Below are positions 1 through 62,892 of a stretch of DNA of 62,892 bases, one piece after another. The position numbers were made by a program, and so were the translations under genes. How positions within the stretch are numbered: the first letter of the stretch is position 1; each line of letters starts with the position of its first letter. Under the pieces are notes generated by a model. It had not been told where the DNA came from, made no database searches, and worked only from the letters and a program-made list of their open reading frames with translations. Source of the DNA: Opitutales bacterium (GTDB lineage: Bacteria; Verrucomicrobiota; Verrucomicrobiia; Opitutales; Oceanipulchritudinaceae); NCBI GenBank assembly GCA_020831525.1, contig JAFIGH010000016.1, positions 1 through 62,892 on the forward strand, given 5' to 3'.

Positions 1-199
1 GCCCTCCTCCCGACCACATCAAAGAACCTTGCGGTAATCTTGCATAGGCAATGGCCTACGACCGGGTTCTTACGATTTGGGTTGCCCTGCGGGATCGGGG
101 CGGCATTCTCTGCTTTTGTTTTGCCGCTGTATTTTCTTCCGCGGCGGCAGAGTTGCTTATCCGAAAATCCGAATACGAGAAAGAATTACCTTTAACCGC

Positions 200-847
200 A
201 TGGCGAATTATCCAGGTTCCCGCGGCCGCGGCCGCTATCATCGCTCCCCCCAGTTTCAAGTTCGCAAGAACGAACGCATCCGCGCCCGCGAGGTGCGCCT
301 TATTGGCCACGACGGCAATCAGATCGGAGTGGTGAGCCGCGACGATGCGCTTTCGGCGGCGAAGAAGATGGGTCTTGATCTCGTTGAGATCGCGGCCAAT
401 GCCCGTCCGCCGGTGTGCCGTATTCTCGACTTCGGCAAATACATGTATGAGCAGTCGAAGCGGCAGAAGGAGAACAAGGCGAAGGCTGCGTCGTCTTCAA
501 AGATCAAGGAAGTGAAGTTCCGCGTGCGGATTGAAGAGCACGATTATATGACAAAACTGCGCCGCGCGGAGGAGTTTTTGTACAAGGGCAACAAGTTGAA
601 ACTTTCGCTCATGTTCCGCGGGCGCGAGAACGAGCACAAGGAACTGGGCGTGGAAATGCTCAAGCGCGCGGCCAATGACCTCGTCCACGTCGGGTCTTCG
701 GACGCGGATCCAAAGCTGAGCGGGCGGCACGTCAACCTCATCATGTCGCCGCACTCGGCGAACAAGCGGACGCTTAAATACAATGAGCACGTCAACGTCG
801 GCGGGGCCGATGATGACGATGATGAAGAAGAGGATGATGAGGATTGA
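200..847 (+). CDS. infC: Translation initiation factor IF-3
   Basis: IF-3 binds the 30S subunit, keeps it apart from 50S and checks start-codon pairing. The 215-residue product has the IF3 N-domain (about residues 20-90, with the NERIRAREVRLIG stretch and the LVEIA..ARPPVCRI..FGKY motif), a lysine-rich linker and the C-domain (KIKEVKFRVRIEEHDY onward). ATG at 200 gives the usual N-terminus; the frame is open further upstream but that part is not IF3-like. The C-terminus has an extra run of about 13 Asp/Glu residues, which is unusual. The next gene starts inside this tail. rpmI and rplT, the usual downstream partners, are absent here. Confidence 0.97.
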   Translation: MANYPGSRGRGRYHRSPQFQVRKNERIRAREVRLIGHDGNQIGVVSRDDALSAAKKMGLDLVEIAANARPPVCRILDFGKYMYEQSKRQKENKAKAASSSKIKEVKFRVRIEEHDYMTKLRRAEEFLYKGNKLKLSLMFRGRENEHKELGVEMLKRAANDLVHVGSSDADPKLSGRHVNLIMSPHSANKRTLKYNEHVNVGGADDDDDEEEDDED

Positions 848-2621
848 TTCTGTCGCGGCGGGCGGATTGCTCCGCCGGGGACTGACGGGCGTGTTTGCGG
901 CGCTCTGCGTTTTTGTGTTTTCAGCGGCTTGCGCTGCGGGTGTAGAGCGGCATCCGCTGGCCGATGAAGTGGTGATTGTGGCAAACCGCGCGGTCGAGGG
1001 ATCGGAGGCGGTGGCGCGCTACTATGCCGAGCAGCGCGGGATCGACCCGGAGCGGATCCTTCTCCTTGACATGCCCGACCGCGAGACGATCTCCCGTGCG
1101 GCCTTCAACCGGCGTGTGCTCAACCCGCTCGTGGAGGCGCTCGATGAAGGCGGATTCCTTGATGTCGTGCTGGAGCGCGCCCCGGCTGACGGATCGGAGC
1201 GCCGCGGCTATTCGGTTGTCTACAACCATGTGCGTTACATGGTACTTTGCTACGGAGTGCCGTTGCGCATTGCGCGGATGAACGATTTGGACGAATCCGA
1301 AGACGTGGAGCGTTTTGTGCGGCGGCATGCGCGGACGCGTCCGAATTTTGCCCGTCCGGAGTTTTTTCAGGGTCGCCTGGCGGCGAACAACGCCTCGGTG
1401 GATTCGGAGCTGGCCACGCTCGCGATGGGACCGGTGCCCGTCACCGGCATGGTGGGCAACCCGTTGTTCCGTCAGGTGGAGCCGGGAGTGCTGGCCTCTG
1501 AGGTCATCCGTGTGACCCGGCTCGACGGGCCGACGCCGGAGGACGCGAAGCGGCTCGTCGACAATGCGCTTGAGGGCGAGCGGCTGGGCTTGCGCGGGCG
1601 GGCATACTTTGACCAGGACGGCCGCGAAGAGGGCGGCTACCGCATGGGCAACGACTGGTTGCGCGGCGCGCGGCGGATCATTGAGATGGCAGGATTCGAC
1701 ACGACGGTCGACACCCGCCGCGAGATTTTTGACCGCCGCGCCCGGTTTGACGCGCCGGCGTTCTACCTCGGTTGGTACGCCGGCGATGTCGACGGCGTCT
1801 TCCAGCTATCCGGGTTCGAGTTCGCGGCGGGCGCGGTGGCGGCGCACATCCACAGTTTTTCCGCCCGTTCGCTGCGGGACGCGGAGGCAGGCTGGGCGGC
1901 GCCCTTTGTCCGGCGCGGGGCCGCCGCCACGGTGGGCAATGTGTACGAGCCCTACCTCATGTTTTCGCATCATCTCGACGCCCTCACCGGGGCGCTGCTG
2001 GACGGCTGGACGTGGGGCGACGCCGCCTATTTCGCACTTCCCGTCCTGAGTTGGCAGAATGTGACGCTCGGCGATCCACTTTACCGACCCTTCGGCGTCC
2101 CCCTTGAGGCGCAGGTCGAACGCATCCGGCAAGACGGCTGGGAAGGGCACGATGCCTACATCCTCATCCGCGCAACCAACCGTCTGTTGGCCGAAGGTCG
2201 CGAGGCGGACGCGCGCGAGGGCATCCGGGGCGCGTTCGCAGACCAAGCTCATCCTGGCGTGGCGCTTTATATTGTCGAAATGCTTTCCGCCCACGAGGAT
2301 CGCGAGGATCGGCGGGCCGTCCTGCGTCGCGTCGTGGAAAGCGGTGTGGCGCCGGAACGGTCCACGGACTGGGGTCTTTTTGCCGCCCTTGCCGAGGCTT
2401 GCGTGCGCGACCGTATGTTCGAAGAGGCTGTCGCACTCTACAGACGCGTGCTCGAAAGCTCTGTGCATGACGACGCCTTCGCCCGCGCGATTCTCGGCGA
2501 GGCGTCGCGCGCGGCGGCCAGCGCCGGAGATTCCGACCTCAGTATGGAGTGGCGCGACCGGCAGCTCGCCATCATCCGTGCGGAGGAGGGAGCTGCCGCG
2601 GCGGATGAAGAGGGGGGCTGA
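834..2621 (+). CDS. TIGR03790 family secreted protein
   Basis: This uncharacterised protein is about 595 residues. The N-terminus is a signal peptide: a short basic start, a hydrophobic stretch and an AACAAG-like cleavage region. The mature protein opens with DEVVIVANRAVEGSEAVARYYA, typical of the family, which as I recall occurs mainly in exosortase-bearing bacteria. Function is unknown. The start overlaps the acidic tail of infC; ATG codons at 822, 834 and 837 are all possible, and 834 or 837 sit just after a GAAGAAGAGG stretch. The last 150 residues look helical and repeat-like. The gene converges on clpP with only 20 nt between. Confidence 0.8.
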   Translation: MMRIDSVAAGGLLRRGLTGVFAALCVFVFSAACAAGVERHPLADEVVIVANRAVEGSEAVARYYAEQRGIDPERILLLDMPDRETISRAAFNRRVLNPLVEALDEGGFLDVVLERAPADGSERRGYSVVYNHVRYMVLCYGVPLRIARMNDLDESEDVERFVRRHARTRPNFARPEFFQGRLAANNASVDSELATLAMGPVPVTGMVGNPLFRQVEPGVLASEVIRVTRLDGPTPEDAKRLVDNALEGERLGLRGRAYFDQDGREEGGYRMGNDWLRGARRIIEMAGFDTTVDTRREIFDRRARFDAPAFYLGWYAGDVDGVFQLSGFEFAAGAVAAHIHSFSARSLRDAEAGWAAPFVRRGAAATVGNVYEPYLMFSHHLDALTGALLDGWTWGDAAYFALPVLSWQNVTLGDPLYRPFGVPLEAQVERIRQDGWEGHDAYILIRATNRLLAEGREADAREGIRGAFADQAHPGVALYIVEMLSAHEDREDRRAVLRRVVESGVAPERSTDWGLFAALAEACVRDRMFEEAVALYRRVLESSVHDDAFARAILGEASRAAASAGDSDLSMEWRDRQLAIIRAEEGAAAADEEGG

Positions 2622-2641
2622 CTGGCGGAGCGCGGTGCCGC

Positions 2642-3247
2642 TCAGACCACCTTTTCGACAATTGCGTCGGCGAGGCCGTATTCGATCGCTTCCTTCGCGT
2701 TCAGGTAGAAGTCGCGGTCGGTGTCTTTGCGGATGCGGTCGAGGGGCTGCCCGGAAGCGCCGGCGAGGATATGGTTCATCTCCTCTCGCAGTTTTTCCAT
2801 TTCCTGGGCCTGAATGTGGATATCCACGGCGGCTCCGCGCATCGTTCCCATGATGAGCGGCTGGTGGATGAGCACTCGCGAGTGGGGATAGAGGAGGCGT
2901 TTGCCTTTGGCGCCGCCGCAGAGAAAGACCGAGCCCATACTCGCGGCAAGGCCGACAACGACCACCCGGATCTCGCTCGTGACGAGCTTCATCGTGTCGT
3001 AGACTGCCATGCCCGCCGTGATCGAACCGCCGGGGGAGTTGAGGTACATAGTGATCTCTTTGCCGGGATCCATGTATTCGAGATAGAGCAGTTGCTCCGT
3101 GGCGGTGCGGGCGCTCTTGTCCGAGACCTCGCCCCAGAAGAATATCTTCCGTTCTTCGAGGAACTTGCGTTGCATCAGCTCGCTCAGCGGCGGGGCCTTG
3201 TCCTGCTTTTTGCCGTCGTCTCCGTCCATTCTTGGGTTTCCGAACAT
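2642..3247 (-). CDS. clpP: ATP-dependent Clp protease proteolytic subunit
   Basis: ClpP forms a 14-mer barrel that degrades proteins fed by Clp ATPases in the cytoplasm. The 201-residue product has the full catalytic triad with canonical spacing: Ser103 in AASMGS, His128 in RVLIHQPL and Asp177 in KDTDRD (25 and 49 residues apart, as in E. coli). The SPGGSITAGMAVYD and GQPLDRI motifs are also present. The start at 3247 (MFGNPRMDG) is chosen over the longer open frame because the upstream residues are not ClpP-like; 3229 is an alternative. No clpX is adjacent. The gene is divergent from the EPS export set. Confidence 0.95.
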   Translation of the reverse strand: MFGNPRMDGDDGKKQDKAPPLSELMQRKFLEERKIFFWGEVSDKSARTATEQLLYLEYMDPGKEITMYLNSPGGSITAGMAVYDTMKLVTSEIRVVVVGLAASMGSVFLCGGAKGKRLLYPHSRVLIHQPLIMGTMRGAAVDIHIQAQEMEKLREEMNHILAGASGQPLDRIRKDTDRDFYLNAKEAIEYGLADAIVEKVV

Positions 3248-3530
3248 ATCGCCCCAAGTTGAGCGATGCCTTTCGCGGGAGCAAGTCCGCAGCGCGCATT
3301 CGCCGCCGCCGGCGGGAAATAAGTGTCCTGTTGAACAAAATCGGGCGGGAAAACATGGATAACGTGCTTGACCCGAGGGGCCGGAGGCTACCATGCTTGT
3401 TGCCGAAAACTAGAAAAAAAGGTTGCTCCCCCGGTTTAACCGTTTTTTTCTAGCCTATCGCACAAACTTTTGCATTGTGCGGTCGTTTCTTAACCAACGC
3501 GCATTCGATCAAATACACTCCAAACCAATT
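3248..3530. promoter_or_regulatory. Divergent intergenic region with terminator-like inverted repeat
   Basis: This spacer separates clpP (minus) from the beta-barrel gene (plus). It holds a near-perfect inverted repeat at 3410-3453: arms CTAGAAAAAAAGGTT and AACCGTTTTTTTCTAG differ by one bulged base. On the plus strand, a nested CGGTTTAACCG hairpin is followed by seven Ts, as in an intrinsic terminator. Upstream lie weak promoter-like TTGAAC (3331) and TTGACC (3368) boxes without good -10 partners. A terminated leader transcript ahead of the EPS genes is possible. Confidence 0.5.
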
Positions 3531-4715
3531 ATGAAGTCGCCAACCAAACTATTGTCATTTCCGCTCCTCGGGGCATGCTTCCTCCCGGCGGCCGCCTCTG
3601 CCGCTCCCATGGTCGCCATTGGAGACAATGCTGCGCTGTTCCTTACCGGTGTCGCTGAGATCCGCTACGAGGACAACGTCTTCCGCGACCGGACGAACCG
3701 CGTCGACGATTTCCGGTTCCGTTTCGAGCCCGGCGTCGAACTGCAGTTCGGCAGCGGTCTTGCCCAGGCCAGTTTCTTTGCCTCGGCGGAGGTCGTTCGC
3801 TGGGCCGATGAATCCGGCCTGAATGACGAGTTCCTCCACCTGCTTTTCAACGCCAGTCTGGACGAGTCGGTCTACCGCATCAATTTCCATGCCAGCTACG
3901 ACGAGCGCGCGACCAATGACATGGACGCGAATCTTGACGCCCGTCTCCTCGAACGTGAAGAAACAGCTCTCGGCGTGAACGGTCGCTATATGTTCACGAA
4001 CCTCACCTCCATGGGGCTCGGGTTCAACTACGACCGCCGCGAATACAAGCAAAGCAACGCTTCCGGCCATGAAAGCTATTCTATCCCGGTTTCCGGCTAC
4101 TACCAGATCAGCCCGGGTCTCGACGCGCAGGTGGGTTACGTCTACCGCCGGGTAGATATCATCGACCCGTTCATTTTCTCCCTCAACCAAGATTACCGCG
4201 ACAATTCCTTTTATGTAGGGGCGGTTGGCCAAATGGGTTCTCCCATGTGGGTGGGGGACGTGAAGGTGGGTTGGACGGAACGCAAGTTCCTCGCGACGGA
4301 CACGGTTTTCGGCATGATCCCAAGTCGGAAGGTCGATTCAATGACCTACGATGTCGGTCTGACTTACAACGCCGTCAATTCCTCCCACACCCTCCGCGTC
4401 GAGCGGGATTACCTGAATAGTGTGGTCGGCGGTCGCAATTTCTCCCGCGCGCAGATTTCCTTCGGCAGCCGCTTCCAGCTCGTGCCGATGTGGTCGGCCA
4501 ACACGATGATCGGCTACAACCGTTCTGATTACTCGGGCATTGATCGCCGCGACGACAGCTACTTCCTGCGTGCCGGGCTTGTCTACAACCCCAATGAGTA
4601 TGTCCGGATCTCCGCCTCCTTGACTCACCAGCGCGTGGACGACAACGACCGGATGGATGCCGGTTCGGACTATCGGGTGAACATTCTCTCGGTTTCGGCG
4701 TCTCTCCGTTACTGA
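3531..4715 (+). CDS. Outer-membrane beta-barrel protein, BBP2 type
   Basis: The 394-residue product has a clear signal peptide (MKSPTKLLSFPLLGACFLPAAASA) followed by alternating hydrophobic/polar strands typical of an outer-membrane barrel (GIAEIRYEDNV-like start, repeated strand-turn units such as GYYQISPGLDAQVGYVYR, and a C-terminal strand ending in an aromatic-rich VSASLRY). Proteins of this type are often encoded with exopolysaccharide export genes, as here: a Wza-like protein and a Wzc-like kinase follow. The likely role is passage or anchoring of the polymer at the outer membrane. ATG at 3531 is chosen because it begins the signal peptide. A strong hairpin terminator lies right after the gene. 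Confidence 0.8.
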   Translation: MKSPTKLLSFPLLGACFLPAAASAAPMVAIGDNAALFLTGVAEIRYEDNVFRDRTNRVDDFRFRFEPGVELQFGSGLAQASFFASAEVVRWADESGLNDEFLHLLFNASLDESVYRINFHASYDERATNDMDANLDARLLEREETALGVNGRYMFTNLTSMGLGFNYDRREYKQSNASGHESYSIPVSGYYQISPGLDAQVGYVYRRVDIIDPFIFSLNQDYRDNSFYVGAVGQMGSPMWVGDVKVGWTERKFLATDTVFGMIPSRKVDSMTYDVGLTYNAVNSSHTLRVERDYLNSVVGGRNFSRAQISFGSRFQLVPMWSANTMIGYNRSDYSGIDRRDDSYFLRAGLVYNPNEYVRISASLTHQRVDDNDRMDAGSDYRVNILSVSASLRY

Positions 4716-4741
4716 GCCCTTCGATTTTTTTCAGATTCTCC

Positions 4742-4782
4742 GGGGGGAGGTCAGACACTACGGTGTTGACCTCCCCTTCCTT
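4742..4782 (+). terminator. Intrinsic terminator with C(UACG)G tetraloop
   Basis: Arms GGGGAGGTCA (4744-4753) and TGACCTCCCC (4767-4776) pair perfectly. An inner ACAC/GTGT stem closes a TACG loop, giving a 14-bp stem with one bulged G and an extra-stable UNCG-type tetraloop. The tail is only moderately T-rich (TTCCTTTCT). It sits between the barrel gene and the Wza-like gene, so it may reduce, not abolish, transcription of the downstream export genes. Confidence 0.8.
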
Positions 4783-4818
4783 TCTCCGCATCTTCCAAGT
4801 TTTCAACATTCAATCGCC

Positions 4819-5415
4819 ATGCGTTCCGCACACCGTTTTCTGATCTTCCTTCTTTTCCCCCTCCTTGCTCCGATCGGCACTGTCGCGGGTCAGAATATGA
4901 CCTATGCTTCGGGCAGTTACACCATACGCCCGCTGGATGTCGTCCGCGTCACGCTGTATGTTGCGGATGATCAGCAGTTTTCCACGGAGGTGCGTGTATC
5001 CTCCGGCGGGACGGTTTCGCTTCCGTATCTCGACCAGGTGACCTTGGCAGGTCTGACGGTGGAGGAAGCCCGGCGCTTCGTCTACGAGCCCTACAACCGC
5101 GATTACTATGTCGAGCCGCACATCGACCTCGTCGTTTTGACTTCGGCGGCCCGCACCGTCACGGTCATGGGGCAGGTGAACGCGCAAGGGCAGGTGTTCC
5201 TCCCGTCGGAACAGCCGCTTTCCCTCCTGCAGGCGATCGCGGCGGCGGGCGGTTTCCGGAGCAACGATCTCGCGGACAAGCGCCGCGTCCGTATCACCCG
5301 TATCGGGACGGACGGCCAGGAGGAAGTGCTCACGGTGAACGCCGATGATATTTCCGCAACGGACATGCCTCTGCAGGAGAACGATTTGATTTTCGTGCCG
5401 CGCCGTATGTGGTGA
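4819..5415 (+). CDS. Polysaccharide export protein, Wza-like (short)
   Basis: The 198-residue product has a signal peptide, a polysaccharide-export domain (SYTIRPLDVVRVTLYVADD... VSSGGTVSLPYLDQVTLAGLTVEEA) and one SLBB-type domain (TVTVMGQVNAQGQVFLP... LLQAIAAAGGF). It is much shorter than E. coli Wza (about 380 residues) and has no lipobox cysteine, so it is probably not a lipoprotein. The role is periplasmic or outer-membrane channel for exopolysaccharide. It lies between the barrel gene and the tyrosine kinase; 57 nt separate it from the latter. Confidence 0.88.
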   Translation: MRSAHRFLIFLLFPLLAPIGTVAGQNMTYASGSYTIRPLDVVRVTLYVADDQQFSTEVRVSSGGTVSLPYLDQVTLAGLTVEEARRFVYEPYNRDYYVEPHIDLVVLTSAARTVTVMGQVNAQGQVFLPSEQPLSLLQAIAAAGGFRSNDLADKRRVRITRIGTDGQEEVLTVNADDISATDMPLQENDLIFVPRRMW

Positions 5416-5472
5416 GCCGCGGCGGGCCTTCCACCTTGATTTTTCTGACAACCTGATACTACACAATTTGCA

Positions 5473-7737
5473 ATGAACAAGACCCCTCCTCCCGGTAACG
5501 ATGGAAGCTACGGTGGCGGCTATTACGGCGGCTACTACTACGGTGAAGGTTACGGCAGTTACGCTGAAGCCGCCGTCCAGCCCTCGCGCGGATTGAAAGA
5601 CTACCTCGTCATCCTCCGTGAACGGATTTGGTGGCTTGTTGTCACGGTCTTCGTCGTCTTCCTTGGTGTCGCCCTCTACACCTTCAATGCTCCGGAGCAG
5701 TACCGCGCGGTGGCCACGGTGGAACTCCTGCGCGACAAGGACCGCACGGTCCAGTTTGAGGACATCGTGAATCAAAAGATTCATAACGTCGAGGACTTCA
5801 ACACGCAGGTGCAGGTGCTGGAGAGTTTCAGCATGGTGCGCGAAGTGCGGAAGCGCCTGCAAGGAAATGAACTCCGCCGCTTCATGGCGCCCTACGAAGA
5901 GGGACTCGACGTCTCCCTGCGCGGTATGCGCAGCCCGGAGGAAATCCTCTTTCGCAACCGTTCGATCTCGCCCCGCCGTCTGTCCCTCATGGTGAATATC
6001 GGCTACTCGCACCCGAACCCGGAAGTCGCGGCGGCAGTGGCCAACTATTTCGCCGAGGCCTACCTCGAACACTCCCTGCGCGAGCAGATCGACGGCTCGC
6101 GCCGCGCGGTCGACCAGCTGCGCCAGCAGGCCGACCAGGAACTGGTGAAGATCAAGGATATGGAGCGCCGACTGGCCGACTTTAAGGACAAGTATGGAAC
6201 AACTTCGTTCGATGCCCACCAGGACATCGACAACCAGCAGCTCATCGCCCTGAACACCCGTCTCCAGGAAGACCGGCGCAACTATGACATGGCGCGCACC
6301 GCCTGGCTGCAGATCGAACGAGCGATGGACGAGGGGCGCCCGCTCTACGAGTTGAAAACGATCGCCGGGACCGCGCAGGTACCTGAGTTGCTCACCCGCA
6401 TGCGAACATTGCGGATCGACGTGGCGACCCTGAGTAAGCGCTTCCGCGACAAGCATCCCCGCATGATCGCGGCACGCGAGGCGCTGGAGCGCACGCAGGA
6501 TGAACTCTCCGCCGCCGTGAACGAGGCCGCGCGCAGTTTCCGCAACGATTACGAGCGTTCCCGCACGAATTTCGAGAATTCCCGCGAACGGCTCGCCGAG
6601 AAGGAGCGCGAAGTGATCGAGCTGGACCGCCTGCGCCCGGAATACAACGCGCTGCTCCGCGACCTCGGCATCAGCAAGCAACTTTACGACCACTATTATT
6701 CCCGCCTCCAGCAGGCAACGGTGAAGGGTTCGCTCGAAGGACAAACAGCCCGCATCGTGGACGAGGCGCTTGTCCCCGCGCGGCCTTATAGCCCGAATAT
6801 TTCTCTCAATCTTGCAATCGGTCTTGTCGCCGGATTCGGCCTTGGGCTCGGACTCGTGTTCGCCCTCGCGATTCTCGACGACAAGATCAAGACGGCTTTC
6901 GATATCGAGTCGACGATCGGCCTCCCGCTCATAGGCATCGTCCCCCGGATCAGCCGGGTCGATGTAACGGAGAAGGCGCGCATTGTCGCTGACAATCAGG
7001 ATAAGCACACCGTCGAATCCTTCCGCGCCATCGTTTCCACCCTCAAACTCAATGAGGAGAGCCGGAACGCCAAGGTCATCCTCACCACAAGTACGGTGCC
7101 GAGTGAGGGTAAGTCGTTTGTTTCCACAAACTTGGCGATCACCTTTGCCAATCACGGCGAGCGCACCATCATCGTCGATTCCGACTTGCGCATGCCCAAC
7201 ATCGCCAAGTCGCTCGATCTCGAGTCAAAGGTCGGCTCTCTCCACGTCCTGACCGGTGACAAAAAGCTGGAGGACGTCATTATCAAGGATTACCTCCCGA
7301 ATCTGGACATCCTTCCGTCCGGCGGCCGTAGCAAGAGCCCGACGCAGATGCTCAGCAGCGAGCGCTTCGCCAACCTCATCCACGAGCTTCGTCTGCGTTA
7401 CGACAAGGTGATTATCGACTCGCCGCCGCTCGCACCGGTGAGCGACGCGCTCAATGTGCTCCCGCTCGTTGACGGCGTGCTCTACGTCGTGCGCTTCAAT
7501 ATGGTCAAGCGGAAGACGGCGAACCTCAATATCCGCCGCCTGCGCGAGTCCAACATCCCCGTCTTCGGTGCGGTGCTGAACAACATCAACACCCGCTTCG
7601 CCGGATACTACTACTCGCACTACTACGACAAATCATACTCGCAGTACTATTTTGCCGGAGACGACGCCGAACCGATTGTCGCGGGCGGCGACGAAGGGCA
7701 GGAAAATATCAAGGAAGAGACTTCGGTCAAATCCTAA
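5473..7737 (+). CDS. Chain-length determinant / BY-type tyrosine kinase, Wzc-like
   Basis: This inner-membrane polysaccharide co-polymerase with a fused cytoplasmic tyrosine kinase has 754 residues. Order: a Gly/Tyr-rich N-terminal tail, TM1 about 54-76, a periplasmic Wzz region with long coiled coils (about 200-400), TM2 about 443-466, and the kinase with Walker A around 540-549 (PSEGKS), Walker A' around 566 (IIVDSDLRMP) and Walker B around 646 (VIIDSPPLAP). The C-terminus carries a tyrosine cluster (about 711-727), the expected autophosphorylation site. The tyrosine-rich N-terminus (residues about 13-30) is unusual. It completes the export set, but no glycosyltransferases or polymerase are next to it. 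Confidence 0.93.
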   Translation: MNKTPPPGNDGSYGGGYYGGYYYGEGYGSYAEAAVQPSRGLKDYLVILRERIWWLVVTVFVVFLGVALYTFNAPEQYRAVATVELLRDKDRTVQFEDIVNQKIHNVEDFNTQVQVLESFSMVREVRKRLQGNELRRFMAPYEEGLDVSLRGMRSPEEILFRNRSISPRRLSLMVNIGYSHPNPEVAAAVANYFAEAYLEHSLREQIDGSRRAVDQLRQQADQELVKIKDMERRLADFKDKYGTTSFDAHQDIDNQQLIALNTRLQEDRRNYDMARTAWLQIERAMDEGRPLYELKTIAGTAQVPELLTRMRTLRIDVATLSKRFRDKHPRMIAAREALERTQDELSAAVNEAARSFRNDYERSRTNFENSRERLAEKEREVIELDRLRPEYNALLRDLGISKQLYDHYYSRLQQATVKGSLEGQTARIVDEALVPARPYSPNISLNLAIGLVAGFGLGLGLVFALAILDDKIKTAFDIESTIGLPLIGIVPRISRVDVTEKARIVADNQDKHTVESFRAIVSTLKLNEESRNAKVILTTSTVPSEGKSFVSTNLAITFANHGERTIIVDSDLRMPNIAKSLDLESKVGSLHVLTGDKKLEDVIIKDYLPNLDILPSGGRSKSPTQMLSSERFANLIHELRLRYDKVIIDSPPLAPVSDALNVLPLVDGVLYVVRFNMVKRKTANLNIRRLRESNIPVFGAVLNNINTRFAGYYYSHYYDKSYSQYYFAGDDAEPIVAGGDEGQENIKEETSVKS

Positions 7738-8045
7738 GATTCCGCCCGCAGGCAAAGATCCGATTTTGTGCGACCGCCCCCGAACCGGGGCGGTCGCTCT
7801 TTTTGTAGACGTAGACCACGCGCCGCCGCGGGCGGACGCTGCTCGCGGCATCGCGGGCCGCGGCAATATCTTCAGGTCATGGTAAAGCTGGCTATGCGTG
7901 TTCCCTCGTGCCGGTGATTTTTCCGGAAATGTAACAATTCAATTCTTGGTCGCGCGGCGCGCGATGCCTATATCGTAGCGGATGGATTGTTTCGTTATGA
8001 TTGTGATGTCACGGGATTGTCACTGGGGCGCGGGGGAACGGAGCC
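7738..8045. other. Intergenic spacer with intrinsic terminator
   Basis: The first part holds the terminator of the EPS set (listed separately). The remainder up to the CYTH gene shows no convincing gene; it probably carries the promoter of the CYTH-CHAD-ParA operon, but I see no strong -35/-10 pair. Confidence 0.5.
7770..7804 (+). terminator. Intrinsic terminator after the Wzc-like gene
   Basis: Perfect 11-bp stem GCGACCGCCCC / GGGGCGGTCGC (7770-7780 and 7787-7797) with loop CGAACC, followed by TCTTTTTT-like Ts. This is a strong rho-independent terminator 30 nt after the kinase stop codon. Confidence 0.93.
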
Positions 8046-8549
8046 ATGGGTCTTGAGATCGAGCGGAAGTTCGTTGTCGACGCGTCCATGCTGCCTGATC
8101 CGGAGAAGGCAGTGCCAATGGAGCAGGGTTATCTGGACCACGGGCAAATCGCGGCCCGGGTGAGGATCGCGGGCGAACGGGCTTTTCTCACCCTCAAGGG
8201 GACTGGTTCCGGCACTTCGCGCGCCGAGTTCGAGTATGCGATTCCGCTCGAAGACGCGCGGGAGTTGCTGCGCTCCTGCTCGCTGCCGGGCCGGGTTGCG
8301 AAGACACGGCGCTACTACCGCCACGGCGGGCGTCTTTGGGAGGTGGACGTGTTCGGGGGGGCGAACGAAGGCCTTGTTCTCGCTGAGGTCGAACTGGAGA
8401 GCGAGGATGCCGCGGTCGACGTGCCCCCTTGGGTGACGCGTGAGGTCAGTGGCGATCCGCGGTATTTCAACGCCTACCTCGCCCGCCATCCGTATGGTGA
8501 ATGGCGTGGCGATGAGGCTTCGGATAACTTGGAAGGGGGCGGTACATGA
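8046..8549 (+). CDS. CYTH domain protein (triphosphate tunnel enzyme)
   Basis: The 167-residue product has the CYTH signature ExExK (GLEIERKF, residues 2-9), followed by the tunnel residues expected of an active enzyme: arginine in AARVRI, lysine in LTLKG, glutamate in EFEY, KTRRYY and EVDVF / AEVELE. Such proteins hydrolyse inorganic triphosphate or related substrates with a divalent metal. It overlaps the CHAD gene by 4 nt (ATGA), so the two are likely translated together. Substrate cannot be told from sequence alone. Confidence 0.92.
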   Translation: MGLEIERKFVVDASMLPDPEKAVPMEQGYLDHGQIAARVRIAGERAFLTLKGTGSGTSRAEFEYAIPLEDARELLRSCSLPGRVAKTRRYYRHGGRLWEVDVFGGANEGLVLAEVELESEDAAVDVPPWVTREVSGDPRYFNAYLARHPYGEWRGDEASDNLEGGGT

Positions 8550-10117
8550 GTTTGCCGGCGGTCTGGTGGCCTTCTGACGAGGAGTTTGCCCGGCGCGTGC
8601 TCGCGGATGTCCGCCGCCGCTTTACCGTTGTGACGGAGGGCCGCGAAACGGTGGCCGCACAGTGCTTCGAGACTTTCGACTGGCGGCTGTGGGAGAGCGG
8701 ATTGGTGCTGGCGCGGACCGCCCGTCCGGCACGGTGGCTCCTGACACGGGTGGATGATCGTTCAACGGTCGCGCGAGAAATGTCGGGTAAAGGGAATCCG
8801 CGCCGGATTTTCAGCCACGGATTTCCGCCCGGCGCTTTGCGCGACCGCCTCCGTGATGTCTGCGGGATCCGGGCGGTCCTGCCGGCAGGCCGCTATCGTG
8901 AGTCGCGTGAGTTTTTTGCGCTGTGCAATGGAGACGGGAAAATTGTTTGCCGGTTGGTTCTGGAAAAGGCTTCGGCAACGGAGCCGCGCGGTGGGAAAGT
9001 CCCGCTGTCGGCCGCCGGTTTCCGGCTCACTCCGCTGAAAGGGTATTCCAGGGAGGCGCGCGAGGCCGCGGCCTGCCTTGCGGAGATGGGGTGCCGTGCC
9101 AGCGGAGAGAGTGCGCATCCCGCGCTCCTTGCTTTTGCCTCCGTGGACCGGGAGCCGTGCGACTATTCATCAAAGGCGCGGGTGGACCTGCCGCAGGCGA
9201 TCGCGGCGGCAGACGCGTGCCGGCGGATTCATCTCTTTTCGCTCGATGTCGCCGAGCGCAACCTGCCGGGGATTTCCGAGGACCTTGACACGGAATTTTT
9301 GCATGATTTCCGGGTTGCGCTGCGCCGCAGTCGGTCTGCCTTGTCGCTCGTGAAAGGGGTCTTTCCGCCGAAGGTGGAGAAGCGGTTCGGGAAGGACTTG
9401 GCGAAGATCCAGCGTGCCACTAACCGGCTGCGCGATCTTGATGTGCATCTGCTCGAGCGGGAGGCCTTCGAGGCGCTGCTTCCTCCGGAGCTGCACGCGG
9501 GGTTGGAAGGTTTGTTTCGCCAGCTCGCGGGGGAGCGGGAGCAGGCCTTGCGCCGGTGTCTTGAGTCCCTTGAGCGCCCCGCGACATCGGAGATTCTGCG
9601 CGACTGGCGGGCGTTTCTTGAGCTGCCCGCGGATTCCGCGGCGCCGCGAGCCCGCGAGCCCGCCGAGGCACTTGGGCGGAAGCTCCTGCGCAAACGCTTT
9701 CGGCGCATCCTGAAGGACGGACGCGCCATTGGCGCAAAGACACCCGACGCCGCTCTCCACAAACTCCGCCTACAAGTCAAGAAGCTGCGTTACCTGCTCG
9801 AATTTTTCGGCAGCCTGCTGCCCGCTGACGAGACGGCCTCGTTTGTGAAACGCTTTCGCAAGCTTCAGAATATCCTCGGTCGTTTCAACGACCTCTGCAA
9901 TCAGGAGACATGGGTGCGCCGCCGCCTTGAAGCGGCTGAGGCCAAGGAGGGCACATCGACGGAGCTGGCGGCCTCGCTCGGCGGTCTTCTCTCCGAGTTG
10001 GGCCGGGCGCGTAGCGCCGAGCGCGCCAAGTTCGGACGCGCGTTCGCGCGCCTCGACGACCCTGCTGTGCGCGCCCGGGCGAAAGCTCTCTTCGGGGGAA
10101 AGGAAGGAAAGGGATGA
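8546..10117 (+). CDS. CHAD domain protein with degenerate CYTH-like N-terminus
   Basis: The 523-residue product has two parts. Residues about 1-200 resemble a CYTH fold (CFETFDWRLWESGLVLAR matches the typical 'DTPD..L...G..LR' strand) but lack ExExK, so this part is probably not catalytic. Residues about 212-505 are a CHAD helical domain rich in conserved His/Arg/Lys: the HDFRVALRRSRSAL motif in the first repeat and ALHKLRLQVKKLRYLLEFF in the second. CHAD domains are known to bind polyphosphate. The gene overlaps the CYTH gene upstream and the ParA gene downstream by 4 nt each. Confidence 0.9.
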   Translation: MSLPAVWWPSDEEFARRVLADVRRRFTVVTEGRETVAAQCFETFDWRLWESGLVLARTARPARWLLTRVDDRSTVAREMSGKGNPRRIFSHGFPPGALRDRLRDVCGIRAVLPAGRYRESREFFALCNGDGKIVCRLVLEKASATEPRGGKVPLSAAGFRLTPLKGYSREAREAAACLAEMGCRASGESAHPALLAFASVDREPCDYSSKARVDLPQAIAAADACRRIHLFSLDVAERNLPGISEDLDTEFLHDFRVALRRSRSALSLVKGVFPPKVEKRFGKDLAKIQRATNRLRDLDVHLLEREAFEALLPPELHAGLEGLFRQLAGEREQALRRCLESLERPATSEILRDWRAFLELPADSAAPRAREPAEALGRKLLRKRFRRILKDGRAIGAKTPDAALHKLRLQVKKLRYLLEFFGSLLPADETASFVKRFRKLQNILGRFNDLCNQETWVRRRLEAAEAKEGTSTELAASLGGLLSELGRARSAERAKFGRAFARLDDPAVRARAKALFGGKEGKG

Positions 10118-10857
10118 AAGTTATCGCCCTCTACAACATAAAGGGCGGCGTGGGAAAGACCGCCGCAGCCGTAAATCTCGCGCACCTCGCGGCTTCTGGT
10201 GGCAAGCGCACGCTTTTGTGCGATCTCGATCCGCAGGCCGCCGCGACCTTTTACCTCCGTGTGCGGGCGGGTAAACGCCACAGCGCGAAGCGCCTCATCC
10301 GGGGCGGAGGAGGGCTCGACCGGCAGATCCGTGAGTCGGATTTTCCCGGTCTTCATCTCCTCCCCGCGAAACTGGGGTTCCGCAATCTCGATCTCAAGCT
10401 CGACGCCAGTAAGCGGTCGCGCAAACGTCTTGCCGAGTCGCTTCGGAGCCTTGCCGACGCCTACGATCTCGTGGTGATCGACGCCCCTCCGAATATTACG
10501 CTTCTCTCGGAGAATGTAATTGTGGCGGCGGACCTGCTCCTTTGTCCGGTGATTCCGACGACCCTGTCGCTGCGCACGTGGGACCAGCTCGACCGCTTTC
10601 TCCGCAAGGAAAAGCTGCCGCGCGATGGCTTGCGGGCCTTCTTTTCAATGGCGGAGCGGCGCAAGAAGCTCCATGCCTCCACGGTCCACGAGACCCTCGA
10701 CAGCGATCCGCGGTTCTTCTCCGCGGTGATTCCGATGTCCGCCGCCGTCGAACGGATGGGTCCGGAGCGCGCGCCCCTGTTTGCCTACGACCGGCGCTCC
10801 GCCGCCGCCCGCGCTTTTCAAGACCTGTGGACAGAGATCCAGCACGTTTTGTTCTGA
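10114..10857 (+). CDS. ParA family ATPase
   Basis: ParA/MinD ATPases form gradients on the nucleoid or membrane and position cargo. The 247-residue product has the deviant Walker A KGGVGKT (residues 10-16), the A' motif LCDLDPQAAAT and Walker B VVIDAPP. No parB or parS-like partner is adjacent; instead it is the third gene of an overlapping operon with CYTH and CHAD genes. By context its cargo may be a CHAD-coated body such as a polyphosphate granule. That is an inference; a chromosome or plasmid role is less likely here. Confidence 0.9.
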   Translation: MKVIALYNIKGGVGKTAAAVNLAHLAASGGKRTLLCDLDPQAAATFYLRVRAGKRHSAKRLIRGGGGLDRQIRESDFPGLHLLPAKLGFRNLDLKLDASKRSRKRLAESLRSLADAYDLVVIDAPPNITLLSENVIVAADLLLCPVIPTTLSLRTWDQLDRFLRKEKLPRDGLRAFFSMAERRKKLHASTVHETLDSDPRFFSAVIPMSAAVERMGPERAPLFAYDRRSAAARAFQDLWTEIQHVLF

Positions 10858-11018
10858 GGGGTGGCACATCCAGAGGAGTTCGGCTTCATCCGTGGTTCAC
10901 GTTCACGGTCGATTCCAGTTGAAAGCGGGGCGGAAATGTGCGTCTTTGTTGGGGTGGCGTGAACGGATCGCGACCACATTGCGTGAAATCCAGTTTATTT
11001 TAGAGGAGGACTTGATCG

Positions 11019-11894
11019 ATGCGACAGGTACCGGACAGAACTGAACCAGCCCCGTATTCCGGAGGCGGCTCAGCGAAAACAACGGGGCGGCCCCATGCCG
11101 GCGCGCGGACGCTGAATGACTTTCAGCGTATGAAAGACGAGGGCGTGCGGCTCTCGATGGTCACTTGCTACGATGCGTGGAGCGCGCGTCTCCTTGCCCG
11201 CAGCTCGGTTGACGCCCTGCTCGTGGGCGACAGCGTTTCCATGGTGATGCACGGGCATCCGTCCACGGTCCACGCCGACCTTGAGATGATGCGGCTGCAC
11301 ACGGCGGCGGTACGCCGGGGTGACCCGGAGGCCTTTGTCGTGGCGGACATGCCCTTTCCACTGCACCGGCTGGGTCCGGCCCGCGCCATGGAGGCCGTCG
11401 ATGTTCTCGCCAAGGCAGGGGCGACAGCGGTGAAGATCGAAGGGGCACGGGGCCACCTCGACACCGTGGAGCATATTGTGGAGAGCGGCTTTCCCGTGAT
11501 GGGGCATCTGGGCCTGACGCCGCAGTCGGTCCATCAGCTCGGCGGCTACCGGGTGCAAGGCCGCGACGAAGCCGCCGCCGAACAGATTTTCGAAGATTCG
11601 CAGGCACTGGAGGCGGCCGGGTGCTTTGCCCTTGTCCTTGAGTGCGTGCCGAAGGCGTTGGCGGAGCGGATCTCCCGAGCCCTTCGCATCCCGACCATCG
11701 GAATCGGCTCGGGGCCGGGCTGCGACGGTCAGATTCTTGTGTTGCACGACATGCTGGGGATGAACCCGGGCTTCAAGCCGCGCTTTTTACGCACGTTCCT
11801 CGACGGAGCGGGGGCGGTCACCGGAGCTGTCGACGCCTACGCTGAGGCGGTGCGTGCCGGCGATTTCCCGAACAAGCGGGAGAGCTTTCTGTGA
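11019..11894 (+). CDS. panB: 3-methyl-2-oxobutanoate hydroxymethyltransferase
   Basis: PanB transfers a hydroxymethyl group from 5,10-methylene-THF to 2-oxoisovalerate, giving ketopantoate. The 291-residue product contains the metal and substrate loop LLVGDSVSMVMHGH, DMPF, AVKIEGA, GHLGLTPQSV, LVLECVP and IGIGSGPGCDGQILV motifs. The first 25 or so residues are a non-conserved extension. A good ribosome site, GAGGAGG, lies 9 nt before ATG 11019. First gene of panB-panC-coaX-panD. Confidence 0.96.
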   Translation: MRQVPDRTEPAPYSGGGSAKTTGRPHAGARTLNDFQRMKDEGVRLSMVTCYDAWSARLLARSSVDALLVGDSVSMVMHGHPSTVHADLEMMRLHTAAVRRGDPEAFVVADMPFPLHRLGPARAMEAVDVLAKAGATAVKIEGARGHLDTVEHIVESGFPVMGHLGLTPQSVHQLGGYRVQGRDEAAAEQIFEDSQALEAAGCFALVLECVPKALAERISRALRIPTIGIGSGPGCDGQILVLHDMLGMNPGFKPRFLRTFLDGAGAVTGAVDAYAEAVRAGDFPNKRESFL

Positions 11895-12703
11895 AGGTTC
11901 TGACCACAGTCGAGGCTTTCCGTGAGTGGCGTCGCGGCGCGGCGGACCCCCTCGGGTTTGTTCCGACGATGGGCGCGCTCCACGCCGGGCACTTCAGCCT
12001 CATGGAGCATGCCCGTGCCGAGTGTGCGGCAGCGGTCGCCAGCGTGTTCGTCAACCCCACACAGTTTGACGATCCGGACGACTGCCGGAACTATCCCAAG
12101 ACTTGGGAGACGGACCTTGCATTGGCCCGGGAGGCCGGGATGGACGCGGTCTTTGCGCCGTCTTTCGAGGCACTCTACCCGGATAGTTACACCTACCGTG
12201 TGACAGAGACCGGGCGTTCGCCTACGCTGGAGGGCGAGCATCGTCCGGGGCATTTCGACGGCGTTCTCACCGTCGTGTTGAAGCTTTTTCAGATCGTCGC
12301 GCCCGGTCGCGCTTACTTCGGGGAGAAGGACTGGCAGCAATTGGACTTGGTGCGGGGAATGGCGGAAGCCTTCTTTCTGCCCCTGGAGGTGATTGCCTGC
12401 CCGACTGTGCGGGAGGCGGACGGTCTCGCCATGAGCAGCCGCAACCGGCGCCTGTCGGTCGCGGCGCGCGAACGTGCTCCTGAGCTTTACCGCGCGCTTG
12501 TCGAGTCTGCGACAGCCGCCGCGGCGCGGGGCCGCCTCGCGGCAGCCGGTTTTTCCGTGCAGTATGTGGAGGATGCGGGCACCCGCCGCCTTGCCGCCGT
12601 TGAGTTGGAGGGCGTGCGCCTCATCGACAACATTCCGCTTTCCGAAACACCGTGCGCCGCCGTCGGAGATGCCGCCCCGAACCTGACCGGAGCTGCTTTA
12701 TGA
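11891..12703 (+). CDS. panC: Pantothenate synthetase
   Basis: PanC joins pantoate and beta-alanine with ATP to give pantothenate. The 270-residue product has the HIGH-like motif in VPTMGALHAGH (about residues 25-34), VFVNPTQF, YFGEKDWQQL and the KMSKS-like DGLAMSSRN region. Start is GTG at 11891, overlapping the panB stop by 4 nt (GTGA). Slightly shorter than E. coli PanC, with a compact C-terminal domain. Confidence 0.96.
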   Translation: MKVLTTVEAFREWRRGAADPLGFVPTMGALHAGHFSLMEHARAECAAAVASVFVNPTQFDDPDDCRNYPKTWETDLALAREAGMDAVFAPSFEALYPDSYTYRVTETGRSPTLEGEHRPGHFDGVLTVVLKLFQIVAPGRAYFGEKDWQQLDLVRGMAEAFFLPLEVIACPTVREADGLAMSSRNRRLSVAARERAPELYRALVESATAAAARGRLAAAGFSVQYVEDAGTRRLAAVELEGVRLIDNIPLSETPCAAVGDAAPNLTGAAL

Positions 12704-13515
12704 GCCTGCGCCTGTGCTTTGATATCGGCAACACCGACATCTACGGCGGGGTCTTCCGCGGAGACGACCTCATCGCCGAGTTCCGCAAGTCAAACCATGC
12801 CCGGCCCACGGTCGACGAGTTCGGTGTGTTTCTTGTGCAGTTGCTTCGGTTGAAGGGCGTCGACCCCGCGGAAATCAAGGCGGTGGCAATCGCCTCCGTC
12901 GTGCCGGACGCCCTCGGGCCGGTGGTCGGCGCGGTGCGCGTGCACCTTGGCATCGAGCCGCTGGTTCTTCAGGCAGGCGTGCGCACGGGCTTGAAGCTCC
13001 GCGTGAAAGAGCCCACGGAGGTCGGGGCCGACCGCATCGCCAACGCCGTTGCCGCCGTTGATCGCTTTCCCGACCGCGACCTCATCATCATCGACACCGG
13101 GACAGCCACGACGCTGTGTGTCGTTACGTCCGCACGCGAATACCTCGGCGGGGCCATCGTGGCGGGGCTCGGGCTCTCCATGCGCGCCCTCGGGCGCGGC
13201 ACGGCGAAGCTCCCGCTTGTCGATATCCAGAGGCCGCCCCACGCCCTCGGGCGCACGACCATTGAAAATATCCAGAGCGGTCTGTTTTTCGGGCATCTTG
13301 GCACGCTGCGGGAGTTGATCGCGCGGTTGTCGGAAGAAGCCTTCGGCGGCGTGCATCCTATTGTGGTGGGCACGGGCGGATTCGCGCCGCTTTTCAAAGA
13401 GTTCGGGGTATTCGACACAATCGTTCCCGACCTCGTTTTGCGCGGACTGCTCCGCGCCATCGATTTGAACACTGAATCGCCGCGCACGGGCGCGGGGAAG
13501 GGAGCAAGACAATGA
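12700..13515 (+). CDS. coaX: Type III pantothenate kinase
   Basis: CoaX phosphorylates pantothenate, the first committed step of CoA synthesis; type III enzymes are not feedback-inhibited by CoA. The 271-residue product has the ASKHA phosphate-1 motif [23 protein letters not shown], the [10 protein letters not shown] phosphate-2 motif and [10 protein letters not shown]. Start is ATG 12700, overlapping panC by 4 nt; a longer in-frame start upstream is not CoaX-like. Confidence 0.95.
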
Positions 13516-13901
13516 GACGAACGCTGCTAAAATCAAAAATCCACCGCGCCACGGTGACCGATGCGAACCTCCAGTACGAGGGCTCGGTCTCCATTGATCC
13601 GGTCCTCTACCGGGCGGCGGACATGGTGCCCTTTGAGCGGGTGGAGATTTACAACCTCAACAACGGCGAGCGATTCGCCACCTATGTCATCGAGGGCGGG
13701 CCGGGCGAGATCTGCCTCAACGGCGCGGCGGCTCGCCTTGTGCAACCCGGCGACCTCGTGATCATCGCATCGTACGCGGACTACGAGGAGGCGGAGGTGG
13801 CCCGGCATGAGCCCAAACTGGTGCATGTCGACGCGCGCAACCAATTGCGCGGCAACAATCCGGTGACCTCAACGGAACAGCGGGCAACAATCTCCGCCTG
13901 A
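13512..13901 (+). CDS. panD: Aspartate 1-decarboxylase
   Basis: PanD makes beta-alanine from aspartate and matures by self-cleavage to form a pyruvoyl group. The 129-residue product has [10 protein letters not shown] near the start, the Gly-Ser cleavage site in YEGSVSID, and the [19 protein letters not shown] block. It overlaps coaX by 4 nt. With panB, panC and coaX it covers every step from ketoisovalerate and aspartate to phosphopantothenate except ketopantoate reductase. Confidence 0.96.
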
Positions 13902-14026
13902 TTACGCTTGCGGGGCGGGGGCGTTTTCGTGGATTTTCGTCGTCGCTTCTTTCCGGCGGCGGGTGTTTCCGTGCCGCCGCCGAGGGAGGCGCGCGCATTC
14001 CCCTAAAACTCCCCGTCTTTGAAACG

Positions 14027-14887
14027 ATGAAATCCAAAGTCCGTTCTTCGCGCCGCGGTCGTCGGCGCCGCCGCATCATCTTTGGTGTGGGCGGTGCGCT
14101 CCTCGGCGTCCTCCTTGTCTCGGCTGTTTTTGTCAGCCTGTTGCGGTGGCAGGCCCGCACGTTGTCCGACCAGACACCGCCCATAGTGTACGACGACCAG
14201 ACGGAGATCGAGGACATGGACGAAGAGCGGGCGCTCAACGAAATCCTCGCCCGCTATTACGACGCGGTTTCGAGCGAACTCGGTCTGGACCGCCTCGGGA
14301 GTTACCATGTGGGCGGGGTTTATGTCCTGCCCGACGGCAGTCGGCTGGATTTTTCCCTCGTCAAGAAGGCCCCTAATCAAGTGCGGTTTTCCATCAACCG
14401 GCGCGGTGTGCGTGTGATTCAGGCGTTTAACGGAGAGACAGCATGGGAAGCGAGAAAGTTCAGCGGCGAACTCGTCGAGGCCACACCGCGCGATCCCGAG
14501 GAGCTGCCCGAGTTGATGCGCAACGCGTGGGCGACGAGTGATCTCTACGAGCCGGAGGAAAAGGGCCTGAGCCTTCGGTACGCGGGCACGGTTGATTTCC
14601 ATGGCAGGGAGGCTTACGAGATTGTGGGCGAGCACGAGAGCGGGGGTACCACCCGTTTCTTTCTCGACGCAGAGACCTTTTACGAATTGGGTCGCGTCTC
14701 CAATATTGAACTGGACGGCGAGTGGGTGGAGGAGGAGTCCATCATGTCGGGACATGCCGCCGTCGACGGTTTTGTTTTTCCGCACCGTGTGGAGACCTAT
14801 CGTGGCGGTGAGCTGATGCAGACGCAGGAGGTCACCGAGCTTCAGGTGAATCAAGGGTTGTTCGACTGGTTTTTTGAAAAACCGTGA
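14027..14887 (+). CDS. LolA-like / outer-membrane lipoprotein-sorting-like protein
   Basis: The 286-residue product has a very basic N-terminus (RRGRRRRR), one membrane anchor (about 17-40) and a periplasmic beta-rich domain with the 'VRFSINRRGVRVIQAFNGETAWE ... GREAYEIVGEHESGGTTRFFLDAETFYELGR' pattern seen in LolA-like and related lipid-binding folds. It is anchored and not secreted, unlike true LolA, so lipoprotein chaperoning is uncertain. It stands alone, 126 nt after panD, and converges on ppk1. Confidence 0.6.
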   Translation: MKSKVRSSRRGRRRRRIIFGVGGALLGVLLVSAVFVSLLRWQARTLSDQTPPIVYDDQTEIEDMDEERALNEILARYYDAVSSELGLDRLGSYHVGGVYVLPDGSRLDFSLVKKAPNQVRFSINRRGVRVIQAFNGETAWEARKFSGELVEATPRDPEELPELMRNAWATSDLYEPEEKGLSLRYAGTVDFHGREAYEIVGEHESGGTTRFFLDAETFYELGRVSNIELDGEWVEEESIMSGHAAVDGFVFPHRVETYRGGELMQTQEVTELQVNQGLFDWFFEKP

Positions 14888-14914
14888 GGTGCGCTCCATG
14901 GGGGTGCCGTGGAA

Positions 14915-17062
14915 TCAGCCGCCCGACCCGGTATCTGATTCCGCCGCGTCCAGCTTTTCCTCGATGGCGCGGCGGATTCTCTCGTCAGCGGTAGCGAGAA
15001 AGTATTCCTGCACGGAAAACGGCTCGTCCTCGCGGCTCACGCTCACGGGACGGTAGCTTCCGTTGGGGCGCAGCTGCTTCGCGGCCGCGGTATCGCGTTG
15101 GTAGGGCGCTAGAATGTCGTCGATGACACGGTCGCGCAGCGTCTCGTTTTCAATCGGAAAAATGACTTCGATGCGCCGGTAGAAGTTGCGCGCCATCCAG
15201 TCGGCGCTGCCCACCCAGACAAGGGGGTGGTCGCCGCCGCTGTTTTCAAAGTAGTAGATGCGGGAATGCTCAAGATACCGCCCGAGAATACTGCGCACGC
15301 GGATGTTCTCGCTCATCCCCTTCACGCCGGGAACGAGGCCGCATATGCCGCGGATATACAGATCGATCTGCACCCCCGCCCGTGAGGCCGCGTAGAGGTT
15401 GTCGATTGTCTCTTTGTCGATCAGGCTGTTGCATTTGACGAGGATCCGCGCGCGCTTCCCTTTGCGCGCGTTGCGCGCTTCCCGGGAGATCATCTCGTTC
15501 ATCCGGTTGTGGAGAGTGTAGGGAGCGACGAGCAGCTTCTGAAATCGCGGCGACTTGGCGAATCCGGTTAGCGTATTGAAAACTTCCGAGACGTCCTGCG
15601 TGATATCCTCCCGGCAGGTCAGGAGGCTGAGATCGGTGTACTGGCGCGCCGTCCGGGTGTGGTAGTTGCCGGTGCCCAAATGCGCGTAGCGCCGCAGCAC
15701 GCCCTCTTCGCGGCGGACGACGAGGCAGCATTTGCAGTGCGTTTTCAGCCCCACGAAGCCATAGACCACATGCACGCCGTTGTCCTCGAGCTGCCTCGCC
15801 CAGTTGATGTTGGCGGCCTCGTCAAAGCGGGCCTTCAGCTCGATGAGAACGGTCACCTGCTTGTTATTGCGGGCGGCATCCACAAGGGCCTGCACGATGG
15901 GTGAGTCGGAGCTTGTGCGGTAGAGCGTGATTTTTATGGCAAGGACCTTCGGATCGACAGCCGCGTGCCGCACAAAGTCGACCACCGGTTCGTAGGCGTC
16001 GTACGGATGGTGGAGGAGGAAATCGCTCTCGCGGATCGCGTCGTAGACATACCGCGTCGTACGCAGCTCCTCCGGAAAAAACGGATGGAAGGGAGGAAAC
16101 TTCAGGTCGGGGCGGTCGATCATGTCGTAGACGCTTGTCAACCGCATGAGGTTGATCGGCCCGTTGATACGGAAGACGTGCTGCTTTGCCATGTGGATCG
16201 CCCGCAGCAGTTCGTCGAGCAGCTCTTCGGCGATCCCGTCCTCGATTTCGAGCCGGACGGCCGCGCCCTTGCGCATGTTGTAGAGTTCTTCCTCGATTGT
16301 CTGGAGGAGGTTTTCGACTTCTTCTTCGTCGATGTAGAGGTCGCTGTTACGCGTCACGCGGAAGGCGTGCACGGAGTGGATTTTGTATCCGGGAAATAGT
16401 TTCGGCGCGAATATCTTCAGGACGTCGCTGAGGAAGATGTAGCTGTCCGCCACACGCTGATTGCCGGGGATGCACACGACGCGTGAGAGTATCCGCGGCA
16501 CCGGGATGAACGCGAGCATCCGGTCCACCGTCGGGGTGTCCGGGTCGTCCAGCCAGAGGAGAATGTAGAGCGCCTTGTTTCCGAATTGGGGATAGGGGTG
16601 CGCCGGATCGACGGCGAGTGGCGTGAGAACGGGCTGGATCTGTTCCTCGAAGTGGCGGCGCAGCCAGGCAAGTTCCCTGCGCGTCAGCTCCGCCCGCGTC
16701 TTGAAGACGATGCCTTCTTTCGCAAGCGACGGGACAATCTTTTCGTGCCAGCAGCGGTACTTGTCCTGGACAAGGGATGTGGTGACGGAATGGATGCGCC
16801 GCAGTTGTTCCTTGGGGCCTATACCGTCCATCCCGGGTTTGGTATGGCCCGCCTCCACCTGCTGGATCAGTCCGGCCACGCGGATCTCAAAAAATTCGTC
16901 CAGATTGGAACTCACAAAAGAGAGAAAGCGCAGGCGTTCGAGGAGCGGAAACCGTTTGTCCTCCGCCTGCTCCAGCACCCGGCGGTTGAACGCCAGCCAG
17001 CTCAACTCGCGGTTGAAATAGGCGGCTTTCCGCGGTGCCCGTTTTGTCGCAGACTTAACCAT
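14915..17062 (-). CDS. ppk1: Polyphosphate kinase 1
   Basis: PPK1 reversibly polymerises the gamma phosphate of ATP into polyphosphate. The 715-residue product opens with [19 protein letters not shown], and carries the first catalytic histidine in [12 protein letters not shown] (about residue 461) and the second in [12 protein letters not shown] (about 597), with [15 protein letters not shown] downstream. Length matches the family. It lies about 4 kb downstream of the CHAD/CYTH/ParA operon on the other strand, a possible functional link. No ppx or pho genes are adjacent. Confidence 0.97.
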
Positions 17063-17144
17063 TTCCCGCTAGATAATGCTTCCCGCGTGCGGAGAGGCAA
17101 TGGCGTAGTGTGGGCTTCCGGTGACGGTTGTGTGACGTCGACAG

Positions 17145-18035
17145 TCAGAGCGGGCAGCGGGCGATCTCCCGGCAGACATCGGCACTGTGGTTCCAGGGGA
17201 GGGAATAGTGACCCTCGCCGGGGATCGAGTGCAGCGCGGCATTGGGCAGGAGGCGGGCGACGTCTTCGGAGTAGGCATGCGGGACGGTGCGGTCGTCGGT
17301 GCCGTGCCAGATGTGGACGGGCTGGCGGATGCCGCGGACGGAAAAGCCCCACGGGGCGAGGAAAGTGTCGGCGTCTTCGAGGATGACGGCGGGATGTGCA
17401 CGAATGCCCTCGCGCACGGATTCGATGAGCTGGCGGGCAACGGGCTTGCGGACGAGGAGCCGCCTGTCGGCGCGGGGGAGGAGGGGCAGGCAGAGGCGCG
17501 GTTGCCATGCGGCGGGAAAGCGGAGAATGAACGCGGCGCCGATGCGGATGACGAATCGGGCGGTGCGGTCGGACTTCCGGCGCACGGCGAGGAGCGCGCG
17601 AAACGCGGGCATAAGGCGGCGGGTGCCGCCTGCCTCGGTGAAAGGCGGGGCGGGGCAGAGGAGGAAGACGCCCTGGACGCGATCCGGCATACGGTGGGCG
17701 CAGGCGTAAGCGGAGGGTCCGCCGCCGGAGAGGCCGAGGACATGAAATCTGTCGAGGTTGAGCGTGTCGGCCACCGTGCCGACGGTGTCGGCCCATGCCG
17801 TGAGTGAGCTGCCGGGGCGGGGCGGGGTGGCGCCGTAGCCCGGTCGGTCGACGGCGATGACGCGCACGCCGGCATCCGTTGCCGCCTCGTCGGCGTAAAG
17901 TCCTTGGAGCCGCGAGCCGGGCCATCCGTGGAAGAAGACCGTCGGCACGCCGCCGGGGTCGCCGTATTCCGCGAGGCCGACCGGGTGTCCGTCGGGTGTG
18001 TCGATGACGCGGGCGGGTTGGGGGCGGCGGTTCAC
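17145..18035 (-). CDS. Alpha/beta hydrolase
   Basis: The 296-residue product has the alpha/beta hydrolase core: the oxyanion HGWPGSRLQ, the nucleophile elbow GLSGGGP (Ser), Asp in HGTDDRTVP and His in GEGHYSLPW. The HGxPGS and GGGPSA pattern resembles proline iminopeptidase and haloalkane-type hydrolases; the substrate is unknown. GTG at 18035 overlaps the argA stop (GTGA), so it is probably cotranscribed with argA. The same frame is open far upstream, but that part is a shadow of argA. Confidence 0.82.
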   Translation of the reverse strand: MNRRPQPARVIDTPDGHPVGLAEYGDPGGVPTVFFHGWPGSRLQGLYADEAATDAGVRVIAVDRPGYGATPPRPGSSLTAWADTVGTVADTLNLDRFHVLGLSGGGPSAYACAHRMPDRVQGVFLLCPAPPFTEAGGTRRLMPAFRALLAVRRKSDRTARFVIRIGAAFILRFPAAWQPRLCLPLLPRADRRLLVRKPVARQLIESVREGIRAHPAVILEDADTFLAPWGFSVRGIRQPVHIWHGTDDRTVPHAYSEDVARLLPNAALHSIPGEGHYSLPWNHSADVCREIARCPL

Positions 18036-19399
18036 TTCCCGAGGTCCTGGACAAGGACGCGCGAATTGCGTCCGGCGTTGGCAGCGGCGTCGCGGAGTTG
18101 CGGCGGCGTCTCGTCCGCAGCGGCATCGCGGAAACCGCAGATGTTCTTGAAGAAGGGAATGGCCTGCGTGGTGAGGGCGAAGACGGCTTTGAAGTCCGCT
18201 TTGCGGGCTTCTTCGAGAGCGAATTCGACGAGGGTCTGCCCGATCTTGCGGGCTTGGTAGGCCGGATGGACGAAGACGGAGCCCAGCTCGCAGGCCCCCG
18301 CCGCCTCCAGCGTGGAGAGGCGGAAGCAGGCGATGATGCTCTCGTCGATCTCGTAGACGAAGTAGTCGCCGATTTCGGCCTCGATGGCCTCGCGCGTTCG
18401 CGCGCGCAGCTCCTCGCTGCGCACTGCCGCCTTGGTGAGGTTGAAGAGCGGTCCGGAGTCGGCACGGCGCGCACGCCGGATTTGTGCGTAGGGGTTGGAG
18501 TGGATCATCGACCCGATGCCGACTTTGGAAAAGATTTCGAGGAGCAGACCGTCGTGGATGCGGCAGTCGATGATGTGCGCGCGGGGCGTACCGCCCTCGA
18601 TCGTGCGCACGGCGTGGATGGCTTTGCTCCGCACTTCCCCGTCGATGTCGCCGGGCGAGTTGTCGAGAATGCCGCGCACCTCCTGCACGGCCATATTGAG
18701 CCGAAAGCCGCCCTTCACCGTGAGGCCCGGGTAGGGTAGGAGGAAGACGACTTTGGAGGCGTGCAGCGCGATGGCGAGATCGGAGGCGAGAAGGTCGGAG
18801 TTGATGCGCAGCGCCGTGCCGTGGCGGGTGTAGATCAACGGGCTGACCACGGGTATGATCTCGTGCTCCATGAGTGTGGTCAGCACGGCGGTGTCGACGC
18901 GCTCGACCTTGCCCGCGAACAGCTGGTCCACCCCCTTGATGATGCCCCGCTCGGTTCCGCGCACGGCGTTGGTCGTGGAGCAGCGCAAGCCGTGTTGCGT
19001 GAGCCCCCGCATAATGCGGTGCGTCACCTCCCCGGCGGCGGCGACGGCGAGTTCGAGCGTCGGGCCGTCGGTCGGGCCGTAGCCGCGGGCGTCGCCTACT
19101 TCGACTCCCCGCTCGGTGCCGAGGCGCTCCAACTGCCGCCCGATCCCGTGGCAGAGGACGAGTCGGATCCCGAGATTGTGCAGCACCGCAATCTCCAGCA
19201 TGAGGTTGCCGAAAGTCTCGCCGTCCACGGCCGCACCGTCCACGGCGATGACAAACGTGTGGTTTCGCCACTGCGGAACGTATTTGAGGATGCCGCGCAA
19301 ATCCGCCGGATTCAGTTCGCGCGTGTTTTCTCCCGTTTCGGCACTCATCACGCCGAGAAAAGGCGTTTCCCTGCCTTCCCGCAAGTCCATCATACGCAC
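18032..19399 (-). CDS. argA: Amino-acid N-acetyltransferase (N-acetylglutamate synthase)
   Basis: ArgA makes N-acetylglutamate from glutamate and acetyl-CoA, the first step of arginine synthesis. The 455-residue product is the classic fusion: an amino-acid-kinase-like domain (about 35-295, including KYVPQWRNHTFVIAVDG and NSDLLASDLAI) and a C-terminal GNAT domain (about 310-450, with ELGSVFVHPAYQARKIGQ for acetyl-CoA binding). Starts at 19399 or at the ATG of MSAETG (19348) are both possible. It overlaps the hydrolase downstream; no other arg genes are near. Confidence 0.9.
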   Translation of the reverse strand: MRMMDLREGRETPFLGVMSAETGENTRELNPADLRGILKYVPQWRNHTFVIAVDGAAVDGETFGNLMLEIAVLHNLGIRLVLCHGIGRQLERLGTERGVEVGDARGYGPTDGPTLELAVAAAGEVTHRIMRGLTQHGLRCSTTNAVRGTERGIIKGVDQLFAGKVERVDTAVLTTLMEHEIIPVVSPLIYTRHGTALRINSDLLASDLAIALHASKVVFLLPYPGLTVKGGFRLNMAVQEVRGILDNSPGDIDGEVRSKAIHAVRTIEGGTPRAHIIDCRIHDGLLLEIFSKVGIGSMIHSNPYAQIRRARRADSGPLFNLTKAAVRSEELRARTREAIEAEIGDYFVYEIDESIIACFRLSTLEAAGACELGSVFVHPAYQARKIGQTLVEFALEEARKADFKAVFALTTQAIPFFKNICGFRDAAADETPPQLRDAAANAGRNSRVLVQDLGK

Positions 19400-19460
19400 T
19401 GGTTTCGTGGCTGTTTCGAGGGAACCAAGGGCTTTGACGTATTTTTTACAGGGGAAAATA

Positions 19461-19489
19461 TTGACAAGGCGATTGGGGTCTTCTACCTA
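19461..19489 (+). promoter_or_regulatory. Possible promoter for the response regulator
   Basis: A perfect TTGACA -35 box (19461-19466) lies in the argA / response-regulator divergent spacer. With a 17-bp spacer the -10 would be TACCTA (19484), a weak match, so the call rests mainly on the -35 box and position about 100 nt before the start codon. Confidence 0.4.
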
Positions 19490-19586
19490 CTTTATCCAGT
19501 AAATCTTTTCTCCGCCTCTAGTGCCGGACTCCGGGAAAGGCCAACAGAGACGGAAGCCAAGCCACCACCTCCAATCGGAGCTATCC

Positions 19587-20096
19587 ATGAAAATCCTGTT
19601 TATCGAAGACCAAGAAGAACTCAACGCAATTGGCTCCATACAACTGGAAGACCTTGGGCATAAAGTTTTTTCCGTCTTTTCCGTGTGGGAAGCCCGGGAC
19701 ATCTACGCGAAGCACAAAGAGGAACTGGACCTCATCATTGCCGACCACCGGTTGCCCGACGGACTGGGGATTGCCTTTCTCGAAGTGCTCCGGGAATCGG
19801 GCTGCTCGATTCCGAGCGCGGTTGTTTCCGGGTGCCTGACCCTCGACGAGCAGGAGGATCTCGCGCGGCAGGGGATTCCCTTCTTCCTCAAGCCGGTGCT
19901 CTACAGCGACGTGCTTTCGCACCTCATACGCAAGAAGGTTGTCTCTGCTTTCCCGGCGCACCGTGCCGTTCCGGCGGCGGCGGAATCCACTCCGCATCCC
20001 GCCAGGTATGTGGAAGAGGATGAAGAAGACGGCATGCTTGCGGGGACGCCTTCCCGCGAAGGATTTCTCAACCGGATCTTCCGGTTGGTGAGCTGA
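19587..20096 (+). CDS. Single-domain response regulator
   Basis: The 169-residue product is a receiver domain with the acidic pair in IEDQEE, the phospho-acceptor Asp in IIADHRLPDG (about residue 53), the switch Ser in VVSG and Lys in FFLKPV. After about residue 120 there is a short tail, VPAAAESTPHPARYVEEDEE and a FLNRIFRLVS end, with no DNA-binding domain. It likely acts by protein contact. No histidine kinase is adjacent. ATG 19587 is chosen because it begins the receiver strand. Confidence 0.88.
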   Translation: MKILFIEDQEELNAIGSIQLEDLGHKVFSVFSVWEARDIYAKHKEELDLIIADHRLPDGLGIAFLEVLRESGCSIPSAVVSGCLTLDEQEDLARQGIPFFLKPVLYSDVLSHLIRKKVVSAFPAHRAVPAAAESTPHPARYVEEDEEDGMLAGTPSREGFLNRIFRLVS

Positions 20097-20119
20097 CGGC
20101 GGCACCCTCTGCGGTCGCC

Positions 20120-21643
20120 TCAATCGAGTTCCTCGACCTCGACCGCGTAGGACTTTCCGCTTACGACGAGATTGAAGGCGCGGGCTTTGCCTTTCGGTGC
20201 GCCAGCGGGGGCGGGGGAGGCTGCCGACGTCGCCGCGGGCGGCGGTGCGGGGGTCGGTTTGGGCGGAGTATCCGCCGCCGCCGGTGGTTTCTTTTTCTTG
20301 TCGTAGTGCTTTTTAAGTTCCTGCGGAAACATGGCGTGGATGACGCAATGCTCCTCGTCGTCCGGCAGTCCGGCCGCTTTCAGTTCGTTGGCGAGGGTCT
20401 CCATGCGCGGCTCCAGCAGGTCGGCGGGGCGGCAGTCAACGGGCTCCTTTCCGCTTGCCTTGGAGGCGAGCTTGCGGACTTCCGGGTCGACGGGGGCGGG
20501 GGTGCGCCCGTAATAGCCGAGCGCGATATCGGTGGCGGCGGGCGAGAAATTCTTCCAGCGCCCGAATTTGACGTTGAGCATGGCCTGCACGCCGACGATC
20601 TGGGAGGTCGGTGTCACCAGCGGGATCCAGCCGAGCGCCTCCCGGACGACGGGGATCTCGCGGAAGACCTCCTCAAAGCGGTCTTCCATCTTTTGCTCTT
20701 TCAACTGGTTGCGGAAGTTGGAGAGCATCCCGCCGGGGACTTGGTAGGCGAGCGCTTCTGTGTCGACCACCTCGTTTCGGGTTGAGGTAAAGTTGGAAAG
20801 CTCGGCGTAGACTCCCTTGAAGTACTCACGGAGGCGGTTCAGCCGCTCGCGGTCGTATTCCGGGGCACGCGGGTGGTCTTCGAGGAGCGCGAGCATGCGG
20901 ACGGTGTCGGGTTGACCGGTGCCGTTGGCGAAGGGGGCGATGGATGTGTCAACTTCGTCGGCGCCGGCTTCAATGGCGGCGTAGTAGGTGGGCGCGCCGA
21001 GTCCCGCCGTCTCATGGGTGTGGACGATGACGGGAAGGCCGCAGTTCTTCTTGAGCCCCCGCACGATCTCGTAGCAAACGCGCGGCGGGATGAGTCCGGC
21101 CATGTCTTTGACGCAGATGGAGTCGCAGCCGAGATCCTCGATTTCCTTCCCGAGACCGACGAATGCTTCGACGTTGTGGACGGGGCTGGAGGTGTAGCAG
21201 ATCGTGCCCTGGGCGTGTTTTCCCGCCGCTTTGGTTGCTTTGACGGCGGTGGCGATGTTGCGCATGTCGTTGAGCGCGTCGAAGATTCGGAAGATATCCA
21301 TGCCGTGCCGGGCCGCCGTTGCGACAAAGGCAGTAACGACATCGTCGGGAAAGTTGGCGTATTGGACGATGTTTTGCCCACGCAGAAGCATCATGTGCGG
21401 CGTGTTGGGCGTGCCCTTCTTTATCGTGTCGAGGCGCTCAAAGGGAAACTCATCGAGAAAACGCAGACCGGAGTCGATCGTGGCTCCGCCCCATGTCTCC
21501 AGCGCTCCGAAGCCGAGGGCATCGAGATCCTCGAGGGCGGGCAGCATCTGCGCGGTGGTCATTCGCGTGGCGGCGAGCGATTGGTGGCCGTCGCGCAGGA
21601 CAGTGTTGTTGAAAATGACCGGGGTCGTTTTGGCAGTTGTCAT
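20120..21643 (-). CDS. Carboxyltransferase subunit, OadA / PycB type, lacking a biotin domain
   Basis: This enzyme moves carboxyl groups between biotin and pyruvate/oxaloacetate. The protein of about 507 residues has the TIM-barrel carboxyltransferase motifs: NTVLRDGHQSL (metal site), RIFDALNDM, CVKDMAG and HTHETAG, followed by the conserved PycB/OadA domain (PGGMLSNFRNQL, VTPTSQIVGVQAM). After a Pro/Ala linker the C-terminus shows only the first strands of a biotinyl domain (FNLVVSGKSYAVEVEELD) and then stops; no biotin-lysine motif (AMKM) exists. A separate biotin carrier must be supplied elsewhere. Start at 21643 is preferred to a TTG 12 nt upstream. Confidence 0.85.
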   Translation of the reverse strand: MTTAKTTPVIFNNTVLRDGHQSLAATRMTTAQMLPALEDLDALGFGALETWGGATIDSGLRFLDEFPFERLDTIKKGTPNTPHMMLLRGQNIVQYANFPDDVVTAFVATAARHGMDIFRIFDALNDMRNIATAVKATKAAGKHAQGTICYTSSPVHNVEAFVGLGKEIEDLGCDSICVKDMAGLIPPRVCYEIVRGLKKNCGLPVIVHTHETAGLGAPTYYAAIEAGADEVDTSIAPFANGTGQPDTVRMLALLEDHPRAPEYDRERLNRLREYFKGVYAELSNFTSTRNEVVDTEALAYQVPGGMLSNFRNQLKEQKMEDRFEEVFREIPVVREALGWIPLVTPTSQIVGVQAMLNVKFGRWKNFSPAATDIALGYYGRTPAPVDPEVRKLASKASGKEPVDCRPADLLEPRMETLANELKAAGLPDDEEHCVIHAMFPQELKKHYDKKKKPPAAADTPPKPTPAPPPAATSAASPAPAGAPKGKARAFNLVVSGKSYAVEVEELD

Positions 21644-21754
21644 GGTCCTGCACAACTAGTGCCCCGGCGGGAATTGCCAAGCGGTTTTACGCACGGATTA
21701 CGCGCGGCGTCAATTGGGTTGAAAGCGGGCGCGCGTTTCATTCCATTTCCCGTC

Positions 21755-22300
21755 ATGCCGATCTACGAGTTTTACTGCCCGAAGAACCACAAGATCTACT
21801 CCTTCTTCGCCCGCTCCCTTGATCTGGGCGGGCGCGTGCCGCGTTGCCCGGACAATCCGGAGTACCCGATGGAGAAGCGGGTCTCCGGATTCGCCGTGAC
21901 GGGCCGGGCGAAAGAACCCGGGGACGGGGAGGGCGGCGATTTCGACGACCCGCGCCTCGAAGCCGCGATGGAGCAGATGGAGCGCGAGTTTTCCGGTATC
22001 GACGAGGAGAATCCCGATCCGCGCCAGCTCGCGCACCTCATGCGCCGGATGTCTGACCTGACGGGCGAGAAACTGCCCGAGGCCATGAAAGAAATGGTCG
22101 AGCGCATGGAGAAGGGGGAAGACCCGGAGCAACTGGAAGAGGAATACGGCGACCTCCTCGACGAGGCGGAGGGCATGGACGGCGAAGGAGACGGTGCCGG
22201 CGCGGAGGGACTCGGTGCCGGGGCGGTGGCCCGCGCGTGGCGGCGGCGGCGGGAACCGTCGCGCGACCCGGCGCTCTATGAGATGAGCGACTACCTCTAA
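21755..22300 (+). CDS. FmdB-like putative regulatory protein
   Basis: The 181-residue product starts with MPIYEFYCPKNHKIY, the FmdB zinc-ribbon pattern, but each CxxC pair has lost its second cysteine (CPKNH, CPDNP), so zinc binding is doubtful. The rest is long acidic helices (for example EEYGDLLDEAEGMDGEGDG) ending in a basic WRRRREPSRDP patch. Function unknown. ATG 21755 is chosen because it gives the family N-terminus; the open frame upstream is antisense to the carboxyltransferase. Confidence 0.7.
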   Translation: MPIYEFYCPKNHKIYSFFARSLDLGGRVPRCPDNPEYPMEKRVSGFAVTGRAKEPGDGEGGDFDDPRLEAAMEQMEREFSGIDEENPDPRQLAHLMRRMSDLTGEKLPEAMKEMVERMEKGEDPEQLEEEYGDLLDEAEGMDGEGDGAGAEGLGAGAVARAWRRRREPSRDPALYEMSDYL

Positions 22301-22319
22301 GCCGGCGGCGGTGGCACCG

Positions 22320-22841
22320 TCACCACTCCTGCGCGAGGTGAAGTTCGGCCGTCAGGTCGTGGGCAATGCTTTCGAGCGAAGCGTGCAGTGTCCCTGCGTC
22401 GAGCGCCGGCGGCAGCCGCAGGCGGGCGGTGGCTTTGAAGAGGAGTTCCGCGCTCATGGGGGCGGCGAAGCGCTCTGTCGTCAGATCGGTCACGTTGGCG
22501 CGGTGGGCGGAGAGCGCCCCGAAGATTTCCGCGATAATGCCGGGCCGGTCCTGCGCGAGGATTTCGAGGCGTGCCTGTTTGGCATCCTTCTCCACGGGGT
22601 ACGGCGCGTCGGCGGTCTCCACAGTCAGGTTTAGGCCGACGAGTGCGCGCAGCGCGGCGGCGAGCTGGTCCTCCGATTCTTCCGGCACCTCCACGCGCAC
22701 GATGCCGGCAAAACGGCCTCCTAGCTGACTCATGCGGCTCTCGATCCAGTTGCCCCCGTGTGTGCGCACGCAGTCCGCAAGCCGGGCAACGAGGCCGGGC
22801 CGGTCCTCCGCGAGAACAGTCATCACAAGTTCCTTTTTCAT
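22320..22841 (-). CDS. Double-ACT domain protein, GcvR-like
   Basis: The 173-residue product has two ACT domains: about 1-80 (ELVMTVLAEDRPGLVARLADCV) and 85-170 (ARLEILAQDRPGIIAEIFGAL). The layout is that of the glycine cleavage system regulator GcvR, which senses glycine. ATG 22841 (MKKELVMTV) is preferred over the longer frame. It stands alone and converges on the FmdB-like gene; a promoter for the EF-G-like gene lies upstream of it. Confidence 0.82.
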   Translation of the reverse strand: MKKELVMTVLAEDRPGLVARLADCVRTHGGNWIESRMSQLGGRFAGIVRVEVPEESEDQLAAALRALVGLNLTVETADAPYPVEKDAKQARLEILAQDRPGIIAEIFGALSAHRANVTDLTTERFAAPMSAELLFKATARLRLPPALDAGTLHASLESIAHDLTAELHLAQEW

Positions 22842-22958
22842 GACCCTGACAATGTTGGCCGGCCGGCGGGGCATGGCGATGCGAAAAGCGGGACCGGCCC
22901 GCCGGAATCCTTCCCGCGACGGTCTTCCGGCAAAATTCGCGGCGCTTTCCGGAACCCA

Positions 22959-22987
22959 TTGACTTTAAGCGGGGCGGTTACGATAAC
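22959..22987 (+). promoter_or_regulatory. Probable sigma70-type promoter before the EF-G-like gene
   Basis: TTGACT (22959-22964) and GATAAC (22982-22987) are separated by exactly 17 bp. Each box matches consensus in most positions. It lies 83 nt before ATG 23070 and faces the EF-G-like gene. Confidence 0.55.
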
Positions 22988-23069
22988 CGACGCGCTGGGT
23001 CATTAGCGCCCGCCGCCGCCCGCGGCGTTTCGATTACTACACAACCTCAAACCACACAGTTCTCACCTT

Positions 23070-25151
23070 ATGAAGCAATACGCCCCGAAGGATATCCGGA
23101 ATTTCGCTATCGTGGGTCACCAGGCATCCGGCAAAACAATGCTCGTGGAAGCGATGCTCCGCTGCGCCGGCCGGATCAACCGAATCGGCAGTATCGAAGC
23201 GGGATCGACCGTCTCCGACTACCATGTGAGCGAAAAACACCGGAAGATTTCGGTGCATGCGTCGATCATGAACGCGACGTGGATGGAGAAGAAGCTCAAC
23301 ATCCTCGACACGCCGGGATACCTCGACTTCATCAGCGAGGCCCTCGGGGCGCTGCGCGTCGGCGACTTCGCCATGGTGGTTGTGAATGCGTCCACCGGCC
23401 CCGAGATGGGCACTTCCAAGGTTTGGGAGTTTGCCAACCGCTTCGAGTTGCCCCGCATCATCGTTGTCAACGGCGCCGACAAGGAGCACGTGGACTTCGA
23501 TGTCGTGCTCGAATCACTGCGCGAGCGCTTCGGGCGGACCGTGTTTCCAATGACCCTTCCGCTCGACGCCGGCCCCGGATTTCACCGCGTCCTCGATGTC
23601 CTGCGCAACGAAGAGTGCGTCTACGCCAAAGACGCCAGCGGCATGTTCACCGAACAGGAGGTCTCTGGCACGGACGCCGGGCGCGTAAAGGAGCTGCACC
23701 GCGAGTTGATCGAGTTTGTCGCCGAATCGGATGATACCCTCCTCGAAAAGTTCTTCGAGGAAGGTACCCTCAGCGAGGAGACGATGCGCGCCGGTATCCA
23801 CGCCGCCGTGCAGAGCCAGGCCTTCATCCCGCTCTTCGTGACCTCGGCGGAGACAAACGTGGGTGTCGCCCGCCTGCTCGACTTTGTCGCCAAATACGGT
23901 TCCTCGCCGGTCGACCGCAAGAAAGTGCCGGCCTTGGACGAGAGCGGTGCCGAGACCCTCATTGCCCTCGATGACCCGGAGCCCGCCTGCTACGTCTTCA
24001 AGACTCTCAGTGAGGCGCATGTCGGTGAGCTATCCTTCTTCCGCATGTATTCCGGCAGTATCCGCACCGGCGTGGACGTCTACAACTCGGACCGCCGTCT
24101 CAACGAGCGCCTCGGGCAGCTCTTCCATGTCAACGGGCACGACCGGGAGGCGGCGGAGTCAATCGGCCCGGGCGACATCGGCGCGGCCGTCAAACTGCGC
24201 GACACCCACACCGGCAATACCCTCAGCAGCGTGAAGCGCCACGTCACCCTGCCGCCGGTGGTCTACCCCAAGCCCAACATCCACGGTGCCCTCCGGCTCA
24301 AGGCCAAGGGCGATGAAGACCGGCTCGGCTCGGGTCTCTCCACCCTGCACGAAGAGGATCCCACCTTTCTTTACCGCAATGACCCTGAGACGCGCGAGAC
24401 TGTCCTCTCCGGGCAGGGTGAGCTGCACCTCGCCATTATCCTCGAACGCCTTAAGCGGCGGTTCAACGTCGATGTGGAACTCGGCGAGCCGCGGGTGCCT
24501 TTCCGCGAGACCATCAAGAAGAGTGCGGACTCCAAATACCGCCACAAAAAGCAGTCCGGCGGGGCCGGACAGTTCGCCGAAGTGTGGATGCGCATTGAGC
24601 CGCTCCAGCGCGACAGCGGCCTTGTCTTTACGAACTCGCTAGTCGGCCAGAATGTCGACCGCGTTTTCGTTCCGTCCGTGGAAAAGGGCGTCAATTCCGC
24701 CTGCAACGAAGGCGTTCTCGCCGGCTACCGCATCGTCGACCTGAAGGTGGATTTCTACGACGGCAAAATGCACCCCGTCGACTCCAAGGACGTGGCATTT
24801 CAGATCGCGGGCAAGGCGGCCTTCCGCGAGGCCTTCATGGCAGCCAAACCCTGCCTCCTTGAACCCATTTGTGACATCACCATCCGTGTGCCCGAAAACT
24901 ACGTGGGCGACGTCATGGGCGATATCTCAAGCCGCCGCGGGCGTATCCAGGGGGTCGACGCGGAGAGCGGACTTCAGGTCATCCGTGCGCAAGTGCCGCA
25001 GGTCGAGCTTTACCGCTACTCCACCGCGTTGCGTTCTATAACCGGCGGGCAGGGTGTGCACGAGGAAGCCTTCTCCCACTACGAGGAAATGGATCCGCTC
25101 CTCGAGCAAAAGGTCATCGGCGAGGCAAAAGCCGCCAAAGAAGCCCACTGA
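23070..25151 (+). CDS. Elongation factor G-like GTPase
   Basis: This 693-residue translational GTPase has EF-G domain order: G domain with P-loop GHQASGKT (about 16-23), G3 DTPGYLDF (about 80), then domains II-V ending in the EF-G C-terminal beta-sheet (VMGDISSRRGRIQGVD). The His of the canonical DTPGH is Tyr, as in the FusA2-like group. The G4 motif should be NKxD but reads NGAD (about 132-135), lacking the Lys. It is likely a paralogue of the main EF-G, possibly acting on stalled or hibernating ribosomes; that function is inference. Confidence 0.88.
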   Translation: MKQYAPKDIRNFAIVGHQASGKTMLVEAMLRCAGRINRIGSIEAGSTVSDYHVSEKHRKISVHASIMNATWMEKKLNILDTPGYLDFISEALGALRVGDFAMVVVNASTGPEMGTSKVWEFANRFELPRIIVVNGADKEHVDFDVVLESLRERFGRTVFPMTLPLDAGPGFHRVLDVLRNEECVYAKDASGMFTEQEVSGTDAGRVKELHRELIEFVAESDDTLLEKFFEEGTLSEETMRAGIHAAVQSQAFIPLFVTSAETNVGVARLLDFVAKYGSSPVDRKKVPALDESGAETLIALDDPEPACYVFKTLSEAHVGELSFFRMYSGSIRTGVDVYNSDRRLNERLGQLFHVNGHDREAAESIGPGDIGAAVKLRDTHTGNTLSSVKRHVTLPPVVYPKPNIHGALRLKAKGDEDRLGSGLSTLHEEDPTFLYRNDPETRETVLSGQGELHLAIILERLKRRFNVDVELGEPRVPFRETIKKSADSKYRHKKQSGGAGQFAEVWMRIEPLQRDSGLVFTNSLVGQNVDRVFVPSVEKGVNSACNEGVLAGYRIVDLKVDFYDGKMHPVDSKDVAFQIAGKAAFREAFMAAKPCLLEPICDITIRVPENYVGDVMGDISSRRGRIQGVDAESGLQVIRAQVPQVELYRYSTALRSITGGQGVHEEAFSHYEEMDPLLEQKVIGEAKAAKEAH

Positions 25152-25329
25152 CCTCAATGGTAACGGCCCGCGGGAGCAGGCACCGCCCGCTGTTCATGTG
25201 GCCGCGGCGGCGGCTTCGCCGGGGCCGGGCTGCTCGGCCCGCAGTGGCGGCGGATATCGCCTGCGGCGCCGGCGACCCGGGTTCTTATGTGGTTGCGTCC
25301 GGTGGGGGAGACGGTTTGGCTTCGGTGCC

Positions 25330-25680
25330 ATGGCGCAAAACACATTGATGGTCGGTTGGACGACGCTGGACAGCGCTGATTCGGCGGAAACGTTGGCCCG
25401 CGGCGCGGTGGACGCGGGAGTGGCGGCGTGCGCGCAGGTGGAGGGTCCGCTGCGCAGCTTCTACGTTTGGAAGGGCGGGGTTTGCGACGATCCGGAATGG
25501 CGGGTGACCTTCAAGTTCGCGGAGGCGCGGGCAGAGGCGCTGGAAGTTTGGCTGCGCGGGGCGCACCCATACGACACCCCGCAATGGGTGGCGTGCCGCG
25601 CCGACCGCGTGGCGGACGACTACCGGCGCTGGGCGCTCGGCCAGTGCGAAGGCTCGTCCGGCCTCGACGGCCCTCACTGA
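25330..25680 (+). CDS. cutA: CutA divalent-cation tolerance-type protein
   Basis: The 116-residue product is CutA-like: MVGWTTLDSADSAETLARGAVDAGVAACAQV strand-helix unit, then the typical VWKG...EWRVTFKF strand and the ALEVWLRGAHPYDTPQWV region. CutA is a trimeric ferredoxin-like protein of uncertain role, linked to metal tolerance in E. coli. ATG 25330 is chosen because it gives the family length; the longer frame upstream is low complexity. The 3' end overlaps the convergent dehydrogenase gene by 7 nt. Confidence 0.88.
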   Translation: MAQNTLMVGWTTLDSADSAETLARGAVDAGVAACAQVEGPLRSFYVWKGGVCDDPEWRVTFKFAEARAEALEVWLRGAHPYDTPQWVACRADRVADDYRRWALGQCEGSSGLDGPH

Positions 25681-27797
25681 AAGCGCGGGCGCACAGAGAG
25701 GCGCAGGAAGACCGCTTCCGGGTCGGGACCCGTGTACTCGGCGCGGACCGTGCCGTCGGGTTCCAGCGTTTGTTCAATATCGTTGTCCGACCAGTTGACG
25801 AGATCGCGCGAGGCCTCGGCGGTGTAAAGAAGTTCCGGACGCAGGGGTGTGTAGCGAAAGGCGGGGCGTCCGTCCACGGCCTCGACTGGCGGTATGGCGG
25901 CGGCGGAGTTTTCGCGCGGGCTGAGGCCGAGGGCGTACTCGAGCAGATTGGGTATGCCGTCGTCGTCCGGATCGGCGAGGTCGCCCGCAATTTCGGGAAT
26001 CGCGCGTTCGGACTCGTCGAAATGATCTGCGAGCCAGGCGTCTTTCTGCGGCGGCGCGGTCAGGCCGCGGATCATACCGTCGCTTTTGCTGATGATGTAA
26101 AGTTCGCCGGCGTCGTCGATGGCGAAGCGGATATCGGCACGGCCCGAACCGGAGATACGGGAGCTGCCGGGCAGGTCGACATCGGCTCCGCCGCGCGCGT
26201 GGTAGGCGGCTTTGACGATGTCAAACATGTCGGGGTAGACGGCCGTGCCGGAGTCGTCGTAGGGATTCGTCCACTCGATGTGCAGCGGCTGGAGGTCGAC
26301 GGGCGATTCCGGGCTGTTGTTGGCGTGCGCGGCGAGCATCTCCCCGAAGTCGGCGTAGTAGAGCCGGCCGGTGGTGATATCGCCGAGGACGAACTTGCCC
26401 ACGAGTTCGGGAATGGCCGTGCCGCGGTAGACGTAGCCGTTGGCGATGGCGTCGCCGCCGAACGCTTCGGTGTGCGGATAGGCGATAACGGGATAGGTCG
26501 GCGTCACGGTCCCGAGTGTCTGGGTGGCGTTGAGGCGGACGGGGATTTCGTCGGGGTCGGGCACCGCGACGGTTGTCTGGTTGTCCGGGCCGCTGACGAT
26601 GAGGAGGCGCTCCGGACCTTCGCGCTCCGCGTAACCGTAGTTGAGGCCGCGCTCGATGATGTTGACCTCTTCCCATTCGCGCTGGCCGATCTCCGAGTTG
26701 AGGAGCGTGCCGGTGGGAATGTCCCAGGCGAAGCGGTGGGGATTGCGGTGTCCAAGGGTCCAGATTTCCGGTCGCGCCCCGGAGATGTCGACAAACGGGT
26801 TGTCGTCCGGCACGCGGTAGCGCCCGTTGCCACTGACGGTGCTCGTCTCCGTCTGCCGCGAGAGATCGGGGATGATGCGGAAGATTTTGCCGACGTGGGA
26901 GTCGAGCCTCTGCGGCAGAAGGGTGCGGTTGTCGGAGGCAGCGGACTCGCCCGACCCGCCGTCGCCGATGGCAAGGTACATGACGCCCCAATCGGGGTGC
27001 GAGGGCTCGGTGGCGAGGGGGTTGAAGGTGATGTCGCCGAGCGGGTGGATGTGCAGGTTGAAGCCGAGGCGGAGGATTTCGCGCCCGATGCCCTCAAAGA
27101 CGGGTGTCGTCGGGTCGGGCGTGGTCCATTCGATGAGCACGCTGTGCCACTGATTGCCCCCGACGGCGGAAGTGAGGGTCGGCGTGCTCTCCCACCCCGC
27201 CGTATCGAGGCCGGGGTGTTTCGTGCCGGGGCCGCCGAGCGGGATTCGGCGTTCGTCCGTGTTGCCCGTGGAGCTCTCCATGTGGACAGTGTAAAAGCGA
27301 CCGTTCTCCGTGAACTCCGGGTCGAACTCGAAGGTAATGAGCCCGGCCGCGTATCCGCGGAATTTCGTGAACCGCCGGAAAATCCCGTCGGGGGTCACGG
27401 GCACGGTGGTGTCGTCCACCGGGCGGAAGGTCACGTCGCCTTCCCGTCCGGAGGTCGATCCGTTGAAATCCATGTAGGGTGTGCCCGCCGCCGCCATCGC
27501 CTCGAGGGCCGCGTTGCGGTCGGCGAAGTCGCCGCCGACGGGCAGGATGTAGAGATTGCCGTTCGAGTCATTGATCCAGATGCGGCCTGTGCCGCCCGGT
27601 TCCGGGCGCATGAAGTTTGTCCGCGCGATGTAGCTGGGGCCGCCCGCCTGCTGCTCATCCTCCAGTTCGAGGTTGCCGCTAGCGGGCATCCGGAGCCAGT
27701 CGTGCGCCCGCACGGTGAGCTGGCTCCCGGCCGAAGCCGCGGCGTGAACACAGAACGCGGCAAAGGCCGCAGCGAATAGGAGTATACTTGGCTTCAT
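25674..27797 (-). CDS. Secreted PQQ-type sugar dehydrogenase-like protein
   Basis: The 707-residue product has a signal peptide and a beta-propeller of the soluble glucose/sorbosone dehydrogenase type: MYLAIGDGGSG, DSHVGKIFRI, PEIWTLGHRNPHRFAWD, GDAIANGYVYRG, GKFVLGDITTGRLYYAD. The C-terminus has DPDDDGIPNLLEYALGL, a calcium-binding-like repeat common in Verrucomicrobia secreted proteins, and a beta domain. Periplasmic or secreted oxidation of sugars or aldoses with PQQ is the likely role; PQQ synthesis genes are not in the window. Confidence 0.85.
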   Translation of the reverse strand: MKPSILLFAAAFAAFCVHAAASAGSQLTVRAHDWLRMPASGNLELEDEQQAGGPSYIARTNFMRPEPGGTGRIWINDSNGNLYILPVGGDFADRNAALEAMAAAGTPYMDFNGSTSGREGDVTFRPVDDTTVPVTPDGIFRRFTKFRGYAAGLITFEFDPEFTENGRFYTVHMESSTGNTDERRIPLGGPGTKHPGLDTAGWESTPTLTSAVGGNQWHSVLIEWTTPDPTTPVFEGIGREILRLGFNLHIHPLGDITFNPLATEPSHPDWGVMYLAIGDGGSGESAASDNRTLLPQRLDSHVGKIFRIIPDLSRQTETSTVSGNGRYRVPDDNPFVDISGARPEIWTLGHRNPHRFAWDIPTGTLLNSEIGQREWEEVNIIERGLNYGYAEREGPERLLIVSGPDNQTTVAVPDPDEIPVRLNATQTLGTVTPTYPVIAYPHTEAFGGDAIANGYVYRGTAIPELVGKFVLGDITTGRLYYADFGEMLAAHANNSPESPVDLQPLHIEWTNPYDDSGTAVYPDMFDIVKAAYHARGGADVDLPGSSRISGSGRADIRFAIDDAGELYIISKSDGMIRGLTAPPQKDAWLADHFDESERAIPEIAGDLADPDDDGIPNLLEYALGLSPRENSAAAIPPVEAVDGRPAFRYTPLRPELLYTAEASRDLVNWSDNDIEQTLEPDGTVRAEYTGPDPEAVFLRLSVRPRFQ

Positions 27798-28311
27798 GGG
27801 GATTCAGGGCCGGGGGATGGCGGAGCGGGGACCGCGGAAGGTCGCAAATGGGAGCATCCGGAGTCCGTCGGCGGGGTCAAGTCTTGGGATAGCCCCGCAT
27901 GGCAAAGCGGTTGCATCATTGATTCGGTCTTCCGCCCGGCGATAAGGAACGCGACGAAACTCGTATTCGCTGCCGGTGACGAGTATGACTCCGTAAGCGA
28001 GGTCACGAGCCGCAATGAGCGAATCATTCCGTCCGATGAGGGTGCCTTTGATTCCACTGATGCGGCATCTGTCCGCCCCCAAAGACAAGGTGTCCGCCGT
28101 TCTCGACACCGACAACTGCACATGGAGCATTTGACCAATGCCGCCACTTCATTGCCTGGGTCACATGGCTCGACCGCGACCGCATCTTCGGCGATGTCTT
28201 TGCAGGCTCGCGCAACCGCGGTGAGGCGACACGCGCCACGCAATCGGCGCGAAAAGTTCTTGCGTCGGGCCGGACGGGGCGTTCTGCTGTCGGGTTTTCA
28301 ACTTAAAAGTC
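27798..28311. other. Intergenic spacer, mostly decayed sequence
   Basis: Upstream region of the dehydrogenase (minus) and the small basic protein (plus). The only recognisable remnant is a vapC-like C-terminal fragment (listed). Other open frames here have no family resemblance and are likely chance. Confidence 0.5.
27915..28073 (-). pseudogene. VapC-type PIN-domain toxin remnant
   Basis: About 53 codons match the C-terminal third of VapC/FitB PIN toxins: RCRISGIKGTLIGRND, SLIAARDLAYGVILVTGSE and EFRRVP, the equivalent of the G(T)PIGxxDLLIAAHALALGATLVT...EFxRVP pattern. The N-terminal half with the first conserved Asp residues is not found in frame: a TGA lies seven codons before the only nearby ATG. 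No vapB antitoxin is seen. This is a decayed toxin fragment. Confidence 0.6.
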
Positions 28312-28467
28312 ATGTCACAGCATCCCAGTTTCAAGGTCGGCGGCGGAAAGAAGAAGCGCCGCAATGTGCTCAAGCGCTTCGAGCGTGTTGCGTTGCTCAG
28401 GCGGCGCGGCGAGTGGAGCGAGGGGGATCGTGTTGTCGGTCTCAAGAAGACGCAGCCCGACGATTGA
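28312..28467 (+). CDS. Small basic protein of the Verrucomicrobia/Chlamydiae type
   Basis: The 51-residue protein begins MSQHPSFKVGGGKKKRRNVL and continues KRFERVALLRRRGEWSEGD with RVVGLKKTQPDD at the end. This matches the small basic protein family (TIGR04137, from memory) conserved in Verrucomicrobia and Chlamydiae: Ser-His-Pro-Ser start, RRNVLKRFER core, GDRVxGLxKxK end. High Lys/Arg suggests RNA or ribosome binding, but function is unknown. It is short enough to be missed by length cut-offs. No clear Shine-Dalgarno sequence; AACTTAAAAGTC precedes the ATG. Confidence 0.88.
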   Translation: MSQHPSFKVGGGKKKRRNVLKRFERVALLRRRGEWSEGDRVVGLKKTQPDD

Positions 28468-28724
28468 CAGTTTTTCGTGCCCGGAGTGCGGGAGGTTTCC
28501 CGGCGTTCTGGTCTGTGCATCCGGTTCCGGCAGCAGGCATGGTGGTTTCACCGCTCGGTTGCGTCTGTACGGAATTTGATCGATGCCCCGCCAGGCGACA
28601 CCCGGCACCAACATTTTTGGGTGTAAATGTTTTTCGATCACATTCTTGCTTTTGGGGGAAAATATTCTAAGACCATTGGAGGTTTTTTGAGGATATTGCT
28701 TAACCGCCAACACTGAAAACCACT

Positions 28725-29786
28725 ATGAAACGATTCTTCCACCGCTTCACGCCGATCATCTGCATGACGCTCTGGCCCTTGTTCCTTTCCGCTGATGTCG
28801 TAGAGACAGCAGACGGCTCGCGCCTTACCGGACGCGTCCTCGGCATTTATGACGGCGTGCTTAAACTGGAAACGTCCTATGCCGGCACGATTGAGATCCG
28901 CATGTCGGAAGTGACGGTGTTTTCGACCGATTCGGACGTCTCCGTGCGCCTTGAGACCGGTGATGTTCTCGTCGGCCCTGTGCGGCGCCGCGCTGAGGGC
29001 GAAGTCGAAGTCGCCACCGCCGGTGGACCTGTGCGTGCCCGCACCACCGAGGTTGCCGCCGGTTGGCAGCCCGGGCAGCGGGATCCAGCCGTGATCGCCC
29101 GCGAAGCGGAGCTTGAAGACCAGCTCCGCCGCTGGACTTACGAGGCCGGGCTCGATTTCTCGGGCCGCGAAGGCAATAGCGACCGTATGGCGGCAAGCGC
29201 CCGCTTCCGTGCGCGGCTTGAAGGGGCGACCGACCGGCTTGAATTCTATACGATCTACAGCTACGCCGAAGAGAGTAACGAGACGACCGACCACCGCGCG
29301 GTCGGCGGCCTTTCGTTTACTAGCTTTTTTCTCGAAAAGCTCGGTTGGTATGTGCGCCAGGAGCTGGAGTACAACGAGCCGGAGAATATCGACCTGCGCT
29401 CCACATCGGTCGCCGGTCTCACCTACCGTTGGTTCAATCAGCCGCGCCACCGGCTTGAGACCCGCGCCGGTCTGAGCTACCGGCACGAGTCCTACGCCAC
29501 GGGCGGAACGGAGGATTTTCCCGGGATGGAGTTTGGTGCGCTCAACTACTGGCGGTTCGCGGACTGGGGTGAAGTCACGACCGACCTCGCCTTTCTGCCG
29601 AGCTTCGACGACTTCTTCGGCGAATACCTAATCACCCATGATTCCGGGGTGAATATTCCGCTTGGGAGTTCAGATTTCTGGACGTTGCGCCTTGGCCTTG
29701 AGAACCGCTACAACAGCAGTCCCGAAGCCGACCGCAAAAAGCTGGATACCATGTATTACGTCCGCTTGCTCCTGCGTTGGGAGTAG
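28725..29786 (+). CDS. DUF481 family outer-membrane protein
   Basis: The 353-residue product has a signal peptide, a small SH3-like N-terminal domain (DGSRLTGRVLGIYDGVLKLETSYAG, about 28-110) and a C-terminal barrel of the DUF481 type (AGLDFSGREGNSDR... HRAVGGLSFTSFF... TSVAGLTYRWF... MYYVRLLLRWE). DUF481 proteins are thought to be salt-stress-induced outer-membrane barrels of unknown role. It is followed 61 nt later by mscS. Confidence 0.82.
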   Translation: MKRFFHRFTPIICMTLWPLFLSADVVETADGSRLTGRVLGIYDGVLKLETSYAGTIEIRMSEVTVFSTDSDVSVRLETGDVLVGPVRRRAEGEVEVATAGGPVRARTTEVAAGWQPGQRDPAVIAREAELEDQLRRWTYEAGLDFSGREGNSDRMAASARFRARLEGATDRLEFYTIYSYAEESNETTDHRAVGGLSFTSFFLEKLGWYVRQELEYNEPENIDLRSTSVAGLTYRWFNQPRHRLETRAGLSYRHESYATGGTEDFPGMEFGALNYWRFADWGEVTTDLAFLPSFDDFFGEYLITHDSGVNIPLGSSDFWTLRLGLENRYNSSPEADRKKLDTMYYVRLLLRWE

Positions 29787-29847
29787 GTCTGTCCGGATAC
29801 TTTTGTTTTGGTCCTAATCTCAATATAACAAGAAGGGAACTATCAAC

Positions 29848-30672
29848 ATGGAAGAGTGGCTGAACGAACAATGGGAGCACCTCCTCGAAGTGGGGCCGGG
29901 AATCGCTGTGCAGCTGATTTCCGCAATCCTCATCTTCCTTATCGGTAAGTGGGTTGCCGGGAAACTCACGAGCGGCATGCGCACGGTCATGACCAAGCGC
30001 AACGTCGACAAGGTCCTCATTGGCTTTCTCTCGAGCCTAGTCTATTACGTTCTTATTGTCCTTGTGGCCATCGCAGCCATCGGGCAATTGGGTGTGGAGA
30101 CAACCTCCTTTATCGCAATGGTCGGTGCCGCTGGTCTTGCCGTCGGCTTTGCCTTGCAGGGATCCCTCGCTAATTTTGCCGCAGGCGTTCTTATTATCAT
30201 TTTCCGTCCGTTCAAAGTGGGCGACTTTATTGACGCGGGCGGGACGATGGGCATAGTCGAGGAGATCGGCATTCTCTTCACGGAAATGCGCACGCCCGAT
30301 AACAAGAAGGTCATCGCCCCCAACGCGAGCGTCATGGGCAAAGTCATCACCAACTTTTCCTCCAAGGACACGCGCCGAGTCGACCTTGTCTACGGGGTAA
30401 GCTACGACGACAATCTCGACAAGGTCATCGCGCTCATCAAGGAAGTGCTTTCTGAGGACAAGCGCATCCTTGACGACCCCGCTCCCACCGTCGGCGTGCT
30501 CGCCCATTCCGACAGCAGTATCGATATTGCCGTGCGACCGTGGGTGAATAAGGCGGACTACTGGGATGTATTCTTCCATCTAAATCTTGAGATGAAGAAG
30601 CGCTTTGACGCCGCCGGCATCACCATTCCGTTCCCGCAGCGCGACGTGCATTTGTTCCAGGAGAAATCATAA
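29848..30672 (+). CDS. mscS: Small-conductance mechanosensitive channel
   Basis: MscS opens under membrane tension and releases solutes on hypo-osmotic shock. The 274-residue product has three TM helices in the first 100 residues (about 20-40, 62-84, 90-115), the pore helix with the Gly/Ala-rich VGAAGLAVGFALQGSLANFAAG, and the cytoplasmic beta and alpha/beta domains (VGDFIDAGGTMGIVEEIGILFTEMRTPDNKKVIAPNA). Length matches E. coli MscS (286). Together with betaine synthesis it suggests osmotic fluctuation. A strong terminator follows. Confidence 0.95.
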   Translation: MEEWLNEQWEHLLEVGPGIAVQLISAILIFLIGKWVAGKLTSGMRTVMTKRNVDKVLIGFLSSLVYYVLIVLVAIAAIGQLGVETTSFIAMVGAAGLAVGFALQGSLANFAAGVLIIIFRPFKVGDFIDAGGTMGIVEEIGILFTEMRTPDNKKVIAPNASVMGKVITNFSSKDTRRVDLVYGVSYDDNLDKVIALIKEVLSEDKRILDDPAPTVGVLAHSDSSIDIAVRPWVNKADYWDVFFHLNLEMKKRFDAAGITIPFPQRDVHLFQEKS

Positions 30673-30696
30673 CACTACGCCGGATTCCGGTCTTTC

Positions 30697-30729
30697 AAAC
30701 GCCGCCCCTTCGCCGGGCGGCGTTTTTTG
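30697..30729 (+). terminator. Intrinsic terminator after mscS
   Basis: Perfect 11-bp stem AAACGCCGCCC / GGGCGGCGTTT (30697-30707, 30715-30725) with loop CTTCGCC, ending in a run of T. It lies 25 nt after the mscS stop codon. Confidence 0.92.
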
Positions 30730-30822
30730 TGCGGAATATCGCCTCGAAGGTTGCGTCCCGGGGATTGTCCGCCTACTGATTACGGCTTCGTTTCAAGCAT
30801 ACTAAACCCTCGGTTTTATCCC

Positions 30823-31995
30823 ATGGAATTCGATGCCAACAAGATTGAGTTTCCGCCCTTCTCGCTCCGCCGTCTCCTCGAGACGTCATTCGGTCCGGGA
30901 AATGGCGAACGCGTGTGCATTCTCATTGATCTGCCCGATCCCTCGGAGATCAAAGACTTTGCCTTCCTTCAGAATCCCGCCCTCTCCATCCAGAACTACG
31001 GGTACGAGGTTTTCTACAAAAGCCTGCGAAACGGCGGGCTCGACGAGATGAACTACATGGGAGGCGAGATCTACGCCTACCGCGAAAGCGGCGGCAGTAA
31101 TCTCGATATGGAGGACGAGTGCCACGCCCCGGATGGGCGGCAGCTCAGCCTCGACCACGACATTTACCCGAGTTACGACCTCATCCTCTGCGTCTCTACT
31201 TTTTCCGCCACGGCACCGCTCACCGCCAAGGCGAAGGAGTTCGGCTTCCGTGGAGCGACGTTGCACGGCCTCAACCAGATCATTCTTGAGACTGGCCTGA
31301 GCGTGAATTACGAGGAGGTCAGCGCGCGGACGGAGCGGCTTCGCCTCGGGCTCACCCGTGCGGACTGGTTTGAGATCGACTTTGTCGTGGAAGGCAGGAA
31401 GACGACCCTTCGCCTTATCACGAACGGGCAGGAGGCGCAGAAAAGCCATGGCCTCTGTCCGCCAGGCAAGCCCGATGTCGCCAATCTTCCGGCCGGTGAA
31501 GTCTATTATGTGCCTGAGGGAGCGGCAGGGCAGTTTCCCTTTAAGTATGACGAGGAGACGCTCGGCCTGCTCACCGTGGAAGACGGGAAGATCGTCCACA
31601 GCCGTCTCATTTACGGAGATTACGCGAAAATCAAAGAGCACAACGAGAAACTTGCTTACGACCCGATGGTCGGCGCGCTCGGCGAGCTGGGCTTCGGCAC
31701 GCAGGTGCTCCCCTTCAGCGGCCGCGACATCCAGGACGAGAAGATCCTCGGGACGATCCACATTGCCACCGGGCGGGACGACCACCTCGGCGGTAATTTG
31801 ACGCCCGATCTTTTTAAGGAGAAGGCCCATGCCTCGCACGACGATGTTCTCTATGCGCCGCACAAGACGCCCGAGGTCAAGGTACCCGAAGTGCGCATGC
31901 ACCGCGACGGCAAGACCACCGTCATCATGGGCAACTACAAGCCCGGCGATTATATGGTTGAATTGCTAACGCGGGAGGCTCCCGCGGTTGTGTGA
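30823..31995 (+). CDS. M29-type (aminopeptidase T-like) metalloprotein
   Basis: The 390-residue product resembles the thermophilic aminopeptidase M29 family in its C-terminal half: NLPAGEVYYVPE (first metal Glu), the ELGFGTQ Glu, EKILGTIHIATGR (His) and HASHDDV (His/Asp), in the expected order. These are the usual dimetal ligands. The N-terminal half is diverged (EIKDFAFLQN..., LSLDHDIYPSYDLILCVSTFS), so specificity cannot be given; related members include dioxygenases such as NicX. ATG 30823 follows the terminator of mscS by about 94 nt. Confidence 0.7.
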   Translation: MEFDANKIEFPPFSLRRLLETSFGPGNGERVCILIDLPDPSEIKDFAFLQNPALSIQNYGYEVFYKSLRNGGLDEMNYMGGEIYAYRESGGSNLDMEDECHAPDGRQLSLDHDIYPSYDLILCVSTFSATAPLTAKAKEFGFRGATLHGLNQIILETGLSVNYEEVSARTERLRLGLTRADWFEIDFVVEGRKTTLRLITNGQEAQKSHGLCPPGKPDVANLPAGEVYYVPEGAAGQFPFKYDEETLGLLTVEDGKIVHSRLIYGDYAKIKEHNEKLAYDPMVGALGELGFGTQVLPFSGRDIQDEKILGTIHIATGRDDHLGGNLTPDLFKEKAHASHDDVLYAPHKTPEVKVPEVRMHRDGKTTVIMGNYKPGDYMVELLTREAPAVV

Positions 31996-32201
31996 ACGGG
32001 GCGTTCCGGTAATCATACTGTTTTCGACTGCGGGCGGCGGACCGGCCTGGGGCGAACTTAGCCGAGCCGGGGTCCCGGCCCCAGCGGAGAGAAGGGCTTT
32101 CCAGGCCGTCTTTGGGACGTTGCTACACCGGTGAGAGGTCCTCAGCACGTGTTTGCGGGTGTCGAATCTTTCGCTGGCAGTCGGCTGCGGTGACGGAAGA
32201 A
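31996..32201. other. Convergent 3' spacer with pairing arms
   Basis: Between the stop codons of the M29-type gene and mutY. CGGCCTGG (32043-32050) can pair with CCAGGCCG (32101-32108), enclosing a GCCGGG/CCCGGC palindrome. No T-run follows. No gene is recognised; whether this is a structured RNA is unclear. Confidence 0.35.
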
Positions 32202-33260
32202 TCACCGGTGCCCGAGGATCAACTCGATCCATTTGCGGTGCGGGCCGGAGAGGGTGACGGCTTCGATTCGGCTGAGGGGCACCCAGTGCCATTGACCGTG
32301 GCGCGGGGGACTGGGCAGGGCGGGCTTTCCCGGCATCTCCGGCAGACGACTGTGGAAGATCTCTTCGGTGATGCGGTGGTGCGTGATGGAGCGCACGCCG
32401 CGGTGGAGCCGTTCAACCCGTTCCGCTCCGGGGATGTCTTCGGCCAGCGGCAGTTCGCAGATGGCGCGCAGGCGGCGCCCGTTGGGCGCGCCCTCATGCA
32501 GGAGGAGGTGTCCGTCGCGTTCGATCCAGAGCCGGCTGACTTCAACCTTTACGGTCGCGCGGCGGACGATGCGGGGGCGGTCTGCCGGGTTTTTGCCGGC
32601 GCTGGCGCAGCCCGGGCGCAGCGGGCAGATGAGGCAGGCGGGCTTGCTCTTGCGGCAAACGGTGGCGCCGAGTTCCATCATCGCCTGGTTGTGGTCGCCG
32701 GGATGGCGCGGGTCGAGGAAGGCCTCCGCGAGCGGTCGGAATGCGTCGACCGCTTCCTGATTGGAGCGGAATTCGGTGTCGTCGCCGCGCACCCGCGCGA
32801 GGACGCGCACGACGTTGCCGTCGACAACGGGTACGGGCTCGCCGAAGGCGATGCTCGCCACGGCGGCCGCCGTGTAGGGGCCGATGCCGGGCAGCCGTTT
32901 CCACCCCGCGGCGGTGCGCGGCGGTTCGTCCATGGCCGCGATTTCTTTGGCGAGGCGGTGCAGGTTGCGCGCGCGGGAGTAGTAGCCGAGGCCTTCCCAC
33001 GCCCGCAGGACTTCAGCCTCCGGGGCGCGCGCGAGTGCCAGGAAATCCGGGAAATGCTGCATCCACCGCGCGAAATAGGGCAGGACGGTTTCGATACGCG
33101 TCTGCTGGCACATGAACTCCGAGACGACCGTGCCGTAAAGCGACGGCGCCGTCCGCCATGGGAGCGGGCGGTGGTGGCGAGCATACCATTCGCGCAACGG
33201 GCCACGCAGTGGGGCGAGCTTCGCGGCGTCAGGGTCCGCCTCTATCGGCTTTTTCCTCAC
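32202..33260 (-). CDS. mutY: Adenine DNA glycosylase
   Basis: MutY removes adenine mispaired with 8-oxoguanine. The 352-residue product has the catalytic Glu in SEFMCQQTR, the HhH-GPD motif LPGIGPYTAAAVASIAFG followed by VDGNVVRV (catalytic Asp), the 4Fe-4S cluster C-x6-C-x2-C-x5-C (CRKSKPACLICPLRPGC) and a C-terminal NUDIX-like domain that recognises 8-oxoG. GTG at 33260 overlaps the stop of the upstream radical SAM gene by 4 nt. Confidence 0.95.
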   Translation of the reverse strand: MRKKPIEADPDAAKLAPLRGPLREWYARHHRPLPWRTAPSLYGTVVSEFMCQQTRIETVLPYFARWMQHFPDFLALARAPEAEVLRAWEGLGYYSRARNLHRLAKEIAAMDEPPRTAAGWKRLPGIGPYTAAAVASIAFGEPVPVVDGNVVRVLARVRGDDTEFRSNQEAVDAFRPLAEAFLDPRHPGDHNQAMMELGATVCRKSKPACLICPLRPGCASAGKNPADRPRIVRRATVKVEVSRLWIERDGHLLLHEGAPNGRRLRAICELPLAEDIPGAERVERLHRGVRSITHHRITEEIFHSRLPEMPGKPALPSPPRHGQWHWVPLSRIEAVTLSGPHRKWIELILGHR

Positions 33261-34546
33261 GCCGGCTTGGACAATTTGCGCTCGCGGATCATGTCCATGA
33301 CCTCGGCGGGAGGACGGCCCGCTTTGTAGAGGGCGGCCATGGCCTTCATGTAGGGATCCATCTTGCCGAAGATAAAGCGGTAGCCGGAGCACAGGTAGTT
33401 GAGGCCGGGTTCGCCGTCCGGTGTGGAGAGAAAGCGGTGCTTGGGGCAGCCTCCGTTGCAGGTGAAGCGGAACTCGCACTCGCGGCAAAAGCGCGGAAGG
33501 AGACGCGACTTGTCTTTGCCGAAGCCTGTCTGGAAGGCGCTGTCGACCATCGCCGACATCGGCTCGTCGGCGATATTGCCGAGGCGGTAGCGCGGGTAGA
33601 CAAAGTGGTCGCACGAGTAGAGCGAGCCGTCGTGTTCGAGGGCGAGGGCGCGCCCGCACTCTTCATTGTAAACGCACACGCCGCCGGGCACTCCCGCCCA
33701 CTTGCCCAGCGCGGTGTCGAACATTTGCACGTAGACCGTGCCCACGTCGCGCCGGATCCAGCGTTTGAAAATCTGCCACATGAAGCGCCCGTAGGCCTTG
33801 GGCTGCACGCTCCACGAGGTCACGGGGGCTTTCAGGTTTTCGTCTTCTTCCTCAAATCTCGGCGGCGCGGCGTGGCTCAGCCCGAGTTTCTCCGCCTCGG
33901 CGTCGGGCAGCCGTTCGATGATGGGAATGAACTGCATGTAGCGTGAACCCGCCTCGCGCAGGAAGTCGTAGACCTCCGCTCCCTTGTCCGCGTTGACCGC
34001 GTTCACGCAGGTGAGCGTGTTGAAGTCGACGCGGTGGCGCTTGAGGACATCGAGCCCGCGCATGACCTCGCGGAAGCTCCCCTTGCCGCCGCGCGTCACG
34101 CGCAGGGCGTCGTGGACCTTTTCCGGGCCGTCAATGCTGATCCCGACGAGAAAGTTCTCCCGTTTCAGAAACGCCCCCCACTCGTCATCAAGAAGCGTGC
34201 CGTTGGTCTGGAAAGCGTTCTCAATCGTCCGCCCGCCCGCGTACTGCTTCTGGAAACAGACCGCTTTTTCGAAGAAATCCACCCCGCACAGCGTGGGCTC
34301 TCCTCCCTGCCATGCGAAAACGACCGTCCCGCTCCCCGGCGGTTGCGCCTCGATGTAGCGGCGCACGTAGGTTTTGAGAAGCGCCTCGTCCATCTTCCAC
34401 TTTTCGCCCGCGCCGAAGAGCACGTCTTTCTCGAGATAGAAGCAGTACGTGCAGTCCAGATTGCACTTCGGCCCGATCGGTTTCACCATGATGTGAAACG
34501 GTGCCGAGGCGGGGGGCTCTTCGATCCATCGCGGGGGGGCAATCAT
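33257..34546 (-). CDS. Anaerobic sulfatase-maturating radical SAM enzyme
   Basis: This enzyme converts an active-site Cys or Ser of sulfatases to formylglycine. The product of about 429 residues starts with FHIMVKPIGPKCNLDCTYCFYLEK, with the radical-SAM CxxxCxxC, and carries the C-terminal SPASM cysteines (CVYNEECGRALALEHDGSLYSCDHF, FCRECEFRFTCNGGCPKHRF). The start at 34546 (MIAPPRW) is chosen because upstream sequence is not family-like; longer starts exist. No sulfatase gene is in the window. It overlaps mutY. Confidence 0.88.
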   Translation of the reverse strand: MIAPPRWIEEPPASAPFHIMVKPIGPKCNLDCTYCFYLEKDVLFGAGEKWKMDEALLKTYVRRYIEAQPPGSGTVVFAWQGGEPTLCGVDFFEKAVCFQKQYAGGRTIENAFQTNGTLLDDEWGAFLKRENFLVGISIDGPEKVHDALRVTRGGKGSFREVMRGLDVLKRHRVDFNTLTCVNAVNADKGAEVYDFLREAGSRYMQFIPIIERLPDAEAEKLGLSHAAPPRFEEEDENLKAPVTSWSVQPKAYGRFMWQIFKRWIRRDVGTVYVQMFDTALGKWAGVPGGVCVYNEECGRALALEHDGSLYSCDHFVYPRYRLGNIADEPMSAMVDSAFQTGFGKDKSRLLPRFCRECEFRFTCNGGCPKHRFLSTPDGEPGLNYLCSGYRFIFGKMDPYMKAMAALYKAGRPPAEVMDMIRERKLSKPA

Positions 34547-34771
34547 CCCGCGGAGTTTCGCCCGCCGCCGCTCGTCCTGACAAGGGCAATCGGATGCGGG
34601 CGGCGGGCTGAGGTGCCGGGGAAAGTGGCGCGCGCTTCCGGCGTGCGTAGAGCGGCTTCCCGCGAAAACCTCGTGGGTGGACATGTCGACAATTTTCGAT
34701 TTCATCGACATGATTTGAGGATGTGTCGATGCGGGCGACATTTCCGGGAGACGTTCACGCCCAGGCCTCCG

Positions 34772-35560
34772 TCACGGATCCTCTTCCGATGTATTCCTTG
34801 CGCGCCGCTGGAAGGCGTCGGTGAACGCGGCGGCGAGGATGCCGGCGGGCATCGCCACCAGCCCGATTCCGGCGATCGCGGTCATACCGGCGAAGACGCG
34901 CCCCAGCGACGTGACCGGCGTGACATCGCCGTACCCCACCGTCGTCAACGTCGCGACGCTCCACCAAAAGGCTCGCGGAATGGATCCGAAAGTCTCCGGC
35001 TGCGTAGATGCTTCGGCGATATAGAGCAAGGACGAGGACATGAGGAGCGCGAACCCGGCCGCGCCCGTCGTGATCGTCAACTCGAGGCGGCGCAGCCAGA
35101 CGGCTTCGGAGAGGGCGTCCCATGCCTTCGTCAGCCGCCCCAGTCGGGCCAACCGCAGGATGCGCACAAGCCGCAGCACCCGCAGCAGAACGGTGTTGTA
35201 CGAACCGAGGGAGACGATAAAGGGCAGGATGGCAAGGAGGTCCAGGATGGCCCAGAAGGAGAAAACGTAGCGGATCCGCCCGCCGAATCCCGCGTATTTC
35301 GGATTCTCGCCCACGGCAATGAGGCGGAGGACATACTCGGTCGTGAAGACAAGCGTGAAAAACAGCTCCAGGACAAAGAAAGCCGTCACGGCAAATCCGT
35401 GCAGCGATGTCTCGGTTTCGGCGATGGCGACAACCGACGCCGCAACAATCAACAGGCAGATCACCTTGTTTACGGGTGACAAACCGTTCCCCGGCCATGC
35501 CGAGGGCTCCAGTTGCCGGTAGCACGCCCGCCGGAAGCCCGATCGTTTGCTGGTGTCCAT
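34772..35560 (-). CDS. Voltage-gated potassium channel
   Basis: The 262-residue product has the six-TM voltage-gated cation-channel layout: S1 about 32-50, S4-like arginine-rich helix (LLRVLRLVRILRLARLGRLTK), and the pore loop with the K+ selectivity filter TTVGYGD before the last helix. It would carry K+ across the inner membrane. The C-terminal cytoplasmic tail is very short (about 20 residues), so no RCK or cNMP domain is attached. The sulfatase-maturase follows downstream on the same strand after a 225-nt gap. Confidence 0.9.
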   Translation of the reverse strand: MDTSKRSGFRRACYRQLEPSAWPGNGLSPVNKVICLLIVAASVVAIAETETSLHGFAVTAFFVLELFFTLVFTTEYVLRLIAVGENPKYAGFGGRIRYVFSFWAILDLLAILPFIVSLGSYNTVLLRVLRLVRILRLARLGRLTKAWDALSEAVWLRRLELTITTGAAGFALLMSSSLLYIAEASTQPETFGSIPRAFWWSVATLTTVGYGDVTPVTSLGRVFAGMTAIAGIGLVAMPAGILAAAFTDAFQRRARNTSEEDP

Positions 35561-35574
35561 GATGGCGGCTGAGG

Positions 35575-36609
35575 TTACCGCAGAAACTCGTCAGTGAAAA
35601 AGGTCTCGAGGGGCAACCGTTCGTCGAGGATGCCGAGGGCGTGGAGTTCGTCGTGCAGGGCGCGCATACGCTCCGGGCCGAGGCGGCCGACGGCTTCGCC
35701 GCGCTCGGGGAAGCCGGTGACGAGGCGGTCTTCGACAAGGCGGCCGTGGGCGTAGGCCATGAAGTCGGGCGTCATCTTCGGGTTGCGCGCCGCGATGGCG
35801 TCGAAGGCGGGGGCGGGATCGCCCTCGATGAAGTCGGTCCAGCCGCGGATGGAGGCGTCGATGAAGCGCTGCACGATGTCGGGGCGCGCCTCCGCGAAGT
35901 CCCGGCGGCAGTAGATGCCGTGGTAAGGATTGAAGCCGGCTTCGGAGAGGCGCAGGACGCGCACCTCCGCACCGTGTTTTTCCATGTAGTAGGGCTCGTT
36001 GGTGACAAGGCACTGCTGGATGAAGCGCGGGTCGGCGAGAAACCGCTCCATCCCGAAGTCGTGGGGAACGATGTCGAGGGTGATGCCGTATTTGCGTTCC
36101 ACATACGCGATCCACGCCAGGCCCGGAACGGCCATCACCCGCCGCCCGTCGAGGTCTTCGATGGTCTGCGCCGGGTCGTCGGCATGCAGGAGGATGCCCT
36201 GCGGATCGTGTTGGAGCGTGGCCATGACCATGACGACGGGCATGCCCCGCATGGCAAAGGTCATGACGGTGTCGGCGCGGTTCATGGCGAAGTGCGCGCG
36301 GCGGCTGAGGACCTTTTGCACGGACATGGCGTTGGGGCCGCCTTCGAGGATTTCGACGTCGAGCCCCGCCTCGCGGTAGTAGCCTTTCTCGAGGGCTTGG
36401 TAGAAGCCGCCGTGCTCGGGCTGGGCGAACCAGTCGGTTTGCAGGACGACGCGGAACGGGTTTTCCGGCGTCGGTTCGGCGGGCTCATGGTCCGGTCCGC
36501 CGCAGCCGGCGAGGGCAAAGAGGCATGCGGCGATCAGGCCTACGGCGGTGCAGGCACGGCCGTTGGGCGTCAGAGCGGATTGAAATCGGTGTCGAGTGAA
36601 TCGTGCCAT
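35575..36609 (-). CDS. ABC transporter substrate-binding lipoprotein, SsuA/THI5-like
   Basis: The 344-residue product has a lipoprotein signal peptide with lipobox LAGC (LFALAGCGG) and an NMT1/THI5-like binding fold: VVLQTDWFAQPEHGGFYQALEKGYYREAGLDVEI, then MSVQKVL and DGRRVMAVPG. Such proteins bind thiamine pyrimidines, riboflavin, alkanesulfonates or nitrate; the exact ligand is not clear. It overlaps the permease by 40 nt, so start 36609 is the first Met giving a full signal peptide. Confidence 0.85.
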   Translation of the reverse strand: MARFTRHRFQSALTPNGRACTAVGLIAACLFALAGCGGPDHEPAEPTPENPFRVVLQTDWFAQPEHGGFYQALEKGYYREAGLDVEILEGGPNAMSVQKVLSRRAHFAMNRADTVMTFAMRGMPVVMVMATLQHDPQGILLHADDPAQTIEDLDGRRVMAVPGLAWIAYVERKYGITLDIVPHDFGMERFLADPRFIQQCLVTNEPYYMEKHGAEVRVLRLSEAGFNPYHGIYCRRDFAEARPDIVQRFIDASIRGWTDFIEGDPAPAFDAIAARNPKMTPDFMAYAHGRLVEDRLVTGFPERGEAVGRLGPERMRALHDELHALGILDERLPLETFFTDEFLR

Positions 36610-37370
36610 TTGCGAAGGAAGAAACGTTTGAGGAGAAGGACGGCGCCGACAAAGAGAAAACCAAGGAGGCAGCAGAGGAGGGTCGCGGCGAAAATGCCGG
36701 GGGTGTTTACGGAAGATTTGTAGATGAGAATCATGAATCCGAGCCCGCCCCCGCGCGCCGTGCTGCCGGCGAAGATTTCGCCCGTGACGGAGCCGATGAC
36801 GGCAAGCGTGGCGGCGATCTTCGCTCCCGTAAAGAAGTAGGGGAGCGACGACGGAACGCGCAGTAGAAACAGTTCCTGCCACGGGCGTGCTTTGTAGAGA
36901 CGGAACAGCTCCACCTGCTCCGACGGCACGGAGTGCAGTCCCGCCACGGTGCTCGCCACGACGGGAAAGAACCCGATAAGAAAGGCGATCGCGGCGACCG
37001 AGGGTAGACCGGCGTCGAGCCATGTGACAATGATCGCGGCGGTCGCGATGATCGGGACCATCTGCATGAAGAGGACGTAGGGGTAGAGCCCGATGCGGAG
37101 GACGCGGAAAGCCGCGATGAGGAGGCTGAGGGCGAATCCGAGGCCGACAGCGGCGGAGAAGCCGGCGAGCGATCCCTTCGCCGTGGCGAGGGCGGCGCGG
37201 GCGAGGGCGGTGCGTTGGTCGAAGAGCGCGCCGAGGACCTCGTGCGGCGCGGGGAGGGTGTAGGCCGGGAGGGCGAAGATGCCTTTGACGGCATACCACA
37301 GGCCGAGCAGCCCCGCACCGAAGAGAAGCGGCCATCCGATGTATTCGCGCCATGTGCCGGTCGGACTCAT
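36570..37370 (-). CDS. ABC transporter permease, SsuC/ThiX type
   Basis: The 266-residue product has six TM segments and the binding-protein-dependent EAA loop (EQVELFRLYKARPWQELFLLRVPSSLPYFFTGAKIAATLAVIGSV). It is the inner-membrane channel of the import system formed with the ATPase upstream (4-nt overlap) and the lipoprotein downstream. Confidence 0.9.
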   Translation of the reverse strand: MSPTGTWREYIGWPLLFGAGLLGLWYAVKGIFALPAYTLPAPHEVLGALFDQRTALARAALATAKGSLAGFSAAVGLGFALSLLIAAFRVLRIGLYPYVLFMQMVPIIATAAIIVTWLDAGLPSVAAIAFLIGFFPVVASTVAGLHSVPSEQVELFRLYKARPWQELFLLRVPSSLPYFFTGAKIAATLAVIGSVTGEIFAGSTARGGGLGFMILIYKSSVNTPGIFAATLLCCLLGFLFVGAVLLLKRFFLRKWHDSLDTDFNPL

Positions 37371-38134
37371 CGCGCAAGGACACTGTGCATGCGCCGTGTG
37401 GCCTCGGCCACGGCGTCATGGAATTCGTCGCTCTCGCGGAGCGCGAGCGTGCGGGCGCGGGGCAGGTCGACGGGGATGATGGTCTCGACACGGGCGGGTT
37501 CCGCCGCGAGGACGAGGATGCGGTCGGCGAGGAATACGGCCTCCGTCACGGAGTGGGTCACAAAAAACGCCGTCCAACCCTCGCGCCGGTGCAGGGCGAG
37601 AAGGTCTTCGTTGAGGCGGTTGCGGGTGATTGCGTCGAGCGCGCCGAACGGCTCGTCGAGGAGCAGCACATCGGGGGAGAGACTCAGGGCGCGGGCGAGC
37701 GAAACCCGCATCTTCATGCCCCCGGAGAGTTGGCGGGGATGGTAGTCGCCGACAGCACCGAGGCCGACCTCCGCGGTGAGGCGTGCCGCCGTCGCCCGCC
37801 GCTCCGCGCGCGGTTCGCCGCGCAGGCGCAGGGGCAGCTCGATGTTGCCGAGGACGGTGAGCCACGGCAGCAGCGTCGCATCCTGGAAAATGAAGGCCAG
37901 CTCCGGGCGGGTGCCGTCGGCCTGCGCGTCGAAACGGATCTCTCCGCCGCTCGGTCGGCTGAGCCCGGCGACCATGCGCAGAAAGGTCGTTTTGCCGCAT
38001 CCGCTCGGTCCGATGACGCAAATAAACTCTCCCGGCGACACCTTGAGATCGAGTCCGTCGAGGACAAGCGGCCCCGCGCCGAAGCGCTTCGACACGCGGC
38101 GGAACTCGATCTCTGGAGCTTTGGCGATCATCAA
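37367..38134 (-). CDS. ABC transporter ATPase, SsuB/TauB type
   Basis: The 255-residue ATPase has Walker A GPSGCGKTT, Q-loop FIFQDATLLPW, signature QLSGGMKMR, Walker B VLLLDEPFGALD and the H-loop VTHSVTEAVFLADR. Gene order ATPase-permease-binding protein. Upstream shows no recognisable TPP riboswitch consensus. Confidence 0.93.
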   Translation of the reverse strand: MMIAKAPEIEFRRVSKRFGAGPLVLDGLDLKVSPGEFICVIGPSGCGKTTFLRMVAGLSRPSGGEIRFDAQADGTRPELAFIFQDATLLPWLTVLGNIELPLRLRGEPRAERRATAARLTAEVGLGAVGDYHPRQLSGGMKMRVSLARALSLSPDVLLLDEPFGALDAITRNRLNEDLLALHRREGWTAFFVTHSVTEAVFLADRILVLAAEPARVETIIPVDLPRARTLALRESDEFHDAVAEATRRMHSVLAR

Positions 38135-38505
38135 AGCGGCGGATTCTGCGGAGTGCCTACGTCATGGCAAACCGCAACGCAGCAGCGGTGTCAGCGACCA
38201 AAGGCGCGCCGCGCACCGAATGCACTGCCGGAAAAATCCGGTTCTTTTCAAATAATCCGTTGCATTGCCCCGGAAACTTCCTAAAGCTACGGACAATTGC
38301 TGCTTTTGCCGACAGTTAGTTCGGCTAATCGCTTGGCTTCTCAGCCGTTACTTCCGCGGGCGTCGAACGTCCGGGGGCAGACATTATGTCCGCCGCAACA
38401 AGCAAACTCTCAATCGACGGCAACCGAACCGCCGCGGCGGTTCGCTTGCCAGACGAACGCACCGCCGCGGCGCTGATGTGCAAGTTTAATTAATTAAAAT
38501 ACGAT
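38135..38505. promoter_or_regulatory. Divergent spacer with hairpin and AT-rich palindrome before betaine genes
   Basis: This 371-nt spacer lies between the ABC ATPase (minus) and the betaine pathway (plus). At 38419-38450 is a 32-nt inverted repeat, GGCAA...TTGCC, around the 20-nt palindrome CGAACCGCCGCGGCGGTTCG, with one mismatched pair. At 38485-38498 a 14-bp AT palindrome (TTTAATTAATTAAA) ends 7 nt before the ATG, where a Shine-Dalgarno sequence would normally be. A GCCGA...TCGGC hairpin also lies upstream (about 38310). No gene seen. Confidence 0.5.
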
Positions 38506-39321
38506 ATGGAACAAGATTACGGAAACAATCCTACCTCGGTCCGCGAGACGGACACCTACAAGTCGGAGTACGTGAAGTCCTTCGTCGACAAGTGGGACGA
38601 ATTGATCGACTGGGAAGCCCGCGCGGAGAGCGAGGGCGACTTCTTCATCCGTGAGCTGAAGAAACGCGGCAAGAACCGCATCCTCGATGTCGCTACGGGC
38701 ACAGGCTTCCACTCCGTGCGCCTTATCCAGGAGGGGTTCGACGTGACCAGCGCGGACGGGAGCATGGAGATGCTCGGCAGGGCCTTCGACAACGGCCGCC
38801 GCCGCGGGCACATCCTGCGCACAGTCCACGCTGACTGGCGCTGGCTCAACCGCGACGTGCACAACAAGTTCGACGCCGTTATCTGCCTTGGCAACAGCTT
38901 CACCCATTTGTTTGCCGAGCGCGACCGCCGCAAGGCCCTCGCCGAGTTCTACGCGTCGCTGCGCCACGACGGCATCCTCATTCTCGACCAGCGCAACTAC
39001 GACGCGATCCTCGACAACGGGTTTTCCAGCAAGCACGCCTACTATTACTGCGGCGACAACGTCAGGGCCGAGCCGGAACATGTTGACGAGGGGCTCGCCC
39101 GCTTCCGCTACACGTTTCCCGACAAGTCGGAATACCACTTGAACATGTATCCGCTGCGCGCGGCGTATGTCACCCGCCTGATGAAGGAAGTCGGCTTCCA
39201 GCAGGTGTCGACTTTCGGCGACTTCCAGGAGACCTACAAGCAGGATGACCCCGATTTTCTCGTACACATCGCGGAAAAGGAATACCCGAAAGGCGAAGTC
39301 GAAGAGGAGAAACAATCATGA
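38506..39321 (+). CDS. Glycine/sarcosine N-methyltransferase
   Basis: This SAM-dependent enzyme makes sarcosine and dimethylglycine from glycine, the first half of de novo glycine betaine synthesis. The 271-residue product has motif I ILDVATGTGFHSVRL (about 58-72), DVTSADGSMEML, CLGNSFTHLF and LDQRNYD, typical of the halophile GSMT enzymes. It overlaps the second methyltransferase by 4 nt (ATGA). Glycine betaine is a compatible solute, so the organism likely meets high osmolarity. Confidence 0.9.
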   Translation: MEQDYGNNPTSVRETDTYKSEYVKSFVDKWDELIDWEARAESEGDFFIRELKKRGKNRILDVATGTGFHSVRLIQEGFDVTSADGSMEMLGRAFDNGRRRGHILRTVHADWRWLNRDVHNKFDAVICLGNSFTHLFAERDRRKALAEFYASLRHDGILILDQRNYDAILDNGFSSKHAYYYCGDNVRAEPEHVDEGLARFRYTFPDKSEYHLNMYPLRAAYVTRLMKEVGFQQVSTFGDFQETYKQDDPDFLVHIAEKEYPKGEVEEEKQS

Positions 39322-40145
39322 AAAGCAATGTTGTTGACGTAACCAAAGAGTACTACGACAGCTCCGACGCGGATAATTTTTATTTCCACGTCTGGGGAGG
39401 CGAAGACATCCACATCGGACTCTACAAGAGTGATTCGGAGCCCATCGCGGAGGCGAGCGTGCGCACTGTCGAAGCCATGGCCGAACGTATCAAGCACCTG
39501 CCCGCGGGCGCGCGTGTGCTCGATGTCGGCGCGGGCTACGGCGGCGCCGGGCGGTATCTGGCGCGCAAACACGGCGTCCACGTTACTTGCCTGAACCTGA
39601 GTCTTGCTCAAAACGAGCGCAACCGGCAGATGAACCGGGAGCAGGGCCTCGCCGAAAAGGTCGATGTCGTCGACGGCGACTTCGAGAATCTTCCTTTCGA
39701 GGCGGATGCCTTCGATGCCGTTTGGTCGCAGGACGCTATCCTGCACAGTGGGAACCGCAAGCGCGTGTTCGAGGAGATCGACCGCGTCCTCAAGCCGGGC
39801 GGCGACATCGTTATAACCGATCCCATGCAAAAGCCCGGCGTCGACAAGGAGGCGCTGCGCCCCGTCCTCGACCGTATCCATCTTGAGTCGATGGGCAGCG
39901 TGGCGGACTACAAGGCCTTTGCCACCGACCTCGGCTGGAGAGTGCAGAGTGTCGACCTTCACAACCACCAGCTCGTCAACCACTACTCCCGTGTGCGCGC
40001 CGAGCTGCGATCACGTGAAAGCGAGTTGCGCGAGCATTGCAGCGCCGAGTACATGGAGCGCATGCAAATGGGCCTCGGCCACTGGATCGAAGCCGGCAAG
40101 CAGGGTCGCCTCGAGTGGGGGATCTTGCATTTCCGCAAAGGCTGA
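39318..40145 (+). CDS. Sarcosine/dimethylglycine N-methyltransferase
   Basis: This enzyme completes betaine synthesis by methylating sarcosine and dimethylglycine. The 275-residue product opens with the family signature YYDSSDADNFYFHVWGGEDIHIGLY, followed by motif I LDVGAGYGGAGRYLA (about 66-80), WSQDAILHSGNR and LKPGGDIVITDPM. It is translationally coupled to the first enzyme. Confidence 0.92.
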   Translation: MKSNVVDVTKEYYDSSDADNFYFHVWGGEDIHIGLYKSDSEPIAEASVRTVEAMAERIKHLPAGARVLDVGAGYGGAGRYLARKHGVHVTCLNLSLAQNERNRQMNREQGLAEKVDVVDGDFENLPFEADAFDAVWSQDAILHSGNRKRVFEEIDRVLKPGGDIVITDPMQKPGVDKEALRPVLDRIHLESMGSVADYKAFATDLGWRVQSVDLHNHQLVNHYSRVRAELRSRESELREHCSAEYMERMQMGLGHWIEAGKQGRLEWGILHFRKG

Positions 40146-40161
40146 CCCACCGTTTGCGCCC

Positions 40162-40461
40162 ATGGCTATGCGCGGGCGCGGCAGTGAGACTCCCGAAGTT
40201 TGCCCGGTTTGCGGGGAGGCATTGCCTCCCTGTGCCCGCATGTGTCGCGCCTGCGGGGCGGACGAAGAACACGGCTGGGGCGGCGATGACACCGGCGGCT
40301 CGGTGGGTTTCCCTGAAGACGACGACTTCGATTACGACGAGTTTGTCGAACGCGAGTTTGGCGGCGGTGGCAGACCCGCCGGTATGTCGACCGGCGTCTG
40401 GATCGTCTTGGTCCTCCTCCTCCTCGCCTTCCTCGGCGGATTCGTCATCTCCCGGTTCTGA
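40162..40461 (+). CDS. Zinc-ribbon membrane protein
   Basis: The 99-residue product has a zinc ribbon near the start (CPVCG...CRACG, about residues 14-36), an acidic middle with EDDDFDYDEFVEREFGGGG, and one TM segment at the C-terminus (TGVWIVLVLLLLAFLGGFVI). The cytoplasmic side likely holds the ribbon. Function unknown. It starts 17 nt after the betaine genes and may be cotranscribed. Confidence 0.7.
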   Translation: MAMRGRGSETPEVCPVCGEALPPCARMCRACGADEEHGWGGDDTGGSVGFPEDDDFDYDEFVEREFGGGGRPAGMSTGVWIVLVLLLLAFLGGFVISRF

Positions 40462-40556
40462 TGCATGTCGCAACCGCGGCGGCGAGCAGTCGCTTCGTTG
40501 GTCGGGTCATTGATTCCGCTCTTGTCGGTGCGCCGATTCCCGCAGCGATACCGGCC

Positions 40557-41380
40557 TCAACCGAACGCGGCTTCATCGGCCACCGCTGCGCGCCCGCAAC
40601 GAATCCTGTGACGCCGCGCGTGAAAAATAGTCGCTTCTTCCGAACCGCTGCCACAAGGAACTGGCGGTGTCTCTCGTTTTCGCCCAAGACGGCCCGTCCA
40701 TCGCTCCACAAAGGACCGCGTGCCGACCACGGCCCCGCGCAACAACCCCGGCCTTCGATGTTCGCTCCGCCGACTGCCGCACTCCTGCGAATCCCCGCTG
40801 TCGCCCACGTCATCCTTCACTCGCAGTAGAAATCCATACGATTCGAGAAACCTTCTTCCTTCCTCTCCCTCTCTCGTCTCCTCCCCGAGCATTTCTACAA
40901 TCCCCGCCCGCGCCCACGCACGCTGCGACGCGGAAACCTCCCCGCCGGTCGCCGCGCCCCAGCCGCTCCAGCGGTAGGCTTCCGCCCGTTCCGCCAAGCC
41001 CGCGCGCACCGGGTTCAGCTCGATATACGCGCCCACCACACGCAGCACCGCCGCGCGTCCATGTTGATATACGGGCACTTCTCCTCCCCGTAGAGCGCGC
41101 GGAAGCGCCGCACCAGCTCCTTGTCGTCCGCTTCCTTCGCCCGCGGGTCGACCCGCACGAGGATATGGTAGTGGTTGGACATCACGCAGAAGGTCAGCAC
41201 CTGCACCCCGCAGAAGTCCGCCACGCGCCGCAGCTCCGCGACAAAGCGGTCCTTCGCCTCCTCGTCACCGAGCAGACGCTCTTTGTTCACGCACCTGCCG
41301 TAGCAGTGATAACACGCGGATTCACCCTCTTGGGCAACAAGTCTTCGGGGATAAGGTTGCCGATACATGGTAAAATACAA
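40557..41380 (-). pseudogene. REP-associated Y1 (RAYT-type) transposase, internally deleted
   Basis: The 5' part (41015-41380) encodes a Y1-transposase N-terminus: CVNKERLL, RVADFCGVQVLTFCVMSNHYHILVRV (HuH motif) and RRFRALYG, then stops. The 3' part (to 40557), in another frame, encodes VYQHGRAAVLRVVGAYIELNPVRAGLAERAEAYRWSGWG, the family's C-terminal segment. The joining stretch, which should hold the catalytic Tyr and the 'WYN..HGR.GTLW..R' block, is missing. So the gene has an internal deletion plus a frame change and is inactive. Confidence 0.82.
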
Positions 41381-41674
41381 AGAAAATAAATGATAAATGG
41401 CAGGAATTTATGTTTGTTAACCCAATAATACAGAGCTATGCGGATCGCGGGCAACAAAGTGTGTTGAAGGTGCCGATCTAAAAAGAGATTGCTGTGATTT
41501 CGGTCAAAAAAAATGCCGTACATTTGATCTTGCCGGGCAGGCCGCGGAAAAATTTGCGAAGGGTGGAGCGGCTGCGGGGTACCTTTGGACTTGTCTCCGC
41601 CGACAGTGCGTGAAGACTGCGCGGCTTTCGGGAGAGGCGCGGCAACCGGCGTCGGCAACCCCAACAGCTTGTAT
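41381..41674. other. AT-rich spacer between transposase remnant and O-antigen ligase gene
   Basis: About 294 nt, much richer in A/T than its surroundings up to about 41530 (for example AAATACAAAGAAAATAAATG). No gene seen; it may hold promoters for either side or be debris from the mobile element. Confidence 0.45.
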
Positions 41675-43699
41675 ATGGCCTCATTCATGAATCACCGGCG
41701 TGTGAAGCGCGCCATGGAGTCGATTTCGCAGCACCCTTCGCGGGTATTGGACGCGCTTGTGATGGGCGGCATTGGTCTGGTGTTGCTGCTGACGCTTTTT
41801 CGCATGGGCGGGTATCTGCCGTTCGGGAGCACGATGACTGCGCCAACGTGGGTGTTGCTTGTGGTGACCGTCGTGCACGTGCTTGCGCGTCTGCTGCGCA
41901 GTGAGGCGGGGGGAGTTCATCCGGCGACATTGATTCCGCTGCCGTTTTTCGCGGTGGCTGTCTTCAGCCAGGCATGGGTATCGGGCTGGTCTCTGACCGG
42001 TGACTTGAAGCTAGCGCTTTGGATGGAGGCGTATCTGATTTTTGTGTTGGTGCTGCACTCGGCGCGTGCGCGCGGAACGCAGTTTGCGATGCTGACGATT
42101 GTCGCGCTGGTCATGGCGGTCGGATTCTATGCGGCGTTCCGGCAGGCGTATTTCGAGCCGCACTGGTTTCCATTTCCGGAGCGTTTGCGCGACGGTGTGT
42201 ACGGCAATTCCTTCGGAGGGTATGTTGCTGTGCCGCATGTGTTCGCGGGATGGGTGCTGTTGCTTGTGCCGTTTTTCTTGATCGGCGCGGGCGGGCGGCG
42301 GCTGAAGGGTCCGGTGCGTATTCTTCTCGGATTTATGGCGTTTGCGAGTTTCTTCGCGCTGACGGTTGCGGGTTCGCTGGAAGCGCTGGTGATTTTTGCG
42401 GCATTGTTTTTTCTGACGCCGTTTTTTACGGTGGCGACTTGGCGGCAGCGCCGTGGTGTTTTCGGCAAGATGGTTTTCATTGCGGTTGTGCTGGGTGCTT
42501 TGGTTTGGGTGACGGCAAGCCCCATCAAGACGCGCCTTGTGCAGATCGCTGAGACCCGGGACGCGGCGCGCGCGCAGGTGGTCGGCACCGCGCAGGCGAT
42601 GTTCCAAGAGCGGCCCTTCGAGGGGTACGGGGTGGGTGGTTTTCCGCACCATTGGGATGCCTTTGCTCCGGCGGATGCGCGTTTTGCCCCCCGCTACGCG
42701 CACAATGACTGGATGGAACTGGCAGCGGAAGCGGGTGTTCTCGGCCTGCTTGCCGTCCTTGTGCCGCTTGCCGGTTTTCTCTTCCTGGGATTCCGCGCGA
42801 TGATGAAGCTGCCGTTTCACCAACTGACGGAGGAGGAGGCGATTCGGCTGGCGCGCCGGGAGGTTGAGGGACGGCACCGGGGCAGACGCCGCAGACGGCA
42901 CAAGACGAAGGACAAGAAGCCGAAAGGCAAGATGCCGGGCCAGCGCGTCCTCATCCCCGCGATGTCTCTCGGATTGATTGGATTCGGTGCATTTTCGTGG
43001 TTTTCTTTCAGTGCGCAGGTGCCGCTTCCGCTTTTCACTGCGGCTGTTGTCGCAGCGGTTCTTGCGCGGGCGGTTTCCGGACGTGAGTGGGAACCGGAGA
43101 AGCGGTTTGGGCCGCGCACCCTTGCTTCCGCGGGCCCCGTGGCCCTCGGGGCGGGCATCTATCTGCTCGCGCTTCCCGCCTTCGCGGCACAGGCGAAGAC
43201 ATTCGCGGGGCAGGAGGCACTGGCGGAGGCGCTGTCGAATCCGCGGCAGCTCTTCTTCCAACCCGAACCGCTGCTGGAAGCGGAGGAAGCGTTTGCGGAG
43301 GCGACCGCCCTGCACGCTCGCAACCACGACGCCCTCGCGGGCCTTGCGGCGGCCATTCTCAACCGTATCTACCTTGAAGAAGATACCGTCGAACTGGGGC
43401 AACGTGCGCTGCCCGTGACCTGTGAGGCGATTGAGCTGCAAACCACGCGGGGCGTCTTTCATCTCTACCATGCCATGGCTCTCGGGTATTCCGGCGCTCC
43501 GTGGGAGGAGGTCGAGGCTCATTTCGAAAAGGCGCTTTATCAGACACCGACGCGTGCGCAGGCCCACGTGGCCTATGCTCAGTTCCTGCTTCTCAACGGC
43601 GGCACGCGCGACGAGGTGATGAAGCACGTGGAGCGGGCGCTGGAATTGGACCCGAACTACACGGCGGCGCGGGACCTGCGCGCCCGCCTGATTCTCTAG
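41675..43699 (+). CDS. O-antigen-ligase-like membrane protein with TPR tail
   Basis: The product of about 674 residues has many TM helices (about ten) and a Wzy_C-like signature in MFQERPFEGYGVGGFPHHW...APRYAHNDWMELAAEAG, typical of O-antigen ligase/polymerase-like proteins acting at the periplasmic face of the inner membrane. The C-terminal 200 residues form TPR-like helices (ARNHDALAGLAAAILNRIY; AHVAYAQFLLLNGG; ALELDPNY). Between helices lies a very basic loop (HRGRRRRRHKTKDKKPKGK). Start could be 41675 or ATG 41687. FecR and VWA genes follow on the same strand. Confidence 0.8.
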   Translation: MASFMNHRRVKRAMESISQHPSRVLDALVMGGIGLVLLLTLFRMGGYLPFGSTMTAPTWVLLVVTVVHVLARLLRSEAGGVHPATLIPLPFFAVAVFSQAWVSGWSLTGDLKLALWMEAYLIFVLVLHSARARGTQFAMLTIVALVMAVGFYAAFRQAYFEPHWFPFPERLRDGVYGNSFGGYVAVPHVFAGWVLLLVPFFLIGAGGRRLKGPVRILLGFMAFASFFALTVAGSLEALVIFAALFFLTPFFTVATWRQRRGVFGKMVFIAVVLGALVWVTASPIKTRLVQIAETRDAARAQVVGTAQAMFQERPFEGYGVGGFPHHWDAFAPADARFAPRYAHNDWMELAAEAGVLGLLAVLVPLAGFLFLGFRAMMKLPFHQLTEEEAIRLARREVEGRHRGRRRRRHKTKDKKPKGKMPGQRVLIPAMSLGLIGFGAFSWFSFSAQVPLPLFTAAVVAAVLARAVSGREWEPEKRFGPRTLASAGPVALGAGIYLLALPAFAAQAKTFAGQEALAEALSNPRQLFFQPEPLLEAEEAFAEATALHARNHDALAGLAAAILNRIYLEEDTVELGQRALPVTCEAIELQTTRGVFHLYHAMALGYSGAPWEEVEAHFEKALYQTPTRAQAHVAYAQFLLLNGGTRDEVMKHVERALELDPNYTAARDLRARLIL

Positions 43700-43744
43700 C
43701 CGAACCGGCAACCGCAATCCGAACGGTGTAAACGCTTACAGCAA

Positions 43745-44569
43745 ATGACCCATTCTACTCAGGAATCGATTTCGTGTCCGGTCCGTCGGCTTTACGCCGC
43801 GGCCCTCGCTCTAGCGGGTCTTCTTGCGGCGGTGCCGCAGATCTGTGCCGAGGCCACGCTTCCGTACCTTGTGGTGCACGGGCGCGCGTTTGTGGAACAC
43901 GCAGGCGGGGACCCGGCTCCCGCTCAGGAAAGCGGCGTTCTGCGCGCAGGATCGAGCATCCGCACGGAGGCTGCGAGTGCCGTGGTGTTGTTTTTTGAGT
44001 CGGGCGCTCGGTTGTCGCTGATGTCGGAGGGCCGACTTCGGTTCGACGGAGAGGAGCGGCGGGACACCGGCGTGGACCATCTCGTTTTCTTTTCGAATGG
44101 TTCGCTTGTCGGGAGGGTCCCGGCAGACCGGGCGGGCGAGCGCCTGCGGGTGACTTCGCACACCGGCGAGATCCGGGTGCGCGAGGCGGATTTCGTGACC
44201 ACCTCGTTCGGAAGCCGGGAAACCGTGGTCACGCAGCTCATCGGAGTGGAGAGCGGTAATCTGAGTTTCGTTTCGCAGGAAGAGGGCGATGCGGCGGCGC
44301 GCACCGTCTACGCGGGTGATTCTATCACGGTGGGCGCGGTGATGACCGGCGGCCGCCCCGAGATACAGACGTCCGAGCGCCTTCTCTCGGGGGACATGCG
44401 CGACCGGCTGCAGGCGGGACTGACGCAGATTGAAGAGGCCTCGGTGCGGCGGGATTTCTCGGTGGGCCGTGTGCGGGAGACCCGCGCACCGTCGACCATT
44501 CCGCCTCCGGACCGGCTCCGCGATCTGTCACCGGGTGCGGGATTGCCCGCGCCGCGCGAGCGGAACTGA
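43745..44569 (+). CDS. FecR domain-containing secreted protein
   Basis: The 274-residue product has a signal peptide (to about residue 36) and a FecR-like beta fold: GRAFVEHAGG...LRAGSSIRTEAASAVVLFFESGARLSLMSEGRLRFD, followed by VTSHTGEIRVREADFVTTS. The C-terminal 60 residues are helical and then proline-rich. FecR domains occur in anti-sigma and surface proteins; here there is no adjacent sigma factor. Located between the O-antigen-ligase-like and VWA genes. Confidence 0.78.
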   Translation: MTHSTQESISCPVRRLYAAALALAGLLAAVPQICAEATLPYLVVHGRAFVEHAGGDPAPAQESGVLRAGSSIRTEAASAVVLFFESGARLSLMSEGRLRFDGEERRDTGVDHLVFFSNGSLVGRVPADRAGERLRVTSHTGEIRVREADFVTTSFGSRETVVTQLIGVESGNLSFVSQEEGDAAARTVYAGDSITVGAVMTGGRPEIQTSERLLSGDMRDRLQAGLTQIEEASVRRDFSVGRVRETRAPSTIPPPDRLRDLSPGAGLPAPRERN

Positions 44570-44601
44570 CCGGCGGCTGCGGAGAATCCGCAAGGAGAGG
44601 G

Positions 44602-45639
44602 TTGCCAAACCCGCGGAGCGTGGAGATTTTTCCGCCCATGGAGAGGGAAGTGACGCGACGATCGGCCAAGCCGTGGTATCTTGCACGGCCGGTCCTGTTT
44701 GCGGTCGCGGCGCAGGCGATACTTCTTCTGGTTGCCTTCTTCATTATCGTGATCGTGCCTTCGCTTGAGGAGGACCCCGACTTCACTGCCGCCCGCACGA
44801 TCTACCTTCCCCAGCGCGAGCTTCAGCACCGCATGTCGATGGCTGAGTTCCAGCAGAACGCCCAGCCGCCGGTGATGCGGGAACGCCTGACGACCTCGGC
44901 GCTCCTGCCGGAGACGATGCCGAGCCTGCCCGCACTTCCGCAGGTGGACGCCGCGATGCCGGAAACGCCTCTGCTCGACGCCAACGCCCTGCTTGGGCAG
45001 TCCGGAATCCTCGGCGCATTGACCGGCGCGCAGACGGAGTTTTCGACCGTCTCGTTCTTCGGGGTGGAAGACAGCGCGCAGCGGATCGTCATTTGCTTCG
45101 ATATTTCCACGACGGTGAAAAACAAGGTGGAGCGCGCGGGCTACTCGATGGATCGGATTCGCGAGGAGACAGAAGCGCTCATCGACGGGCTCAATGCCAA
45201 CACACTTTTCGGACTCATCCAGCATGCGCGCAACTACGATCTCTTCCGGGACTATCTTGTACCCGCGACACTGGACAACAAAGAGGCGGCACGGAGATGG
45301 CTGCAGAACGAGTTTCGCACCGACGGGATGAGTGCGCGCGGATGGCGGCGCGGCAACCCCAACGGCATCCAGTCTGTTCTCGATGCCGCCTTCCGCCTCG
45401 ATCCCGCGCCGGACCTCGTCATCCTCGTCTCCGATGGCGACTACTACCGGTCGGTCGGCGGCGGTGCGGGCGAGCGCGTGCCGTGGCGCGACATCGCAAG
45501 TGATTTGCGCGGATTGCAGGAAGGTCTTGTCGAGCCGGCGCGGCTGCACTTCGTCGGGTTCCACATGCGCGCTTCCGACCGCAGCGAGGCGAACAGCCTG
45601 GCGCGCCTCTATGACGGCAGCTTCCGCGAGTTCAGGTAG
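44602..45639 (+). CDS. Membrane-anchored VWA-like protein
   Basis: The 345-residue product has one TM helix (about 28-50), a proline-rich spacer, and a VWA-like domain beginning RIVICFDISTTVKNK, a DxSxT variant of the MIDAS metal motif, with FGLIQHARNYDLF and VILVSDGDYY further on. Role unknown; VWA domains usually mediate protein contacts through a metal. TTG at 44602, 4-5 nt after AGGAGAGG, or ATG 44638 are possible starts. Third gene after the O-antigen-ligase-like and FecR genes. Confidence 0.7.
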   Translation: MPNPRSVEIFPPMEREVTRRSAKPWYLARPVLFAVAAQAILLLVAFFIIVIVPSLEEDPDFTAARTIYLPQRELQHRMSMAEFQQNAQPPVMRERLTTSALLPETMPSLPALPQVDAAMPETPLLDANALLGQSGILGALTGAQTEFSTVSFFGVEDSAQRIVICFDISTTVKNKVERAGYSMDRIREETEALIDGLNANTLFGLIQHARNYDLFRDYLVPATLDNKEAARRWLQNEFRTDGMSARGWRRGNPNGIQSVLDAAFRLDPAPDLVILVSDGDYYRSVGGGAGERVPWRDIASDLRGLQEGLVEPARLHFVGFHMRASDRSEANSLARLYDGSFREFR

Positions 45640-46165
45640 GCTGGCGGAAGCCGCTGCGGCCGATCACTGCGAGCCATTCGTCCGCTTCGCCGGGATACCC
45701 GTGGCGGTGCAGCGCGTCCGCGATGGCGGCAGGTTCTGGCGGAGGACGCGGGTCGGCCTCGTCGTCGGGTAAGTGCGGGAGTGCGGTGGCACAGACTTTC
45801 CATGCTGCCCATGCGCGTGCGCGGCGGGTTTTGAGTCGCGGGCCGCGCATTCTCCGTGCCTGATGCTGAAAGCTCAGACGGGGATTGCCGAGAAACCGCC
45901 CCGGCGGGTGGTGTGTGCAGATCCATTGCAGTGCGGCATACGGGACGGGCAGGGGAGGCTGCGCGCCGCGCCCGAGGTCGGTGTAGAGACCGCGTGCCAG
46001 CGCGAGGATCGCGCGGGCGGGCAGACCGCGTGTCCACAGGTATTGGGCGTAGGTGAGCGCGGTTGTGTAGAAAGCCGCGCCCGTACGCCGGTGTGCCCGG
46101 AGGTCCCGGTAGTCCATGTGCGCCGGGCATTCCGGCAGGTGGGGGCAGGGTGGCCATGGGCCCAT
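45632..46165 (-). CDS. Conserved-looking hypothetical protein
   Basis: I do not recognise this 177-residue protein. It is rich in Ala, Arg and Pro with Trp and Tyr-containing helices (FYTTALTYAQYLWTRGLPARAILALARGLYTDLG) that look like a real helical fold, and it ends in EADEWLAVIGRSG. A second start at 46117 (MDYRDLRAHR) may be the true one. Its 3' end overlaps the VWA gene by 8 nt; its 5' side is divergent from the acyltransferase. Confidence 0.6.
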   Translation of the reverse strand: MGPWPPCPHLPECPAHMDYRDLRAHRRTGAAFYTTALTYAQYLWTRGLPARAILALARGLYTDLGRGAQPPLPVPYAALQWICTHHPPGRFLGNPRLSFQHQARRMRGPRLKTRRARAWAAWKVCATALPHLPDDEADPRPPPEPAAIADALHRHGYPGEADEWLAVIGRSGFRQPT

Positions 46166-46260
46166 ATTCGCAGAGCATCCACGCGCCTGCTGCGGCTGGC
46201 AAGGGCGTGCGGCAGGAATTGCGTTGCCGCGGGATCACCCGCCCCTATGCATGGGCCGCG

Positions 46261-46953
46261 ATGCAGGAGAATCCGCCCGGCGTGCATATTCATCAGGCAA
46301 ACCTGTCCAAGCGGCTGGCCCTCTTTCCCGCTGGTTTGATCTACCGCACGTGGGTCAAGACGCTGCGATTGCGCATCGACGAATCCGCCGCGAAAACACT
46401 GCGCGGCGAACCGCGCGGCGCCTTCTTTGTCGCGTGGCACAACCGTGCGTTTCTTCCCGCCTGCCTTCACCGGAGATTCCGCCCCGTTGAGAAACGCCTC
46501 TTCGGTTTGGTCAGTGCCAGTCGGGACGGTGCCTGGCTCAGCGCCGTCTTCGAGCAATTCGGGGTGGCGACGGTACGTGGCAGCAGTTCCCGGCGGGGTG
46601 CTTCCGCCATGCGCGAAATCCTGCGGATTGTCCGTGCGGGGCACGACATCGGGATTACTCTCGACGGTCCGCGCGGCCCCGCCTACACGGCAAAGCAGGG
46701 CATCGGGCTGCTCGTGCGTGAGACGGGTGCGCCCGTTTTTTACGTCGTGCCGTGCTACCGGAGCGCGTGGCGCCTGCGGAGCTGGGACCGGTTTTTCGTT
46801 CCCAAACCGTTTTCGCGCGTGGACGTGCGCCTGGACTTTCAGCCGGATCCCGCCGCGGACTTCGCCGACATGAACCCCGCCGCGGCCGGGCAGGCCGTCG
46901 GAGAGCGGTTGCGTCGGCTCACGGCGGGAACCGACCCGGCCATGGGCGTCTGA
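46261..46953 (+). CDS. Lysophospholipid acyltransferase-family protein (DUF374)
   Basis: The 230-residue product has the DUF374/LPLAT layout: VAWHNRAFLPA (catalytic His region), FGLVSASRDGAWLSAVFEQFG, RGSSSRRGASAMREIL and TLDGPRGPAYTAKQGIGLLVRETGAPV. It likely transfers acyl chains to lipid A or another lipid at the inner membrane. ATG 46261 (MQENPPGVH) is chosen; the frame is open upstream but not family-like. Divergent from the hypothetical gene. Confidence 0.82.
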   Translation: MQENPPGVHIHQANLSKRLALFPAGLIYRTWVKTLRLRIDESAAKTLRGEPRGAFFVAWHNRAFLPACLHRRFRPVEKRLFGLVSASRDGAWLSAVFEQFGVATVRGSSSRRGASAMREILRIVRAGHDIGITLDGPRGPAYTAKQGIGLLVRETGAPVFYVVPCYRSAWRLRSWDRFFVPKPFSRVDVRLDFQPDPAADFADMNPAAAGQAVGERLRRLTAGTDPAMGV

Positions 46954-46979
46954 CGCCTTCCGCCGCCGTCCCGGAGGGC

Positions 46980-47417
46980 TTACTCAAACCGCGGCGAGAC
47001 GACAATCGTGCCGCCGGAAGCGACTTCGCCGTTGGGACCGGCCGACCAGTTGTCGTCGTTGAGCAGAAGCTTGAACTCGAGGGGCGCCTTCAAGGCGTCG
47101 CTGCGCCACACCCACTCGGTGGGAGAGACGTTTTCCATGAGCATGCCCTTGTCCCATGTGAGCCCGGCGCCGCTGCCGCGGATATAGACTCCGTTGCCGA
47201 AGCCCGCGTCGATTTCGGCGATGACCGTCGTCACCGGCTTGCGCGGCACGACCTTTTTCACGGCCGCCTTTTCTACGGCCTTTTTCGCCGGTGCTTTGGC
47301 AGCGGTTTTCTTCACCGCCGCCTTCTTTGCCGGTGCTTTGACCGCCGTTTTTTTCACGGCGGCTTTCTTGGCCGCGCTCTTCTTTACCGCAGTCGTCGTT
47401 TTGGATGTTTTTGTCAT
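46980..47417 (-). CDS. Histone-H1-like tail fused to starch-binding-like domain
   Basis: The 145-residue product has residues 1-60 made of Lys/Ala/Pro repeats (KKAAVKKTAVKAPAKK), like bacterial H1-type nucleoid proteins, then a beta domain of about 85 residues (VIAEIDAGFGNGVYIRGSGAGLTWDKG, ...WRSDALKAPLEFKLLLNDDNWSAGPN) that resembles a CBM20/CBM48-type starch- or glycogen-binding fold. No signal peptide, so cytoplasmic. Start ATG 47417 begins the repeats. The role is unknown. Confidence 0.65.
   Translation of the reverse strand: MTKTSKTTTAVKKSAAKKAAVKKTAVKAPAKKAAVKKTAAKAPAKKAVEKAAVKKVVPRKPVTTVIAEIDAGFGNGVYIRGSGAGLTWDKGMLMENVSPTEWVWRSDALKAPLEFKLLLNDDNWSAGPNGEVASGGTIVVSPRFE
47278..47361. repeat. 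Two tandem 42-nt repeats in the H1-like coding region
   Basis: Units at 47278-47319 and 47320-47361 are similar, each encoding a 14-residue Lys/Ala/Pro block on the minus strand. They suggest the tail expanded by internal duplication and could vary in copy number. Confidence 0.7.
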
Positions 47418-47637
47418 CGGTTTTTTGTGGAATGTATTATCGTTTAGCGAGAGACATGGATCTTCATTGATCCGGATGTGACGCAAGCATCTCCGGTGCC
47501 AACCTGCAAGAAGGAACCGACGCTCTGTGCGGCGGCCGCGTGACGATTTTGCACCGCCGCGCGCGGCATTGACAACCCGCCCGCGCGGACCGACATTTCC
47601 TCTCCGTCGCGCCTTCCGCGGTCGGCGCCGCACCGGA

Positions 47638-47714
47638 GGGGGTGTAGCTCAGCAGGATAGAGCAGCGGTCTTCTAAACCGCAGGTCGTGGGTTCGAGTCC
47701 CGCCGCCCCTGCCA
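47638..47714 (+). tRNA. tRNA-Arg (anticodon TCT)
   Basis: The 77-nt cloverleaf has acceptor GGGGGTG / CGCCCCT, a D-arm GCTC...GAGC, anticodon loop CTTCTAA with TCT, T-arm GTGGG-TTCGAGT-CCCGC and an encoded CCA end at 47712-47714. It reads AGA codons. Confidence 0.95.
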
Positions 47715-47716
47715 GT

Positions 47717-48580
47717 TCAGCGGTCCGGATTTCGGGCGGCGAGGGCTTCGTTCCAGATGCGGCGGATGTCGTTGCCGAGGGCGACGGCGTCGTCCCAAAC
47801 CGGAGGGAAGCAACTCAGGCCGTATCCGGGCTTCGGGCCGAGTTCGGGCATGACCCAGAGAGCGCCGCGGGGCCGGGGGTCGTCGAGCCAGTGGTCCAAA
47901 GCCTGCCGGATGAACGGACGGATATCGAGGTATTCGGGAGAGAAGTTGCCGCGTCCGTCGGTGACGGGAATCTGGCAATGATGGCCGTTGAAGGGGCGCA
48001 TGTGCCAGAGGGTGGACTGCTGGAAGAGGGGGATGTTTTCGAACAGCCGTTCGGCGTAGTTGGAGGGATCGAGGTGCTTGACGACGGCGGGGTGGGAGAA
48101 GTCAAAGTTGACGCGCGGGTATTTGCCCGTCGCCTGTTTCACCCCTTCGGCGATGGCATGGGTCTTCTCCGGCGTCTCAGTGCAGGTGTCGCGGTGGACT
48201 TCGAGGTGGACCTCGGCTCCCTGGCGGTCGGCTTCCTCCATCAAGGCGGCAGTGAGTTCGACGGCGCGCTTCACGGGTGTGTCGTGGTCGGCGAGTTGGC
48301 AATTCACGGGGCCGTCGCCGACTTCGAGAATGGCGCGGATGCGCGGGGCGAACTGGTCTTCGGCGGCGGCGTCGAAAGCCCCGGCGAAGCGGAGGCCGTG
48401 CGCGGCGAGGGTTACTTTCAGTCCCGCGGTGTCGGCGGGGGCGCTGTAGGCGTCGAAGCCCGCCGCGGCGACGGCGGCAACGCGTTCCTCAAGGGTCCAT
48501 TCGCGGTCCGGCGCGGGATGGCCCCAGAGCGTCCATTGGTTGATGACGATGATTAGCTCGGGCGCGGTGTTTTCGGGCAT
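47717..48580 (-). CDS. TIM-barrel sugar-phosphate isomerase/epimerase-like protein
   Basis: The 287-residue product has a xylose-isomerase-like/AP-endonuclease-2 fold pattern: VINQWTLWGHP near the start, VAAAGFDAYSAP, HLEVHRDTCTETPEKT and VNFDFSHPAVV as metal-binding Glu/His/Asp positions, and WHMRPFNGHHCQIP. Substrate unknown. It starts 76 nt after the pyruvate kinase end on the same strand, and ends 3 nt from the tRNA-Arg gene. Confidence 0.75.
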   Translation of the reverse strand: MPENTAPELIIVINQWTLWGHPAPDREWTLEERVAAVAAAGFDAYSAPADTAGLKVTLAAHGLRFAGAFDAAAEDQFAPRIRAILEVGDGPVNCQLADHDTPVKRAVELTAALMEEADRQGAEVHLEVHRDTCTETPEKTHAIAEGVKQATGKYPRVNFDFSHPAVVKHLDPSNYAERLFENIPLFQQSTLWHMRPFNGHHCQIPVTDGRGNFSPEYLDIRPFIRQALDHWLDDPRPRGALWVMPELGPKPGYGLSCFPPVWDDAVALGNDIRRIWNEALAARNPDR

Positions 48581-48656
48581 AGGACGGTGGGTTGGTGGTT
48601 TGTGGAGAATCGCGCGGCGGTTGCGGTTGCTGCGCGCCGCGCTGCCGCGCGGGCGG

Positions 48657-50087
48657 TCACTCGACGGTGCGCAGTTGGATCGTGTCGATCATGCGTTCGC
48701 TGGCGAGGACGTTGGAGACGACGATGATGCGGCGGCCCTCGTTCGCCCAGCCTTGTTTTTTTAGAATGTCCAAGGCGCCGCCGATCGTTTTTTCAGGGTC
48801 GGGATCGAAGTCCATGAGAAAGGGTTCGACGCCCCAGAGCATGAGCATCTGGCGGAACTGCCGCCGACTGTCGGTGAAAGCGAAAATGGGGCTCTTGCGG
48901 GGGCGCAGGGCGCTGAGTGTCTGCGCAATGTAGCCACGCTTCGTGAAAGCAAGGATGGCGGCGTCTTCCAACTCGTCGCTGAGGATGACGGCGGAGCGCA
49001 GGAGAAGCCCTTTGGGTGTGCGCAGGCTGATGGTGGTATTATAGGGGCGGTCGCTCTGGCCTTCGGTCGCACGGATAATCCGGTCGAGGACATCGACGCA
49101 CTCCGCCGGATACTTGCCGATGGTCGTTTCGCCCGAGAGCATGACGCAGTCGGCCTGCTCGGAGACGGCGTTGGCGACGTCGGTGATCTCGGCGCGGGTG
49201 GGCAGCGGCTGGGTGATCATCGACTCAAGCATGTGCGTGGCGACGATGACCGGCTTGCCCACGCGCAGGCACGCTTTGACGGCACGGCGCTGCACGACGG
49301 GAAGCGTTTCGTATGGGATTTCGATGCCAAGGTCGCCGCGCGCGACCATCAGCCCGTCGCTTGCGAGGATAATATCTTCGAGGTTGGTGACAGCGGCCTG
49401 GTCCTCGATCTTGGCAATGATCTTTGCCTGCGATCCGCGTTCGCTGATGAAACGACGGAGGATGTCAAGGTCGTCGGGTTCGCGCACGAAGCTGAGCGCG
49501 AAGAAGTCGACACCCGCTTCGATGCCGACTTCGATGTCGGCTTTGTCTTTGGCGGTGAGGGCGGGCAGATTGACTTTGACACCGGGTAGGTTGATGTGGC
49601 GGCGGCTGCCCATGGGGCCGGGTATCACTACTTTGCAGCGCACCCGGCGTGGCTCGACATCCTCGACGCGCATGCGGATGAGACCGCTGTCGACGAGGAC
49701 GGTGTTGCCGACTTTTACGTCGTTGGCGAAGCTGGGGTAGTTGATCGACACTCCCCGCGCGCCTCTTCTGTCGGCCTCGTCGAGTTCGTCCGGCTTGATG
49801 TAGAGGTCGAAGAGTTCACCGGCCTCGAGGTGAAAGGTTTCCTCGACGGGGCCGGTGCGGATCTCCGGCCCTTTTACGTCCATCATGACAGCGATCTGGC
49901 GGCCGGTGCGCTCGCAAACGCGCTGGATGCGTTCGATGACAGTGCGCGTCCACTCGTGGTTGGCATGGGCCATGTTGAGGCGGCAGACGTCGACTCCCTG
50001 CTTGATGAGCTTTTCGAGTTCGTCCTCGCTTTCGGTGGCGGGGCCGATCGTGAAGATGATCTTGGTGTGACGGTACGGGTTGGGCAT
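48657..50087 (-). CDS. pyk: Pyruvate kinase
   Basis: Pyruvate kinase converts PEP and ADP to pyruvate and ATP. The 476-residue product has TKIIFTIGPATES at the start, the MDVKGPEIRTG ADP/PEP loop, IIAKIEDQAAVTNLEDII, MVARGDLGIEIP, VIVATHMLESMI and MLSGETTIGKYP. Length and motifs match. The adjacent isomerase on the same strand may be in the same transcript. The PPi-PEPCK about 9 kb away acts on the same node. Confidence 0.96.
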   Translation of the reverse strand: MPNPYRHTKIIFTIGPATESEDELEKLIKQGVDVCRLNMAHANHEWTRTVIERIQRVCERTGRQIAVMMDVKGPEIRTGPVEETFHLEAGELFDLYIKPDELDEADRRGARGVSINYPSFANDVKVGNTVLVDSGLIRMRVEDVEPRRVRCKVVIPGPMGSRRHINLPGVKVNLPALTAKDKADIEVGIEAGVDFFALSFVREPDDLDILRRFISERGSQAKIIAKIEDQAAVTNLEDIILASDGLMVARGDLGIEIPYETLPVVQRRAVKACLRVGKPVIVATHMLESMITQPLPTRAEITDVANAVSEQADCVMLSGETTIGKYPAECVDVLDRIIRATEGQSDRPYNTTISLRTPKGLLLRSAVILSDELEDAAILAFTKRGYIAQTLSALRPRKSPIFAFTDSRRQFRQMLMLWGVEPFLMDFDPDPEKTIGGALDILKKQGWANEGRRIIVVSNVLASERMIDTIQLRTVE

Positions 50088-50091
50088 GCGG

Positions 50092-50889
50092 TCAGGAAGC
50101 TAATGTCCATGTGGGCGAGAGCGGCACAGTCTCGCCCGGGTCGATGATTTCCACGGCAAAGGGAAAGGTCTCGCGGGGGAAGCGCGCGGCCACGCGGTCG
50201 GTGCAATTGCAGTCGCGGCTGAGATGAGCGAGAAAGAGACGTTCGAGGCGGGGCAGCCGCGCGGACTGGAGGAAGGTGTGGGCGGCTTCGTTGGAGAGGT
50301 GGCCGTGGCGTCCGCGGATGCGCTGCTTTACGGAGAAGGGCCGCTTCATGTCCATGTCGAGGAGTTCGAGGTCGTGATTGGCCTCGAGGACGAGGGTATC
50401 GGCGTCGGCGATGCGCGCGGGCAGCGCGGAAGGCACATAGCCGAGGTCGGTCACCCATGCGAGGCAGCGGGGCGGGTTGAAGAGGTCTTCGCCGCCGGAG
50501 CGGATGACGAAGGCCACCGGATCATAGGCGTCGTGGGGCAGGGCGAGGGTTTCGACGGAGAGACCGGCGAAGCGGAAGGTTTGCCCCGTCTCGAAGATCC
50601 GCCACGTGACATCGCGTTTGAGCTTTGTCCGTGCGGCGCTTGCCGTTTGGGCGTTGGCGAAGAAGCGCAGGTGGCGGTGCCGCGAGAGGCCGGGCAGGCC
50701 GGCGATATGGTCGCTGTGCTCGTGGGTAAGGAAGACGGCTTCGATGTCGGAGAGTGCGAGCCCGGTCGGCTCGAGCATGGCCTCTATGCGCCGCGCGGAG
50801 AACCCGGCGTCGATGAGGACCGCCGTCTCTTCCGTTTGGAGGAGCGCGCAATTGCCGCCGCTGCTGCTGCCCAATATCTGGAAACGCAT
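50092..50889 (-). CDS. Metallo-beta-lactamase-fold hydrolase, YycJ/WalJ-like
   Basis: The 265-residue product has LGSSSGGNCALLQ at the N-terminus, the zinc motif THEHSDH (about residue 60), HDAYDPVAFVI and ANHDLELL, and a LSNEAAHTFL motif near the end, as in YycJ-type MBL proteins (possible exonucleases). The start ATG 50889 (MRFQILGS) is preferred over 50901. Just 4 nt separate it from pyruvate kinase downstream. Confidence 0.85.
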   Translation of the reverse strand: MRFQILGSSSGGNCALLQTEETAVLIDAGFSARRIEAMLEPTGLALSDIEAVFLTHEHSDHIAGLPGLSRHRHLRFFANAQTASAARTKLKRDVTWRIFETGQTFRFAGLSVETLALPHDAYDPVAFVIRSGGEDLFNPPRCLAWVTDLGYVPSALPARIADADTLVLEANHDLELLDMDMKRPFSVKQRIRGRHGHLSNEAAHTFLQSARLPRLERLFLAHLSRDCNCTDRVAARFPRETFPFAVEIIDPGETVPLSPTWTLAS

Positions 50890-51048
50890 CCCCATCGGCA
50901 CAAAAACTTGGCGCGCGGGCGGGCGAATTCAACACCCATTTCCCCGGTGGACGGATTTTCACATGAAAGACACGCTCCGGAAGGGAAAATGCGGACTTCG
51001 GTATATTTGGACGTGACCTCACCTCGCAGTGCCGGTAAGCCGTTTCTC

Positions 51049-52485
51049 ATGTCTTCACAGAGTGCTGAATCCGTCCGTGCCCGATTTGAGGAAGCGGGGC
51101 AGGCCCATGTCTTTCGGTTCTGGGACGAGCTTTCGGAGGGCTCGCGTGCCTCGCTGCTGGAGCAGGCGGAGGAGATTGATCTGGGCGAACTCGGCGACCT
51201 TGTGGCCAAGTTTGCCGCGGGCGATGGAGACGAGGGGCCCGCTCTGGCGGGGCTGGAGCCGGCGCCGTATATCCCGCACCCGCGGCACGGCGGCAGCCCG
51301 GAGGAGTGGGCGGCGGCTCGGCGGCTCGGCGAAGAGGCCATCCGGGCGGGGCGCGTCGGTGCATTCACGGTGGCGGGCGGTCAGGGCACCCGGCTCGGCT
51401 ACGACGGGCCGAAGGGCACTTTCCCTGTCACGCCGGTGACGAAGAAGACGCTATTTCAAGTATTTGCAGAGAAAATACAAGCCGCGGAGCGCCGCTACGC
51501 CGCGCGCATACCGTGGTTTGTCATGACGAGCCACGCAAACCATGCGGCGACGGTAGCAGCGTTTGAAGGGGCGGGCTACTACGGGCTCTCCGCCGACCGT
51601 GTGTCTTTCTTCACTCAGGGCCGGATGCCCGCCGTCGACCGCAACGGCAAGATCCTTCTCGAAGCGAAAGACAGGATCGCGATGAGTCCGGACGGACACG
51701 GCGGGAGCCTCCGTGCGCTCGTCCGTTCCGGCGCGGTGGCGAAGATGCGGGCGGCGGGCGTCGACACGCTGAGCTACTTCCAGGTCGACAACCCGCTCGT
51801 GCGCTGCGTCGATCCCGCGTTCATCGGATTCCACCTCCGCGCGGGCTCGGAGATGTCGAGCAAGATGATTCCGAAGGCCTACCCGGAGGAGAAGGTGGGC
51901 CACTTCTGCCGCCGGGACGGCACGACCGTTGTCATTGAATACAGTGACATGCCCATGGAAATGCAGCGCGAGCGGGACGAGAGCGGGCGGTTGCGGTTTG
52001 TCGCCGGGAGTATCGCCATACACATTCTCGACGTGGGCTTCGTCGCGCGTGTGGGCGGGGGCGAGTCGGGGTCGGAACTGCTGTTTCACCGCGCGGAGAA
52101 AAAGATCCCCTGCGTCGGGGAGGACGGAGATGTCGTCAAACCGGAGGAACCGAACGGTATAAAGTTTGAGATGTTCGTTTTCGACGCGCTGCCGTTCGCG
52201 GAGAATGCTGTGATCATCGAGACTTTGCGCCAAGACGACTTCAGCCCGGTGAAGAATGCCGACGGCAAAGACTCGCCGCGGAGCGCGGTGGAGGATCAGT
52301 TGCGGCAGTTTGCGCGGTGGGTGCTCGCGGTGGGCGTGGAGCTGCCGGTGGATGATACGGGCCTGCCTGCCTTTGCCTTCGAGGTGAGCCCGTTTTTTGC
52401 CGACGACGAAGAAGCTTTCGCAAAGCGGTGGGCCGCGTTGAAAGAAAAGCCTGTTATCAAAGAGGGCGCGGTTTTGGAGGATTAG
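51049..52485 (+). CDS. UDP-N-acetylglucosamine pyrophosphorylase-like (UAP1 type)
   Basis: The 478-residue product belongs to the eukaryote-like UDPGP type 1 family: GGQGTRLGYDGPKGTFPV (nucleotide-binding, about residue 110), WFVMTSHANHAAT, FFTQGRMPA, YFQVDNPLVRCVDP and GIKFEMFVFDALPFAE. It makes UDP-sugars, probably UDP-GlcNAc, for cell-surface polymers. Start could be ATG 51049 (MSSQSAESV) or 50989, which has a GGAAGGG-like site. The phosphoglucomutase follows after 64 nt. Confidence 0.88.
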   Translation: MSSQSAESVRARFEEAGQAHVFRFWDELSEGSRASLLEQAEEIDLGELGDLVAKFAAGDGDEGPALAGLEPAPYIPHPRHGGSPEEWAAARRLGEEAIRAGRVGAFTVAGGQGTRLGYDGPKGTFPVTPVTKKTLFQVFAEKIQAAERRYAARIPWFVMTSHANHAATVAAFEGAGYYGLSADRVSFFTQGRMPAVDRNGKILLEAKDRIAMSPDGHGGSLRALVRSGAVAKMRAAGVDTLSYFQVDNPLVRCVDPAFIGFHLRAGSEMSSKMIPKAYPEEKVGHFCRRDGTTVVIEYSDMPMEMQRERDESGRLRFVAGSIAIHILDVGFVARVGGGESGSELLFHRAEKKIPCVGEDGDVVKPEEPNGIKFEMFVFDALPFAENAVIIETLRQDDFSPVKNADGKDSPRSAVEDQLRQFARWVLAVGVELPVDDTGLPAFAFEVSPFFADDEEAFAKRWAALKEKPVIKEGAVLED

Positions 52486-52549
52486 AAGAGAACCCTCCGG
52501 AACGGCGCGGGGTTGCGTTGTGCCCGGCGGCCGGACAAGATTTTTCATC

Positions 52550-54517
52550 ATGGACCTCAAGCAACAACTGGAAGATGCGGTCGGGGCGGACAAGCTGCTC
52601 CCCTCCGCGCGTGACAACATCGTGGCGTGGACGCAGAGCGGCGTCCTGCCCGCGTGGGCCGTCGACAGCATCGGCGAACTGGTCTTCGGCGGACGCTGGG
52701 GCGAGTTGAACGACCGGTTTTACAAGGCGCTCGAATTCGGAACGGGCGGAATGCGCAGTCGCACGATCGGCAACGTCGTGACGGATGCGGAGCGGGGCGG
52801 CCGAAGTGAATCGGAGACGCCCGAACACGCCGCTGTCGGAACGGCCTACCTCAACGATTTCAATGTCGTCCGGGCAACGACCGGCCTTTTCCGCTACTGC
52901 GCGCGCCATCTCCGCGAGACTTTCGGTCGCCCGGAGGCGCCGCGGTTGGTGATTGCCCATGACGTGCGGCACTTCTCGCGGCACTTCTGCGAGCTGGCGG
53001 CATCGACATGGACGCGCCTCGGCGGCTACGCCATGATCTTCGACGGTCCCCGCTCCACGCCGCAGCTCAGCTTTGCCGTGCGGCGCACCCGCGCGACGGC
53101 GGGCATCGTCATCACCGCCAGCCACAATCCGCCCCACGACAACGGCTACAAGGTCTATTTCGAAGACGGCGGCCAGGTGGTTTACCCGCACGCAGAGGGG
53201 ATCATCCACGAGGTCTACCGCGTCAAGTTTGAAGAGATGGCGCAGCACCTCGAAGTCGATACCGGCGGTGTCGTCACCTTGCCGGAGAGCGAGGACAAAG
53301 CCTACATCGAGGTGCTTTCGGAGAACTTTATCGACCGTGAAGTCATCGGGCGGGCTAAGCCGAAGGTGGTTTTCTCCGCTATCCACGGGACAGGCGCCGC
53401 CTCTGTGCCGAGCGTTCTCGAAGCGGTCGGTGTCGACGCCGTCTATGTCGAGGAACAGATGAAGGCCGATCCGAATTTTCCCACCGTCAAGTCGCCCAAT
53501 CCGGAGAATGCCGAAGCTCTTTCCATGGGCATCGAGCGCGCAAAGGCATGCGGCGCGGATGTAATGATGGCAACGGATCCCGACGGCGACCGCATGGGCG
53601 TTGCCGTTCGCGACGAGAACGGGGAGATGGTATTGCTCACAGGCAATATGATTGGCTCCATCCTTGCCGATTACCGCATCCGTCGGCTCAAGGAAAAGGG
53701 GGTTCTGCCCAAGAACGGGACCTCCCGTGCCGCGCTCATCAAGACCTTTGTGACGACGCCGCTGCAGGCGGCCATTGCGGAGAAGAACGGACTCAAGATC
53801 ATCGACACGCTCACCGGGTTCAAGTGGATCGGCGAAAAGCTGGGCATCTACGAACGGGAACTCAGGGAGGCGCTTAAGAACGAATCCGGGATCGCCCTCG
53901 ATTACGACGCCTGCTCGCCGGAAGCCCGCCGGGATCTCCTCCTCAAGCACAGCACTTACTACGTCTTCGGGGGCGAAGAGAGCTACGGCTACCTCGCCTC
54001 CGACCGTGTGCGCGACAAAGACGCAAACGCCGCCATTCTCATGTTCGCGGAGGTCGCCGCATGGCTCAAGGACGCCGGGCGCACCTTCATCGATTACCTC
54101 GATGAAGTCTACCTCCGCTACGGCTACTACCTTGAGAGCCTTGTGAACATCTACTACGAAGGCGCGGCCGGGTCGGATAAAATCCGCCGCATCCTCGAGT
54201 CCTACCGCGATTCACCGCCGGAGACGCTCGCTGGCTTTGGTGTGACAGCATTCAAGGACTTCGGGCGCGAGACCTTCGAGGATGCCGACGGCAAGGAGAT
54301 CCCCAAGCAGGATTTTTACTTCCTCGAACTCGACAACGGCTACCAGTTTGCCGTGCGCGGCAGCGGCACCGAGCCGAAGATCAAGTTCTACCTCTTTGCC
54401 CGCGAGGACGTGAGCGAGCCGGTCGCTCTCGACGGCGCCAAGGACGCCGCCAAAGAAAACCTGAAGAAGCTCGCCAAGGCCATCGAAGACGACGCCCGCG
54501 AGCGCGCGGAAGGATAG
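52550..54517 (+). CDS. Phosphoglucomutase/phosphomannomutase
   Basis: The 655-residue product has the catalytic serine loop VITASHNPPHDNGYKVYF (about residue 190), metal loop ATDPDGDRMGVAVR, GGEESYGYLASD (sugar binding) and the phosphate loop RGSGTEPKIKFYL. It interconverts glucose- or mannose-1-P and 6-P. It likely supplies the upstream UDP-sugar pyrophosphorylase. Confidence 0.93.
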   Translation: MDLKQQLEDAVGADKLLPSARDNIVAWTQSGVLPAWAVDSIGELVFGGRWGELNDRFYKALEFGTGGMRSRTIGNVVTDAERGGRSESETPEHAAVGTAYLNDFNVVRATTGLFRYCARHLRETFGRPEAPRLVIAHDVRHFSRHFCELAASTWTRLGGYAMIFDGPRSTPQLSFAVRRTRATAGIVITASHNPPHDNGYKVYFEDGGQVVYPHAEGIIHEVYRVKFEEMAQHLEVDTGGVVTLPESEDKAYIEVLSENFIDREVIGRAKPKVVFSAIHGTGAASVPSVLEAVGVDAVYVEEQMKADPNFPTVKSPNPENAEALSMGIERAKACGADVMMATDPDGDRMGVAVRDENGEMVLLTGNMIGSILADYRIRRLKEKGVLPKNGTSRAALIKTFVTTPLQAAIAEKNGLKIIDTLTGFKWIGEKLGIYERELREALKNESGIALDYDACSPEARRDLLLKHSTYYVFGGEESYGYLASDRVRDKDANAAILMFAEVAAWLKDAGRTFIDYLDEVYLRYGYYLESLVNIYYEGAAGSDKIRRILESYRDSPPETLAGFGVTAFKDFGRETFEDADGKEIPKQDFYFLELDNGYQFAVRGSGTEPKIKFYLFAREDVSEPVALDGAKDAAKENLKKLAKAIEDDARERAEG

Positions 54518-54608
54518 AACCGGGCAGGCCCTCCAAGAGCGCCCCGCGTTTCCCCTTTGCCGGGGGTTGGTTGTTGACAACCGGTAGCGTGCGGCAGATG
54601 CGGGCACC

Positions 54609-55307
54609 ATGCGAAAATCAGGTGAAACGGGTCCTGCGGAGGGGCAGGCGGCACCGGAAAATCGGCGGCGGGCGCGCCGGAGAGGCAGTGCCGCTTCGCT
54701 GGTCGCCTTCGGTGCGTTGATTGCCGGTGGGCTTGGGTGGCTCGCATGGCATGATTTTGAGGTCGAAAGCCTCCTCGATACACTGCGGGCAACGAATCCT
54801 CTGGTCTTCCTCGGTCTGATGACCGTTCTCCCGCTTGTCGGCTTTCCCATTGCTGTATTTTACCTGTATGCGGGCACCGCCTTTTCCTGGCCGCTGGCGT
54901 GGGGGCTGTGCGTCGCCGCCCTTGCCCTCAACATGGCGGCGGCTTACGTACTGGGAGTCCGTATGCTCCGGCGCCCGGTGTCCGATTGGCTGAGCGCACA
55001 CGGCTATGAAATTCCGGCACTGCGGGAGACAGGGCATTTCCGCCTCGTCTTCATCGTTCGCGCGGTGCCGGCGTTTCCGTTTCCCGTGCAGAATTACCTC
55101 CTCGCCCTCGCAGGGACACCGTTCGGGCTCTATCTCGTGCTTTCCCTCGCCATTCAGGCGACCTTTGCCGCCGGCATGACCGCTGTCCCGGCGCTGCTTC
55201 TCGACCCCACGCACCGCAACCTCTTTATTGCCGCGGGCGTCGTCGTCATCCTCGCCATCGGGCATATATGCCTGCGTCTGCGGGGCCGCGGCCATGGCCG
55301 CAGGTGA
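54609..55307 (+). CDS. VTT (TVP38/TMEM64-like) membrane protein
   Basis: The 232-residue product has a cytoplasmic Arg-rich start, about five TM segments and the VTT domain: PLVGFPIAVFYLYAGTAFSWPLAWGL, VLGVRMLRRPVSDWL, then FIVRAVPAFPFPVQNYLLALAGTPFGLYLV. VTT proteins are thought to be lipid scramblases or transporters. Role here unknown. Confidence 0.85.
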   Translation: MRKSGETGPAEGQAAPENRRRARRRGSAASLVAFGALIAGGLGWLAWHDFEVESLLDTLRATNPLVFLGLMTVLPLVGFPIAVFYLYAGTAFSWPLAWGLCVAALALNMAAAYVLGVRMLRRPVSDWLSAHGYEIPALRETGHFRLVFIVRAVPAFPFPVQNYLLALAGTPFGLYLVLSLAIQATFAAGMTAVPALLLDPTHRNLFIAAGVVVILAIGHICLRLRGRGHGRR

Positions 55308-55369
55308 CGGCACAGGGTGCGGGGGCGGGGAGGCAAATTCTTCCCGCTACCCGATTGGCTGTTCTGACC

Positions 55370-57298
55370 TCAATTTGCAGGCGGGGGATTGAGCGCTTGG
55401 ATTCGGATAAAACCCCGATCGGCAGAGTCCAGAGGCAACCGGGCCTCCCACTCCTCCGTCCGGGAATCCAAATCGCCCAAGTGAATAATCGATTCCTCCG
55501 CGAGGGGTGCCCAATCGTCTAGGTTTTCGCTCACTTCAACCACGAGGGCAACGTCTGCCACATTCTTTCGCCGGGTGAATCGCATCGGGATGTATGCCCC
55601 TTCTCCTTGTCCGACAATCCCGCCAACCACCGGTAACACTTCCGGTCCGGTTGCGCTTAAGGACGCGCCCAGACTGTAGCGGAGCAAATTGGTCAGCCCA
55701 TCCGTCCCTAGACTATCCTCGACACCGGACTGCGCAAACGAGATACCTTCCTCATGCAACCAGCGGTGGTAGGTCGTGGCTTCGCTTCCGAAAACGGTGA
55801 AGTTGAACGCCCAGTCATTCAGGAAATCAATCGAACTCAACCCGACTCCGCTGCCTGGGTCGACGGTATTTTCCGCTCCCTGCCAGAGGAGTCGATTATT
55901 GTCATCTTCCCCGCTGGTTGGATGCAGGGTGAGCCGATAGGTTTGACCGGGAACGACAAAGACCTGTACCGGAACTGTTATTAAGGTCGAGAATTGCGTT
56001 ACCGAACTAGCCGCAACGCTGCCGCGAAAGAACTCCAACCCGCTGGCCGTGCTCAGGCTCACCTCCAGGTCAGGAGGATTTCCAATCCGAAACAGCCGCA
56101 CTGTGATTTGATCGATGTACCCCGCTAGCGGTGTGATCTCCTGCCAAAGAGGGGAATTGTCTATACCAAAGCCGGCTCCCGCTGTAGGCTGTTCAACCTG
56201 TAGCGTATGGGGCCCGGCAGGCGGAGGAACCACCACCACACGGGCGGCGGCACTGTTTGCAGCCCCCTCGTCATTCTCCGCCCGCATCCAAAAGCTCTGG
56301 GTAGTGGTAACTGGATCGATCCTTAAAATTCTTTCTGCCGCTCCCTCCACCGGAAAGCTCAAATCGCCGCTCTGCCCGGCATACCAACTGACGCTCAGAG
56401 GGGGCAATCCCTTCACGAGGGTCTCCAGAATCAACGGATTACCCGTCACCAAGGTGGTCCCCCGCGGATCGGCGATAATTTCGGGAAGAGCGGGTTGGGC
56501 GGGACGGAAATTTTCGATCTGAGCCCCGACGCTTTGAAATGAGGTGGCATTATCGGCAGCTTGCGGATCGCTCCCCGGCAAACCGGTGGCCACCCCGGCG
56601 AAAAATACGTCCGGATTGGAGAAATTCGGGATGCGGACAAAATCGAATCCGGTCCCCATTATGGTACTGTATGCAATACCGTCGGTGCCGGTAAAAAGAT
56701 AGCCGAAGGAGGTGTTCAACTCCGGATTCCCCCCGCTGAAATCGCCTCGATGATGTCCCGAAGACAAATTGTGGCCGATTTCGTGGGCGAAGGTGAAATT
56801 ATTCAAGGCGGTCTCGTCCACCACCACACTAAAGCCAAAGCCTTGTTGGGGGGTATTTCCATTCAACCGGAAGGCAAGGCCCGCTGCCCCGCCCACCGTT
56901 CCCCGCCGGAAAAGACAAACCAGATCGGCTCCGTAGGCATCCCGCAGGGCATGAACCTCGTCCAATTCCCCCGAAACGGAATTCCGCAAATGGTCCAGAT
57001 CCTCACTCAAAGACCACGGACTCTCCACGTAGATGACCTCCTCAATCCCGACCACATTCCAGATCATCGGAATGTCGCTGTTATCCAGGGCCGCATTGCT
57101 TCCCTCAAAGGTGGCCAAAACGTGGGCAATGACCCCGTTTTCTCCCTCGTAGAAGGCTTTGACCGCGGGGGTGTAGAGCACCAGGATATCGACCCGGACG
57201 GGATCGCCCGCCGAAACCCGAAGCGGGGACACAGCCAGAAACACCAGCGGCAATAGAAGGGTCCGGAAGAACCGCGAAACGTTGATTTTTGTTTTCAT
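55370..57298 (-). CDS. Secreted reprolysin-like metalloprotease
   Basis: The 642-residue product has a signal peptide, a metzincin domain (about 35-270) with the zinc site HEIGHNLSSGHH (His172 and Glu173) and a Met-turn STIMGTGF. The third zinc ligand is at the expected HExxHxxxxxH spacing although the usual Gly is Ser. C-terminal regions include an Ig-like segment (VKGLPPLSVSWYAGQ), a beta-sandwich and a GVEDSLGTDGLTNLLRYSLG repeat. No prodomain lies between signal and catalytic domain; the upstream overlapping gene seems to supply it. Confidence 0.82.
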   Translation of the reverse strand: MKTKINVSRFFRTLLLPLVFLAVSPLRVSAGDPVRVDILVLYTPAVKAFYEGENGVIAHVLATFEGSNAALDNSDIPMIWNVVGIEEVIYVESPWSLSEDLDHLRNSVSGELDEVHALRDAYGADLVCLFRRGTVGGAAGLAFRLNGNTPQQGFGFSVVVDETALNNFTFAHEIGHNLSSGHHRGDFSGGNPELNTSFGYLFTGTDGIAYSTIMGTGFDFVRIPNFSNPDVFFAGVATGLPGSDPQAADNATSFQSVGAQIENFRPAQPALPEIIADPRGTTLVTGNPLILETLVKGLPPLSVSWYAGQSGDLSFPVEGAAERILRIDPVTTTQSFWMRAENDEGAANSAAARVVVVPPPAGPHTLQVEQPTAGAGFGIDNSPLWQEITPLAGYIDQITVRLFRIGNPPDLEVSLSTASGLEFFRGSVAASSVTQFSTLITVPVQVFVVPGQTYRLTLHPTSGEDDNNRLLWQGAENTVDPGSGVGLSSIDFLNDWAFNFTVFGSEATTYHRWLHEEGISFAQSGVEDSLGTDGLTNLLRYSLGASLSATGPEVLPVVGGIVGQGEGAYIPMRFTRRKNVADVALVVEVSENLDDWAPLAEESIIHLGDLDSRTEEWEARLPLDSADRGFIRIQALNPPPAN

Positions 57299-57984
57299 CG
57301 GATAGGAGGGGCGACAGGTTGAGGAAATGACTCGGGTGGCGGGGTGAAGGTATCGGGTTCCAGGCAGGTGAGGCATTCGCCCATGGCGGCGGCATCGACC
57401 TCGCTGAGAATGGTCGTCCCATCCGGGCCAGGGCGGATTTCATAAACCAATCCCTCGCTGGGAATGTGAATCGACCCCGCCTGATTCCCGTTGACGGAGG
57501 CCAAACTGACCAGACTGCCGGGGAATCCCGCGACTTCACCCCGCAGGACGGATCCTCCCAGACGGTGTTCGGTGAAACGCTCAACCTCAATGAAATGCGA
57601 CTCACCATCGAAAAACGGAAGCGCAAAAGACCGTTCCTCTCCGGCTTGAAAACGTTCACCCATCTCGGCCAGAGAGGGTTCCCAGTGCCCGCGCCAAGTA
57701 CGGATCACATGAGAATGCCCTTCCCGCGCCTTCCCACCGGGTCCGGCAAAGCCCGCGCCCGGCTTTGATGGATCCGTTTCGCCCATTTCCGCCGGTTCCG
57801 AATTCCCGGCAAGTTCCATGGGAGCTGACCGATCCCTCTGCCTCTCGTAAGAATCAACCACTCTCCCCTTTCCGGAGGGGTCAAAAAAATCTGGTTCCCC
57901 GTTCTCATTTCCCAACCAAAGATAAATCCCCATGCCGCAAACACAGCCGACGATAACCAACGAGACTGAACGGAAAGCGGACAT
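57295..57984 (-). CDS. Membrane- or signal-anchored prodomain-like partner of the protease
   Basis: The 229-residue product has an N-terminal hydrophobic segment (SVSLVIVGCVCGMGIYLWL) and a beta-rich domain with FALPFFDGESHFIEVERF, LRGEVAGFPGSLVSLASVNG and GSIHIPSEGLVYEIRP, the pattern of metzincin prodomains, ending just before PPIR. Its stop overlaps the protease start by 4 nt (ATGA), so they are translationally coupled. It has no protease motif itself. The N-terminal segment could be an uncleaved anchor or a signal peptide. Confidence 0.7.
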   Translation of the reverse strand: MSAFRSVSLVIVGCVCGMGIYLWLGNENGEPDFFDPSGKGRVVDSYERQRDRSAPMELAGNSEPAEMGETDPSKPGAGFAGPGGKAREGHSHVIRTWRGHWEPSLAEMGERFQAGEERSFALPFFDGESHFIEVERFTEHRLGGSVLRGEVAGFPGSLVSLASVNGNQAGSIHIPSEGLVYEIRPGPDGTTILSEVDAAAMGECLTCLEPDTFTPPPESFPQPVAPPIR

Positions 57985-58045
57985 AGCTGATCAACACCGC
58001 GAAACGCCCCCGGATCAAGCCCGCTGACGAAAAAAAATCAGCCGA

Positions 58046-58417
58046 TCAAAGCGAGGAAACATTCGCAACAGATAAACTTCGGACTCCCCACGGTTCATCT
58101 CTTATCGCGTGCATTGGGCGGGCTCCTGCTTCAACAATCCTTTTGACTTCCTCTTCAAGGTGTTGCGTCGAGCGATAAGACACGGCTACAGCAAAAGATC
58201 CATTAACATCCCCCGGGAATTGAACGGGCACTGAGAATAACTCACCCAGCTTTGCCCTCTCATACAAAGCCAGCCTGATGGTTCCCGCATCGAAACTGGC
58301 GTAAGGTCTTCCCGGTGAATACCGTTTCACTTTAAATCCAATTACATCGCTGTAGAACGAAACCATGCGTTCCATATCGGCTACAAAAATGCTGATCAGA
58401 TCGATTTTTGGATTCAT
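58046..58417 (-). CDS. VOC (glyoxalase-like) protein, C-terminally truncated
   Basis: The 123-residue product has the VOC fold start IDLISIFVADMERMVSFYSDVIGFKVKRY and a second half (FAVAVSYRSTQHLEEEVKRIV...EPWGVRSLSVAN). Family members normally end in a 'DPxGNxIE' strand after PWG; here the sequence reads VANVSSL and stops, so the last strand is missing. Its base composition is clearly lower in GC than neighbours. Possibly a metal-binding dioxygenase-like relic. Confidence 0.7.
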   Translation of the reverse strand: MNPKIDLISIFVADMERMVSFYSDVIGFKVKRYSPGRPYASFDAGTIRLALYERAKLGELFSVPVQFPGDVNGSFAVAVSYRSTQHLEEEVKRIVEAGARPMHAIRDEPWGVRSLSVANVSSL

Positions 58418-58706
58418 ATTTTCCGCCGACAGATATTATTCGTGTATTCCTAACGGTTTTAAGGCCTCAGTCGTCATTGTACGGCGAAATCTGAGGGATC
58501 TGGCATAGTTTTGTCAATGAACCATTTGCCGTTCGATCGGATAGCAACGACAGGCGGCCAAAAACCTGAAGTGTGTCAAAGAGTCTCCCAACACGTGCGC
58601 GTGGTGGGAGACTTTTTGTGCCGTTGAGGTTTGAAATGAGTGCACAGATACTCATCGCCATAACCCGCTATGATAACTGTTTCATTTCCCGACTGGTCGG
58701 ACAGGC
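58418..58706. other. Low-GC spacer with orphan terminator
   Basis: Between the VOC gene and the integrase remnant. No convincing gene; a 64-codon open frame on the minus strand has no family features. It carries the terminator listed next. Confidence 0.45.
58582..58618 (+). terminator. Intrinsic terminator with no obvious upstream gene
   Basis: Arms AGTCTCCCA (58582-58590) and TGGGAGACT (58605-58613) plus inner CACG/CGTG pair around a TGCG loop, followed by a T-run at 58613-58617. It points rightwards, yet no plus-strand gene lies just upstream, suggesting a lost gene or a small RNA. Confidence 0.6.
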
Positions 58707-58916
58707 TTGCCGAGGAAGGGCCTCGCGGAAGCCTTGAAGACGTCGTACAAGGTCATCATTCTATGGTATATGGGGCATTTGAAGGGCGAACGCAAAGCGG
58801 CTTCGGTGCAGGAGTTCCTCGGCCAAGCGCATGTGGAAACGACAATGATCTACCTGCACGTCATGGCGGACCTGCGCGAGCGGACCGTGAGTCCGCTGGA
58901 CCGACTCTGCGCGTAG
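58707..58916 (+). pseudogene. Tyrosine recombinase (integrase) C-terminal remnant
   Basis: The frame ends in KAASVQEFLGQAHVETTMIYLHVMADLRERTVSPLDRL, the C-terminal part of phage or integron-type integrases: the LGH-like (LGQA) box and the catalytic Tyr in TTMIYLHV. The upstream portion with the Arg and His-x-x-Arg residues is missing or unrelated. It lies 150 nt from tRNA-Arg(ACG), a usual integration target, so it may mark an old island boundary. Confidence 0.7.
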
Positions 58917-59064
58917 GCCTTCCTCTTTCTCTTCTTCTTCCTCTTCCTCTACCGCTGCCCCGACCGGACCGTCGGCTTCAGGCGATGCTGCGCCGGGATG
59001 GGAAGGGGGAGGGGGCGATTCCGAAGTGGCTTCTTGCCAGCCGTTTGCGCACTTCTCTTTGAAG

Positions 59065-59141
59065 TGGCACACCCGATAGGAGTCGAACCTATAACCTCCT
59101 GATCCGTAGTCAGGTGCTCTATCCAATTGAGCTACGGGTGC
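59065..59141 (-). tRNA. tRNA-Arg (anticodon ACG)
   Basis: On the minus strand: acceptor GCACCCG / CGGGTGT, D-arm GCTC...GAGC, anticodon arm CCTGA-CTACGGA-TCAGG with ACG, T-arm ATAGG-TTCGACT-CCTAT and encoded CCA (59065-59067). ACG is normally modified to ICG and reads CGU/CGC/CGA. Confidence 0.96.
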
Positions 59142-59326
59142 CCGTAAAACCGGACAGAAAGGCAGAACGGGGGAGGGCGATCAAGGTTTTTTTGGCGGCG
59201 GGGTCTGTTTTTGGGGAAATCGGGCGGAGTCGGGCGTTTTCCTTGACCATGGCGGTGCCAAGCGTTCCGTAAGGAGGCGTCGGGAACAAACCACACCGAA
59301 ACACGCACAAGGGGAGGAATTGAAAT

Positions 59327-62300
59327 ATGTCGCTTAAACCACAGGAATATGTCCGCGCCATCGGATTCGACCCGGAGACCCGCCATTCGGTGGTCTATGC
59401 GGGCAGGGAACTGGATTTGATCAACCTGCGCCTCGCCTCGATGGGGCAGCCCATTGCGGGGGATGAGGGGAACTACCCGTTTTCCGAGGTGGGCCGCACC
59501 CTTGTCGCGCAATACCGGGCGCGGGCGCGTTACCTTGAGGACATCCGTCCGCCCGCCGACCAGCGCATCGAGGCGTTTCTCCAGGAGTACCTCGGGGATC
59601 TGGACGACGGACCGGTGAGCCGCCTGCCGGGCCGCACGTTCGCGCTGCCGCAGCATGGCATCGCGCGGGTGCTTTCGCTCCCGACGGATTCCGATGTCTA
59701 TCGCTCGGAACTCATTGAGAGCTACCGGCTGGCTAACGGCGTGCTGCACAATCCCGTGAAGGACAGGCGCACGACGGAGGGCGTATTTCACATCGCGGAA
59801 GGCGGGCTGCCGATTCCGGGCGACAAAAAGGCCGTGCCCATGAAGACCTTCGCGCGCCTCCTCCGCGCCGCCCTCAATCCGCCGGAATCGCTCATGGAGC
59901 TGCCCCTTACGGCGAACCAGGAGAAAAAGGCGCGCGCGTGGGTGTCGCTCCTCCTTCGTCCGGTGGTGGCGCCGGAAGTTCCGGGCTATATGAACGAGCA
60001 GCGCATGGAGACGCGCTTCTTCGCGCCCGGTAACCTCGTGAGCAACCTTGATTTCGTGGAGTCGATCTTCGGCAACGCAGGCGACCCGTTCCTGCCGGAA
60101 AACGATGCCGGGCTGGACTTTGATCATTGGAGCGGCCACACGGGCTGCGTCATCCTCGCGCCGCACCTTGTCCGCGTGACGAAGAAGGAGATGGGGCTGC
60201 CGCATGTGTCGGAGGCGACCGATCGGCAGAAACGCGACGGAATGTGCTGGGAAACGGAGGACGAAAAGTACAACGACGGCGGCGCTTTTAAGGTGACCGC
60301 GCGCGACGCGGGCGGTGTCGTCGTCACGCTCATCGCCGACAACTACTTCGGCTACTGCAAGAAGGAGGTGAAGACGCAGATCAGCTTTGCGGCAAACCTC
60401 ATGGGCCTTGCCGAGGAGGAGCACGCGGGCGGCGCGCTGGCTTTCCCGAGTTATGATCTGGGCGAGGATTTCCGCCTCACCGACGTGATGAGCGAAGAGG
60501 GATACGACTTTGGCGGGATGCTCAAGCGGGAGGGTGACCATATCGAAGTGATGCCGGAGGGGTACGGGGTCGATACGGTGTATCCAGAGATCAACTACAT
60601 TCCCGAGGGAGCGCACTTTTCCCTGTCCGAGCAGCGGATTTCATGGAAACGGAAGGGAGAGGCGCAATCAATCAAGCTCCTCGCCGACCGTCTCTACATC
60701 CTGCCGACGGGCTACAAAGTGGAGTTGAAGAAGCCCGCTGTGGGCCGGCGCTGGCGTCTTATCGGAACATCGCCCGAGGCGACTCTCTGCCACAAGCCCT
60801 GCACGGTGTCGGGCGGCGGCAAGTCGGAAATCTCAAAGTCCATCGCCGACGCGATTATCCATGCGCCGTTTTACGTGAAAGACTTCAAGAAGGATTTTGA
60901 CGCCGTCGAAACGATTCTCAAACGCGACTACAGCGCCCGTTTCCGCGACCCGGAGCGCCGCCGTGATAAAGGGCGCTCCGTTCTCAGCGCGGAGCGGACC
61001 CTCGGCTCTGTCGTGAAGCTCTTCACCCCCAGCCCCGACTTCACGGATGAGCATAATGAGTTCATCGAATCGATACCGCCGCATCTCAAGGAACTCGTCC
61101 TCATCGTGAAGCGGTTCTACAAGCAGGACTGGGGCGACAACTGGCGCTCCCGCTTCTCCGTCGACGTTATCAACGGAAATCCGGGGCATGTGTTGAAGTA
61201 CCGCAACGCCAAGGTCGTCGCCAGCTACCTGCGCGTGGGCTACGAGTCCGACGGCTCATGGCGTGTTTTCAGTCTGCGCAAGGACTTCGCGCCCGCGTCC
61301 AAGATCCAGGCGGAGGACGATATCACGGCGTCGATTACCGTGCCGAACGAGGTCCTCGGCGGCGTATCCTCCCGTCTCGCGGAGCAGCATCCTTCCCTGA
61401 AAGTCGTCTTCAACTGTGAGAACCGCCTATTTCAGCGCCCGGACGACGCCATCGTCCGCGGCTACGACAAGAAGACCGAGGAAGACATGGCGCGGGCGGG
61501 AAGTTTTGTCTCCAATTTCCAGCCGCTCACCCACGAAGAAGCACGGGAGATCGTGGAGGACGCCGTACGTTTCGACTACTTCACCGATCCCATGAAAGAG
61601 CGAATCCGCGAGTTTGTGGAGCATCCGGAGCGGCACCCGAAGTATGTCGTTTCGTCGTCCAACCCACGTATTGTCGAGGGCAAGCCGTCAAAGAATCCGC
61701 GCTATCTGCAAACGGTGTCCACGCTTGAGTATCCGCGCGATCCCTACGTTGCGGAGGTCGGGCACCGCCTCCTGCACCGGTTGGAGAAGGATGTGCGAAG
61801 CGTCTTCACGGTGAGCGCCGTTCTTCCGGGCCGCCGGAATAACCCGCCCGAAGGGGCGATCCGCAACCTTGCCGTTTTCAATCCCATACACTACCTGCCT
61901 TTGCCGGAGGCTTTTATGGAGTTCATCTCCAGCATGACGGGGAAGAGTCCGTCGACGACGGGGGCGGGATCGGAGGGCGGTCTGACGAAGGGACCGTTTA
62001 ACATGCTCCAGCCCATCGTCGACCTGAACAACGCCCTCATCTCCATGATCCTCACGGGCTACAAGCCGTTTATCACCGCGGCGGGCTACGTCGGGCCGAA
62101 GTTCCGTGTCGACCACGATATCAGCCTGCTTGTGCCCGAGATCTGGTGCCGCATGCGCCTGCATGAGCGCAACCCGGACTGGCTCATCGAAAATGGTTTT
62201 CTTGACCGCATGGAAGATTTTGAATACAAGGGAGAGTCTGTTCCGGCAAGCCTCCTCGGCTACCGGATCAACGATGCCTTTGTGGCCTATTTCATGGGGC

Positions 62301-62776
62301 GGATTTTCGCCAACCCCGGCATTCTTTTTGATGAAGGCATGCTCAAACCCGAGCAACAGGGGATGGATGATTTCGTCGACGGCATGCACAATATCATGGA
62401 GACGCACCGGCGCGTCGCGGGCCACTATTTTGAGGACGGAAGCATCGACCTCGCCTGCCCGCCGCTGAAGGCGCTCCTGCACATTATGGCGCACGGCAAG
62501 TGGGAGGGCAAGGGCTACCACGACCCTGAAGTGCGTGCCCTCTTCACGCGGGAGAGCCTGCTGAAGAGCGACTGGTACGGGGAGCGCCTTGACCGCCAGC
62601 AGGGTTACTTCCGTGCGTTTTGGGAAACGCGCGCGGGCTACCTCGACGCCGTGCAGCTCGAAGATGACGACCGCGCCCACGCGAAAGCGCGAATCGACCA
62701 GTACGTCGCACTGTACACAGAAGATAGCGGACGCACGCGCTGGAAAGGCACCATCGGGCGCGATCTTTTCTGCTGA
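59327..62776 (+). CDS. Probable PPi-dependent phosphoenolpyruvate carboxykinase
   Basis: The 1149-residue length matches the unusual diphosphate-type PEPCK of Propionibacterium and Entamoeba, which interconverts oxaloacetate plus PPi with PEP, CO2 and phosphate and is not close to ATP/GTP PEPCK. The N-terminus (LDLINLRLASMGQP) resembles the INLRLSLLGLP-type start I recall for that family. A P-loop-like VSGGGKSEISKS occurs at about 494-505. No other domains are obvious. A strong ribosome site GGGGAGG precedes ATG 59327. The family call is from memory of motifs and length; the active-site residues were not individually verified. Confidence 0.65.
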   Translation: MSLKPQEYVRAIGFDPETRHSVVYAGRELDLINLRLASMGQPIAGDEGNYPFSEVGRTLVAQYRARARYLEDIRPPADQRIEAFLQEYLGDLDDGPVSRLPGRTFALPQHGIARVLSLPTDSDVYRSELIESYRLANGVLHNPVKDRRTTEGVFHIAEGGLPIPGDKKAVPMKTFARLLRAALNPPESLMELPLTANQEKKARAWVSLLLRPVVAPEVPGYMNEQRMETRFFAPGNLVSNLDFVESIFGNAGDPFLPENDAGLDFDHWSGHTGCVILAPHLVRVTKKEMGLPHVSEATDRQKRDGMCWETEDEKYNDGGAFKVTARDAGGVVVTLIADNYFGYCKKEVKTQISFAANLMGLAEEEHAGGALAFPSYDLGEDFRLTDVMSEEGYDFGGMLKREGDHIEVMPEGYGVDTVYPEINYIPEGAHFSLSEQRISWKRKGEAQSIKLLADRLYILPTGYKVELKKPAVGRRWRLIGTSPEATLCHKPCTVSGGGKSEISKSIADAIIHAPFYVKDFKKDFDAVETILKRDYSARFRDPERRRDKGRSVLSAERTLGSVVKLFTPSPDFTDEHNEFIESIPPHLKELVLIVKRFYKQDWGDNWRSRFSVDVINGNPGHVLKYRNAKVVASYLRVGYESDGSWRVFSLRKDFAPASKIQAEDDITASITVPNEVLGGVSSRLAEQHPSLKVVFNCENRLFQRPDDAIVRGYDKKTEEDMARAGSFVSNFQPLTHEEAREIVEDAVRFDYFTDPMKERIREFVEHPERHPKYVVSSSNPRIVEGKPSKNPRYLQTVSTLEYPRDPYVAEVGHRLLHRLEKDVRSVFTVSAVLPGRRNNPPEGAIRNLAVFNPIHYLPLPEAFMEFISSMTGKSPSTTGAGSEGGLTKGPFNMLQPIVDLNNALISMILTGYKPFITAAGYVGPKFRVDHDISLLVPEIWCRMRLHERNPDWLIENGFLDRMEDFEYKGESVPASLLGYRINDAFVAYFMGRIFANPGILFDEGMLKPEQQGMDDFVDGMHNIMETHRRVAGHYFEDGSIDLACPPLKALLHIMAHGKWEGKGYHDPEVRALFTRESLLKSDWYGERLDRQQGYFRAFWETRAGYLDAVQLEDDDRAHAKARIDQYVALYTEDSGRTRWKGTIGRDLFC

Positions 62777-62892
62777 GGCGGACGGGACGTCTAATCCGAA
62801 TGGCGCTCGGATAAGCAGGTGATCCGCTGGAAGCGCGGGCGTCCCGCCCAATACTGTCAGTTTAGGTTGACAAGCGCTTCGCGCGGTGCGTT

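Follow-up and report, generated by a model that had tools for sequence, protein, structure and literature searches.

The CHAD-domain protein and the ParA-type ATPase encoded in the window (the whole 62.9-kb contig of 62,892 nt that was analysed) form a translationally coupled gene pair that is conserved in about ten phyla, and the operon containing them is probably a polyphosphate-granule positioning or partition module. The ParA-CHAD partnership is well supported by genomics, and a role in positioning or dividing granules would be in keeping with the family of the ATPase. The coupling of the two genes, their co-occurrence, the polyphosphate residues of the CHAD domain, the dead triphosphate tunnel enzyme (TTM) fold that precedes it, a signature in that fold that tracks ParA, and the Soj-like fold of ParA are computed directly; we infer that ParA and CHAD touch, that ParA binds the nucleoid, and that granules are positioned as a result.

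Organization of the operon

The initial annotation described an intact CYTH enzyme, a CHAD protein with a dead CYTH-like half and an orphan ParA, with genes overlapping by 4 nt, and the overlaps are exact in both coordinates and sequence (Table 1). The CHAD gene is present in a single copy in the source genome. The ppk1 gene placed about 4 kb downstream is genuine by its TIGR03705 match and lies 4.06 kb away on the opposite strand, separated from the operon by panB-panC-coaX-panD. Directly 5′ of the operon and on the same strand are polysaccharide export protein and Wzz/BY-kinase genes (window 4819-7737), and a BY-kinase gene also stands upstream of the operon in a sister species (L024).

Table 1. 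Features of the operon and its surroundings (window coordinates)
Feature	Position	Strand	Length	Remarks
CYTH/TTM enzyme gene	8046..8549	+	167 aa	Pfam CYTH 2.2e-14
ATGA overlap CYTH/CHAD	8546..8549	+		From sequence coordinates
CHAD protein gene	8546..10117	+	523 aa	Pfam CHAD 6e-52, residues 233-457
Pseudo-TTM (dead CYTH) N-domain	8546..9166	+		CHAD residues 1-207; proposed ParA-facing part
K132 codon	8939..8941	+		Pseudo-TTM signature
G166-Y167 codons	9041..9046	+		Pseudo-TTM signature
CHAD domain	9179..10102	+		Polyphosphate-contact residues H253, R256, R260, R296, R415, Y416
ATGA overlap CHAD/ParA	10114..10117	+		Same arrangement in 45/66 CHAD-ParA loci
Orphan ParA ATPase gene	10114..10857	+	247 aa	Pfam AAA_31 1.3e-34
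ppk1, polyphosphate kinase	14915..17062	-		TIGR03705 3e-273; functional context, outside operon

The first gene does encode an intact CYTH/TTM enzyme. The ExExK motif, the basic tunnel residues and the acidic pair are all present (ExExK, R38, R40, K51, E61, E63, D101, E114, E116), and the catalytic residues are invariant in alignment A4. Its closest solved relative is the homologue NE1496 (NeuTTM; 3typ/2fbl; E 2e-20), a tripolyphosphatase. In Nitrosomonas europaea, NE1496 itself stands third in a CHAD-ParA-CYTH locus; among the papers searched, none was found that considers this CHAD-ParA context.

The two halves of the CHAD protein

The AF2 model of the CHAD protein (pLDDT 91.5) has two parts, of which residues 207-520 match CtCHAD (6qv7/6qva) at Z 36.5 and 1.8 Å over 313 residues. 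The CtCHAD structure was solved with polyphosphate bound, and published work shows that CHAD binds both polyphosphate and granules. The six contact residues of the window protein are invariant in 41 family sequences and correspond to CtCHAD H253, R256, R260, R296, R418 and Y419, mutation of which weakens polyphosphate binding (PMC6537752). The polyphosphate-binding CHAD of the initial annotation belongs to the CtCHAD family; in Chlorobiaceae, those CHADs that are followed by ParA are closely related to CtCHAD. With its CHAD domain and conserved basic pore residues the protein is a CHAD phosin, sharing fold and polyphosphate residues with CtCHAD, YgiF (5a60) and PptA (6rn5); it differs from these in its dead N-terminal TTM domain, which has a signature of its own, and in its ParA partner.

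Residues 1-207 match TTM folds at Z 10-14 and were aligned to intact CYTH-CHAD proteins with hhalign. The N-domain of ParA-linked CHADs lacks the ExExK motif and the second acidic set, both of which are invariant in intact CYTH-CHAD proteins, so that a TTM/CYTH fold remains without its catalytic acids, as the annotation had proposed. By its sequence the domain is a real pseudo-enzyme domain that is not decaying freely: of the 41 CHADs of alignment A2, 40 retain K132, 40 retain G166 and 38 retain Y167.

This signature follows ParA. Among 24 held-out ParA-linked CHADs that had not been used to find it, K132 is present in 23, G166 in 24 and Y167 in 23, and among eight CHADs unlinked to ParA but in the same genome, in six, seven and seven. 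The 33 phylum-locus CHADs without ParA beside them, most from genomes shown to lack operon-type ParA, have K132 in two, G166 in 11 and Y167 in none, while H253 is kept in 33/33. Distant CHADs cannot be aligned safely over the N-domain, so most weight falls on five members without ParA that branch within the ParA-linked clade when a tree is built from the CHAD-domain columns alone. They represent three lineages (L079; L082/L083/L089; L081); Y167 is missing from every one and K132 from two of the three, and the polyphosphate residues are intact throughout. Three events are a small number, and completeness is 78-93% for some of the genomes. Read plainly, the sequences suggest that only genomes with ParA require the conserved surface of the pseudo-TTM domain. 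This domain is accordingly the leading candidate for the site of contact with ParA and a likely ParA docking domain. Because the signature tracks ParA, the case for CHAD as cargo adaptor is strengthened. Lys-rich C-terminal tails of CHAD were rejected as the ParA contact, being found in family f21 and absent from the window and most others.

The same signature bears on whether CHAD and ParA make no contact and merely share expression in the service of metal or phosphate homeostasis. In E. coli, CHAD proteins do influence resistance to copper (PMC10892726), but tracking of the genome's ParA by the pseudo-TTM signature, unlinked cases included, renders that account very improbable.

An orphan ParA ATPase

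The ParA protein carries a deviant Walker A motif, KGGVGKT, with signature lysine K10, as well as a Walker B motif, and has no HTH extension. K10, the Walker A lysine K15 and the catalytic aspartates are invariant in ParA alignment A1. The AF2 model (pLDDT 85.6) matches ParA/Soj at Z 29.9, within the Soj/ParA range of Z 29-30; these features together place it in the ParA family, and its match to NF041546 (ParA_partition superfamily) falls below the cut-off. Of the two DNA-binding arginines of Soj, only one aligns to a basic residue.

The fold also matches BcsQ, FleN and MinD at Z 22-26 and McdA at Z 25.6. ParA might on this ground resemble the first three in function, as a switch that regulates how granules are assembled, either by loading CHAD or polyphosphate enzymes onto them or by setting their number and size, and the recurrence of accessory polyphosphate enzymes around the pair (see below) is compatible with such a switch. 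It is nevertheless unlikely, as Soj-type ParAs with the signature lysine match best in both sequence and fold; otherwise nothing separates it from positioning.

No ParB gene is found in the 62.9-kb contig, none adjoins ParA, and the genome's sole ParB_N match sits on another contig, so the ParA is an orphan as first described. The source genome also has a separate Soj-like ParA on a third contig; this gene (G000:C110:23154) and the only ParB gene (G000:C171:16426) are therefore not side by side. In a quick tree with several weak forks, operon-type ParAs group in a single clade separate from Soj, and linkage to CHAD is spread through the clade. These data weigh on the idea that polyphosphate and chromosome segregation are linked through the pair, with ParA on the nucleoid or origin and CHAD and polyphosphate signalling phosphate status. 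Polyphosphate granules in Caulobacter do follow chromosome segregation (reviewed in PMC13052382), yet a genome with separate Soj and ParB, and an operon-type ParA in its own clade that is tied to CHAD rather than parB, leave such coupling improbable.

Conservation of the CHAD-ParA pair

In a sample of 132 genomes of the order, a homologue of the operon CHAD protein occurs in 13 and ParA in 16 at E<=1e-40 (15 at E<=1e-90). Both genes are present in 12 genomes, CHAD only in one, ParA only in three and neither in 116 (Fisher p 1.7e-13, uncorrected for relatedness). The CHAD-only genome is G096, in which both genes are broken pieces, and the three ParA-only genomes belong to family f22. Across the phylum, 91/337 genomes have some CHAD, and 11 of the 91 (window included) have ParA directly downstream; the chance expectation is well under one, a rough figure based on eight AAA_31 genes in 5.3 Mb. 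Operon-type ParA is absent genome-wide from 55/55 phylum genomes with other CHADs not beside it. A few genomes retain an operon-type CHAD but have no ParA, and in G062 an unlinked CHAD of operon type accompanies an operon-type ParA on another contig. By eye, the G062 ParA lies near genes resembling pstSCAB, and a NUDIX domain appears fused to CYTH in this genome, with no Pfam support at 1e-3.

Beyond the phylum, alignment A1 was the sole query against 84,980 species genomes, and the best 80 of 562 relatives were taken. CHAD lies directly upstream of ParA on the same strand in 48 of these 80 loci and nearby in three more; with 18/18 relatives' loci, this links the ATPase gene to a gene for a cargo-binding partner. 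The exact 4-nt CHAD-ParA overlap occurs in 33/48 and 12/18 loci, two sets with one genome in common. The pair is spread over Pseudomonadota, Thermodesulfobacteriota, Myxococcota, Chlorobiota, Acidobacteriota, Actinomycetota, Dormiibacterota, Planctomycetota, KSB1 and Verrucomicrobiota/Lentisphaerota, as assigned from record titles and taxonomy; many records are MAGs, so single phyla may represent binning errors. The neighbourhood on whose conservation the initial annotation had staked its reading is thus kept in about ten phyla with no adjacent ParB. No natural CHAD-ParA fusion (Rosetta stone) was found among the loci examined.

The least probable explanation is that a plasmid-type partition gene was captured beside CHAD and that the operon is a historical accident. 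ParA falls broadly in the ParA_partition superfamily, as such an origin would have it, but only 10/72,556 plasmid records carry operon-type ParA at E<=1e-30, CHAD adjoins it on six of these, all Paracoccus, and conservation in about ten phyla also argues against capture. The Paracoccus plasmids bear a CHAD-ParA-CYTH-NUDIX cassette (CYTH and NUDIX in the two regions examined), and in both L264 and L265 a 62-aa ORF precedes CHAD, giving the order small ORF-CHAD-ParA-CYTH-NUDIX.

Some ParA relatives without CHAD probably serve another cargo, since a CHAD neighbour is missing from about 40% of the best 80 loci, and a full-length CHAD from most members of Chitinophagaceae and family f22. Clade members without CHAD nearby come from Chitinophagaceae, Methylococcales, Halomonas, Marinobacter and family f22; in Methylococcales and Acidobacteria Mor1 the same CHAD type is encoded elsewhere in the genome.

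Several of these loci have recurrent neighbours. A Chitinophagaceae ParA subclade, with CHAD mostly absent or short, has a conserved putative esterase downstream in 13/14 loci (L180, L182, L183, L186, L188, L201, L203, L207-L210, L212, L217), which may reflect another cargo or function. In Methylococcales (L150:6001-9311 and L166) a glycogen phosphorylase gene follows ParA (Pfam-confirmed in L150), a hint of glycogen as cargo, and on the Marinobacter nauticus plasmid pMAQU02 (L266) the same ParA family lies near phbB, for PHB synthesis, and pyruvate kinase without CHAD. The clade ParA of three f22 genomes that have no CHAD (L244, L245 and L246, from G022, G041 and G071) adjoins an 836-851 aa protein, and a phosphofructokinase gene is near ParA in L246, L225, L074 and L075. 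The Halomonas loci L185 and L187 have CHAD genes convergent with ParA; the L185 CHAD has a KKATGKKAAGKKAAGKK insert resembling the histone H1-like tails of AlgP and PhaF and is perhaps a direct granule-DNA tether.

Links to polyphosphate enzymes

Within five genes of 64 CHAD-ParA loci, CYTH is found in 25, PPK1 in nine, PPK2 in four and a SixA-like histidine phosphatase in nine, the last including L181:6711-7247, L200, L146, L149, L190, L204 and L206. PPK1, a divergent CHAD (Pfam 1.6e-4) and ParA overlap in a row in Sphaerochaeta, and in Magnetococcales ParA is near PiT/PhoU genes. The proximity of ppk1, invoked in the initial annotation, does recur, in 13/98 ParA loci and near the locus in the sister genome G130 and in G262 and G374; it is not general, is on the other strand in the window, and was dropped as a main argument. 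At genome level, ppk1 is present in 18/19 CHAD-ParA genomes, with no PPK1 match in the remaining one, G090.

Discussion

The positioning interpretation gains from the conserved CHAD-ParA pair, the missing ParB and a CHAD of CtCHAD type, and loses part of the weight once given to ppk1. Points against it are the ParA loci that lack a neighbouring CHAD, the genomes that keep the CHAD but not ParA, G090 with its missing PPK1, the single basic match to the Soj arginines and the outcome of the Ralstonia deletions (see below). As proposed, the CHAD domain would bind polyphosphate so that the CHAD protein coats granules, and the N-terminal pseudo-TTM, no longer an enzyme, would dock on ParA as a ParB- or McdB-like partner. 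ParA would sit on the nucleoid as an ATP dimer; CHAD bound to granules would stimulate it locally, and the ParA gradient arising in this way would space the granules and distribute them to daughter cells. The free CYTH enzyme, of NeuTTM type, may be an accessory hydrolysing short polyphosphate or triphosphate. With slightly less assurance, we favour the broader proposal of a widespread dedicated granule partition system, in which a distinct ParA clade and a CHAD with an ex-triphosphatase ParA-docking module are inherited and transferred as a CHAD-ParA(-CYTH) cassette across about ten phyla.

Such a system would resemble McdA-McdB of carboxysomes and other ParA/MinD cargo systems in having an orphan ParA-type ATPase beside the gene for a cargo-binding partner. 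It differs in its partner, a CHAD protein with a pseudo-enzyme domain and an inorganic polymer as its ligand, and in its ATPase, which bears the signature lysine and is closer to Soj than to McdA. With ParA-ParB-parS (Soj-Spo0J) it shares ATPase fold and Walker motifs, while clade, lack of an adjacent ParB and CHAD partner set it apart. AlgP of Pseudomonas and PhaM/PhaF/PhaH also organize storage granules on the nucleoid, as proposed for the operon, but are direct DNA tethers without an ATPase (PMC9239181, PMC13052382).

An Acidithiobacillus folD-ppk-parA-CHAD neighbourhood, with parA beside ppk and a CHAD gene as in the CHAD-ParA loci, was drawn in 2019 and 2024 and interpreted in an adenylate cyclase/cAMP or copper-resistance context, with parA left uninterpreted (PMC6416229, PMC10892726). 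Unlike the operon CHAD, that protein keeps CYTH active-site residues according to the 2019 paper (PMC6416229). In a 2025 review of how organelles are positioned, no ParA is mentioned for polyphosphate; the proteins that position polyphosphate granules in Caulobacter are described there as unidentified, and only AlgP, a direct tether, is given elsewhere (PMC13052382). A full-text literature search, whose coverage leaves out preprints and most subscription papers, returned no report of a ParA/CHAD positioning system, which suggests that this granule-placing machine is so far undescribed.

CHAD proteins have no defined physiological function other than binding, and deletion of CHAD genes in Ralstonia, which is not among the species shown to have operon-type ParA, gave no apparent phenotype (PMC6537752). 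The ParA partner occurs in culturable species, including Nitrosomonas europaea, Ruegeria and Paracoccus, and the signature supplies K132, G166 and Y167 as positions for point mutants. The conserved pairing of parA with a CHAD gene in unrelated bacteria suggests a dedicated machine for placing and sharing granules; if this is true, the ParA partner would provide both a mechanism for granule placement and sharing and a role for CHAD proteins.
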